38,087 nucleotides of DNA. Origin: Gemmatimonadota bacterium. GTDB taxonomy: Bacteria > Gemmatimonadota > Gemmatimonadetes > Longimicrobiales > Gaopeijiaceae. The stretch is taken from positions 1 through 38,087 of the forward strand of contig JAJDVT010000082.1 of the NCBI GenBank assembly GCA_022826005.1, given 5' to 3'. A program made the translations under genes and the position numbers. Shown here in pieces: positions 1-38,087 of this stretch. Each line of letters begins with the position of its first letter. Position 1 is the stretch's first letter. The notes under the pieces were generated by a model, which saw nothing but the letters and a program-made list of their open reading frames with translations, ran no database searches and was not told the origin of the DNA.

Positions 1-133
1 CTGAATCGCCGGTACAAAAAGGCTCCACCGGTACATCCGCCAGCCACTTCACTACCCAGGTCACGGCGCCCTGCCGCAATAACGCCCCTGACCCTGCCCT
101 CAGACGGTCACTCGGCCTCAGTGTGAGATATGC
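1..133. other. Non-coding left edge with transposon-end-like repeats
   Basis: No frame is convincingly coding here: the three forward frames hit stops or give proline-rich nonsense. The octamer CCGGTACA occurs at 9-16 and again at 28-35, separated by an A-rich and a GC-rich half. This spaced short-repeat layout resembles the multiple terminal repeats of IS21-type elements. It lies directly before the point where ptuA homology begins (about 134), so an insertion or deletion here could have removed the 5' part of ptuA. No transposase is visible, so the element identity is inference. Confidence 0.3.
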
Positions 134-619
134 GGGCTAGATGTCACGCGACGCCTCGTACAAGCGAATCCAGAACTGAATGACCCTGTGGCGGAGTCGG
201 AGGCGGTTGTGCTGATCGACGAACTCGACCTCCACCTGCACCCGAAATGGCAGCGGCAAATCGTTGGCAAACTCACGGCGACGTTCCCGCAGTGCCAGTT
301 CATTGCGACGAGTCATTCTCCCCAGGTCGTCGCATCCGTGGATCCAGAGCAAGTTCACCTCATGACCCCCGATGGCGTGATCCGCCCGGACCGTACTCGC
401 GGGATGGACACCAACTGGATTCTTCGCCATCTCATGGAGGCCGATGACCGACCGATGGATGCGAGGGCCATCCTCGAGTCCGTAGAGCGTTTGGTCGAGG
501 AGGGCGCGTTCGCTGATGCGCGGACCGAGATTTCGGAGGCGCGACGGAGAGGTTTCGACTTGCCCGAGTGGTCGATTCTGGAGGCGCGGATCGCTCGCCT
601 GGAGATTCTCGCAGAATGA
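134..619 (+). pseudogene. ptuA: 5'-truncated Septu-type AAA ATPase (ptuA remnant)
   Basis: Only the C-terminal third of an ABC/RecF-like AAA ATPase is present. The frame is open from 92, but family-like sequence begins near 134. What remains includes a Walker B strand and D-loop (VVLIDELDLHLHPKWQ) and the H-switch (FIATSHSPQVV). The N-terminal Walker A half, several hundred residues in PtuA proteins, is missing and is not found in other frames of 1-133. The first start codon in the remaining frame is GTG at 188. The stop TGA overlaps the ATG of the next gene (ATGA), as in intact ptuAB pairs, where ATPase and HNH nuclease form one complex that restricts phage. Without its P-loop this copy should be inactive. 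The alternative is another OLD/RecF-like ATPase, but the HNH partner favours Septu. Confidence 0.7.
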
Positions 620-1326
620 AGTTCATCGCGAAGAGTGGAACCCCACGTGCTTACGCCGAGTGGTGTGCCGAGGTTGCAGGCACGCACCAAGCTGATTGGC
701 GGAACGTGCGTTCTTCCGAGAAGCGACAGGTGCTGGCGAGCATGATCGCGGAACAGGGTGGCCTGTGCGCCTATACGATGCGTCGAATCGACGAGCAGTC
801 GTCGCACGTGGAGCACGTCAAGCCGCAGAGTCGCTGCCGGGAGGACCATGCCGGATCCGATTTGGACTATGGGAATCTCGTGGCGTGCTTTCCGCGAGAT
901 GGCCAGGAGGCGTCGTGTCGCTATGGGGCACATCGGAAGGGTGGTTGGTGGGACGACGATGGGGCACGTTTCGTGTCACCCCTTCATCCCGTTTGCGAGC
1001 AGGTCTTTCGGTTTCGGCTCGACGGCGAGATTGAGGTGATCGACGATCGAATCGAAGCCAAGACCACTATCGACGTACTGGGTCTTGATAACACGAGTCT
1101 CACCGAGGACCGACGGCGCGTCATCGAGGAGTTCATTTTCGGACCGACCAGGAGCGACCCGATGACTCCGGCAGCTGCCCAACGTGCACTCGACCGGATT
1201 TGCGATCGTACTCACGATGGTACATTCCGCGAGTTCTGCGTCGTGCTGCGCGCGGCCCTGCAAGCGCACCTTCAGCGTCTCACGAGACTCCAGCAGCGTA
1301 GGAGACATGCAAGGAGGAACCGGTAA
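616..1326 (+). CDS. ptuB: HNH endonuclease, Septu PtuB / TIGR02646 type
   Basis: A 236-residue protein starting at the ATG that overlaps the ptuA stop by 4 nt. It has the PtuB-like layout: a C-x-x-[C/T] turn (C51, T54, so the second usual cysteine is replaced), the HNH core with H64-V-E66-H67 followed by KPQS, and the N87-L-V-x-C91 segment. Family members are DNA nucleases that work with the PtuA ATPase in Septu defence, and related pairs act in some retron systems. The reading frame shows no damage, although its partner is truncated, so the nuclease is either a recent orphan or working with another protein such as the adjacent R-like gene. The last codons contain the Shine-Dalgarno sequence of that gene, which ties the two together translationally. 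Confidence 0.8.
   Translation: MKFIAKSGTPRAYAEWCAEVAGTHQADWRNVRSSEKRQVLASMIAEQGGLCAYTMRRIDEQSSHVEHVKPQSRCREDHAGSDLDYGNLVACFPRDGQEASCRYGAHRKGGWWDDDGARFVSPLHPVCEQVFRFRLDGEIEVIDDRIEAKTTIDVLGLDNTSLTEDRRRVIEEFIFGPTRSDPMTPAAAQRALDRICDRTHDGTFREFCVVLRAALQAHLQRLTRLQQRRRHARRNR
1312..1317 (+). promoter_or_regulatory. Shine-Dalgarno AGGAGG setting the GTG start of the R-like gene
   Basis: AGGAGG sits inside the last codons of ptuB, 10 nt before a GTG at 1328 that lies in the frame of the downstream gene. The in-frame ATG at 1307 lies upstream of this site and lacks its own. The site therefore favours GTG 1328, one base after the ptuB stop. Confidence 0.7.
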
Positions 1327-1327
1327 C

Positions 1328-4300
1328 GTGCCGAGGGTCAGTCCCCACTCCGAAGCCGCCTTCGAGACCGTCATCGAGGGCCACCTACTCGCCCACGGCT
1401 ACCTCCCCATTGCCCGCGACGGCTTCGACCGTGAGCGCGCCATCTTCCCGGACACGACCCTCTCCTTCATTCTCGAGACACAGTCGGACCAATGGGCCCG
1501 TCTGGAAGCCCTCCTCGGCGACAAGACCGGCGAGCAAATCCTCGGCGACCTCTGCAAGTGGATGGACATCCACGGCTCGCTCGCGACCCTGCGACACGGC
1601 TTCAAGTGCTACGGCCGGACGTTCCGCGTGGCGTACTTCAAGGCGGCTCACGGGCTGAACCCCGAGCTTGAGAAGCGATACGCGGCCAACCGTCTCGGCC
1701 TCACGCGCCAGCTTCGCTACTCGCCGCGCTCTGAGAACTCGGTCGACGTTGCGCTAAGCGTGAACGGGATTCCCGTCGTCACGGCGGAGTTGAAAAACCC
1801 GCTGACCAGCCAGCGGGTCGAAGATGCCCGTCGGCAGTACAGTAAGGACCGGGACCCCCGCGACCCGATCTTCGATTTCAAGCGCCGCTCGCTGGTACAC
1901 TTCGCCGTGGACACCGAGTCGGTCCTCATGACCACCCGACTCGCCGGCGCAGCCACACGCTTCCTCCCCTTCGACAAGGGCCGCAACGGAGCAGCCGGAA
2001 ACCCTCCGGACCCTGCGGGCCGCAACTACCGCACGGCCTACCTGTGGGAGGAGGTGCTGGAGCGCGACAGTCTGCTCGACCTCCTCGCCAGGTTCATCCA
2101 CCTGCAGATCGACGTGAAGCGGGACGACCGGGGCCGCAGGGTGAAGACGGAGACCATGATCTTCCCGCGCTACCACCAACTGGAGGCCGTGCGCACCCTG
2201 GTGGACGCCGCTCGCAGCGAGGGAGTGGGACACAACTACCTCGTGGAACATTCCGCGGGCAGCGGCAAAAGCAACACGATCGGTTGGCTCACGCACCGGC
2301 TCGCGTCCCTGCATGACGCCGCCGACGAGCGCGTCTTCGACACCGTCGTCGTGGTCACGGACCGCGTTGTGCTCGACCAGCAGCTCCAGGATACGATCTA
2401 CCAGTTCGAACACAAGCGCGGGGTCGTCCACCGGATCGAAAAGAGCTCACGGCAGCTCGCCGAAGCCCTCGACAACGCGGTTCCGGTGGTCATCACCACC
2501 CTCCAGAAGTTCCCCTTCGTCACGCGCCGACTGCTCGAGATGGCCGAGAAGCGCGGAACGACCGGCACAGGCACACTCCCGACACGGCGTTGCGCGGTCA
2601 TCATCGACGAAGCACACAGCTCGCAGGGTGGCGAGACAGCAATCGATCTGAAGGGTGTACTGGGTGGCGAAGAGCTTCGCGAACGGGCACGCAAGCAAGC
2701 GGCCGAAGAGGGCCGCGAGGACATGGAGGAGGTCTTCCGCAGCATGGCCAAGCGCGGCAGGCAACCGAACCTCAGCTTCTTCGCCTTCACTGCCACGCCC
2801 AAGCACAAGACGTTTTCCGTGTTCGCCGACGGCGGGCGGCCGGCGCACCGCTACACCATGCGGCAGGCGATCGAGGAGGACTTCATCCTCGACGTGCTGA
2901 AGCACTACACGACCTACCGATCCTATTTCAAGCTGCTCAAGGCCTGCCGGGACGATCCGAACGTCGAACGCAAGAAGGCCGCCTTGGGGCTGGCGCGGTT
3001 CATGAAGCTGCACCCGCACAACATCGCGCAGAAGACCGAGGTGATGGTCGAGCACTTCCAGGCGGCGACTCGACACAAGATCGGCGGTCGCGCCAAGGCG
3101 ATGGTGGTGACCGGATCACGCCTGGAGGCGGTCCGCTACAAGCAGAGCTTCGACCGGTATATCCGTACCAAGGGATACGCCATCAAGTCGCTGGTGGCGT
3201 TCTCCGGAACAGTCGTGGACGACCAGCTCCCGGACATCTCCTACACGGAACCGGGGATGAACGACGGCATCTCCGAGAAGGAGTTGCCCGAGAGGTTCGC
3301 AACGCAGGAGTATCAGGTCCTGCTCGTCGCCGAGAAGTACCAGACCGGGTTCGACCAACCGCTCCTGCACACGATGTACGTAGACAAGCGACTCGCCGGC
3401 ATTCAGGCCGTGCAGACCCTGTCCAGGTTGAACCGCACTCACCCGCTAAAGGAGGACACGTTCGTTCTCGACTTCGTCAACAACCCGGAGGAGATCCGCG
3501 AGGCGTTCAAGACCTACTACGAGGGCGCGGAGATGGGCGAGGAGGTAGATCCCACCCGCATGTACGCTGTCAAGGCCGAACTCGACTCCTCGGGGATCTA
3601 TCTCGATGAGGAGGTCGAGCGCTTCAGCACCGTCTACTTCACGCCGAAGCGGCGGCAGAGCACCTTGGACCACCAGAAGATGAACGCCGCTCTGGACCCT
3701 GCAGTGTCGCGCTTCGAGGCACGCCGGGAGGCCGAGGCGGAAGAGGCGGAAGACTGGCGCGCCAAGATGTACGCTTTTCTGAGCCTCTACGGATTCCTGA
3801 GCCAGGTGATTCCCTACCAGGACTCGGATCTCGAGCGTCTGTATGTGTTTCTCCGCCATCTCGCGACGAAGCTGCCGCGTCGCGGCAGTGGACCGGTATA
3901 CCAGTTCGATGACGAGGTGCAACTAGAGTACTACCGCCTCCAGAAGATCAGCGAGGGCTCCATTTCGCTGCGTGCCGGGGAGGCCCATCCCCTCGACGGA
4001 CCCTCGGAGGTGGGAAGCGGCCTCGTGCGACCCCAACCCGTGCCGCTCTCCCAGCTTATCGACATCCTGAACGATCGAGTCGGAACCGAATTCAACCAGG
4101 CCGACCAGCTCTTCTTCGACCAGATCCTCGAAACCGCCATAGCCGACGACGGACTGCAACAGGCGGCCAAGGTGAACCCCGCTGAAAAGTTCAAGCTCGT
4201 CTTCGAGAGTCTGTTGAAGAGCCTGTTCATAGAGCGCATGGATCACAACGAGGACGTATTCGTCCACGTCATGAACGACGGACCCGTCCAGGAGATCGTG

Positions 4301-4885
4301 ACGGATTGGATGGCGTCAGAAGCGTACCGCCGCCTGCGGCGCCGCACCCAGGGCAGCTCCCCGGAACCTGCCCACGCCGACCCGCCACCGCCTCGCCTTC
4401 GAATCGTCACTCCTCGGCCGGAGGAGCGCTACGTGACCTGCGTGCCGCTCGTCCCTCTCGCGGCGGCGGCCGGAGCGTTCAGCGACCCCCAGCGCGTCGA
4501 CGAAGAGAACTTCGAGTGGGTCGCGTTCGAGACGGCCCACCGTCTCCGGCGCGGCATGTTCGTCGCCCGCGCGGTCGGCAAGTCCATGGAGCCGACCATC
4601 CCCGATGGCGCCTACTGCCTCTTCCGGGCCCCGGTGGACGGCACCCGACAGGGCAAGATTGTCCTCGTGCAGATGCGTGACGGCACTGATCCGGAGAGCG
4701 GTCAGCGGTACACCGTCAAGCGCTACGAGAGTGAGAAGGCGGCAGACAGCACGGCGTGGCGCCACACGGAGATCAGACTCGAGTCAGTCAACCCCGACTA
4801 TGAGCCGATCATTCTGACCAACGCGCAAGACGCGGCTCTGGCGGTCGTCGCCGAGTTCCTCGAGGTACTCGGAGGAGGTGTGTGA
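1328..4885 (+). CDS. Type I restriction R-like nuclease-helicase fused to a C-terminal S24 (LexA-like) domain
   Basis: The 1,185-residue product begins with an HsdR_N nuclease fold (D140, E154-L-K156, a PD-ExK signature). An SF2 translocase follows: Walker A GSGKS with K314, DEAH box D427-H430, then FTATPK, and helicase-C motifs such as KYQTGFDQP and QTLSRLNRTHP. This is the architecture of type I restriction R subunits. Unusually, the last about 140 residues resemble the LexA/UmuD S24 peptidase fold: S1086 in KSMEPTI, K1131 in TVKRY, and an Ala1048-Gly1049 bond in an Ala-rich segment 38 residues before the serine, matching LexA spacing. The domain could autocleave or act as a sensor, but this is inference. 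No hsdM or hsdS lies in the window, so modification is not provided locally. The gene is tightly coupled to ptuB, and its last bases overlap the following remnant. Confidence 0.85.
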   Translation: MPRVSPHSEAAFETVIEGHLLAHGYLPIARDGFDRERAIFPDTTLSFILETQSDQWARLEALLGDKTGEQILGDLCKWMDIHGSLATLRHGFKCYGRTFRVAYFKAAHGLNPELEKRYAANRLGLTRQLRYSPRSENSVDVALSVNGIPVVTAELKNPLTSQRVEDARRQYSKDRDPRDPIFDFKRRSLVHFAVDTESVLMTTRLAGAATRFLPFDKGRNGAAGNPPDPAGRNYRTAYLWEEVLERDSLLDLLARFIHLQIDVKRDDRGRRVKTETMIFPRYHQLEAVRTLVDAARSEGVGHNYLVEHSAGSGKSNTIGWLTHRLASLHDAADERVFDTVVVVTDRVVLDQQLQDTIYQFEHKRGVVHRIEKSSRQLAEALDNAVPVVITTLQKFPFVTRRLLEMAEKRGTTGTGTLPTRRCAVIIDEAHSSQGGETAIDLKGVLGGEELRERARKQAAEEGREDMEEVFRSMAKRGRQPNLSFFAFTATPKHKTFSVFADGGRPAHRYTMRQAIEEDFILDVLKHYTTYRSYFKLLKACRDDPNVERKKAALGLARFMKLHPHNIAQKTEVMVEHFQAATRHKIGGRAKAMVVTGSRLEAVRYKQSFDRYIRTKGYAIKSLVAFSGTVVDDQLPDISYTEPGMNDGISEKELPERFATQEYQVLLVAEKYQTGFDQPLLHTMYVDKRLAGIQAVQTLSRLNRTHPLKEDTFVLDFVNNPEEIREAFKTYYEGAEMGEEVDPTRMYAVKAELDSSGIYLDEEVERFSTVYFTPKRRQSTLDHQKMNAALDPAVSRFEARREAEAEEAEDWRAKMYAFLSLYGFLSQVIPYQDSDLERLYVFLRHLATKLPRRGSGPVYQFDDEVQLEYYRLQKISEGSISLRAGEAHPLDGPSEVGSGLVRPQPVPLSQLIDILNDRVGTEFNQADQLFFDQILETAIADDGLQQAAKVNPAEKFKLVFESLLKSLFIERMDHNEDVFVHVMNDGPVQEIVTDWMASEAYRRLRRRTQGSSPEPAHADPPPPRLRIVTPRPEERYVTCVPLVPLAAAAGAFSDPQRVDEENFEWVAFETAHRLRRGMFVARAVGKSMEPTIPDGAYCLFRAPVDGTRQGKIVLVQMRDGTDPESGQRYTVKRYESEKAADSTAWRHTEIRLESVNPDYEPIILTNAQDAALAVVAEFLEVLGGGV

Positions 4886-5325
4886 GGAACGCTTCAGGAC
4901 CATCTGGCATACCCCCTGGGAGCGGTAAGAGCCTCACGATGGTGCGGCAGGCGGAGTGGAACTGCCAACTCAGCCACGTGGACGGGCGGGTGCTCGTCGT
5001 CACCAACCTCAGGGGCCTCGACAAGCAGCTCGCGAAGGTCTTCAAGGGTGTGGACGAGGACATCTACCACACGAAGAGCGGAGCCGATCTCGTGAAGGCG
5101 CTCCGCGACCCCGCCAAATCCCTGATCTGCTCGCTCGTCCACAAGTTCGGCACCTCGGAAGAAGGCAACATCGACCAATACCTGAGCGACCGCCAGAGCC
5201 GCATCCCAGATGCCCCGGCCACCCGGACGCAGACGCCATATGAGGAGGTCGCGAAGGAGCGGTCACACTCTCTGGAGCGGCTGGTGGACGTACCTCCCGT
5301 TGCACTACCGCTGTCTGTAGCATGA
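4882..5325 (+). pseudogene. Remnant of a canonical type I HsdR motor domain
   Basis: An open frame of 147 codons from a GTG overlapping the previous stop (GTGTGA). Residues about 10-95 match the first RecA-like lobe of classical HsdR: a P-loop (GSGKSLTM), a strand equivalent to VLIVTDRTDLD (here VLVVTNLRGLD, without the usual acid), then KVFKGVDEDIYHTKSGADL and ICSLVHKFG. The N-terminal nuclease, the DEAH box, the second helicase lobe and the C-terminal domain are all absent, and the last 40 residues look unrelated. It is not a duplicate of the preceding gene, whose motor is of a more divergent type, so it records an older, separate restriction locus at this site. It is probably not translated into a working protein. 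Confidence 0.65.
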
Positions 5326-5335
5326 AGGGTACTCC

Positions 5336-6466
5336 ATGGACCACGAATCACTGATCCGCCGGTTGTCTCTTCCCCGCTTTCTCTACCGAGCCGGAGCAGT
5401 TGCGCTCGACGGGTCCGGTCCGTACGCGTCCGGTCTTGCCACCTCGCTGTTTCAAGATTCCGTCGAGGCCTTCCTGCGTATCTTGGCCGAGACTGGCGGA
5501 GTCAACGTCGGTCCCCAAGTATCGTTCGATGCTCTAATCGACAAGGTAGGCGTCTGCTACGGGTCCGTTTCCGAACACAAGGCGGCGCTGTCCCGACTCA
5601 ACAAGGCACGAGTCGGCTTCAAACATCACGCCGTTTCTGTGTTCCGCGACGATGCGGTCCATTTCCGCGAGACCGCAAGAACGTTTCTGACGGAGGTAAC
5701 GAAAGACGCCCTGGGTCTCGAATTCGAACGTGCATCGCTTATATCCGCGATAGGTCACCGACGCACAGAAAATTGGCTCCACAAGGCCCAAGCAGCACTC
5801 GCCGACGATGACTATAGTACGGCGTTGAAACACGCGGCAACGGCTTTCCAGATATACTTGAATTCTAGATCTGTACATAAAGCACGAGGCAACAGCCATC
5901 GTCTTTGGGGCCCGCCAGAGAACTACGAATCAGGTCATCCGCTGCGGTCATTTGCGCGATGGGTAATAGCTCATTTTGATGAAATACATATGGCCATGGA
6001 CCTTCTGAGCCACGGTTTGGATATCACGGGATATTGGCGATTTCTGGAACTGACTTCGCATGGGGCCCCTACAATGACGGGTGCGCTTTCGACCTCCGGG
6101 GGGCCTGCTTCTACTCATGCCGATGGTCTCACCAAGGAAGACGCCACGTTCTGCGTTGAGTTCGTTGTGGATTCTGCGCTGCGAATCGGTGCGCGCCATA
6201 CTCAGAAGGACCCTTGGAGACGGCTTGTGCAGATTGGGCAAGTAGAAGCGAAGCAGGAGTCTGTGGTCAGGGTGTATCCGCGGGATGACTCGGAGGTGAT
6301 CCGGCCGATCTCGATCGGCGAAGAGCTCACCGTCGTGGCAGGGTACATTGATCAGGTGGAGGACTATGTGGCCATTCTTCAGGACGACGAGGCCGCCTAC
6401 GTCGAGATGGGTCACTTGCGCCTGTTGAGCGGCAAACTCTCAGACGATGCGTGGGGACCGGACTGA
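5336..6466 (+). CDS. Unrecognised protein with an Rx4H (HEPN-like) motif
   Basis: A 376-residue protein with ATG at 5336, preceded by GAAGGG. I do not recognise the family. The N-terminal half looks helical: residues 36-52 form an amphipathic helix with acidic D41 and E44, followed at 89-99 by NKARVGFKHHA, which contains R92-x4-H97, the spacing of HEPN ribonuclease motifs. Residues 145-175 form another helical repeat-like block. The C-terminal part (about 290-360) looks beta-rich. No signal peptide or membrane segment is visible. The gene is visibly more AT-rich than the metabolic genes further along, and with its defence neighbours this suggests horizontal transfer. A role as a toxin or effector of the island is possible but rests only on one short motif and location. 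Confidence 0.75.
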   Translation: MDHESLIRRLSLPRFLYRAGAVALDGSGPYASGLATSLFQDSVEAFLRILAETGGVNVGPQVSFDALIDKVGVCYGSVSEHKAALSRLNKARVGFKHHAVSVFRDDAVHFRETARTFLTEVTKDALGLEFERASLISAIGHRRTENWLHKAQAALADDDYSTALKHAATAFQIYLNSRSVHKARGNSHRLWGPPENYESGHPLRSFARWVIAHFDEIHMAMDLLSHGLDITGYWRFLELTSHGAPTMTGALSTSGGPASTHADGLTKEDATFCVEFVVDSALRIGARHTQKDPWRRLVQIGQVEAKQESVVRVYPRDDSEVIRPISIGEELTVVAGYIDQVEDYVAILQDDEAAYVEMGHLRLLSGKLSDDAWGPD

Positions 6467-6579
6467 ACCGGCGTTCTCCGGGACGTTCCCGCAGGCGCAG
6501 GACCTGCAAGCACTACCTGTTTTGGCTCCTAGCAGGTGTCCGACATCTCCAACAAATCGTGTCGCAACCCATGTCCCAC

Positions 6580-6596
6580 TCGACACACGGTGTCGA
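6580..6596. other. Inverted repeat between convergent genes
   Basis: TCGACAC and GTGTCGA (7-bp arms, 3-nt loop ACG) lie in the 190-nt gap between the convergent Rx4H gene and the GmrSD-type gene. Further GTGTCG/CGACAC-like words lie just upstream (about 6,530-6,575). There is no T-tract, so an intrinsic terminator is not well supported. The repeated short words could also be a transposon-end relic. Confidence 0.3.
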
Positions 6597-6656
6597 TCCC
6601 ATGGGGTCTCATGGACTTGATACGGGAACCACTCCGGGCCCGTTCCTTTGCACGTC

Positions 6657-8438
6657 CTACTCCGGTTCCGCACCGGCCATGCCGCTACCGAGAGCAACCC
6701 CAAGCAACTCTGTCAGTCTCGTCTTCATCCTTTCCCGTCGCGCTTCGTACCACTCTATGAAGCCAACCATGCTATCTGGCACATTACCAAGATCAGCGTC
6801 GCCGACACGTGCCGCGCGATCCGTGTTACTCAGGCCCGCCAGCCACGCCGTCGGACTCTTGGCTGCCTTCTCGAGATTGTCGGTCTTTGTGAGGAACTGG
6901 AGATTCGCGACCCGATCCCGCCGGTCCAGGATCGCCTGCTGCTCCGCTGGCTCAAGGTCCAACTTGCGCATCTTTGGGATCGTGAAATCTCTCTGAGGGA
7001 ACACATGGTCGATGTGGAACTCGGCCGTCAGCCCAAAGTCTGGAAACAATAGCGCCAGCACCGAGAAGGCTGAGCCGCCCCGCGAGTCAAGTAGGTCGTC
7101 TAGCTCTTCCTCCACAAAACGAAGCGGTCTGCCGATACTGGCAAACGCCGCGTCCATGGCCGCCGTCGAGAACCCCGCAATGCACTCCTGGTTGATCACG
7201 TCACGAGCTTTCTGGAGCGTCGTGTCGAGTCCCGCCCCGAACGTGCCGCGCTTTAGGAGAGCGCGTCTCGTCCAATCGCGAATCGCCGCAGCATCGTCAT
7301 TGAACCTCGATTTGTTGATGTCGTGCTCCTCGAGTCCACGCCGATAGACGTAGTGGGCGATCGGGATGATGACACTGCCCGCCGTCAGCGTGTGTGCGTC
7401 ATACCCCATTCGCCGAGATAGAATCAGCGCGGCCGTTCGTAGGGCTTCACGAATGCGAGGCCACGCGCTTTCGATGGCTGACATGTTGCTGGTTGTGAAA
7501 TTCCGGACCTTGAATCCAATGCTAGGGACACCCGTCAAAACCAGACATGACTTCAGGACCAAGTCCTGTGTGAAGGCAAATCCCTTCATGACTTCGTTGA
7601 GTTCGTCTACGCAGTCATCAATCTCCTCCCGGGCATCTAGAGTGGCGAATGCGGCGGTCGCCATGCTGAGCAGCAGATCTGAATAACGCAAGACGGTGCC
7701 ACCGCTGTTGACCCGGATAAAGATGTTCAGCACCTTCTCGATGTCCTGTTCGCTTTCCCGATAGTAGCTGATCACCGCATCCTTGTGCACCAAGTTCCAC
7801 AGCCGAGACAAGCACAGTCGAGCATGGGCGTTCTTCTCAAGGGAATGGTCGTCAAGGTACGCGGATGCATCGAGGAACAGGTCACTCCAATCGCGGACCT
7901 CTGCGACCCTGAACCAATGGAATCGATCATCTGACTCTGACGCGTTCACCTGATCCTCTGTTAAGAACCGGAAATCGTACTTAGACTCCACATCGGTGAC
8001 TGTCGATGCTGGCGCGTTCAGGTTGAGGTGCAGTGTCCGCTTGGGAAATGCACTTGGGTTATCCCATCGACCCCACTTTCGCTTCCGGGCGTAGCTTCCG
8101 CGCAATCCGATGTTCAAGGCGGTAAGTCGCTGTTGCCCGTCTAGGACGGCAGTCACACCATTCGCTTCACCAAACGGCTGCCACGGCTCGTTGCGACGCT
8201 TGTTGCGCTGGTGATAGTCGTCCATGAACTTGTAGAACTTGAAGTCCTCCACTCGCTCGGCCTCCACATGCCAGAACAGGAACGTGCCTATCGGGTACTC
8301 CCGCATTAGGGAGTCGAACAGGTTCGTGATCTGCTCCGGTTTCCACTCGAACTTCCGTTGGATTGCAGGCAGAACGTAGCGGTTGCTACTGATGTCCTTG
8401 AGCACTTCCGCGATCGTAAGCGGCGTCTGGAATGCCAT
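6657..8438 (-). CDS. GmrSD-type protein (DUF262 + DUF1524 HNH)
   Basis: A 593-residue protein. The N-terminal DUF262 (ParB/Srx-like) domain shows LPAIQRKFEWK at 23-33 and the signature DGQQR at 100-104 followed by LTAL. The C-terminal DUF1524 domain carries the HNH motif H475-I-D-H478. This is the fused form of GmrS and GmrD, type IV modification-dependent restriction enzymes in which the DUF262 part uses nucleotide and the HNH part cuts modified phage DNA. Related proteins occur in BREX and other defence loci. Start ATG at 8438 was chosen because upstream residues in the longer frame are low-complexity leader translation. A G-rich leader covers the ribosome-binding region. The gene is convergent with the Rx4H gene, and its base composition is lower in GC than the cox operon next to it, consistent with acquisition as part of the defence island. 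Confidence 0.85.
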   Translation of the reverse strand: MAFQTPLTIAEVLKDISSNRYVLPAIQRKFEWKPEQITNLFDSLMREYPIGTFLFWHVEAERVEDFKFYKFMDDYHQRNKRRNEPWQPFGEANGVTAVLDGQQRLTALNIGLRGSYARKRKWGRWDNPSAFPKRTLHLNLNAPASTVTDVESKYDFRFLTEDQVNASESDDRFHWFRVAEVRDWSDLFLDASAYLDDHSLEKNAHARLCLSRLWNLVHKDAVISYYRESEQDIEKVLNIFIRVNSGGTVLRYSDLLLSMATAAFATLDAREEIDDCVDELNEVMKGFAFTQDLVLKSCLVLTGVPSIGFKVRNFTTSNMSAIESAWPRIREALRTAALILSRRMGYDAHTLTAGSVIIPIAHYVYRRGLEEHDINKSRFNDDAAAIRDWTRRALLKRGTFGAGLDTTLQKARDVINQECIAGFSTAAMDAAFASIGRPLRFVEEELDDLLDSRGGSAFSVLALLFPDFGLTAEFHIDHVFPQRDFTIPKMRKLDLEPAEQQAILDRRDRVANLQFLTKTDNLEKAAKSPTAWLAGLSNTDRAARVGDADLGNVPDSMVGFIEWYEARRERMKTRLTELLGVALGSGMAGAEPE

Positions 8439-8445
8439 CGTTCTA

Positions 8446-8470
8446 CCCCCCACCCCCTTCTCCCACACCC
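8446..8470 (-). promoter_or_regulatory. Potential G-quadruplex in the leader of the GmrSD gene
   Basis: On the coding (minus) strand four G-runs, GGG-TGT-GGG-AGAA-GGGGG-T-GGGGGG, end 7 nt before the ATG and replace an ordinary Shine-Dalgarno sequence. The pattern satisfies the usual G3+N1-7 quadruplex rule. A folded leader could restrain translation of the nuclease; that effect is inference. Confidence 0.4.
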
Positions 8471-8579
8471 GCTTCGGCCCAGTCACCATTGCCACGCTCA
8501 GACCTTCCCCCACTCCCCTTCACCTGCCTCGCGCCGGCCCCGATCCCCGCGCTCACACCTAGCCATCCCACGCACCACG

Positions 8580-10955
8580 TCACTTTGCCACCCCCTTCGC
8601 GGCCAGAATTTCCCAAACCCGATCCGGCCGAATCGGAATCTCCATGTGCGTCACCCCCAGGTGCGCCAACGCATCCACCACCGCATTCGCGATCGCCGGC
8701 GGCGCCCCCACCGTAGCCGACTCCCCCACCCCCTTCGCCCCCAGCGGATGATGCGGCGATGGCGTCACCGTATGCCCGGTCTCCCACGCCGGCGTCTCCA
8801 CCGCCGTCGGCACCAGGTAATCCATGAACGACCCCGCCAGGTTATTCCCATCCTCGTCATACGGGATCTCCTCAAACAGCGCCGGCCCCAGCCCCTGCGT
8901 CAGCCCGCCATGGATCTGCCCCTGCACGATCATGGGATTGATGATGTTCCCACAATCATCCACCGCCACGAACCGCCGCACGCTCACCTCGCCCGTCCCC
9001 CGATCGATATCCACCACGCAGATATACGTCCCGAACGGGAACGTCAGGTTCGGCGGATCGTAGTAGTTCGTCGCCTCCATCCCCGGCTCCATCCCCTCCG
9101 GCAGGTTCGTGTACGCCGCAAACGCGCAGTCCTGGATGCTCACCGACTTGTCCGGGGCCCCCTTCACCGAGAACGTGCCCGGCTCCCACTCCAGGTCCTC
9201 CTCGCTCACCTCCAGCAGGTGTGCCGCGATCTTCGCGGCCTTGTCGCGGATCTTCCGCGCGGCCATCGCGCCCGCCGCCCCCGCCGTCGGCGTCGACCGG
9301 CTCGCGTACGTCCCCAGCCCATACGGCGCCGTATCGGTATCCCCCTCCTCCACCTGAACATGCGCCGCCGGCAGCCCCAGCTCCTCCGCAATGATCTGCG
9401 CGTACGTCGTCTCATGCCCCTGCCCCTGCGACTTCGTTCCGAACCGCGCGATCGCCTTCCCCGTCGGATGCACCCGCACCTCGGCCGAATCAAACATCTT
9501 GATGCCCAGGATATCGAAGTCCTTCGACGGCCCCGCCCCCAGCACCTCGGTGAAGCTGCACACACCGATCCCCATCAGCTCGCCGCGCGCGCGCTTCTCG
9601 GCCTGCTCCCGGCGCAGGTCGTCGTAGCCGATCATCTCCTTGGCCTTGTCCATCGCGGCCTGGTAGTCGCCGCTGTCGTACTCCCAGCCCAGCGGCGAGT
9701 GGTACGGGAACGCCTCCTTCGGGATGAAGTTCTCCTCGCGCAGCGTCGCCGGGTCCTTCCCCACCTTGTGGGCCAGCGTGTCGACCACCCTCTCCAGGCA
9801 GTGCACCGCCTCGGTCACGCGGAACGAACAGCGGTACGCGACGCCCCCCGGCGGCTTGTTCGTGTAGACCGCGTCCACCTCGGCGTACGCATTTTCCATG
9901 TTGTAGGACCCCGTACAGATCGAAAACAGGCCTGCGGGGAACTTCGACGGGGCCGCCTGCGCGTCCGAATAGCCGTGGTCCGCCAGCGTCTTGATCCTGA
10001 GCGCGCGGATCTTCCCGCTGGCGTCCGCCGCGACCTCCGCGTCCATGTGGTAGTCGCGCGCGAAGGAGTCGGCCTGCAGGTTCTCCATCCGGTCCTCGAT
10101 CCACTTGACCGGCTTGCCGAGCACGACCGACGCCGCGATCGCGACCACGTACCCCGGGTACACCGGCACCTTCCCGCCGAACCCGCCGCCGATGTCGGGC
10201 GACACCACGCGGATCTTCTCCTCCGACAGCCCCACGTGACCCGCCACCAGCGCCAGCACGGTGCGGATCGCGTGCGGGGCCTGCGTGGTCATGTACACGG
10301 TCAGGTGCCCCTCGACCGGGTTGAAGTCGGCCACGCACCCGCACGTCTCGATCGACGCCACATGGATGCGCGGGACGTGCATCTTCTCGCGCACGACGAC
10401 GTCGGCCTCGGCGAAGATTTTGTCCGTCGCCTCCTTGTCGCCCGCCTCCCAGTGCCAGATGCGGTTGTCCTCCTGGCCCTCCTTGTCGGTGCGGAGCACG
10501 GGGGCGTCGTCCTCGAGCGCCTGGAAGGGGTCGATCACCGGCTTCATCGGCTCGTATTCGACCTCGACCGCGGCCACGCCGTCGGCCGCCGCGTAGCGCG
10601 ACGTCGCGATCACGCCCGCGACCTCCTGGGACTGGTACATGACGGTATCGGTCGGCAGCACCATCTGCGTGTCCGACATGAGGGTCGGCATCCAGTGCAG
10701 GTTGTAGGCCTCGAGGTCCTTGCCCGTGAGCACGGCGAGCACGCCGTCGATCTCGAGCGCCTTGGAGGCGTCGATGTTCACGATCTTCCCGTAGGCGATG
10801 GGGCTGCGCACGATGTCGAGCCACAGCATCCCCGGGAGCGTGATGTCGTCGATGTAGTTGCCCTTGCCCTGCAGGAAGCGCGGGTCCTCCTTGCGCTTCA
10901 TGGAGTGGCCCATGCCGCAGATCTTTGCTGAAGTCCTGGGTTTTGCGTCTGACAT
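8580..10955 (-). CDS. coxL: Form I aerobic carbon-monoxide dehydrogenase, large (Mo-Cu) subunit
   Basis: A 791-residue xanthine-oxidase-family molybdenum hydroxylase. The active-site loop reads AYRCSFR with C376, the AYxCSFR signature of form I CoxL, whose cysteine bridges the Mo-S-Cu centre. E745 lies in the GVGES loop, the expected position of the general base. Other family segments are DIGGGFGGK, GQGHETTYAQI and VDDCGNIINP. The enzyme oxidises CO with water to CO2, 2 H+ and 2 electrons and passes electrons through CoxS and CoxM to the respiratory chain, at the cytoplasmic side of the membrane. The start ATG overlaps the coxS stop by one base (TGATG), confirming the start and coupling. Length matches canonical CoxL (about 800 residues). 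It is the last gene of the operon. Confidence in true CO dehydrogenase rather than a form II homologue is high because of the loop. Confidence 0.95.
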   Translation of the reverse strand: MSDAKPRTSAKICGMGHSMKRKEDPRFLQGKGNYIDDITLPGMLWLDIVRSPIAYGKIVNIDASKALEIDGVLAVLTGKDLEAYNLHWMPTLMSDTQMVLPTDTVMYQSQEVAGVIATSRYAAADGVAAVEVEYEPMKPVIDPFQALEDDAPVLRTDKEGQEDNRIWHWEAGDKEATDKIFAEADVVVREKMHVPRIHVASIETCGCVADFNPVEGHLTVYMTTQAPHAIRTVLALVAGHVGLSEEKIRVVSPDIGGGFGGKVPVYPGYVVAIAASVVLGKPVKWIEDRMENLQADSFARDYHMDAEVAADASGKIRALRIKTLADHGYSDAQAAPSKFPAGLFSICTGSYNMENAYAEVDAVYTNKPPGGVAYRCSFRVTEAVHCLERVVDTLAHKVGKDPATLREENFIPKEAFPYHSPLGWEYDSGDYQAAMDKAKEMIGYDDLRREQAEKRARGELMGIGVCSFTEVLGAGPSKDFDILGIKMFDSAEVRVHPTGKAIARFGTKSQGQGHETTYAQIIAEELGLPAAHVQVEEGDTDTAPYGLGTYASRSTPTAGAAGAMAARKIRDKAAKIAAHLLEVSEEDLEWEPGTFSVKGAPDKSVSIQDCAFAAYTNLPEGMEPGMEATNYYDPPNLTFPFGTYICVVDIDRGTGEVSVRRFVAVDDCGNIINPMIVQGQIHGGLTQGLGPALFEEIPYDEDGNNLAGSFMDYLVPTAVETPAWETGHTVTPSPHHPLGAKGVGESATVGAPPAIANAVVDALAHLGVTHMEIPIRPDRVWEILAAKGVAK

Positions 10956-11464
10956 CAGTTGGCCTCCTCGGCGGCGGGGGCGTCGGCGTCGGCCCCGGCC
11001 ATCTTCGCGGCGGCGTACTCCACCGCCTTGACGATGTTCACGTATCCGGTGCAGCGGCAGAGATTCCCCGATATCGCCTCGCGGATCTCGGCTTCGCTGG
11101 GGTTCGCGTTTGCGGCGAGCAGGGCGGTCCCGGTCATCAGCATGCCGGGGGTGCAGAAGCCGCACTGCAGGCCGTGTTCCTGCATGAAGCCCTCCTGCAG
11201 CGCGCTCATGCCGTCGGCGCCGGCGAGCCCTTCGACCGTGCCGATGTCGGCGCCATCGGCCTGTACGGCGAGGACGGTGCACGACTTGGTCGGCACGCCG
11301 TCGACGAGCACGGTGCACGCGCCGCAGTGCGTGGTGTCGCAGCCGATGTGGGTGCCGGTGAGCGCGAGTTCGTCGCGGATCAGGTGGACGAGGAGCAGGC
11401 GGGAGTCGACCTCGCGCGAGTGCGCCTCGCCGTTGACGGTAACGGTGATATGGTGCTTGGCCAT
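10955..11464 (-). CDS. coxS: CO dehydrogenase small subunit, 2x[2Fe-2S]
   Basis: A 169-residue ferredoxin-type protein. The N-terminal plant-type [2Fe-2S] domain has C42, C47, C50 and C62; the C-terminal helical [2Fe-2S] domain has C101, C104, C136 and C138 (CGFC and CRC). This is the complete ligand set of the molybdenum hydroxylase small subunits, which wire the molybdenum site to FAD. A short Ala/Asp/Glu tail follows residue 150. It sits 5 nt downstream of coxM and overlaps coxL by one base, giving the canonical M-S-L order. Confidence 0.95.
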
Positions 11465-11469
11465 GGTCC

Positions 11470-12459
11470 CTACCCTCCTGCCGGCGTGTGGGCGCGCGTG
11501 AGCGCCCTGGCTGTGGCCCTCGCGGTCAGCACGCGGGCCATGTTCCTTTTGTATTCGACCGAACCGCGGCGGTCGGCGACGGGGTCGGTGGCGTCGGCGG
11601 CGGCCTGGGCGGCGGCATTGATGATCTCGTCGGCGTCGGGAGCGCGCGTGATCGCGTCGCGCATCTTGTCGATAGCGCCCCGGAATCCCCCGCGCGCCAC
11701 CAGCCTCGCGCCCGTCAGCACCTCCTCGGCGACGGTCGCCCGGATCGGCGCCATGCCGAGGTTCGTCAGCCCGACCCCCGCCCTCGCAACCTTGCCGCTG
11801 TCGTCCAGCGTAAGCTGCACGGCCGCGCCGGCAACCGCGTAGTCACCCACCTTGCGCTCCAGCTTGATGTAGGCACCGCCACTTTGTTCGCCAGCCGAAC
11901 GAAGTCCGTTGCCGCCCGCGCCGCCGCCCGCGCTGCCGGGCGTTGGAATGCGAATTTCGGTCAGGATCTCGCCCGGCTCCAGCGCCGTCATGAACAGCCC
12001 GTGGAAGAAGTCGTCGACCCCGATCACGCGCTCGCCGTCCGGCCCCGTGGCGACCATCTGCGCCCTCAGCGCCATCATCGTGGCCGGGTGATCGTTGGCC
12101 GGATCCCCATGCGCCACGTTGCCGCAGATCGTGGCGCGGTTCCGCACCAGCGGGTCGGCGATCACCCTGGCGGTGTCGAGGAGGATCGGATAGCGCTCCG
12201 CAACCACCTCGCTCTCCTCCAGCGCCGTCTCGGTCACCAGCGCCCCGATCCTCAGGAAACTGGCCGTTTCGGTAATCGAATCCAGCCCGGGAATTCGGCT
12301 GATGTCCACGATGTTGGCCGGCGACGCCAGGCGCAGCTTGAGCATCGGCAGCAGGCTCTGGCCACCCGACATGACCTTGGCGTCATCGAGTTCCCCAAGG
12401 AGCGCGAGCGCCTCCTCCAGGCTGCCGGGGGCGTGATAGTCGAATTGCGGGGGAATCAT
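11470..12459 (-). CDS. coxM: CO dehydrogenase medium subunit, FAD-binding
   Basis: A 329-residue FAD-binding PCMH/CO_deh_flav_C protein. The two FAD pyrophosphate loops are visible: SGGQSLLP at 31-38 and T110-ICGNVAHGD to 119. The C-terminal domain resembles CoxM, with an ending of [17 protein letters not shown] type. The subunit takes electrons from CoxS clusters and hands them to quinone or a membrane acceptor. A Gly/Ser-rich stretch at about residues 172-192 ([11 protein letters not shown] then RSAGEQSGG) is longer than in the enzymes I know and looks like a flexible loop insertion. The ATG overlaps the coxG stop by 4 nt (ATGA). Confidence 0.93.
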
Positions 12460-12899
12460 GAGAGCTCCTTACCCAATACCTCGGTGAATTCCTTGAACAT
12501 CTTCCTGCTGACGTGCTGCATCATGCCGCGCCCGAGCTGCGCCAGAATCCCGGTCACGCTCAGGTCGGCCTCGACGGTAACTTGCGTCTCGCCGGGCCCG
12601 AGCGCCACCACGCGGCTGGTCATCCTCATGTCGGCGTTCCCCATCCCCGCCTTCCCCTGCCCCTTCGCGTGCACCACCGCCGACTTCGCCTCCTCGTCGA
12701 GCTCGAAGGCGACGGTGCCGGTGTACGCTGCAGCGAGCGGGCCGACCTTCACCGACATCCCTCCGGAATAGGTGGTTTCGTCGATCTGTTCGGCGATTTC
12801 GGCGCCGGGGAGCGCGGCCGCGACCCGTTCGGGGTCGGTGAGAAAGGCCCAGACGGTGTCGGCGGAGGCGGCGACGGTGAACTTCTCTTCGATTCGCAT
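12456..12899 (-). CDS. coxG: CoxG-type SRPBCC protein
   Basis: A 147-residue START/SRPBCC-fold protein of the CoxG (carbon monoxide dehydrogenase subunit G) family, with the family-typical start IEEKFTVAASADTVWAFL, then LPGAE and VKVGPLAAAYTG, and a C-terminal GMMQHVSRKMFKEF segment. CoxG has been implicated in membrane anchoring and quinone handling for CO dehydrogenase. It precedes coxM with a 4-nt overlap and follows the vWA gene by 13 nt, so all five genes look like one transcript. Confidence 0.9.
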   Translation of the reverse strand: MRIEEKFTVAASADTVWAFLTDPERVAAALPGAEIAEQIDETTYSGGMSVKVGPLAAAYTGTVAFELDEEAKSAVVHAKGQGKAGMGNADMRMTSRVVALGPGETQVTVEADLSVTGILAQLGRGMMQHVSRKMFKEFTEVLGKELS

Positions 12900-12912
12900 G
12901 GGGGGATGGGCC

Positions 12913-14106
12913 TCAGGGCTGAATTGTGTGCATCACTTCCTCAAGGGACTCGATGTTGTGCGCCGGCACCAGCCGGTCGATGTGGGGCAGCGCGGCCTTC
13001 ATTCCCCGGGCCTCGGGGCGGTAGCGCGGATCGCCCATCAACGGGTTGAGCCAGATCACGCGGCGCGCCCGCCGGCGGATCGCCAGGAGGGCGCGGTCCA
13101 GCGCCCCGGTATCACCGCGGTCGAGCCCGTCGCTCAGGATCATGACGGATGTATCGCCCGTCACGGTCTGCCGCAAGTAATCGTCGACGAACTCGCGCAG
13201 GCATTCCCCGATCCGGGTTCCGCCGGACCAGTCCTCCACCCGGCTGGCGAAACGGGCCAGGGTGGCCTGGACGTTCCCCGCGGTGATCCAGGGGGTGAGC
13301 CGCGTGAGGGAGGTGTTGAAGGAGAAGGTTTCGGTGCGGCGCGCCACCTTGCCCAGCGACAGCACGAACGTCAGGAGGAAGCGCGAGTACGGGTCCATCG
13401 AACCGCTGGTGTCGCATAAAACTACCAAACGGGGGAGTTCCACCGCTCTCTCGCGACGCGCCAGCTCGATCAGTTCCCCTTCGCGGGCCAGCGCCCCGCG
13501 AAAACTCCGCCGCAAGTCCACCACCGGCCCCGTCCGCGACGGCACCAGCCGCCGGCTCCTCCGCGTCGCGAACCGCCGCACCAGGTGCGCCAGCTGACGC
13601 TCCATCTCCCGCAGTTCGTCCTCCGTACACGCCTCGAAGGACTTGCGCCTGAGCAGTGCGCGCGGGCTGTACCCCGGACGCCCGCCTCCCGCCCCCGCGT
13701 CGTCGGCCGGCTCGACGCCCCGCTGCGGGCCCACGGAACGCCGAAGTTCTTCCAGCGGATTGACTTGACCGCGCCACGGACGGGGTGCGCGGCGGGTTCG
13801 TCCCCTGGGAGAGCCCCGCCTCTCGCGCCCGGCGCCACCCGCCCTCCAGTGGCGGTCGAAGAGGCGGTCGAAGAGCGGCCAGGCCCCGGGTTCGACCCGC
13901 AGGGCGGCCCTGAGGCCGAGCCGAACCTCCTCCCGGTCGCCGATGTCCATGTAGCCAAGTGCCACAGTTGCATCGATCTCGTCGCCGAGCACGACAGAAA
14001 CGCCGGCGTGCCGCAGGGCGCCGGAAAAACGCGCGACGTGGGAGACCAGATCCGCCTCCGCGGCTGGGTGCTTCTCACCTGTGGGTGGCAAGTCTGGCGC
14101 TCGCAT
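12913..14106 (-). CDS. coxE: CoxE-like von Willebrand factor A protein
   Basis: A 397-residue vWA protein (ATG at 14106; an in-frame GTG at 14136 would add ten residues and cannot be excluded). The C-terminal vWA domain has the MIDAS motif D232-T-S-G-S-M and a second metal loop (GGTRIGECL, then ILSDGLDRGD). The N-terminal part matches the DUF444/CoxE helical region and holds an Arg/Gly-rich, probably disordered stretch around residues 95-150. CoxE works with the MoxR ATPase CoxD in assembling the Cu-Mo site of CO dehydrogenase. Here it is the first gene of the structural operon while coxD is 9 kb away. A divergent lipoprotein gene shares its upstream region. Confidence 0.85.
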   Translation of the reverse strand: MRAPDLPPTGEKHPAAEADLVSHVARFSGALRHAGVSVVLGDEIDATVALGYMDIGDREEVRLGLRAALRVEPGAWPLFDRLFDRHWRAGGAGRERRGSPRGRTRRAPRPWRGQVNPLEELRRSVGPQRGVEPADDAGAGGGRPGYSPRALLRRKSFEACTEDELREMERQLAHLVRRFATRRSRRLVPSRTGPVVDLRRSFRGALAREGELIELARRERAVELPRLVVLCDTSGSMDPYSRFLLTFVLSLGKVARRTETFSFNTSLTRLTPWITAGNVQATLARFASRVEDWSGGTRIGECLREFVDDYLRQTVTGDTSVMILSDGLDRGDTGALDRALLAIRRRARRVIWLNPLMGDPRYRPEARGMKAALPHIDRLVPAHNIESLEEVMHTIQP

Positions 14107-14151
14107 GGTAGTTTGGTGCTTGATCCTCACATTCACACTTGATAAGGACGG

Positions 14152-14162
14152 TCACACTGTGA
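14152..14162. promoter_or_regulatory. Small palindrome in the divergent cox/lipoprotein intergenic region
   Basis: TCACACTGTGA is a perfect 5-bp inverted repeat around one central base. It lies between the divergent vWA (cox) and spondin-lipoprotein genes, where a shared regulator could bind. No convincing -35/-10 pair was found for either direction, so the assignment is weak. Confidence 0.25.
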
Positions 14163-14191
14163 ACATCCAAGGTACCGAAGGCGGAACTCCG

Positions 14192-15943
14192 ATGTCGCGC
14201 AGACTGGCGGCTTGCAGCCTGGCGCTGGCGCTGGCGTTGTCGGCGGCATGCGGCGAATCGACGGAGCCGCCCATCATCGGCGCGGTCCAGGGCACGGTCA
14301 CCGTGGAGGGCACCGGACTCGACGGCGTCAGCGTTGCGCTCGGCGGCGCGGCCAACGCCTCGGCGACGACGAGCGGCGGCGGGAACTACTCCTTCCCCAA
14401 CCTGGAGGCGGGGTCCTACACCGTTACGATCAGCGGCTTCCCGCAGGACGTCTCGTTCGCCCAGACCTCCGGCAGTACAACCGTGGCCACCCAGGGACGC
14501 GCCCAGGTCATCGACTTCGGCGGCGACTACATCCGCACCGCCTCGGTCAACGGAACCGTCTCGGTCAACGACATGGGGATCGCGGGCGTGACGGTCTCGC
14601 TCGCGGGCACCGAGTCCGGGAGCGGCACCACCGGCGACGACGGGACCTTCAACATCTCGAACCTGCGGATGGGCAGCTACACCGTCACGATCTCCGGGTA
14701 CGAGGAACCGCGGTACGTCTTCGATCCCACCAGCCAACAGGTCTCGCCCGGGCTCGGCCAGGCCGTGACCGCCGACTTCACCGGCATGATCGGCGAGATC
14801 CCCTTCACGGTGCGGATCGAGAACATGTCGGAGCTCAAGGCGTTCCCCTTCAGTGGAATGCTCGCCACGCCGCTGGGCGAAATGATGGACGACATGGCGC
14901 CCGGCATGTCCTACGGTTTCAACTTCGACGCCACCCCGGGCCAGATGATCTCCTTCGCGGCCGGACTGATGGGTTCGGAAGGCATGTTCTTCGGGCCGGA
15001 CGGCGGGGGCATCGCGCTGTGGAACGACGACGGCACCCAGGTGACGGGCGACGTGACCGACCAGGTCATGCTCTGGCAGATGGGCGACAACGTGACCGCG
15101 GCCATGGGTGACGACGTGCCCGAGGTGTCGGATGTGATCATGGTCACGCTTGAATCGATCGGGCCGGCGTCCTTCCATCTCAACATCCTGAATGTGACGG
15201 AAGAGGTGAGGGGCGAGCAGACGATGATGCTCACGCAGGGCGTGGCCGTGGTGCACTCCACGCCCGACCCGCTCTTCACGGCGGGCATGCCCGACCGGGG
15301 TGCGGGACTCGCCGCGCTCGCGAGAAGGGGCATGGCGGGCGACCTCGCCGCCGCCCTGGGTGCCCACACCGGAATCACCGGAGTGCTCGGGCCCGGGCCC
15401 TACGCTTCCCACACGGGATCGGGTGTGCTGTTCATGCCCGGAACGCCGGCAAGCGCCGGCCTGAAGGTCTACGCGGAAACCGGCGACCCCACAATGCTCG
15501 CCGGAGAAGTGATGCCCGACGACGGCATCCACCAGGCGGGGGCGTTCCTCGTACCGGTCGGCGGGATGGCCCCTGGGCCCCTGCATCCTGGCCAGGCATA
15601 CGAGTTCACCGTGGCGGGCCGGCCCGGCGACATGCTCACCTTCGCCACCGGGTTCGCGCAGGCCAACGACCTCTTCTACGCGCCCGGCCCGGACGGCATC
15701 GCCCTCTTCCCGGACGGCGCGCGGCCCTTCTCCGGAGACGTGACCGACATGCTTACGCTCTGGGACGCGGGCACCGAGTTGAATGAGCGGCCGGGTTCAG
15801 GGCTCAACCAGGTGTTGCGCCAGGCGATGCCGGACATGGGCACGCCCGAGATGGAGATGGTGGACGAACGGAAGGTCTGCTTCGTCTACCCGGACATCAC
15901 CAACGTGATGGACTTCATCAAGGTGACCATCACGGCCAACTAG
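14192..15943 (+). CDS. Lipoprotein with two carboxypeptidase-regulatory-like repeats and tandem spondin domains
   Basis: A 583-residue exported lipoprotein. The ATG at 14192 has GAAGGCGGAA upstream and opens a signal peptide ending in the lipobox LSAAC with C20 as the lipidated residue. Two beta-sandwich CarboxypepD_reg/SdrB-like repeats follow (about 33-110 and 111-188), each ending in a segment like GSYTVTISG. Next come two spondin_N-like units: a divergent first one (about 193-345, with TPGQMISFAAGL, FFGPDGGGIAL and GDVTDQVMLW) and a fuller second one (about 385-580, with RPGDMLTFATGFAQANDLFY, DGIALFPDG and GDVTDMLTLWDAGTELNE). Bacterial spondin proteins are cell-surface beta proteins of unknown ligand. 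It is divergent from the cox operon. The domain calls rest on motif recognition. Confidence 0.85.
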   Translation: MSRRLAACSLALALALSAACGESTEPPIIGAVQGTVTVEGTGLDGVSVALGGAANASATTSGGGNYSFPNLEAGSYTVTISGFPQDVSFAQTSGSTTVATQGRAQVIDFGGDYIRTASVNGTVSVNDMGIAGVTVSLAGTESGSGTTGDDGTFNISNLRMGSYTVTISGYEEPRYVFDPTSQQVSPGLGQAVTADFTGMIGEIPFTVRIENMSELKAFPFSGMLATPLGEMMDDMAPGMSYGFNFDATPGQMISFAAGLMGSEGMFFGPDGGGIALWNDDGTQVTGDVTDQVMLWQMGDNVTAAMGDDVPEVSDVIMVTLESIGPASFHLNILNVTEEVRGEQTMMLTQGVAVVHSTPDPLFTAGMPDRGAGLAALARRGMAGDLAAALGAHTGITGVLGPGPYASHTGSGVLFMPGTPASAGLKVYAETGDPTMLAGEVMPDDGIHQAGAFLVPVGGMAPGPLHPGQAYEFTVAGRPGDMLTFATGFAQANDLFYAPGPDGIALFPDGARPFSGDVTDMLTLWDAGTELNERPGSGLNQVLRQAMPDMGTPEMEMVDERKVCFVYPDITNVMDFIKVTITAN

Positions 15944-16095
15944 GACGCGTACGCGGGCGGTCGCGGGCCCCGGCTCGCGGCCGACGCGCGCAGCAGCAGT
16001 ACCCCCGCGGGGGGTTCGCCGGAGGCGGCGGGCCCCCCGTGGTGCGTTTGGGGGGTGGCAGGCGGATGGTCCCTACCCGGGTGAGGAGGTATGAT

Positions 16096-16695
16096 GTGTC
16101 CACTATGCAGACGAAAGCACCACGCACCTGGGAGGATGTCGAGCGGATGCCGGAGGACGGCAATCGCTACGAGTGGATTGGGGGGCGGCTGTACATGACG
16201 CCGACTCCCGCAACCCGCCACCAGCGCATCTCCAAACGGCTGCAACAGGCCCTGATGCGGATTCTGGAGCACGCTGGCCACGGGGAGATGTTCTACGCTC
16301 CGTGCCTCGTCGCATTCCCGGGAACCGGCGACCGCGTGCAGCCCGACCTGCTCTTCGTCTCCAACGAGAGGCGGGGGATCATCACGGAGAAGCAGATGCT
16401 GGGAGCTCCCGACCTCGTCGTCGAGATTCTTTCCCCTTCCACCGCACACCGGGATCGCGGGATCAAACTCGACCTGTACGCAAGGAGCGGTGTGCGGCAA
16501 TACTGGATCGTGGATCCGGATCGGGACGTTGTGGATGTCTGGCGCTTCGGGGACACACCGGGGTACGAGCGCTTCACGGGCGAGATGCCCGTCCGGCTCG
16601 GCACCGAGCGTGTGGGGATGATCGACCTCGACGAGGTCTTTTCACGCCACCTGGACCTCTGGGCGGATTCGTCGGGGCCGGGGCCGGAATCGTAG
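16096..16695 (+). CDS. Uma2-family (DUF820) putative nuclease
   Basis: A 199-residue protein. Family motifs are NRYEWIGGRLYM, QPDLLF, and PDLVVEILSPSTAHRD followed by K for the PD-(D/E)xK active site, then YARSGVRQYWIVDP. Uma2 proteins have a restriction-endonuclease fold but mostly no known function; they occur as many paralogues in GC-rich genomes. The GTG at 16096 is preferred because AGGAGG lies 6 nt upstream at 16084-16089; the in-frame ATG at 16105 is the alternative. The preceding 150 nt is GC-rich and holds nothing else recognisable. It is convergent with the copper monooxygenase gene. Confidence 0.85.
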   Translation: MSTMQTKAPRTWEDVERMPEDGNRYEWIGGRLYMTPTPATRHQRISKRLQQALMRILEHAGHGEMFYAPCLVAFPGTGDRVQPDLLFVSNERRGIITEKQMLGAPDLVVEILSPSTAHRDRGIKLDLYARSGVRQYWIVDPDRDVVDVWRFGDTPGYERFTGEMPVRLGTERVGMIDLDEVFSRHLDLWADSSGPGPES

Positions 16696-16739
16696 CCGGG
16701 TCGAGGCGGACAAGGCCCACCCGAGCACCGCGACCGCGA

Positions 16740-18671
16740 CTACCCGCCCGGCAACGGTTGGGAGTCGGCGTTGTACCAGGTTTCCCAGGACGCCCGGATC
16801 AAGGCCCTGCGCCGCGACGGGTTATCGAGGACCACGCCCAGCCAGACCTCGGCCATCTCCTCCTCGCTCTGCCAGCCCCAGGCGATGTCCCGGGGCGGGT
16901 CGAACGGGTTGTCCGCGTTGCCGGCGGAGTTGTCCCACACCCACCATGCGTCGATCCGCGAGCCCGCCGGGACGTGGAGCGGCGTGCGCAGGGAGTAGAT
17001 GTTTTGCCAGCGCATCCTCCAGTCCTCGATGCCGAAGACGGTGTGTTTGCGGCCGTCGGGGAAGGTCACCACCATCCGTGCCTTCGAGCCGACGAAGTGC
17101 ATGTGCGGCATGGCGTCGACGAGTCGGAACCCGACGGGAACGTCCATGTGGACGTGGCGCACGTAGGCCGAATCGCCCGCCCGGATGTCCAGGTCCTGCG
17201 TGCCGATCAGGAGGCCGTCGATGTACTCGGGAGTCGGAGAGTCGGCGAAGTAGAAGCCGATGCGGCTCCGGTCGGTGGTCGCCCGGCCGCTCAGCTTGTA
17301 GTGCACCTCGATCACGATGTCGCCGCCCCCCGGCAGCCACAGGCCGACTCCTTCGGGGAGCGTGTACGGATCCGCTCCCGGAGCCCATCCGCCGATCCCG
17401 TAGGACAGCTCGTCGGTGTTGTCGTAGGACATGAACGAGCCGGTCCCGAAGACGGAGAACCCGGGCTCGTCGTCCTTCGCGTCCTCCTCTCTCGCCCGGC
17501 CGCTGTAGTCGGCGAAGAAGTTGGCGTGGTGAACCACCGTGGGGTCGCCCGCCTGAAAGTCGATGGCCGTCACCGTCCGGGTCCCCTGGAACCCCGACGG
17601 AATGACGAAGTAGCGGTAGATATCGTCGCCCTCGGCGGGGACCTCGAACGGCTCGACCATCGGCAGCACCAGGTCCGGCTCCCCGTGGCGCCAGCCGGGA
17701 TCGGGCAACCGGGGCTCCGGGGGACGGTGATCCGGCAGGCCCTCGGCCCCGTCGCTCGCCGCCCACTCCCGGAAGAGATCGATCTGGGTTTGCGACAGGT
17801 AGCGCTCGCCGCGGAAGCGGCCGTAACGGGGTTCGGGGCGCCAGGGCGGCATCCGCCCCGCCGCGGTCGCGCGCTCCAGCCTGCGGGCTCGCGTGGACGC
17901 CTGTTCGTACGTGGACAGCGCAAACGGGGCGATGCCGCCCGCCTGGTGGCACTCGGCGCAGTTGGCGGCCAGTATCGGCGCCATGTCGCGGCTGTAGGTG
18001 ACCGTCCGCTCGCCGGCGCCGGGCCAGGGCACGATGTCGCACCCGACCGGGGCGGTCTTGCGAAGTTCCGCGCGGGGGTCGTGGACCCTGCCGAACGCCT
18101 CCCGGAGATCGTGGTTCCGTTCGGAAGGGGGCCGGTCGGTCTCGTGCCGGTCGTCGATCCGCCCCCGGTACACCAGCCGGTCCGCTTCGTTCACCACGAA
18201 CGCCTCGACGACCGTGGCGGGCCCGAGACGCGTGGCAAGGTCGCCCGACGGGTCGAACAGAACGGGCGCCCGCAAGCCGTACTCGTCGCGCAGCGCCCGC
18301 GCGTCCGACCACGTCCGGTCGGGGCTGGACACCACCACGTAGAAGTCGATGCCCCGCGCTTCCGCCTGGGCGGTGAAGTCGTTCATCTCGGCCAGGTAAT
18401 CCGCCGACACCGGGCACTCGCCGTCCACGAACACCAGGGCGGCCGGACCCGACCCGTTCTCGTCGCCCAGAGCGCGGATGTTCCCGTCCACGTCCAGGTA
18501 GCGGGCACCGATGATCTCGGCGGCCTCCCCCTGCAGCGGCGCCGGCTGCTCGTCGACTCCGGGAGGGGTGGTAACGACCTCGTTGCACGCCCCGGCGAAC
18601 GCCGCGGCCGCCACACCCGACAGCATCAGGCGAAGCGCGTACTCCCGCCTGCCTCTCCCTGACTCAGTCAT
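16740..18671 (-). CDS. Redoxin / cytochrome c / PHM-type copper monooxygenase fusion
   Basis: A 643-residue exported protein. The N-terminus has a signal with RR-x-Y-x-L (R8, R9) and possible lipid Cys C29. Residues about 45-200 form a thioredoxin-like redoxin domain with GECPVS in place of CxxC. A haem c motif C238-A-E-C-H242 follows. The C-terminal half resembles Cu type II ascorbate-dependent monooxygenases (PHM/DBM): H381-H382 and H457 for the first copper, H523-M-H525 and M606 for the second, so all six expected ligands can be assigned. Such enzymes hydroxylate activated C-H bonds with O2, and the fused haem and redoxin could supply electrons (inference); the substrate is unknown. Start ATG at 18671 lies inside the tetR end (8-nt overlap), implying co-translation with its likely regulator. 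Confidence 0.85.
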   Translation of the reverse strand: MTESGRGRREYALRLMLSGVAAAAFAGACNEVVTTPPGVDEQPAPLQGEAAEIIGARYLDVDGNIRALGDENGSGPAALVFVDGECPVSADYLAEMNDFTAQAEARGIDFYVVVSSPDRTWSDARALRDEYGLRAPVLFDPSGDLATRLGPATVVEAFVVNEADRLVYRGRIDDRHETDRPPSERNHDLREAFGRVHDPRAELRKTAPVGCDIVPWPGAGERTVTYSRDMAPILAANCAECHQAGGIAPFALSTYEQASTRARRLERATAAGRMPPWRPEPRYGRFRGERYLSQTQIDLFREWAASDGAEGLPDHRPPEPRLPDPGWRHGEPDLVLPMVEPFEVPAEGDDIYRYFVIPSGFQGTRTVTAIDFQAGDPTVVHHANFFADYSGRAREEDAKDDEPGFSVFGTGSFMSYDNTDELSYGIGGWAPGADPYTLPEGVGLWLPGGGDIVIEVHYKLSGRATTDRSRIGFYFADSPTPEYIDGLLIGTQDLDIRAGDSAYVRHVHMDVPVGFRLVDAMPHMHFVGSKARMVVTFPDGRKHTVFGIEDWRMRWQNIYSLRTPLHVPAGSRIDAWWVWDNSAGNADNPFDPPRDIAWGWQSEEEMAEVWLGVVLDNPSRRRALIRASWETWYNADSQPLPGG

Positions 18672-19272
18672 CCGCAAGTCCTCGATCCGATTCGGTCTGC
18701 TCTTCGCCATCGTGAAATCCGCTCGCTTTCTCGTTTGAGAGCCCCTTTGCGATGGTGTCCCAGACAAGATCCTGGGCCTGAACCACTCCGAGTTCGCCGT
18801 CGCCGACGGCACGGCAGGCAGCCCATATCAGTCCGTCGATACTCGCCACTACCCACGCGGTGGGCAGATCCGGCCGAATGAAGCCCTCCCGCCGGACGGC
18901 TCTCACCAGTTCCGCCAGCTCGGACATCTGCCGCTGGTACGCGCCGGCGATCTCCGGCTCGTCGTCGAGTTCGGGGGCCGATCCCAGAAACCGATAGGAC
19001 TCCCCCACGCCGACAACGGCCCGCGTGACCAGTCTCAGCGCGTCGGTCGCCGTGCAGGCCCGTGCCATGGCCTCCCGCGCCACCCTGTCCGTCTCGTCGA
19101 TCGCCCGCCTGGCCAGCGCCTTGAGCAACCCCGCGCGGCTCTCGAAGTGACGGAAGACCGTCGCCCGCCCCACCCGCGCCTCGGCCGCAATCTGGTCGAC
19201 GGTGGCGTTCGGGCTCCGCGTCAGTGCCCTGCCGGCCGCTTCAAGGATTCGTTCTCTGGTCGCTAACGCCAT
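18664..19272 (-). CDS. TetR/AcrR-family transcriptional regulator
   Basis: A 202-residue regulator. Residues 1-55 form the TetR helix-turn-helix (RERILEAAGRAL, then TVDQIAAEARVGRATVFRHF). The C-terminal half is an all-helical ligand domain ending in a hydrophilic tail after residue 180. Its stop overlaps the start of the copper monooxygenase gene by 8 nt, and a perfect 9-bp inverted repeat begins 5 nt upstream of its ATG. Autorepression of this two-gene unit, relieved by a ligand related to the monooxygenase substrate, is the simplest reading (inference). Confidence 0.92.
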   Translation of the reverse strand: MALATRERILEAAGRALTRSPNATVDQIAAEARVGRATVFRHFESRAGLLKALARRAIDETDRVAREAMARACTATDALRLVTRAVVGVGESYRFLGSAPELDDEPEIAGAYQRQMSELAELVRAVRREGFIRPDLPTAWVVASIDGLIWAACRAVGDGELGVVQAQDLVWDTIAKGLSNEKASGFHDGEEQTESDRGLADD

Positions 19273-19276
19273 CTTC

Positions 19277-19314
19277 TGATACTTTGTAATCTTGAATGAG
19301 ATAATAAAGTATCA
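19277..19314. promoter_or_regulatory. Inverted-repeat operator in front of tetR
   Basis: TGATACTTT (19277-19285) and AAAGTATCA (19306-19314) are perfect 9-bp arms separated by 20 nt of AT-rich DNA, in an otherwise GC-rich region and directly upstream of the TetR start. Position and symmetry fit an autoregulatory TetR operator. The centre-to-centre spacing of 29 bp is long for one dimer, so two dimers or two half-operators are possible. Confidence 0.6.
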
Positions 19315-19390
19315 CCAATACTGCGGCTGCCGTCAAGAGCCGGAACAGCGGGGACCTACTCGATGGGGCCAGGAGCCTGCGCCGCAGAAT

Positions 19391-19470
19391 GGGACCATTC
19401 ATCCGCGGGACCATTCATCCGGGGGACCATTAGCCCGGGGACCGTTAGCCCTCTCCGGGGACCGTCACGG
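19391..19470. repeat. Degenerate tandem repeat, GGGACCATTCATCC-like unit
   Basis: Five units begin at 19391, 19407, 19423, 19438 and 19458 (periods 16, 16, 15 and 20). The first two are nearly identical (GGGACCATTCATCCG), the third and fourth drift to GGGACC[A/G]TTAGCCC, and the fifth to GGGACCGTCACGG. Clustered GGGACCATT-type words are typical of the multi-repeat ends of IS21-like elements, but no transposase lies nearby, so this may be a relic. It occupies part of the 445-nt gap between tetR and frdD, which contains no supportable gene. Confidence 0.6.
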
Positions 19471-19473
19471 CTA

Positions 19474-19572
19474 TTTTACCGATCGGGAAAACTTTTGCAG
19501 TATCCGGTCACAGTTTTCCCGATCGGGAAAATTCTGCGTGTAAAAGCGCTGAAATTTTCCCGATCGGGACAA
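19474..19572. repeat. Three evenly spaced copies of an 18-bp palindrome
   Basis: TTTTCCCGATCGGGAAAA occurs perfectly at 19514-19531 and with one change each at 19474-19491 (A for the first C) and 19555-19572 (C for one of the terminal A bases). Start-to-start spacing is 40 and 41 bp, about four helical turns, so all sites face the same side of the helix. Such palindromes are typical operators of XRE-family antitoxin/repressor dimers. No XRE gene or toxin adjoins them here. The rest of 19,573-19,717 shows nothing recognisable. Confidence 0.7.
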
Positions 19573-19717
19573 TTCCTGTGACGCATCGCCAGGAGGGACC
19601 GCATGGGCTCAGCCAGCATGCGTGCTCCCCGTGTCCCTCTGGCCCCCAGCGGCCCTACCCTGTTTTCCTCACCCGCACGGCGCTTCTGCGGCGCAAGCTC
19701 CTGGCGCCTGCCCCGCC

Positions 19718-20110
19718 CTAAATCCCCCAGAGCACCCACGCCGCCCAGAGGCTCGCGGCCAGCGCGGCCCCGTAGCACGGCAGCTTCAGCGCACCCGCGT
19801 ACCGCCGCAGCCCCACATCCATCAGCAGGTGGCGGATTCGGTGCATGCAGTGGAAGAGGGACAGCGTGATGACGCCGAGCAGCGCGACCTTCACCGGCCA
19901 CCATCCCACCGCCTGCGCAAACGCCGCCGCGCGCTCCGCCACGACCGCCGCGTCACCCGCCGGCAGCAGGAAGCCGGTCACGACCACGAACGCCGGCACG
20001 AAGAGCGCCGCCATCACGCCGCCGCCCGAGAAGAGCGCCCACCAGAAGGCTTCGCCGGAACGACGGGCGGGGCCGCCGCCACCCGGTCCGCTGCCGCCGC
20101 CCGCGCTCAC
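19718..20110 (-). CDS. frdD: Fumarate reductase membrane anchor subunit D
   Basis: A 130-residue membrane protein starting at a GTG that overlaps the frdC stop (GTGA). After a Gly-rich N-terminus there are three hydrophobic segments (about 22-47, 68-90 and 105-129) and the family-typical loop HCMHRIRHLLMDVGL. With FrdC it anchors the catalytic FrdAB dimer and forms the quinone site. The longer open frame upstream in this reading frame is a shadow of frdC and was excluded. Confidence 0.85.
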   Translation of the reverse strand: MSAGGGSGPGGGGPARRSGEAFWWALFSGGGVMAALFVPAFVVVTGFLLPAGDAAVVAERAAAFAQAVGWWPVKVALLGVITLSLFHCMHRIRHLLMDVGLRRYAGALKLPCYGAALAASLWAAWVLWGI

Positions 20111-20493
20111 CTGACCACCCACCACACGATGACCGCACTCACGGTCAGCCACGGTCCGTACCCCATCACGATCTGCGCGACCGGTCCCGGTAGCCGCCTC
20201 TCGCCGAGGAAGACCGGCATCGCCTGGGGCACCGCGCCGAAGAAGGTGACGGCGTGCCACACCGCGGCGATCAGCGCCACCACATGCGCCGCCATCCACG
20301 CCGGGGTGCCCAGCGCCGCGATCCATTCGGCGAAGGCCGCTTCCCCGCCGCCAACGCTGGCCAGCGTCATCACGAAAACCACCAGGTATCCCGCCATGAA
20401 CACGCTCGTCAGCTCCCGGACCATGAAGCGCATGTAGCCGGGCCGCTCCGTCCACCAGGCCCAGCGGTGCGGGCGGTGATACTGTCCGCTCAT
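20107..20493 (-). CDS. frdC: Fumarate reductase membrane anchor subunit C
   Basis: A 128-residue membrane protein with ATG at 20493 and GGGAG upstream. It opens with the FrdC-like segment RPHRWAWWTERPGYMRFMVREL, then three transmembrane segments (about 28-48, 66-88 and 106-127) and a conserved HAVTFF. It resembles E. coli-type FrdC, which binds quinone without haem, rather than the SdhC cytochrome b types. It lies 13 nt downstream of frdB and overlaps frdD by 4 nt. Confidence 0.88.
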   Translation of the reverse strand: MSGQYHRPHRWAWWTERPGYMRFMVRELTSVFMAGYLVVFVMTLASVGGGEAAFAEWIAALGTPAWMAAHVVALIAAVWHAVTFFGAVPQAMPVFLGERRLPGPVAQIVMGYGPWLTVSAVIVWWVVR

Positions 20494-20506
20494 TCGCGCG
20501 CTCCCT

Positions 20507-21259
20507 TCATTCCCCCGCCCCCCTCGGCATCACGAAGCCCTTGAAGTACTCCTGGGCGCCCATCGCCTTGGCCTGCTGGATCGCGCCGGCCGGATCGACG
20601 TGCTTGGGGCACACCACCGAGCACTCGCCGACGAAGGTGCACCCCCACATCGCCTCGTCCGACAGCATGACCTCCATCCGCTCCGACTGGCCCTCGTCGC
20701 GGGAGTCCTTGTTGTAGCGGTGGCCGAGCGCGAGCGCCGCGGGGCCGAGGAACTCCTCCTCGTGGCCGACCACGGGGCACGCCGCGTAGCAGAGCATGCA
20801 GTTGATGCACATCGAGAACTGCTTGTAGCGCGCCAGCTCGGCGGGGGACTGCCGGTACTCGCCCTCGGAGGTGTCGTTCACGTCGTCGCGGATGATGTAC
20901 GGCTTGACCGCGTCGAGCTTGTCCATGAAGCCGTCCATCGCCACGACCAGGTCCCGCTCGACGGGGAAGTTGACCAGCGGCTCGACCTTCACCGCGCGCG
21001 GATGGTAGTCCTTCAGGAAGGCCGCGCAGGTGAGCTTCGGCTCGCCGTTCACCATCATCCCGCAGCTCCCGCAAACCCCCATGCGGCAGCTCCAGCGGTG
21101 GGTGACCGTGCCGTCGATGTGGTCCTTGATCCAGTTGATCGCGTCGAGGACCACCCAGTCCTCGTTGTAGGGCACTTCGTACGACTGGTAGCGCGGCTCG
21201 GAGTCGGTTTCCGGGTGGTAGCGGAAGATCTCCAGCGTGATTTTGCCGTTGTTCGCCAT
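20507..21259 (-). CDS. frdB: Fumarate reductase / succinate dehydrogenase iron-sulfur subunit
   Basis: A 250-residue iron-sulfur protein with the full three-cluster set: [2Fe-2S] by C58, C63, C66 and C78; [4Fe-4S] by CINCMLCYAACP; [3Fe-4S] by C in GCTFVGEC and SVVCPKHVDP. It carries electrons between the FAD of FrdA and quinone at FrdCD. It starts 12 nt after frdA. Length and motifs are canonical. Confidence 0.95.
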   Translation of the reverse strand: MANNGKITLEIFRYHPETDSEPRYQSYEVPYNEDWVVLDAINWIKDHIDGTVTHRWSCRMGVCGSCGMMVNGEPKLTCAAFLKDYHPRAVKVEPLVNFPVERDLVVAMDGFMDKLDAVKPYIIRDDVNDTSEGEYRQSPAELARYKQFSMCINCMLCYAACPVVGHEEEFLGPAALALGHRYNKDSRDEGQSERMEVMLSDEAMWGCTFVGECSVVCPKHVDPAGAIQQAKAMGAQEYFKGFVMPRGAGE

Positions 21260-21271
21260 GGTCTTGCCCCG

Positions 21272-23107
21272 CTATGAGGGTTCGCCGGCCGCGCCGGTCT
21301 CGTCCGCAGGCCGCTTCAGCCCCGAATCCGCGCCGTAGGTCCGCTCACCGGGTGGCCACCTGGTGATCGTCACGGGGCGGTACTCGATCCTGGGCGCGCC
21401 TCCGACCCCGGTCCGGAAGGCCAGCGAGTGGGCGAGGAAATCGTTGTCGTTGCGGTCGGGGTGGTCGAGCCGCTGGTGCGAACCGCGCGACTCGGTGCGC
21501 TCCCGGGCCGAATGCGCCATGGACTCGGCCACGTCCAGCAGCGACGACAGCTCGAGCGCGGCCGTCAGCTCGGTGTTGAAGCAGTTCGACTGGTCGTCGA
21601 GGGTGACGTTCGCGTAGCGGTCGCGCAGTTCGGCGATCTTGTTGCAGGCCGCGTCGAGCGAATCGGCGTCGCGGTAGATGCCGGCGCCGTCCTCCATCGC
21701 GTCGTGGAGCTCGTTGCGGAGGACCGCGATACGCTCGGTGCCGGAGCGGGCGCGCACGCTGAAGTAGGTGCGCCGGATGCGCTCGCCCTCGTCCGCCGTC
21801 TGCGCCTCCAGTCCCGATACGTCGTAGTCGGGATTGTCCATGGCGAAACGGGCCGCGTGCGTGCCCGCCTGGGCCCCGAAGACCAGCAGTTCGGTGAGCG
21901 AATTCGACCCCAGCCGGTTCGCCCCGTTGATCGACACGCAGGCGCACTCCCCGGCCGCGTAGAGCCCGGGGATGTTCGTCGCCGAATTGCTGTCCACGTC
22001 GATCCCGCCCATCACGTAGTGGACCACCGGCCGCACCGGGATCGGCTGATGCACCGGATCGATGCCCGCGTAGTTGCGCGCGAGTTCGCGCACGAACGGG
22101 ATGCGCTTGTCGATCTTGGCCTTGCCGAGGTGGCGCAGGTCGAGGTGAACGGCGTGGCCGTCCTTGGTCTCGATCGTCCGGCCCGCATTCTTCTCCTTGA
22201 TGAAGCACTGGCTCAGCTTGTCGCGGGGCCCGAGTTCCATCGCCCGCTTCTGCGGATGCCGCGGATCGCCGACGTCCAGCGCTTCGCCCAGGTCGTAGTC
22301 CTGCAGGTACCGGTATCCGTCCTTGTTGACCAGGATCCCGCCCTCTCCGCGGGACGCCTCCGTGATGAGGATGCCGGTGCCGGGGAGGCCGGTCGGATGG
22401 TACTGGATGAACTCCATGTCCTTCAGCGCCACGCCGGCCTGGTAGGCCATCGCCATCCCGTCGCCGGTCTTGATCGCGCCGTTGGTGGTGAACGGGAAGG
22501 CCTTGCCGGCCCCGCCGGTGCAGATGATCACCGACTTGCCCACGATGGAGCGTACCGTACCGGTCCTGAGCTCGATCGCCGCGCACCCCCGGCACCGGCC
22601 CTCGTCGTCGAGGAGCAGCTTCGACGCGAAGTGCTCGTCGTAGCGAACGATGTTGCCGTACTTGAGGGTCGTCTGGAAGAGCGAATGCAGCATGTGGAAG
22701 CCGGTCTTGTCGGCCGCGAACCAGGTGCGCTCGATCTTCATCCCGCCGAAGGGGCGGACGGCCACGGTCCCGTCGGCCATGCGGCTCCAGGGACAGCCCC
22801 AGTGCTCCAGCTGGATCATCTCGCTCGGGGCGCGGTTGACGAAGTACTCGACCGCGTCCTGGTCGGCGAGCCAGTCGGCGCCGCTGATAGTGTCGTAGAT
22901 GTGGTCTTCCAGGCTGTCGTTCGGCTTGATCACCGCCGCGGCGCCGCCCTCGGCGGTCACCGTGTGGCTGCGCATCGGGTAGACCTTCGACACGCACGCC
23001 ACCGAGAAGGACGGGTTCTCCTCCGCGATCGCGATGGCGGCGCGGAGCCCCGCCCCGCCTCCGCCGATGATGATCACGTCGTGCTGATGCGTCGTCATGT
23101 GGCTCAT
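21272..23107 (-). CDS. frdA: Fumarate reductase / succinate dehydrogenase flavoprotein subunit
   Basis: A 611-residue flavoprotein. The dinucleotide fold is [13 protein letters not shown] at 12-24, and H48 in [10 protein letters not shown] is the residue that binds FAD covalently. Active-site segments [21 protein letters not shown] and the C-terminal [15 protein letters not shown] region are present. It interconverts succinate and fumarate in the TCA cycle or anaerobic respiration; in an aerobe with CO dehydrogenase the succinate-oxidising direction is likelier (inference). ATG 23107 is used, and ATG 23098 (MTTHQHD) is an equal alternative. The 165 nt upstream, before the MoxR stop, is the likely promoter region, although no clear -35/-10 was found. 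Confidence 0.95.
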
Positions 23108-23272
23108 GATTCAGGCTGCCGCGGAGGGGCGGTGCCCGGCGGAGGTGGCGGGGGATCGACTGGTCACGATGGAAGTTAAGGAAGGCGGCGAAGAGGGATC
23201 AAGGGTGGGCGACGGGAGGCACGGCTCAGGCAATCACCAGAGTACGTCCACCTCGTACCAGTCCGTGCCGGT

Positions 23273-24166
23273 TCAGCCGGCTGCGGCCACCCGCACCAGT
23301 TCCTCGAGGTCGTCCCCCTCCATCTCCCGCATGTCGTGCTGGTCCTTCACCAGGCACCCGAGCGTCTCGGCGACGGTCTCGGCGTCCAGCGCATCCTTGT
23401 GGAGCGAGACCAGAGCGTGCGCCCAGTCCAGCGTCTCGGCCACGCCCGGCGGCTTCATCAGCGCGCGCCGCCGCAGAGCCTGCACGAAGCGGGTGATCTC
23501 GGCGGCGAGCCGGTCGGCGATCCCGGGCACCCGGGTGCGCACGATCTCCACTTCCTTCTCGAACGGGGGGTGTTCGATGTAGAGGTAGAGGCAGCGCCGC
23601 CGCAGCGCGTCACCGATCTCGCGGGTCCGGTTCGAAGTCAGGATGACCACCGGGCGGTGTTCGGCGCGGATCGTCCCGAGCTCCGGGATCGTCACCTGGA
23701 AGTCGGAGAGCACCTCCAGCAGAAAGGCTTCGAAGCCCTCGTCGGCCCTGTCGATTTCGTCGATCAGCAGCACCGGCGGCGCGTTCGGCCGGGTGATGGC
23801 CCGCAGCAGGGGACGCTCCAACAGGTAGCGGCGTCCGAAGATGATGTCCTCCAGGGAGTCTTCGGCGTGCCCATCGGCTTTGGGGTCCGCCGCGATCCGC
23901 AGCCGCAGAAGCTGCTTCTGGTAGTTCCACTCGTAGAGCGCGGTGTTGACGTCGAGCCCCTCGTAGCACTGCAGCCGGATCAGCTCCGTGCCCAGGACCG
24001 CCGCCATGACCTTGGCGACCTCGGTCTTGCCGACCCCGGCGTCGCCCTCGATCAGCAGCGGCTTCTCCATCGCGCGGGCCAGGTGGACGGCGGTCACGAT
24101 CGAGCGCTCGGCGATGTAGCCCTGCTCGCGCATCGAGGCCTGGAGGTCGCGGATCTCGGGCCTCAT
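23273..24166 (-). CDS. coxD: MoxR-family AAA+ ATPase, CoxD type
   Basis: A 297-residue AAA+ ATPase. Walker A is GDAGVGKT at 41-48 with K47, Walker B is VLLIDEIDRAD, sensor 1 is VILTSNRTREIGDALRRRC, followed by the lid with DRLAAEITRFVQALR. CoxD in CO-oxidisers is needed with CoxE to build the sulfido-copper part of the active site. It is the last gene of a five-gene unit (SDR, nuclease, mocA, xdhC-YHS, coxD) and lies 63 nt after the XdhC-YHS gene. It supports function of the form I coxMSL genes in the same window. Confidence 0.88.
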   Translation of the reverse strand: MRPEIRDLQASMREQGYIAERSIVTAVHLARAMEKPLLIEGDAGVGKTEVAKVMAAVLGTELIRLQCYEGLDVNTALYEWNYQKQLLRLRIAADPKADGHAEDSLEDIIFGRRYLLERPLLRAITRPNAPPVLLIDEIDRADEGFEAFLLEVLSDFQVTIPELGTIRAEHRPVVILTSNRTREIGDALRRRCLYLYIEHPPFEKEVEIVRTRVPGIADRLAAEITRFVQALRRRALMKPPGVAETLDWAHALVSLHKDALDAETVAETLGCLVKDQHDMREMEGDDLEELVRVAAAG

Positions 24167-24229
24167 CGGCCACCTCGCGTCCGCGGTCGTCCGCGGCGCC
24201 GGCCCGGCGGGGACTCATGCCACGGCCTG

Positions 24230-25219
24230 CTATGCATACGCCGCGGGATCGGCTTCGAAGCGGGCGCGACAGCCGGGGCAGCAGAAGTGCAGCGTTTTGC
24301 CATTGTAGGTGATGGAGGGCCGCGATCCGTCCGCGGGAACGGTCATGCCGCAGACCGGGTCCGTTGCCTGTGCAGGTGCGCCTGCGGGTTTCGCGGCGGA
24401 TGCCCCCGCTCCCTTCCGGGCGCCCACGGCGACGATCTCCGCGAGGATGCTCACGGCGACCTCCTCGGGACTGTCGGCCCCGATGTCGAGCCCGGCGGGC
24501 CCGTGCACGCGTGCAACCTCCTCCGCGCCGACGCCCAGGTCCCCGAGCACCGCCCGCACCTGCCGCATGCGCTTCGGCGACACCACCACGCCCACGTAGT
24601 CCGGCCGCGCGGCCAGGATGTGCCGCACGGCGTCCTCGTCGCCCCGCCCCATCGTCGCCACCACCGCAAGGAGCCGGGCACCCGGCGAGCGATCCGCCCA
24701 TTGCCTGGCCCGGGCGTCGAGCGAATCCCCCTGCGGGCCTGCCGCGCCGGCGCCCGCCTCGCCTGCCGCACGGCCCAACCCATCCTCCCCCTCGACCCCG
24801 GCCCGCTCGACCTCATAGCCCATCGCGCCGCCCAGACGGGCCACCGCGTCCGCGATCGGGGACGATCCGGCCACAACCAGCCGGGGCACCGGAAACACCG
24901 GATTGATGTGCACTTCCACCTTCCCTTCGCTGCCGCAGGACATGGGAACGGGAACGATATCGCGATTCTCGCCCGGGAGCGCCCCGAAGCCAAGCAGCCT
25001 GGGCCGCCCCTCGGCGAGCGCGGCCAGCGCGTGGCGCACCACCTCGGGCTGGGTGCAGCTCCCGCCGATCCAGCCATGGACACGCCCCTCGCCCGTGATG
25101 AGCGCGGTGTTGCCCGGCGCCGCCGAGCTGGGGCGTTCCCGGCGCACCACCGTCGCGAGCGCGTATGGGCGCCGTTCGTCCAGCAGGCGCCGGGCGACGC
25201 GGAGTAGCGCGCTATCCAC
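24230..25219 (-). CDS. XdhC/CoxF-type molybdenum hydroxylase maturation protein fused to a YHS domain
   Basis: The 329-residue protein has an N-terminal XdhC/CoxI domain (RPYALATVV, then GWIGGSCTQPEVVRHAL), a C-terminal XdhC Rossmann domain (RLVVAGSSPIADAVARL; LAVVATMGRGDEDAVRHIL; DYVGVVVSPKR) and, from about 285, a YHS metal-binding domain (DPVCGMTV, YNGKTLHFCCPGCRARFE). XdhC-type proteins bind molybdopterin cofactor and aid its sulfuration and insertion. YHS domains are copper/heavy-metal binding modules, so the fusion may link Mo and Cu delivery to CO dehydrogenase (inference). Start GTG at 25219 overlaps the mocA stop by 8 nt; GTG 25231 is the alternative. Confidence 0.85.
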   Translation of the reverse strand: MDSALLRVARRLLDERRPYALATVVRRERPSSAAPGNTALITGEGRVHGWIGGSCTQPEVVRHALAALAEGRPRLLGFGALPGENRDIVPVPMSCGSEGKVEVHINPVFPVPRLVVAGSSPIADAVARLGGAMGYEVERAGVEGEDGLGRAAGEAGAGAAGPQGDSLDARARQWADRSPGARLLAVVATMGRGDEDAVRHILAARPDYVGVVVSPKRMRQVRAVLGDLGVGAEEVARVHGPAGLDIGADSPEEVAVSILAEIVAVGARKGAGASAAKPAGAPAQATDPVCGMTVPADGSRPSITYNGKTLHFCCPGCRARFEADPAAYA

Positions 25220-25859
25220 GGGCCGTGCCACCCATCGCCGCCCGTGCCGGGGCCGCGCCGGCCACCTCACCCTCAACCTCAACCCGGGCCCGCTCGTATT
25301 CCTCCGGGGTGTCCAGATCGCGCAGCGCCTCGGCGGGCCAGTCCACCACGGCGGCCGCTGCGCCGTGCCGCCTCGCCACCTCACGGCCGCAGCGCCGGTC
25401 CATGCGGAGGAGTTCGCCGAAGAGGGAGCGGTCGTAGAGCATCGGGGGGGCGATGGTCTCGCCGCCGTAACGCGACAGGACCAGGGCGGCGCCGGTCTCG
25501 CGGTAGCGGTCCGCCACCGCCCGCAACATGGCCACCGTCACAAACGGCATGTCGGCCAGCACGACCATGGCGCCGGCGCAACCAGCCCCCACCGCCGCCA
25601 CCCCCGCGCCCACCGACGTGTGCTGTCCCATCGCATGCTCTCCATTAAAGACACTCCTGCACCCGATTCCGTGCAATTCGGCCTCCACGGCCCCACGCTC
25701 GTGGCCCGTCACCACCACCACCGGGCTCATCCCGGCCCCCACCGCCCTCCGGGCCGCGCGCCGCACGAGGCTCTCGCCACCCAGCTCCAGCAGCAGCTTG
25801 TTGCGGCCCATCCGCACGGAGGCGCCGGCCGCCAGCACGACGGCAGCCACATCGCTCAC
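25212..25859 (-). CDS. mocA: MocA-like molybdenum cofactor cytidylyltransferase
   Basis: A 215-residue NTP transferase of the MobA/MocA fold. The nucleotide loop is LAAGASVRMGRNKLLLELGG, followed by VLADMPFVT (metal-binding aspartate) and the C-terminal LRDLDTPEEYERA. It should add CMP to molybdopterin to give the MCD cofactor that CO dehydrogenase uses. Its start overlaps the upstream nuclease gene by 4 nt (ATGA) and its end overlaps xdhC-YHS, placing it in the maturation operon. GMP transfer (MobA) is less likely given the context. Confidence 0.85.
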   Translation of the reverse strand: MSDVAAVVLAAGASVRMGRNKLLLELGGESLVRRAARRAVGAGMSPVVVVTGHERGAVEAELHGIGCRSVFNGEHAMGQHTSVGAGVAAVGAGCAGAMVVLADMPFVTVAMLRAVADRYRETGAALVLSRYGGETIAPPMLYDRSLFGELLRMDRRCGREVARRHGAAAAVVDWPAEALRDLDTPEEYERARVEVEGEVAGAAPARAAMGGTARG

Positions 25860-26875
25860 CGGCGCACGGCCTCCGCCGAACCCGCCGGGGCCCCACGCAC
25901 CGCGGCCCCGGGATCGCCACCCTCCCCGCCACCCCGCCTATCGGGGGGCAGCGGCGTCGCACTCTCGACCCACGCCGACCACCAGAGGACCGCCAGCATC
26001 TCCGCACCGGCGGCCAGCCTCTCCGCCGCGAACTCCAGCGCCTCGGGAGCAGCCGGCTCCCAGGGATCGAAGCCGACATCGCGGTCGAGGCGGTAGAGCG
26101 TTTCTACCTCCGCGTGGGCCGCCATGATGTGATCGATCACCGCCGCGCGGGCCGCCCCCGCCACGGATTGCAACGGAGCCGTGCCCAGGTAAGGCGCCAG
26201 ATGCGCGTCGCGCACGCGCGTTCTCACGAATGCCGTTTCGAAGCGCGCGTGGAATCCGTTGTCGGTGGTGTAGCCTTCGGGGTTGGGGGTGTCCCGGTCC
26301 CAGCCGTTGAAGTGGATCGTGGTGTGGTGGGGCTGCGATCCGTCGGTCACGTAGTGGCCCAGGATGCCCGCGTCGTTCACGATCCGCTCCGCGATCCAGG
26401 CCCGCCGCCCGGGGTCGTCCTCCGCCCGCCACAGCCGCCATTCGGTGACGATGCGCTGGTACAGCTCGGTGATCCGGAAGGGCAGGAATCCGGCGTCCCG
26501 CTCGGGCCGCTCCAGCCCGGCCGCGTAGAGCTGCCGCAGAAAATCGAAGCGGTCGCGCGCCTCCAGCGCCCCCTCGGGCACGTTCTCCAGGTCGATGTAG
26601 TGGTCGTACTGGAAGGCCTGGTCCATCTCGCGCAGCCGGCCAACGCGCCAGCGGTCCGGCTCGGGGTTCAGGTAGACCAGCCGGTCCCCCGCCTCGCGGA
26701 AGAAGGCGGGCATTTCGGCCGGCAGCCGGGTCACCGCGGCGCGCGCCGCCATTTCGTGGCCCGCCAACCCCCACGGCGGAGTGTTGTGTGCGGGTGGGGC
26801 GCCATGCCGGGCGCCCGCCGCAAGCATCACCATCCCAAGCACGACCCCCATTGTCATCGGCTTTCCAGGCGACAT
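25856..26875 (-). CDS. S1/P1-nuclease-like zinc protein, exported
   Basis: A 339-residue protein with a signal-like N-terminus (hydrophobic 8-22). Metal-site elements of the S1/P1 nuclease and phospholipase C fold are visible: W35-G-x-x-G-H40, YDHYIDLE, GHYVTDGSQPHH (histidines and aspartate in H-x3-D spacing) and NGFHARFE. Family members are trinuclear-zinc enzymes that cleave single-stranded nucleic acid or phosphodiesters outside the cytoplasm. The C-terminal 30 residues are low complexity. It lies 6 nt after the SDR gene and overlaps mocA by 4 nt, an odd place for a secreted hydrolase, so it may only share the transcript. Confidence 0.78.
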   Translation of the reverse strand: MSPGKPMTMGVVLGMVMLAAGARHGAPPAHNTPPWGLAGHEMAARAAVTRLPAEMPAFFREAGDRLVYLNPEPDRWRVGRLREMDQAFQYDHYIDLENVPEGALEARDRFDFLRQLYAAGLERPERDAGFLPFRITELYQRIVTEWRLWRAEDDPGRRAWIAERIVNDAGILGHYVTDGSQPHHTTIHFNGWDRDTPNPEGYTTDNGFHARFETAFVRTRVRDAHLAPYLGTAPLQSVAGAARAAVIDHIMAAHAEVETLYRLDRDVGFDPWEPAAPEALEFAAERLAAGAEMLAVLWWSAWVESATPLPPDRRGGGEGGDPGAAVRGAPAGSAEAVRR

Positions 26876-26881
26876 CGCATC

Positions 26882-27673
26882 CTACTCCTTCTCCGCGCCC
26901 ACGGCCCGCCGGTCCATCGCGTACGGGGACCGCTGCACGGTCGGCATGATCAGCAACTGTTGCACGTTGACGTGCGGGGGGGTGTTCAGGACGTAGCAGA
27001 CCGCGTCGGCGATGTCCCCGGCCTTGAGCGGGTCCACGCCCTCGTAGACGGTGCGCGCCCGGTCCTCGTCGCCGCGGAAACGCACCAGCGAGAACTCGGT
27101 CTCCACCATGCCGGGATCGATGCTCGACATGCGCACCCGGGTGCCCAGCAGGTCGATGTTGGCGCCCTGGTTGATGGCGCGGACACCGTACTTGGTGGCG
27201 CAGTAGACGGCGCCCTGCGGGTAGACGACGTACCCGGCGATGCTCCCGAGGTTGACGACGTGGCCCGAGTCGCGCTCGATCATCCCGGGCAGGATCGTCC
27301 GCATCATGTTCAACAGGCCCTTGATGTTCGTGTCGATCATCTCGTCCCAGTCCTCGTAGCTGCCTTCCTGCACGGTGTGGAGGCCCCGGGCCAGTCCCGC
27401 GTTGTTGATGAGGATGTCGGGGACCACGCCCTCCCTCTCCAGGCGGGCGACGAAGTCCCTCACGGCAGAGCGGTCCCTCACGTCGAAGACGGCGGTGACG
27501 GGCTCCATCTCGCTGGTGTGCGCGATCTCCCGGGCCAGCGCCTCCAGGCGGTCGCTCCTGCGCCCGGTAAGCACGACGCGCACCCCCATCCCGGCCAGGG
27601 CGCGGGCGCACGCTTCGCCGATCCCGGCCGTCGCCCCGGTCACGATCGCGGTCTTTCCTCGGATTCGGTTCAT
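26882..27673 (-). CDS. Short-chain dehydrogenase/reductase, YdfG-like
   Basis: A 263-residue classical SDR. Cofactor loop TGATAGIG at 12-19, INNAG near 90, catalytic S in NLGSIAGY and the Y-C-A-T-K pair follow, then DPGMVETEFS. The arginines of TGRRSDR after the second strand suggest NADP(H). The sequence resembles YdfG-type 3-hydroxy acid dehydrogenases (serine/malonic semialdehyde chemistry), but the substrate cannot be fixed. First gene of the unit leading into the CO dehydrogenase maturation genes, with an imperfect palindrome just upstream. Confidence 0.88.
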   Translation of the reverse strand: MNRIRGKTAIVTGATAGIGEACARALAGMGVRVVLTGRRSDRLEALAREIAHTSEMEPVTAVFDVRDRSAVRDFVARLEREGVVPDILINNAGLARGLHTVQEGSYEDWDEMIDTNIKGLLNMMRTILPGMIERDSGHVVNLGSIAGYVVYPQGAVYCATKYGVRAINQGANIDLLGTRVRMSSIDPGMVETEFSLVRFRGDEDRARTVYEGVDPLKAGDIADAVCYVLNTPPHVNVQQLLIMPTVQRSPYAMDRRAVGAEKE

Positions 27674-27702
27674 CGATTGAGTGCAGATGTGTAAATTTTA
27701 CT

Positions 27703-27728
27703 TGTCATTATGTCGTGTTATCTTGACA
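27703..27728. promoter_or_regulatory. Imperfect palindrome upstream of the SDR operon
   Basis: TGTCA (27703 and following) and TGACA (ending 27728) flank an AT-rich centre with additional partial symmetry, in the short AT-rich gap between the SDR start and the stop of the preceding gene. Also on the minus strand a TAAAAT word lies between the palindrome and the ATG and could act as a -10 element. The assignment is weak. Confidence 0.3.
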
Positions 27729-29490
27729 TAGTGATCGTCTTGACGACCGCCGGCACCTCCGGCGGAACGAGGAATGTCTGCTGGACGGCCGGTCCTTCGC
27801 CAGAGGCACGCCTCACAGCCACCTGCAGGCTGGATCCGTAGGGAACGTCGCAGAGCAGGAAGTAGCCGCGGTGATCGGTGGTGGTCGAGACCGTCACGGA
27901 GCTGTCGTCCAGTTCCATCGACCAACCGCCGCCGGTCTCGCCGGCGGGGCCGACTGGGGCGGCAACCGGAGGCGACGCGTACCCTGTCTCCCGCAGCCAC
28001 CGCACGTCGACCCTGACGCCCCCGGCCGGGTTCCCGCCGACATGCACCACCCGCCCCATGACCGGCGCGGTTCCCTCCGGGCGCGGCGCCCCGCCGCAGG
28101 AGAAGACGAGGGCATCGGCCACCGTCGGGACCTTCATCCTCACGTAGGACACCTGCCCGAGACTGCCTTCGACCGCTACCTGGGGTTCGGCCAGCCCCAT
28201 CGCTCTCAGCGCCGGATTCGGGATGCGAAGGATGTGGGTGCCGGCGGGAAGCCCGCGGAAGAGGAAGGAGCCGTCGGCGGAGGTGGTGATGCCCGTGACG
28301 GCGGGAAGGTCGGCCTCCAGCGCAACCACGACCGGCCCTGGAGGCGGTCCCGTCCCCGCCGAGTCCGCGACCACCCCGAAGATGCTGGCAGACCCGGCAT
28401 CCAGGACGGTGCGGCCCGCCGCGTCCGTGACGGCGACCGTCGAGCCCCCCACCATTTGATGCCCGATGCGCAGGATTTCTCCCCGGCTCGCTTCGGCGAA
28501 GGACGGAATCCGGATCCACCAGTCCTTCACGATCCAGGCGCCGTCGGGCAGGCGCGTGAAGCTCACCTCTCCGGGCGGGTAGCCCACCTCCGGTGAGTCC
28601 ATGAGGCCCACATACCCGAACTGGATCCGCTGGAGCTCGGCGGTCTCGGCGTCCAGCCAGAGCACGCCGCCGATCTCCGGGACGCGGCGGTCGGGGGTCG
28701 GCCGGAAGGCGAGTCCCACCGTTCCGCCGCCACCGTTCACGACGGCCAGGCAGTGGGTGTCCAGGAAGGTGTCGGAGAGGAGCGCCCCGGCGTCCGGCGC
28801 GTAGTAGACCGACATCGAGTCGCCCTCGTTCTGCACAAATCCCTCCGCGACGAGATCCTCGATGGGGGCCGACGTGAAGGCCGCGCGCTGGTTGGGCCTG
28901 AGCATGCTCGTGTCGGCCAGGACCTCGCGACCGTCCCGGTCGAGCCGCATCACCCGGCGCAGCAGCGTATAGCGGTAGAGCTCGGCCTCCCGGGTCCAGG
29001 CTTCCGCCGCGAGCGCCTTGCGGGCCTCCTCCCACACCTGCCCCGCCGCAGCTCCCTCCTCGGGCCTCACCTGGCAGTCCCGCTCCGCCGACACGACGAT
29101 GCCCTGCAGCCTGATCGCCTCAAAGGGGACCGCGATGCGCATTTCCTCCGCGCCGGCGGCCGGTGTGAAGGGATCGCCGGAGAAGCTCGCGTAGCCGATC
29201 CGCTCAACGGTGACGGTGTGCGGGCCAGGCCGGCTCGTCTCGAGCTGAAACCGGCCGGCCCCGTCGGTCAGCGACTGGTCCACCTGGTTGCCCTCCACGT
29301 CCAGGAGCAGGACCATCGCTCCGGTCACCGGCACACCGGTCCCCTCTTCGACGACGACGCCTGGCACGGGTTGCGCCGCCGCAGGGGCCGGTCCGAGACC
29401 GATCAGCAGGAACAGGAGGAGGAAGGTTGCGCGCACGCCCGAATAGTAAGCGCCGGGACATGGATCCGTCACGCGGTTCGCGCCTTTCAT
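27718..29490 (-). CDS. Secreted carboxypeptidase-regulatory-like protein
   Basis: A 590-residue exported protein with ATG at 29490 and GGAGA 4 nt upstream. Signal peptide about 20-40 (FLLLFLLIGLGPAPAAAQ). A CarboxypepD_reg-like domain lies at about 42-115, ending in a segment GIVVSAER typical of TonB-associated surface proteins in Gemmatimonadota and Bacteroidota. A central region (about 150-360) looks like a beta-rich outer-membrane or periplasmic domain, with VLWLDAETAELQRIQF. Two more regulatory-like units follow (about 365-450 and 480-585, with ADGSFLFRGLPAGTHILRI and DHRGYFLLCDVPYG). There is no TonB plug or barrel. Function unknown, probably surface binding or sensing. Confidence 0.85.
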   Translation of the reverse strand: MKGANRVTDPCPGAYYSGVRATFLLLFLLIGLGPAPAAAQPVPGVVVEEGTGVPVTGAMVLLLDVEGNQVDQSLTDGAGRFQLETSRPGPHTVTVERIGYASFSGDPFTPAAGAEEMRIAVPFEAIRLQGIVVSAERDCQVRPEEGAAAGQVWEEARKALAAEAWTREAELYRYTLLRRVMRLDRDGREVLADTSMLRPNQRAAFTSAPIEDLVAEGFVQNEGDSMSVYYAPDAGALLSDTFLDTHCLAVVNGGGGTVGLAFRPTPDRRVPEIGGVLWLDAETAELQRIQFGYVGLMDSPEVGYPPGEVSFTRLPDGAWIVKDWWIRIPSFAEASRGEILRIGHQMVGGSTVAVTDAAGRTVLDAGSASIFGVVADSAGTGPPPGPVVVALEADLPAVTGITTSADGSFLFRGLPAGTHILRIPNPALRAMGLAEPQVAVEGSLGQVSYVRMKVPTVADALVFSCGGAPRPEGTAPVMGRVVHVGGNPAGGVRVDVRWLRETGYASPPVAAPVGPAGETGGGWSMELDDSSVTVSTTTDHRGYFLLCDVPYGSSLQVAVRRASGEGPAVQQTFLVPPEVPAVVKTITMSR

Positions 29491-29580
29491 AATCTCTCCT
29501 TCGGATACAGATTGGTGTGCCGCGGCTTCCGTCCCGGGCCGCACCCGACCTCCCCCACCGATCCGTCCAAGGAGCCATCC

Positions 29581-29967
29581 ATGACCGCCCCCCAGGTCCG
29601 GCATTTCCGCATCGCCGAGCAACCCGTCGAGCAGCTCAATCCCCTGATCTCCCGCAGCCTGATCACCGGAGAGCGCACGATGCTCGCACATGTCTACCTG
29701 AAGAAGGGCGCCGTGGTTCCGATGCACTCGCACGACAACGAGCAGATCACCTATGTGCTCGAGGGCGCGCTCAGGTTCAGGATCGGCGACGGGGGGCCGG
29801 ACGAGCTGGTGGTGCGCACGGGCGAGGTGCTGCACCTGCCCGGCAACGTCCCCCACGAGGCGGAAGCGCTCGAGGACACGATCGACGTGGACGTCTTCAC
29901 GCCTCCGCGGCAGGACTGGCTGGACGGGGACGACGCCTATCTTCGCGGCGGCGGAGAGGGGAGCTGA
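29581..29967 (+). CDS. Cupin-domain protein
   Basis: A 128-residue single-domain cupin with ATG at 29581 and AGGAG 7 nt upstream. Motif 1 is MHSHDNEQITYVLEG with H49, H51 and Q55 (or E54); motif 2 is LHLPGNVPHEAEA with a late histidine, so a metal site is likely. Small cupins of this type often act on small carbonyl substrates or as sensors. It ends 4 nt before the aminotransferase gene and is surely co-transcribed with it. Confidence 0.88.
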   Translation: MTAPQVRHFRIAEQPVEQLNPLISRSLITGERTMLAHVYLKKGAVVPMHSHDNEQITYVLEGALRFRIGDGGPDELVVRTGEVLHLPGNVPHEAEALEDTIDVDVFTPPRQDWLDGDDAYLRGGGEGS

Positions 29968-29971
29968 CCCG

Positions 29972-30907
29972 ATGGGGAGCATAGGCAAGCTCAGGGGCAG
30001 CCCCTGGATCTGGAAGGACGGGGACTACATTCGCTGGGAGGACGCGCAGGTTCACGTCATGAGCCTGGCGGTGCAGTTCGCGGCTTCGGTCTTCGAGGGG
30101 ATCCGCTGCTACGAAACCCCGAACGGGCCCGCCGTCTTCAGGCTGCACGACCACCTCAAGCGGCTGATGACGTCGAGCCGGACCTACCGCATGCAGCCCG
30201 AGCACACGGTCGCAGAACTGGCGGACGCCACGGCGGCGACGATCGGGAAGAACGAGCTCACCGCCTGCTACATCCGCCCAACGGTGCTGCGCGGGTACGG
30301 CGCGTCGAGCATGCACCCCGAGAACAGTCCCATCGAGACCTATATCCCGATGTGGCCGTGGGGCGCCTACCTGGGCGAGGGCGCGCTGGAGAGGGGCGTC
30401 GATGTCTGTGTGTCGTCGTGGAACCGCCCGGCGCCGAACACCATCCCCAGCGGGGCCAAGTCGGCGGGCAACTACATCCTCTCCGCGCTGATGGTGATGG
30501 AGGCATCGTCCCACGGCTACGCCGAGGCGATCGGACTCGGGCCCGGCGGACTGGTGAGCGAGGGGAGCGGCCAGAACCTCTTCCTGGTGGTGAACGGCGA
30601 GGTCGTGACGCCTATTCTGGACGGTACATCGCTCTCCGGCATCACCCGGCATACGGTACTGAAGATCGCGGGGGACCTGGGCCTGACCGTGCGCGAACAG
30701 CTGGTGCCGCGTGAGATGCTCTACGGCGCCGATGAGCTCTTCTTCACGGGAACGGCGTCGGAGGTCACGCCGATCCGTTCGGTCGACGGACTGACGGTGG
30801 GCGAAGGCCGGCGCGGGCCGGTCACGGAGCGCATCCAGCAGCGGTTCCTGGAGCTGGCGAAGGGCGAGGGGCCTGATCCGTGGGGGTGGTTGACGTATCT
30901 TGAATAG
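29972..30907 (+). CDS. ilvE: Branched-chain-amino-acid aminotransferase
   Basis: A 311-residue fold-type IV PLP aminotransferase. PLP lysine K163 lies in SGAKSAGNYILS; other family segments are FEGIRCYET, YIRPTVLRGYG, GLVSEGSGQNLF and ELFFTGTASEVTPIRSVDG. It interconverts Leu, Ile and Val with their 2-oxo acids. Start ATG 29972 lies right after the cupin stop. Length and motifs match IlvE well. The next 110 nt up to the lipoprotein gene hold no clear terminator. Confidence 0.93.
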   Translation: MGSIGKLRGSPWIWKDGDYIRWEDAQVHVMSLAVQFAASVFEGIRCYETPNGPAVFRLHDHLKRLMTSSRTYRMQPEHTVAELADATAATIGKNELTACYIRPTVLRGYGASSMHPENSPIETYIPMWPWGAYLGEGALERGVDVCVSSWNRPAPNTIPSGAKSAGNYILSALMVMEASSHGYAEAIGLGPGGLVSEGSGQNLFLVVNGEVVTPILDGTSLSGITRHTVLKIAGDLGLTVREQLVPREMLYGADELFFTGTASEVTPIRSVDGLTVGEGRRGPVTERIQQRFLELAKGEGPDPWGWLTYLE

Positions 30908-31020
30908 AGGGGACGAGCGCCGGCGTCGCTTCGGGAACCTGGCGCTGTTTGCCGGTGTAACGGGTTGGGGCCGTCAGATCGCCTGGCGGATTCAAGAGGA
31001 ATGCCGGAGGGAGTAGAAAA

Positions 31021-31611
31021 ATGTCAAATGCACGTATCATTCTGCCTGCCGCGGTCGCGCTGGTGCTCGGTGCCGCCGCATGCACAGACACGACCGAACC
31101 GCCGGAACAGCTGACTGAAGAGGAGGCGAGGGATCTCCTGGATGGGTACAGGACGCTGCAGACGCTGACCGATCCCGATGTCGTCTCCGTGTCCGAGGAC
31201 GGTGCGGTGATCGCGTGTCCACTCGGGGGACAGGCCGAACTCACCGGGACCGCCGGGGAGGAATCCGCGGGCGACACGGCGCGGATCCATCTGGACATCC
31301 GGGTCAATCCAATGGGATGCGGGGTCTCGGGCAACGGTACCGAATTCACTCTCACCGGGGACCCTAGCGTCCGTGAGGAAATCACCCTGGAGATCGTCGG
31401 TTTCTTCGAGAGCTTCGACATCACCGGCGGCACCGTCGGCACTCTGGCCTGGGAGCTGGGCGACCGCTCGGGCACATGCGACATCGACCTCGAGCTGGGC
31501 GCGGAACCCGACCTTTCGAACCCGACCGATCCGGGCGTGAACGGCACCTTGAGCGGGATGCTGTGCGGGCACGAGGTCAGTATCGACGTGGCGGAGCTGC
31601 CCATCGAGTAG
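31021..31611 (+). CDS. Hypothetical lipoprotein, first of a tandem pair
   Basis: A 196-residue lipoprotein with GGAGGGAG upstream of ATG. The signal peptide ends in LGAAAC (C21 lipidated). The mature part begins with a short acidic helix (QLTEEEARDLLDGY) and continues as a beta-rich domain with four cysteines in ACPLGG, MGCGVSG, GTCDIDL and LCGHEVSI, probably two disulfides. The next gene encodes a paralogue with the same pattern. I do not recognise a described family. Confidence 0.85.
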   Translation: MSNARIILPAAVALVLGAAACTDTTEPPEQLTEEEARDLLDGYRTLQTLTDPDVVSVSEDGAVIACPLGGQAELTGTAGEESAGDTARIHLDIRVNPMGCGVSGNGTEFTLTGDPSVREEITLEIVGFFESFDITGGTVGTLAWELGDRSGTCDIDLELGAEPDLSNPTDPGVNGTLSGMLCGHEVSIDVAELPIE

Positions 31612-31683
31612 CACCGGTCGGCGACGGCATCCGGGCCGCCGGGTCCGGGAGCACGAGGGAAACGGAGCAGCGGAAAACGGACA

Positions 31684-32271
31684 ATGTCAGTGTCGAGACC
31701 GATCTTGCCCGCCGCGATCACGCTGGTTCTGAGCGCTGGCGCCTGTGGTGGCAACTCGGTGGCGCCCGGGGGCGGACTGACCGAGCAGGAGGCGATCGAG
31801 TTCTTCGAGGCGTTTTGGGACTATCGGCAGCAGGTACGGTTTGCAGGCATTCCGGGGCTGCGCGAGCGCTTCGCGACCACGTGTCCCCTCGGCGGGCTTA
31901 CCGAGTTCATCAGGACGATGGAGCAGGAGGCGGTGGGCGACACGACCCGGACCTACGCCGTATTGCAGATCACCCCGAACAGCTGCCGGCTCGACGCCGG
32001 AGGTGTCGATTACGTCCTGTTCGGGAGACCGGCGGTGGTTGAAGAGACGCGGATCGAGACGGTGCGGTCCTCCGGGGCATTCCAATTGGATGGTCTCGTC
32101 TTCGGAGTGCTGGAATGGGTGTCGGGACGCAGCTCCGGCGATTGCCAGCTGGATCTGGTGACCGACCTGGAGTCCGACTTTTCAGACCCGGAAAACCCGA
32201 TGGTTGTGGGCGAGTTCAACGGGGAGCTGTGCGGGTACCTCGTGAGCATTGCGGTAGCGGAACCCCTGTAA
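31684..32271 (+). CDS. Hypothetical lipoprotein, second of a tandem pair
   Basis: A 195-residue paralogue of the preceding lipoprotein, 72 nt downstream. Signal ends in LSAGAC (C21). Shared layout: LTEQEAIEFFEAF helix, then cysteines in TCPLGG, NSCRLDAG, GDCQLDL and LCGYLVSI. Overall identity to its neighbour looks low apart from these anchors, so the duplication is old. Function unknown; export to the envelope is clear. Confidence 0.85.
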   Translation: MSVSRPILPAAITLVLSAGACGGNSVAPGGGLTEQEAIEFFEAFWDYRQQVRFAGIPGLRERFATTCPLGGLTEFIRTMEQEAVGDTTRTYAVLQITPNSCRLDAGGVDYVLFGRPAVVEETRIETVRSSGAFQLDGLVFGVLEWVSGRSSGDCQLDLVTDLESDFSDPENPMVVGEFNGELCGYLVSIAVAEPL

Positions 32272-32280
32272 CCCCGCCAG

Positions 32281-33633
32281 CTACCTGCCATCCAGCGCGA
32301 CAAGCGACCGGAGCAGCACGTTGGCGCCGCGGGCGACGTCTTCGGGCGCCGTGTACTCGTCCGGAGAGTGGCTGATCCCCGCCCGGCTCGGCACGAAGAT
32401 CATCCCGACCGGGCCGAGTTCGGCCATGCTCTGGGCGTCGTGGCCCGCGCCGGAGGGCATGCGCGTATGTGAATAGCCGAGCCCGGCGGCCGCAGCCTCG
32501 ACGATGTTGCGGAAGCGGGGGTCGGTGGGCGCGGCGAGGCTCTCGTAGAACTGCGCGAGGGTGATGGCGACCTCGCGGTCGGCCTCGATCGTGCGCGCCC
32601 GGGCCGCGATCCCGGTGAAGACGCGATCGATGCCGGTCATCTCCAGGTCGCGGATCTCGAGCGTGGCCCGCACCTCGCCCGGCACGACGTTGGGCGCGCC
32701 CGGGATCGCCTCGATGCGGCCGACGGTCGCGACCTGCCGTCCCGGCATGGTGGTGGCGACTTCGTTCGCCGCGCGAACAAAGTCGGCGGCGGCGACCAGC
32801 GCGTCCCGGCGCAGGGGCATGGGGGTCGTCCCGGCGTGGTTCTGGGCGCCACGCACGGTGACGTTCCAGCGCCGGATGCCGACGATGCCCTCGACGACGC
32901 CGATCTGGGTGCCGCCTGCCTCCAGGAGCGCGCCCTGCTCGATGTGCAGTTCGAGGAAGCCTGCCATGGAGCCGGGCTCGCGCCGGGCCTCGGCGAGCCG
33001 CGCGGGGTCGCCGCCGAGCCGCGCGATGCCGTCCCGTATGGGGTGGCCGGAGGCCGTGACGATGTCGAGTTCGAACGCGTAGACCCGGCCGACCAGCGCG
33101 CGGCTCCCGGTCTTCCCGCCCTCCTCGTTCTGGAAGATGATGACCTCGAGGGGGTGTCGCAGCGCGATGTCGTGGTCCGCCAGGGTGAGCGCGACTTCGA
33201 ACGCGGCGGCCGAGCCGACCTGCCCGTCGTAGCTGCCGCCGCCGGGCACGCTGTCCATGTGGGACCCGATGATGATCGGGAGGGCCGCCGGGTCGGTGCC
33301 GGGGCGGCGGCCGATGAGGTTGCCGGCAAGGTCGGTGGAGACTTCCAGGCCGGCCCGCCGCATGACCCCGGTGGCGTAGTCGCGGCCCGCGAGGTCTTCG
33401 TCGCTGTAGGCGAGCCGCGTCGTACCGCCGTCGCCGGTGCCGCCGAAGCGGCGGAAGCGGGCGAGGATTGCGTTGACGCGTGAGGCGTCGATGGTGGGGG
33501 GTTGGGGGGGGAATCCTGTCGAGAACGCCACCGCGGCCGCGGCGGACCGCTTCAGGAAATCCCGCCGTCCGAACCGGCGATGGTCTTCGATTGGCGAGTC
33601 GGGGAGCATCGTTCTATCCTGGCAGTCGGTCAT
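32281..33633 (-). CDS. Tat-exported M20-family amidohydrolase (allantoate / N-carbamoyl-amino-acid hydrolase type)
   Basis: A 450-residue zinc hydrolase with GAGGTGA upstream of ATG 33633. A Tat signal (RRFGRRDFLKRS, then AAAAVAFSTG) precedes the M20 catalytic domain. Metal ligands appear in GSHMDSVPGGGSYDG (H and D), NEEG (E), LELHIEQG (H) and HSPDEYT (H); dimer-domain segments are QNHAGTTPMPLRRDA and NVVPGEV. This matches HyuC/AllC-type enzymes that cleave N-carbamoyl or allantoate amide bonds. Export by Tat is less usual for this normally cytoplasmic family and implies periplasmic nitrogen scavenging. It ends 9 nt from the convergent lipoprotein stop. Confidence 0.9.
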   Translation of the reverse strand: MTDCQDRTMLPDSPIEDHRRFGRRDFLKRSAAAAVAFSTGFPPQPPTIDASRVNAILARFRRFGGTGDGGTTRLAYSDEDLAGRDYATGVMRRAGLEVSTDLAGNLIGRRPGTDPAALPIIIGSHMDSVPGGGSYDGQVGSAAAFEVALTLADHDIALRHPLEVIIFQNEEGGKTGSRALVGRVYAFELDIVTASGHPIRDGIARLGGDPARLAEARREPGSMAGFLELHIEQGALLEAGGTQIGVVEGIVGIRRWNVTVRGAQNHAGTTPMPLRRDALVAAADFVRAANEVATTMPGRQVATVGRIEAIPGAPNVVPGEVRATLEIRDLEMTGIDRVFTGIAARARTIEADREVAITLAQFYESLAAPTDPRFRNIVEAAAAGLGYSHTRMPSGAGHDAQSMAELGPVGMIFVPSRAGISHSPDEYTAPEDVARGANVLLRSLVALDGR

Positions 33634-33668
33634 GAGAGAATCACCTCAGAATAGGCGGTGCGGCGGCG

Positions 33669-34370
33669 TTGGACGAGACAGTCTTCGACTTCGACGGCGA
33701 CTACGGAGAGGGGTACGAGGCCCTCGCCCGGCAGGTCATTCCGGGGTACCGCACCCTCTTCCCGATGTTCACGGCGATCATCGAGCCGGATCTGCCGCCG
33801 GGCGGGCGCGTGCTCGTTGTCGGCGCCGGCACGGGGATCGAGCTTGTCGCACTCAAGCGCGCGCGGCCGGATCTTCGCCTCCACGGAGTCGACCCTTCGG
33901 AGCAGATGCTGCAAATCGCCGAACGGCGAGTGGCCGAGGCTGGTGTGGCCAGCGGCGTGTCCCTTCAGACCGGCTACGCGTCGGATGTCCCGGCGAGTCC
34001 CCGATTCGATGCCGCGACCCTCATCAACGTCCTCCATTTCGTACCGGACGACGGCGCAAAGGCGGCGCTGCTGAACGAAATCGCCCAACGCCTCCGGCGC
34101 GGCGCGGTCTTCGTGCTCTTCGACCTGCACGGCGACCCCGGCTCGGAGGAGCACGACCGCTACATGCCGGCGTGGCGCCGCTACTGGAGGATCCGGGGGA
34201 TGACGGCGGAGGAAGCGGCCGCTTTCGACGAACGCATTCGCCACGGCATCCACTTCGCGCCGGCCGAGAGGGTGGTGGCGCTGGCCCGCGATGCCGGCTT
34301 CACCGACCCGCAGCGCTTCTTCAAGGGCTTGCTCTACGGCGGCTGGACCTTTCGGCGGGTGGGTGGGTGA
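33669..34370 (+). CDS. Class I SAM-dependent methyltransferase
   Basis: A 233-residue methyltransferase. SAM motif I is VLVVGAGTGIELV, the acidic end of strand 2 is HGVDPSEQML, and motif post-I/II is DAATLINVLHFV. Later residues form a C-terminal helical cap with aromatic stretches (AWRRYWRIRG). The only start giving this frame is TTG 33669, with AGGCGG about 9 nt upstream; the open frame does not allow an ATG nearby. It is divergent from the M20 gene. Substrate not predictable. Confidence 0.82.
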   Translation: MDETVFDFDGDYGEGYEALARQVIPGYRTLFPMFTAIIEPDLPPGGRVLVVGAGTGIELVALKRARPDLRLHGVDPSEQMLQIAERRVAEAGVASGVSLQTGYASDVPASPRFDAATLINVLHFVPDDGAKAALLNEIAQRLRRGAVFVLFDLHGDPGSEEHDRYMPAWRRYWRIRGMTAEEAAAFDERIRHGIHFAPAERVVALARDAGFTDPQRFFKGLLYGGWTFRRVGG

Positions 34371-34381
34371 CCGGAGTCACC
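34366..34381. terminator. Hairpin between convergent genes
   Basis: GGTGAC-CGGA-GTCACC gives a 6-bp stem with a 4-nt loop exactly across the junction of the methyltransferase and soxG stops. There is no T-tract on either strand, so it is at best a weak bidirectional terminator. Confidence 0.3.
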
Positions 34382-35021
34382 GGCGGCCTGCCGTTGCTGC
34401 ACGAAAAGCCCGACGGAACACCTCTTCGCCACCGGGCCGAAGCCCCCGGCCAGCACCCGATTTCAGCGCCGCAGCGGCAAACGTCTCGCCATAGCTGCGC
34501 GCGAAGGTCATCACGACCAGATCCGCCGCGAAGGTGACCACCCGGCTGGGGATGTGCAGGACCGGTCCCTGGGTGAGGAAGGGGGTGGGTCGATTCGGCT
34601 CGAAGAGGTCCAGCGGAGTGAGGAGTTCGAGGACATCCGGCACGCCCGCCCCGGCGAACGCCAGCATGCCGTGGCCGTCGGTCGTCTCCGTGCGCCCGGA
34701 TTCCGGGGCGCTTTCCGGCGGGCGGCCCGGGCCGAGGTGCCAGATCGCCACCTGGGTGCGGTTCATGCGGTTGATGACGAGCGGCCCGTGGATTCCAACC
34801 TGGCCGGCTGCATCCGGTACCCTCAGACCCAGCGGCCGATGGGCCGGGAGCTTGCCGTCCTGGAAGTCCCAGCGCCGCCGGTGGCTGAGGTCGACCAGCC
34901 AGGGGCCGCGGTGCCGGTCCTCCTCCTGGTAGCGCAGCACCACCGTCCAGCCGTCGCGCGCTTCGGTTGCCGCGGGAGTACCGGGGAGGTCGACCGGGGA
35001 CCGGCGGAACGCAGCCCTCAT
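34377..35021 (-). CDS. soxG: Sarcosine oxidase gamma subunit
   Basis: A 214-residue protein following soxA with a 4-nt overlap (ATGA). Similarity to known SoxG is limited, as usual for this subunit, but the GcvT-like core with strings such as VLELLTPLDL, GPVLHIPSRVVTF and FARSYGETFAAAAL fits the family. In heterotetrameric sarcosine oxidase it supports the tetrahydrofolate channel and complex stability. Position after soxA matches the standard soxBDAG order. Confidence 0.8.
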   Translation of the reverse strand: MRAAFRRSPVDLPGTPAATEARDGWTVVLRYQEEDRHRGPWLVDLSHRRRWDFQDGKLPAHRPLGLRVPDAAGQVGIHGPLVINRMNRTQVAIWHLGPGRPPESAPESGRTETTDGHGMLAFAGAGVPDVLELLTPLDLFEPNRPTPFLTQGPVLHIPSRVVTFAADLVVMTFARSYGETFAAAALKSGAGRGLRPGGEEVFRRAFRAATAGRR

Positions 35022-38000
35022 GCGCGCAGCCTCTCGCCCGCGGGATCGTAGAAGGGCGGCGATACCACGGTGGCCGAGCGCGTCACCCTCCTCCCCGGCG
35101 CCTCTTCTTCCCGGAGGAGGATCTTCCCGCCCTTCACGGCTACCTCCTCACGCACCAGCGCCATCCCGTACCGCCACCCCAGGGTGTCGCTGCGGCGCGT
35201 CGTACATACGTGCCCCACGATCTCGCCGCCGTCGACCACCACCGCCCCGTCGCGGGGAGACCCCATCCGGCCACCGTCCGGCCCCACCCCGTCGCAGGAC
35301 GACCCCGGCGCTTCCTCCACCCTGAATCCCACCAGCTTCATCCGGCCCGCCTGCCTCTCACACGCCAACAACGCCGGCGCCCCCACCTTCCCGGACACGG
35401 TGTCCTCGCGGTCCCACAGCCACCCCATCCCGATGTCCGTCAGCGTGACCCGCGCCTCCGATTCGGCACCGATGATGACATGCCCCTTCTCCGCACGGAG
35501 GCAGTACTGGGCTTCCAGGCCGAACGGCTGAATGCCGAGGCCGGCGCCGGCTTCCATCAACAGATCCCAGAGGTACTGGAGACAGCTCGACGGAGCATGC
35601 AGCTCAAACGACAGCTCGCCGACGAAACCGAGCCTCAGACAGCGCGCCTGTACCCCGTCCCCGACGACGATTCGCCGACAGGCCAGGTAGGGGAACGCCT
35701 CGTTCGAGACATCGTTGCCCGTCACCTTCTGCAACACCCGCCGGGCGTTGGGCCCCGCTATGTTGAGCGATCCGAGCACGTCGGTGAGGTTGACGAGGTT
35801 GTAGTCCCACCCGTCGTAGCGGGTGTGGTAGCGGAACCACTCCACGGTCGATCCCGCGCGTCCGGAGCTGGTGGTGAAGTAGTAGTCGCCGTCGCCGTCC
35901 CCGACGACGACGCCGTCGTCGATCAGGTGGCCCATGTCGTTGCACATCGCCGAGTACCTGCAGCGGCCGTGCCGTGCCGTGCGCATGTCGGAGATGTAGA
36001 CCCGCTGCAGCGCGTTCAGAGCATCCGGACCGAAGATCCGGAACTTGCCCAGCGGCGAACTGTCGAGGATCCCGACATTGCGCCGGACGTTCAGAATCTC
36101 GTCACGCAGCCCGTGATCAGCGGTCGCAGGTCCGGTGCGGGGATCGTTGCCGAAGTAGCGGGCGCGCAGCCAGGGTCCCGCTTGGCGGAAGACCGCACCC
36201 CGGGCGGCGAGCTCCGCGTGAAGCGGCGTTCGCTTGTGCACCTCGTGGTTGGGGCCCGCGAGCGTCGCGAGGCTGGGCGCGACAAGGGGGGGACGCACCG
36301 TGGTCGGCGACGCGGCCTCGAGCGGGTCGCCGCGCAGGTCGGCCATGATCATGGCGAGATTCTGGCCCGTGACGCGGTACTGGCCCGGCCCAAGGCCGAA
36401 CCCGCCGAAGCGCTTGGCCAGCTCCGGCACGTCGAAACCCTGCGCGGACGATTCCCTGACGTTCTTATAGGTGCCGTCCTCGTCCAGGTCGACGAAGGCC
36501 TTGGCGCCGCGGCCGATGTCCGGGCCGTGGCGGATGTCGCACCCGGGTTCCGGACCGGGAAGGGACTCGCACTCGCGCCGGGCGGGGACGATGCCTGGCA
36601 CTGCGCCGCCGCACCATTCGGCCGCGCGGTATCCCGCAAGCCTCCCCGACGCTTGAATAGCGCGCGGGTCGCGCAGCCCGGTGAGGCTCCCGGCTGCGAA
36701 GACGCCGCCGGGAAGTTCGGCGGGCTGGAAGGTGTGGGTGTGGGAGCAGTACGCGAGCCGTGCGCCGGCGGTGGCGAGTGCCCCGACCCGTGGCTGCGTT
36801 CCGGCGTTCGCGACGAGGAGGTCGCAGGGAAGGCGGCGTGACTCCGGGCCACGCAGCGACCGCAGTTCGCACCCGGTCACTCGCTTCCGGCCGATCGCCC
36901 GCGAAGCTGCCCAACCGCAGAGGAACGGAACTCCCCGCTCCTCCAACGCCGCGACCAGCTCCGGATCCTGCCGGCCGGCTTCCCGGGCGTCCGCCACGGC
37001 TCGGACGTTCACGCCCAGGTCCGCCAGGTCCACCGCCGCTTCCAGGCCCAGGTCCTCCGCCACGCTGAAGACGGCGTCGTTCCCCGGACTCACGGCATGG
37101 GTCCGCGCCAGCCGCCAGGCCGCACCCGCCTGCATCACTCCAGGCCGATCGTTGTGACTGAACAGGAGCGGCCGCTCCATGCACCCCTGTGCGACCACCA
37201 CAGCCTTGGCACGGCACTCCCAGTGGCACTCGCGGAAGGGATCGTCCTCGCCGCCCACCGTGAATCCCGTCACCAGATTCTCGCCCCACACACCTGTCAC
37301 CGGGGAGTTTGTGAAGACTTTCACAATCCCCGGGGCCGCATTCGTCGGCAGCGCCGTCTTTCCGGCCGGCAACCGCGCCGCCAGCCTTTCCGCCCGTTGA
37401 TACAACGGCTCGCCCTCGCATTCCCGCACGCGCCAGGCCAAGTGTCCGCCAAGCCATCCCCGGCGCTCGAAGAGGCACACCCGTAGCGCGCTCTCGGCCG
37501 CGGCCAGCGCCGCCGCCATCCCGGCTGGACCCCCTCCAATCACGGCCACATCCGTGTTCAGGTAGCGCTCCGCCTGCCCCCTGGAGTCCTGTCGTGCGGC
37601 TCCCTCCGCGCGCACCCCGGAGCCCTGTCCCTCGGCCCCCCTGGCCCCCACCCCGGGGTCCCGTCCGGTGCCTCGGCCCACCGGCACCGCCCGATCGGGG
37701 TTCCTCCCCAGATCCAGAACCCCCGTCCCCGCCATCCGGCGCAGCCCATTCTGAAACCGCGGCCAAAGCCGGTAGGGACGGTGAAAAAGCCGGTATTGGA
37801 ACCCCGCCGGCATCAGCCGGTCGAAGGCGTCGATGAAGGCGAACCGGTCTGTCCGCGGGTCGCCCCGGACGTTCTGCGCCCGCACCGACATCCCCGCCCG
37901 GAGCCAGATCGTCTCGGCGCACTCGTTCGGCACCCCGTCGATCTCCATCAGCGTGTTCGACGACTCGCCCTCCATGCCGTAGAGCCCGCGGGGACGGTGG

Positions 38001-38087
38001 TACTTCAGGCTGCGGCTGAAGATCCGGACTCCGTTCGCGTAGAGCGCGGAGGCCACCGTATCGCCCTCGAAGCCGGTCATCGGCCGC
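35018..38087 (-). CDS. soxA: Sarcosine oxidase alpha subunit, 5' end off the window
   Basis: At least 1,023 residues, open to the right edge. Domains in order: Fer2_4-like N-terminus (GFEGDTVASALYANG, KYHRPRG), FAD/NAD(P) Rossmann core beginning VAVIGGGPAGMAAAL, SoxA_A3 region, and C-terminal GcvT aminomethyltransferase-type domain (about 625-1000). Heterotetrameric sarcosine oxidase converts sarcosine to glycine and passes the methyl carbon to tetrahydrofolate. Between the N-terminal domain and VAVIGGGPAG there is a Gly/Arg/Ala-rich stretch of about 50 residues with degenerate short repeats (coded around 37,565-37,700) that looks like an expanded linker. The expected 20-30 N-terminal residues and soxB/soxD lie beyond the right edge. 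Confidence 0.92.
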   Translation of the reverse strand, partial: RPMTGFEGDTVASALYANGVRIFSRSLKYHRPRGLYGMEGESSNTLMEIDGVPNECAETIWLRAGMSVRAQNVRGDPRTDRFAFIDAFDRLMPAGFQYRLFHRPYRLWPRFQNGLRRMAGTGVLDLGRNPDRAVPVGRGTGRDPGVGARGAEGQGSGVRAEGAARQDSRGQAERYLNTDVAVIGGGPAGMAAALAAAESALRVCLFERRGWLGGHLAWRVRECEGEPLYQRAERLAARLPAGKTALPTNAAPGIVKVFTNSPVTGVWGENLVTGFTVGGEDDPFRECHWECRAKAVVVAQGCMERPLLFSHNDRPGVMQAGAAWRLARTHAVSPGNDAVFSVAEDLGLEAAVDLADLGVNVRAVADAREAGRQDPELVAALEERGVPFLCGWAASRAIGRKRVTGCELRSLRGPESRRLPCDLLVANAGTQPRVGALATAGARLAYCSHTHTFQPAELPGGVFAAGSLTGLRDPRAIQASGRLAGYRAAEWCGGAVPGIVPARRECESLPGPEPGCDIRHGPDIGRGAKAFVDLDEDGTYKNVRESSAQGFDVPELAKRFGGFGLGPGQYRVTGQNLAMIMADLRGDPLEAASPTTVRPPLVAPSLATLAGPNHEVHKRTPLHAELAARGAVFRQAGPWLRARYFGNDPRTGPATADHGLRDEILNVRRNVGILDSSPLGKFRIFGPDALNALQRVYISDMRTARHGRCRYSAMCNDMGHLIDDGVVVGDGDGDYYFTTSSGRAGSTVEWFRYHTRYDGWDYNLVNLTDVLGSLNIAGPNARRVLQKVTGNDVSNEAFPYLACRRIVVGDGVQARCLRLGFVGELSFELHAPSSCLQYLWDLLMEAGAGLGIQPFGLEAQYCLRAEKGHVIIGAESEARVTLTDIGMGWLWDREDTVSGKVGAPALLACERQAGRMKLVGFRVEEAPGSSCDGVGPDGGRMGSPRDGAVVVDGGEIVGHVCTTRRSDTLGWRYGMALVREEVAVKGGKILLREEEAPGRRVTRSATVVSPPFYDPAGERLRA

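Follow-up and report, generated by a model that had tools for sequence, protein, structure and literature searches.

Our studies have identified a protein which, by its domain content, is a type I restriction R subunit (HsdR) joined to a protease domain of the LexA/CI/UmuD type (S24), and for which DNA translocation and cleavage are predicted. HsdR and S24 are each already known and both are detectable with Pfam; what appears to be new is their combination and its spread. A search of open-access PMC returned no description of S24 on HsdR, of S24 in connection with restriction or helicases, or of the spread of this module. We tentatively propose that the fusion is a form of built-in restriction alleviation, in which HsdR-S24 would cut itself after DNA damage, probably with stimulation by RecA, and restriction would be turned off.

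Results

The hsdR-S24 gene lies at 1328-4885 on the forward strand of the window, by which we mean the entire 38,087-nucleotide stretch of DNA that was analyzed, and encodes 1,185 amino acids that form an R subunit with a C-terminal LexA-like protease domain. Its frame is uninterrupted from a GTG at 1328 to the stop codon at 4883-4885, and the strong Shine-Dalgarno sequence that serves this GTG (AAGGAGG, 1311-1317, forward strand) can be read directly. On the same strand, the gene encodes an HSDR_N PD-ExK nuclease domain (1676-1948; residues 117-207) with D140, E154 and K156, a SWI2/SNF2 motor (2174-2899; residues 283-524) with K314 and a DEAH motif at 427-430, and type I R domain 3 (3278-3451; residues 651-708), solved HsdR chains matching residues 651-706. 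A variable linker (4343-4396; residues 1006-1023), near which S24-less relatives end, leads into the S24 module, our candidate portable cassette (4397-4876; residues 1024-1183). Alignment of modules places the predicted self-cleavage site at Ala1048-Gly1049 (4469-4474) and the predicted catalytic residues at Ser1086 (4583-4585) and Lys1131 (4718-4720). All of the individual residues named here, from the nuclease to the protease, fall in invariant columns of an alignment of 29 full-length homologues. The first-pass annotation had described a nuclease, an SF2 motor and an S24 domain within this single protein, and every residue that it named was found where it had been placed.

The four Pfam domains of the product all score over their curated cut-offs (E-values: HSDR_N 1.3e-12, SWI2_SNF2 2.1e-24, T1R_D3 1.8e-10, Peptidase_S24 5.8e-9), the Peptidase_S24 match at residues 1045-1169 reaching 36.1 bits against a cut-off of 23.3. 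The protein has the same PD-ExK nuclease, SWI2/SNF2 motor and domain 3 as type I HsdR proteins such as EcoR124I (2w00) and EcoKI, with a score of 188 against the type I HsdR model TIGR00348 that is under the cut-off of 284.6, and most of its homologues likewise lie in operons with HsdM and HsdS genes; in contrast to type I HsdR, it adds the C-terminal S24 module. It also differs from LexA: no Pfam match to an HTH domain was found in the product at E up to 1, and the part N-terminal of the module is HsdR, so that a LexA-type protease is joined here to a restriction motor and nuclease rather than to the HTH of a repressor.

A fold model of residues 1015-1185, built from 75 modules, had a pLDDT of 80.7 and a pTM of 0.79, with low confidence in the cleavage-loop region. 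The first matches to this model in Foldseek and VIA-align were LexA, lambda CI and UmuD, with Z up to 12.3 (Thermotoga maritima LexA); the top 30 VIA entries were all S24 proteins, and the structural matches include LexA, CI and UmuD chains solved with RecA filaments. A sequence-profile search of the PDB with the module gave nothing at 0.01, and the claim of an S24 fold therefore stands on Pfam and on structure comparison. Structure prediction and PDB comparison agree with the earlier proposal of an S24 fold at the C-terminus, the predicted fold being that of LexA, CI and UmuD with the same Ser-Lys dyad and an Ala-Gly loop upstream of the Ser. A full-length AlphaFold model from 29 homologues (pLDDT 59, pTM 0.44) was too poor for placing the module. 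The spacing of the three sites had been said to match that of LexA and UmuD, and this holds approximately: G1049 and S1086 are 37 residues apart and S1086 and K1131 are 45 apart, values close to but not identical with the 34 and 37 of E. coli LexA, the Ser-to-Lys distance being 8 residues longer. In alignment, Ala1048-Gly1049 falls on the VPEIDVRASAG site found in repressor-like S24 proteins of the same genome; this genome encodes RecA and a LexA-like S24 protein. We regard the protease domain as almost certainly intact and self-cleavage by the S24 module of HsdR as likely.

Conservation was assessed in two sets. A pattern-based scan of GTDB species genomes yielded 242 encoded relatives, from which 80 loci were retained, and an HMM search covered 396 genomes of a single phylum (that of an Acidobacteria MAG), with the module present in 33 of them. 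When the two sets were combined, the equivalents of Ser1086 and Lys1131 were kept in 112 of 112 modules. Part of the pattern set was chosen by its Ser motif; the Ser is retained also in 46 pattern-scan rows that do not match this motif and in the 30 loci found with the HMM. At the cleavage site, P1 is Ala in 110 of the 110 modules that cover it and P2 is Ala in 109 (P2-P1 is Ala-Ala), while P1' is Gly in 106 of 110, with Ser or Thr replacing it in a few relatives. The Ser, Lys and Ala-Gly positions proposed in the first-pass annotation are thus conserved among homologues, and the fusion recurs in many phyla, in operons where hsdM and hsdS are followed by one or two accessory genes and then by hsdR-S24. 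Numerous independent contigs carry the fusion, which rules out an assembly or annotation error behind it. Pairwise dN/dS over the module, for pairs with non-saturated dS only, is about 0.07-0.19; the S24 fusion is under purifying selection. Searches for the module gave one match in plasmids and one distant LexA in phages, and the cassette therefore resides mainly in genome and MAG contigs.

S24 is not universal in this HsdR family, since close relatives exist without the module or with other extensions. Close HsdR relatives that lack S24 range from 66 to 76% identity. Plasmid pYP1 of Ketogulonicigenium vulgare has an hsdM-hsdS-AAA-HNH-hsdR operon, in the same order as window-type operons, whose HsdR is 74.8% identical to the window core and stops about 10 residues past it; no S24 module was found on this plasmid stretch. 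A second HsdR of the window's genome, 41% identical and with hsdS upstream, also lacks S24. These two proteins agree with the earlier view that such a control layer is not standard for R subunits, and because close relatives do without the module, the K. vulgare homologue among them, S24 can be considered a plug-in domain. At least four changes of the S24 label are required on the HsdR tree. Several HsdR pairs show a synonymous divergence far higher in the module than in the core (dS of 2.09 versus 0.68 for L031/L038), which suggests, from the sequences compared, that the module has been exchanged among HsdRs by recombination. Other domains occupy the same C-terminal place in some relatives: a DUF4357-containing extension in a 73% identical HsdR (L184) and SLFN_AlbA_2 in a sister clade (L153-L160).

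The accessory genes of homologous loci encode a PtuA-like ATPase with a PtuB-like HNH nuclease, another ATPase, or RhuM, and the PtuA-like and PtuB-like pair between hsdS and hsdR is common to L016, L043 and the K. vulgare plasmid (L176). The window shows the 3' part of a PtuA-like ATPase gene (140-619, forward strand), its upstream portion interrupted by an IS end, followed by the gene for a PtuB-like HNH nuclease (616-1326, forward strand), which lies between hsdS and hsdR in homologous operons, and by hsdR-S24. Positions 1-125 recur exactly at three further sites in the genome. Two of these sites are contig ends, and the internal one adjoins a DDE_Tnp_1_4 (IS1380-like) transposase gene, indicating that the contig breaks where an IS interrupts ptuA. 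Most homologous loci contain genes for HsdM and HsdS partners; no close HsdM turned up in the window's draft assembly, where the best local match to a homologous operon's HsdM has 43% identity. Downstream, an ORF at 4882-5325 overlaps the hsdR stop codon and has a 30% match to 323-405 of L002, another HsdR motor; it looks like what remains of a second hsdR. A 376-residue protein (5336-6466, forward strand) without a significant Pfam match (weak HEPN, 0.068) separates hsdR from a reverse-strand gene (6657-8513) for a GmrSD_N (DUF262) type IV-like restriction protein, whose position near the hsdR locus marks this contig edge as a defence island.

The module is also found on other enzymes. Almost every carrier that could be identified is either an ATP-driven restriction or defence enzyme or a direct partner of one. 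In about 30 loci it belongs to DruE-like DEAD/MZB helicases of ~1,970 residues; this carrier differs from HsdR, while its C-terminal S24 module is ~55-60% identical and keeps the Ser, the Lys and the Ala-Gly. Further carriers are HindI-like HsdR, type III Res-like proteins and Schlafen-group-3 helicases. In addition, four two-gene pairs (L027, L042, L051 and L078) combine a PLD-helicase with a type IIG/ISP-like methyltransferase-specificity protein that bears the module at its C-terminus. Some relatives carry it internally. In a HindI-like HsdR (L054, 9095-12706), the module forms a clean in-frame insertion that separates nuclease from motor, shortly before Walker A, and in EcoEI-like HsdRs (L242, 2917-5676, reverse strand; L244, 70-2787) it is inserted within HSDR_N, between an N-terminal helix and the ADYVLYD...IEAK core.

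Discussion

It is only partly clear how restriction enzymes are kept from attacking damaged DNA of their own host. We propose that in an undamaged cell the fused enzyme would restrict foreign DNA with HsdM and HsdS. Upon DNA damage, a co-protease, which would most likely be the RecA-ssDNA filament, would bring the Ala1048-Gly1049 loop into the active site formed by Ser1086 and Lys1131, and the protein would cut itself. Restriction would then be off, sparing the host chromosome while repair leaves unmethylated sites. With a C-terminal module, the cut alone would leave nuclease and motor intact, so inactivation would need a second step. The cut would leave HsdR with a new C-terminus (...LAAAA), a possible ClpXP degron; C-termini ending in -AA can be ClpXP degrons, as is the case for the LexA N-fragment. 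If cleavage does occur, we think it reasonably likely that it turns the enzyme off rather than on. The internal insertions in relatives favour inactivation over the release of an active effector, because a cut there would sever the nuclease from the motor or split the nuclease.

Some observations count against this proposal. The DruE-like carriers are one such case, as they belong to Druantia-type systems, which are not known to use methylation, and in the type IIG/ISP-like pairs the module is borne by the methyltransferase-specificity protein, not by the helicase. In its favour, DNA damage is known to lead to the shut-off of type I enzymes, in EcoKI by way of ClpXP (PMC3874165, PMC4231737), with the HsdR degron of EcoKI still unidentified (PMC4231737). 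The proposed outcome for HsdR-S24 is the same, loss of HsdR activity after DNA damage; however, in EcoKI the translocating state provides the signal for ClpXP, which acts in trans, whereas the window HsdR has its protease domain in cis. A cis-encoded LexA-type protease would reach an EcoKI-like shut-off of restriction by a different route. EcoKI restriction alleviation is, however, independent of the SOS response (PMC11109961), which again counts against the proposed switch.

Whether RecA is the trigger seems to us, by analogy with LexA, an evenly balanced question, and the open-access literature searched yielded no paper on LexA-RecA contact residues. An off-switch answering instead to a phage protein, or to a stalled or long-lived translocation state, is unlikely. 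In its favour, ClpXP recognizes EcoKI HsdR during long-lived translocation. Moreover, carriers share about 55-70% identity over the module, whereas LexA shares only ~20% with it across the aligned core, and the module may thus have a retuned surface. Against this reading, both the dyad and the cleavage site resemble those of RecA-responsive proteins, and chains of LexA, CI and UmuD complexed with RecA filaments are among the best structural matches. The direction of the switch could also be reversed, with S24 restraining the effector until cleavage frees its full nuclease or motor activity, in the manner of UmuD and UmuD'. A C-terminal module could indeed be removed without harm to the core, and S24-less relatives finish at the same point as the core. 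We nevertheless hold activation to be improbable, since a cut at the internal insertions of L054, L242 and L244 would destroy the enzyme, and the apparently complete S24-less operons imply that the core should need no restraint.

Proteolysis itself may be questioned. The C-terminal domains of S24 proteins, LexA among them, dimerize, and this precedent, together with the Ser or Thr found at P1' in a few relatives, would allow for a module that serves in dimerization, RecA docking or as a DNA-proximal scaffold. We consider a non-proteolytic role rather unlikely, as the invariance of Ser and Lys across 112 modules would be unexpected were catalysis dispensable; it is this invariant dyad, with the Ala-Gly loop, that points to proteolysis rather than to a scaffold. 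A neutral passenger domain or annotation accident without any role is very improbable: although the window copy sits in an IS-interrupted operon, the low omega over the module and its spread across many phyla, with repeated acquisition and exchange, argue against it.

If the self-cleaving off-switch is correct, many bacteria would encode, in a LexA-type protease that acts in cis on HsdR, a direct solution to the problem of sparing damaged host DNA. HsdRs of the window type and the K. vulgare type, about 75% identical and with or without the module, provide natural controls. More speculatively, and with some doubt on our part, the module may be a portable, self-cleaving, damage-sensing cassette that has been recombined onto unrelated ATP-driven defence enzymes as a common off-switch triggered by the RecA filament. 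On the module tree, changes of carrier are weakly supported. The presence of such a cassette on helicases of the DruE, type III-like and Schlafen-like kinds would mean that damage sensing and immunity are wired together post-translationally, as an SOS regulon of immune effectors with no repressor involved.

Minor variations were seen among the loci with the module. On a Halomonas plasmid (L177, 3974-6444), the Schlafen-group-3 helicase and the S24 module are encoded by separate, overlapping ORFs, unlike in L240 and L241, where the two are fused. Two loci were kept out of the reasoning above. In L039 (9519-10444), a Phd/VapB-like antitoxin is followed by the N-terminal part of VapC (PIN) fused to the module, which may be a recombination chimera or debris, and in L074 an HsdR N-terminus adjoins the module, which may likewise be recombination debris.
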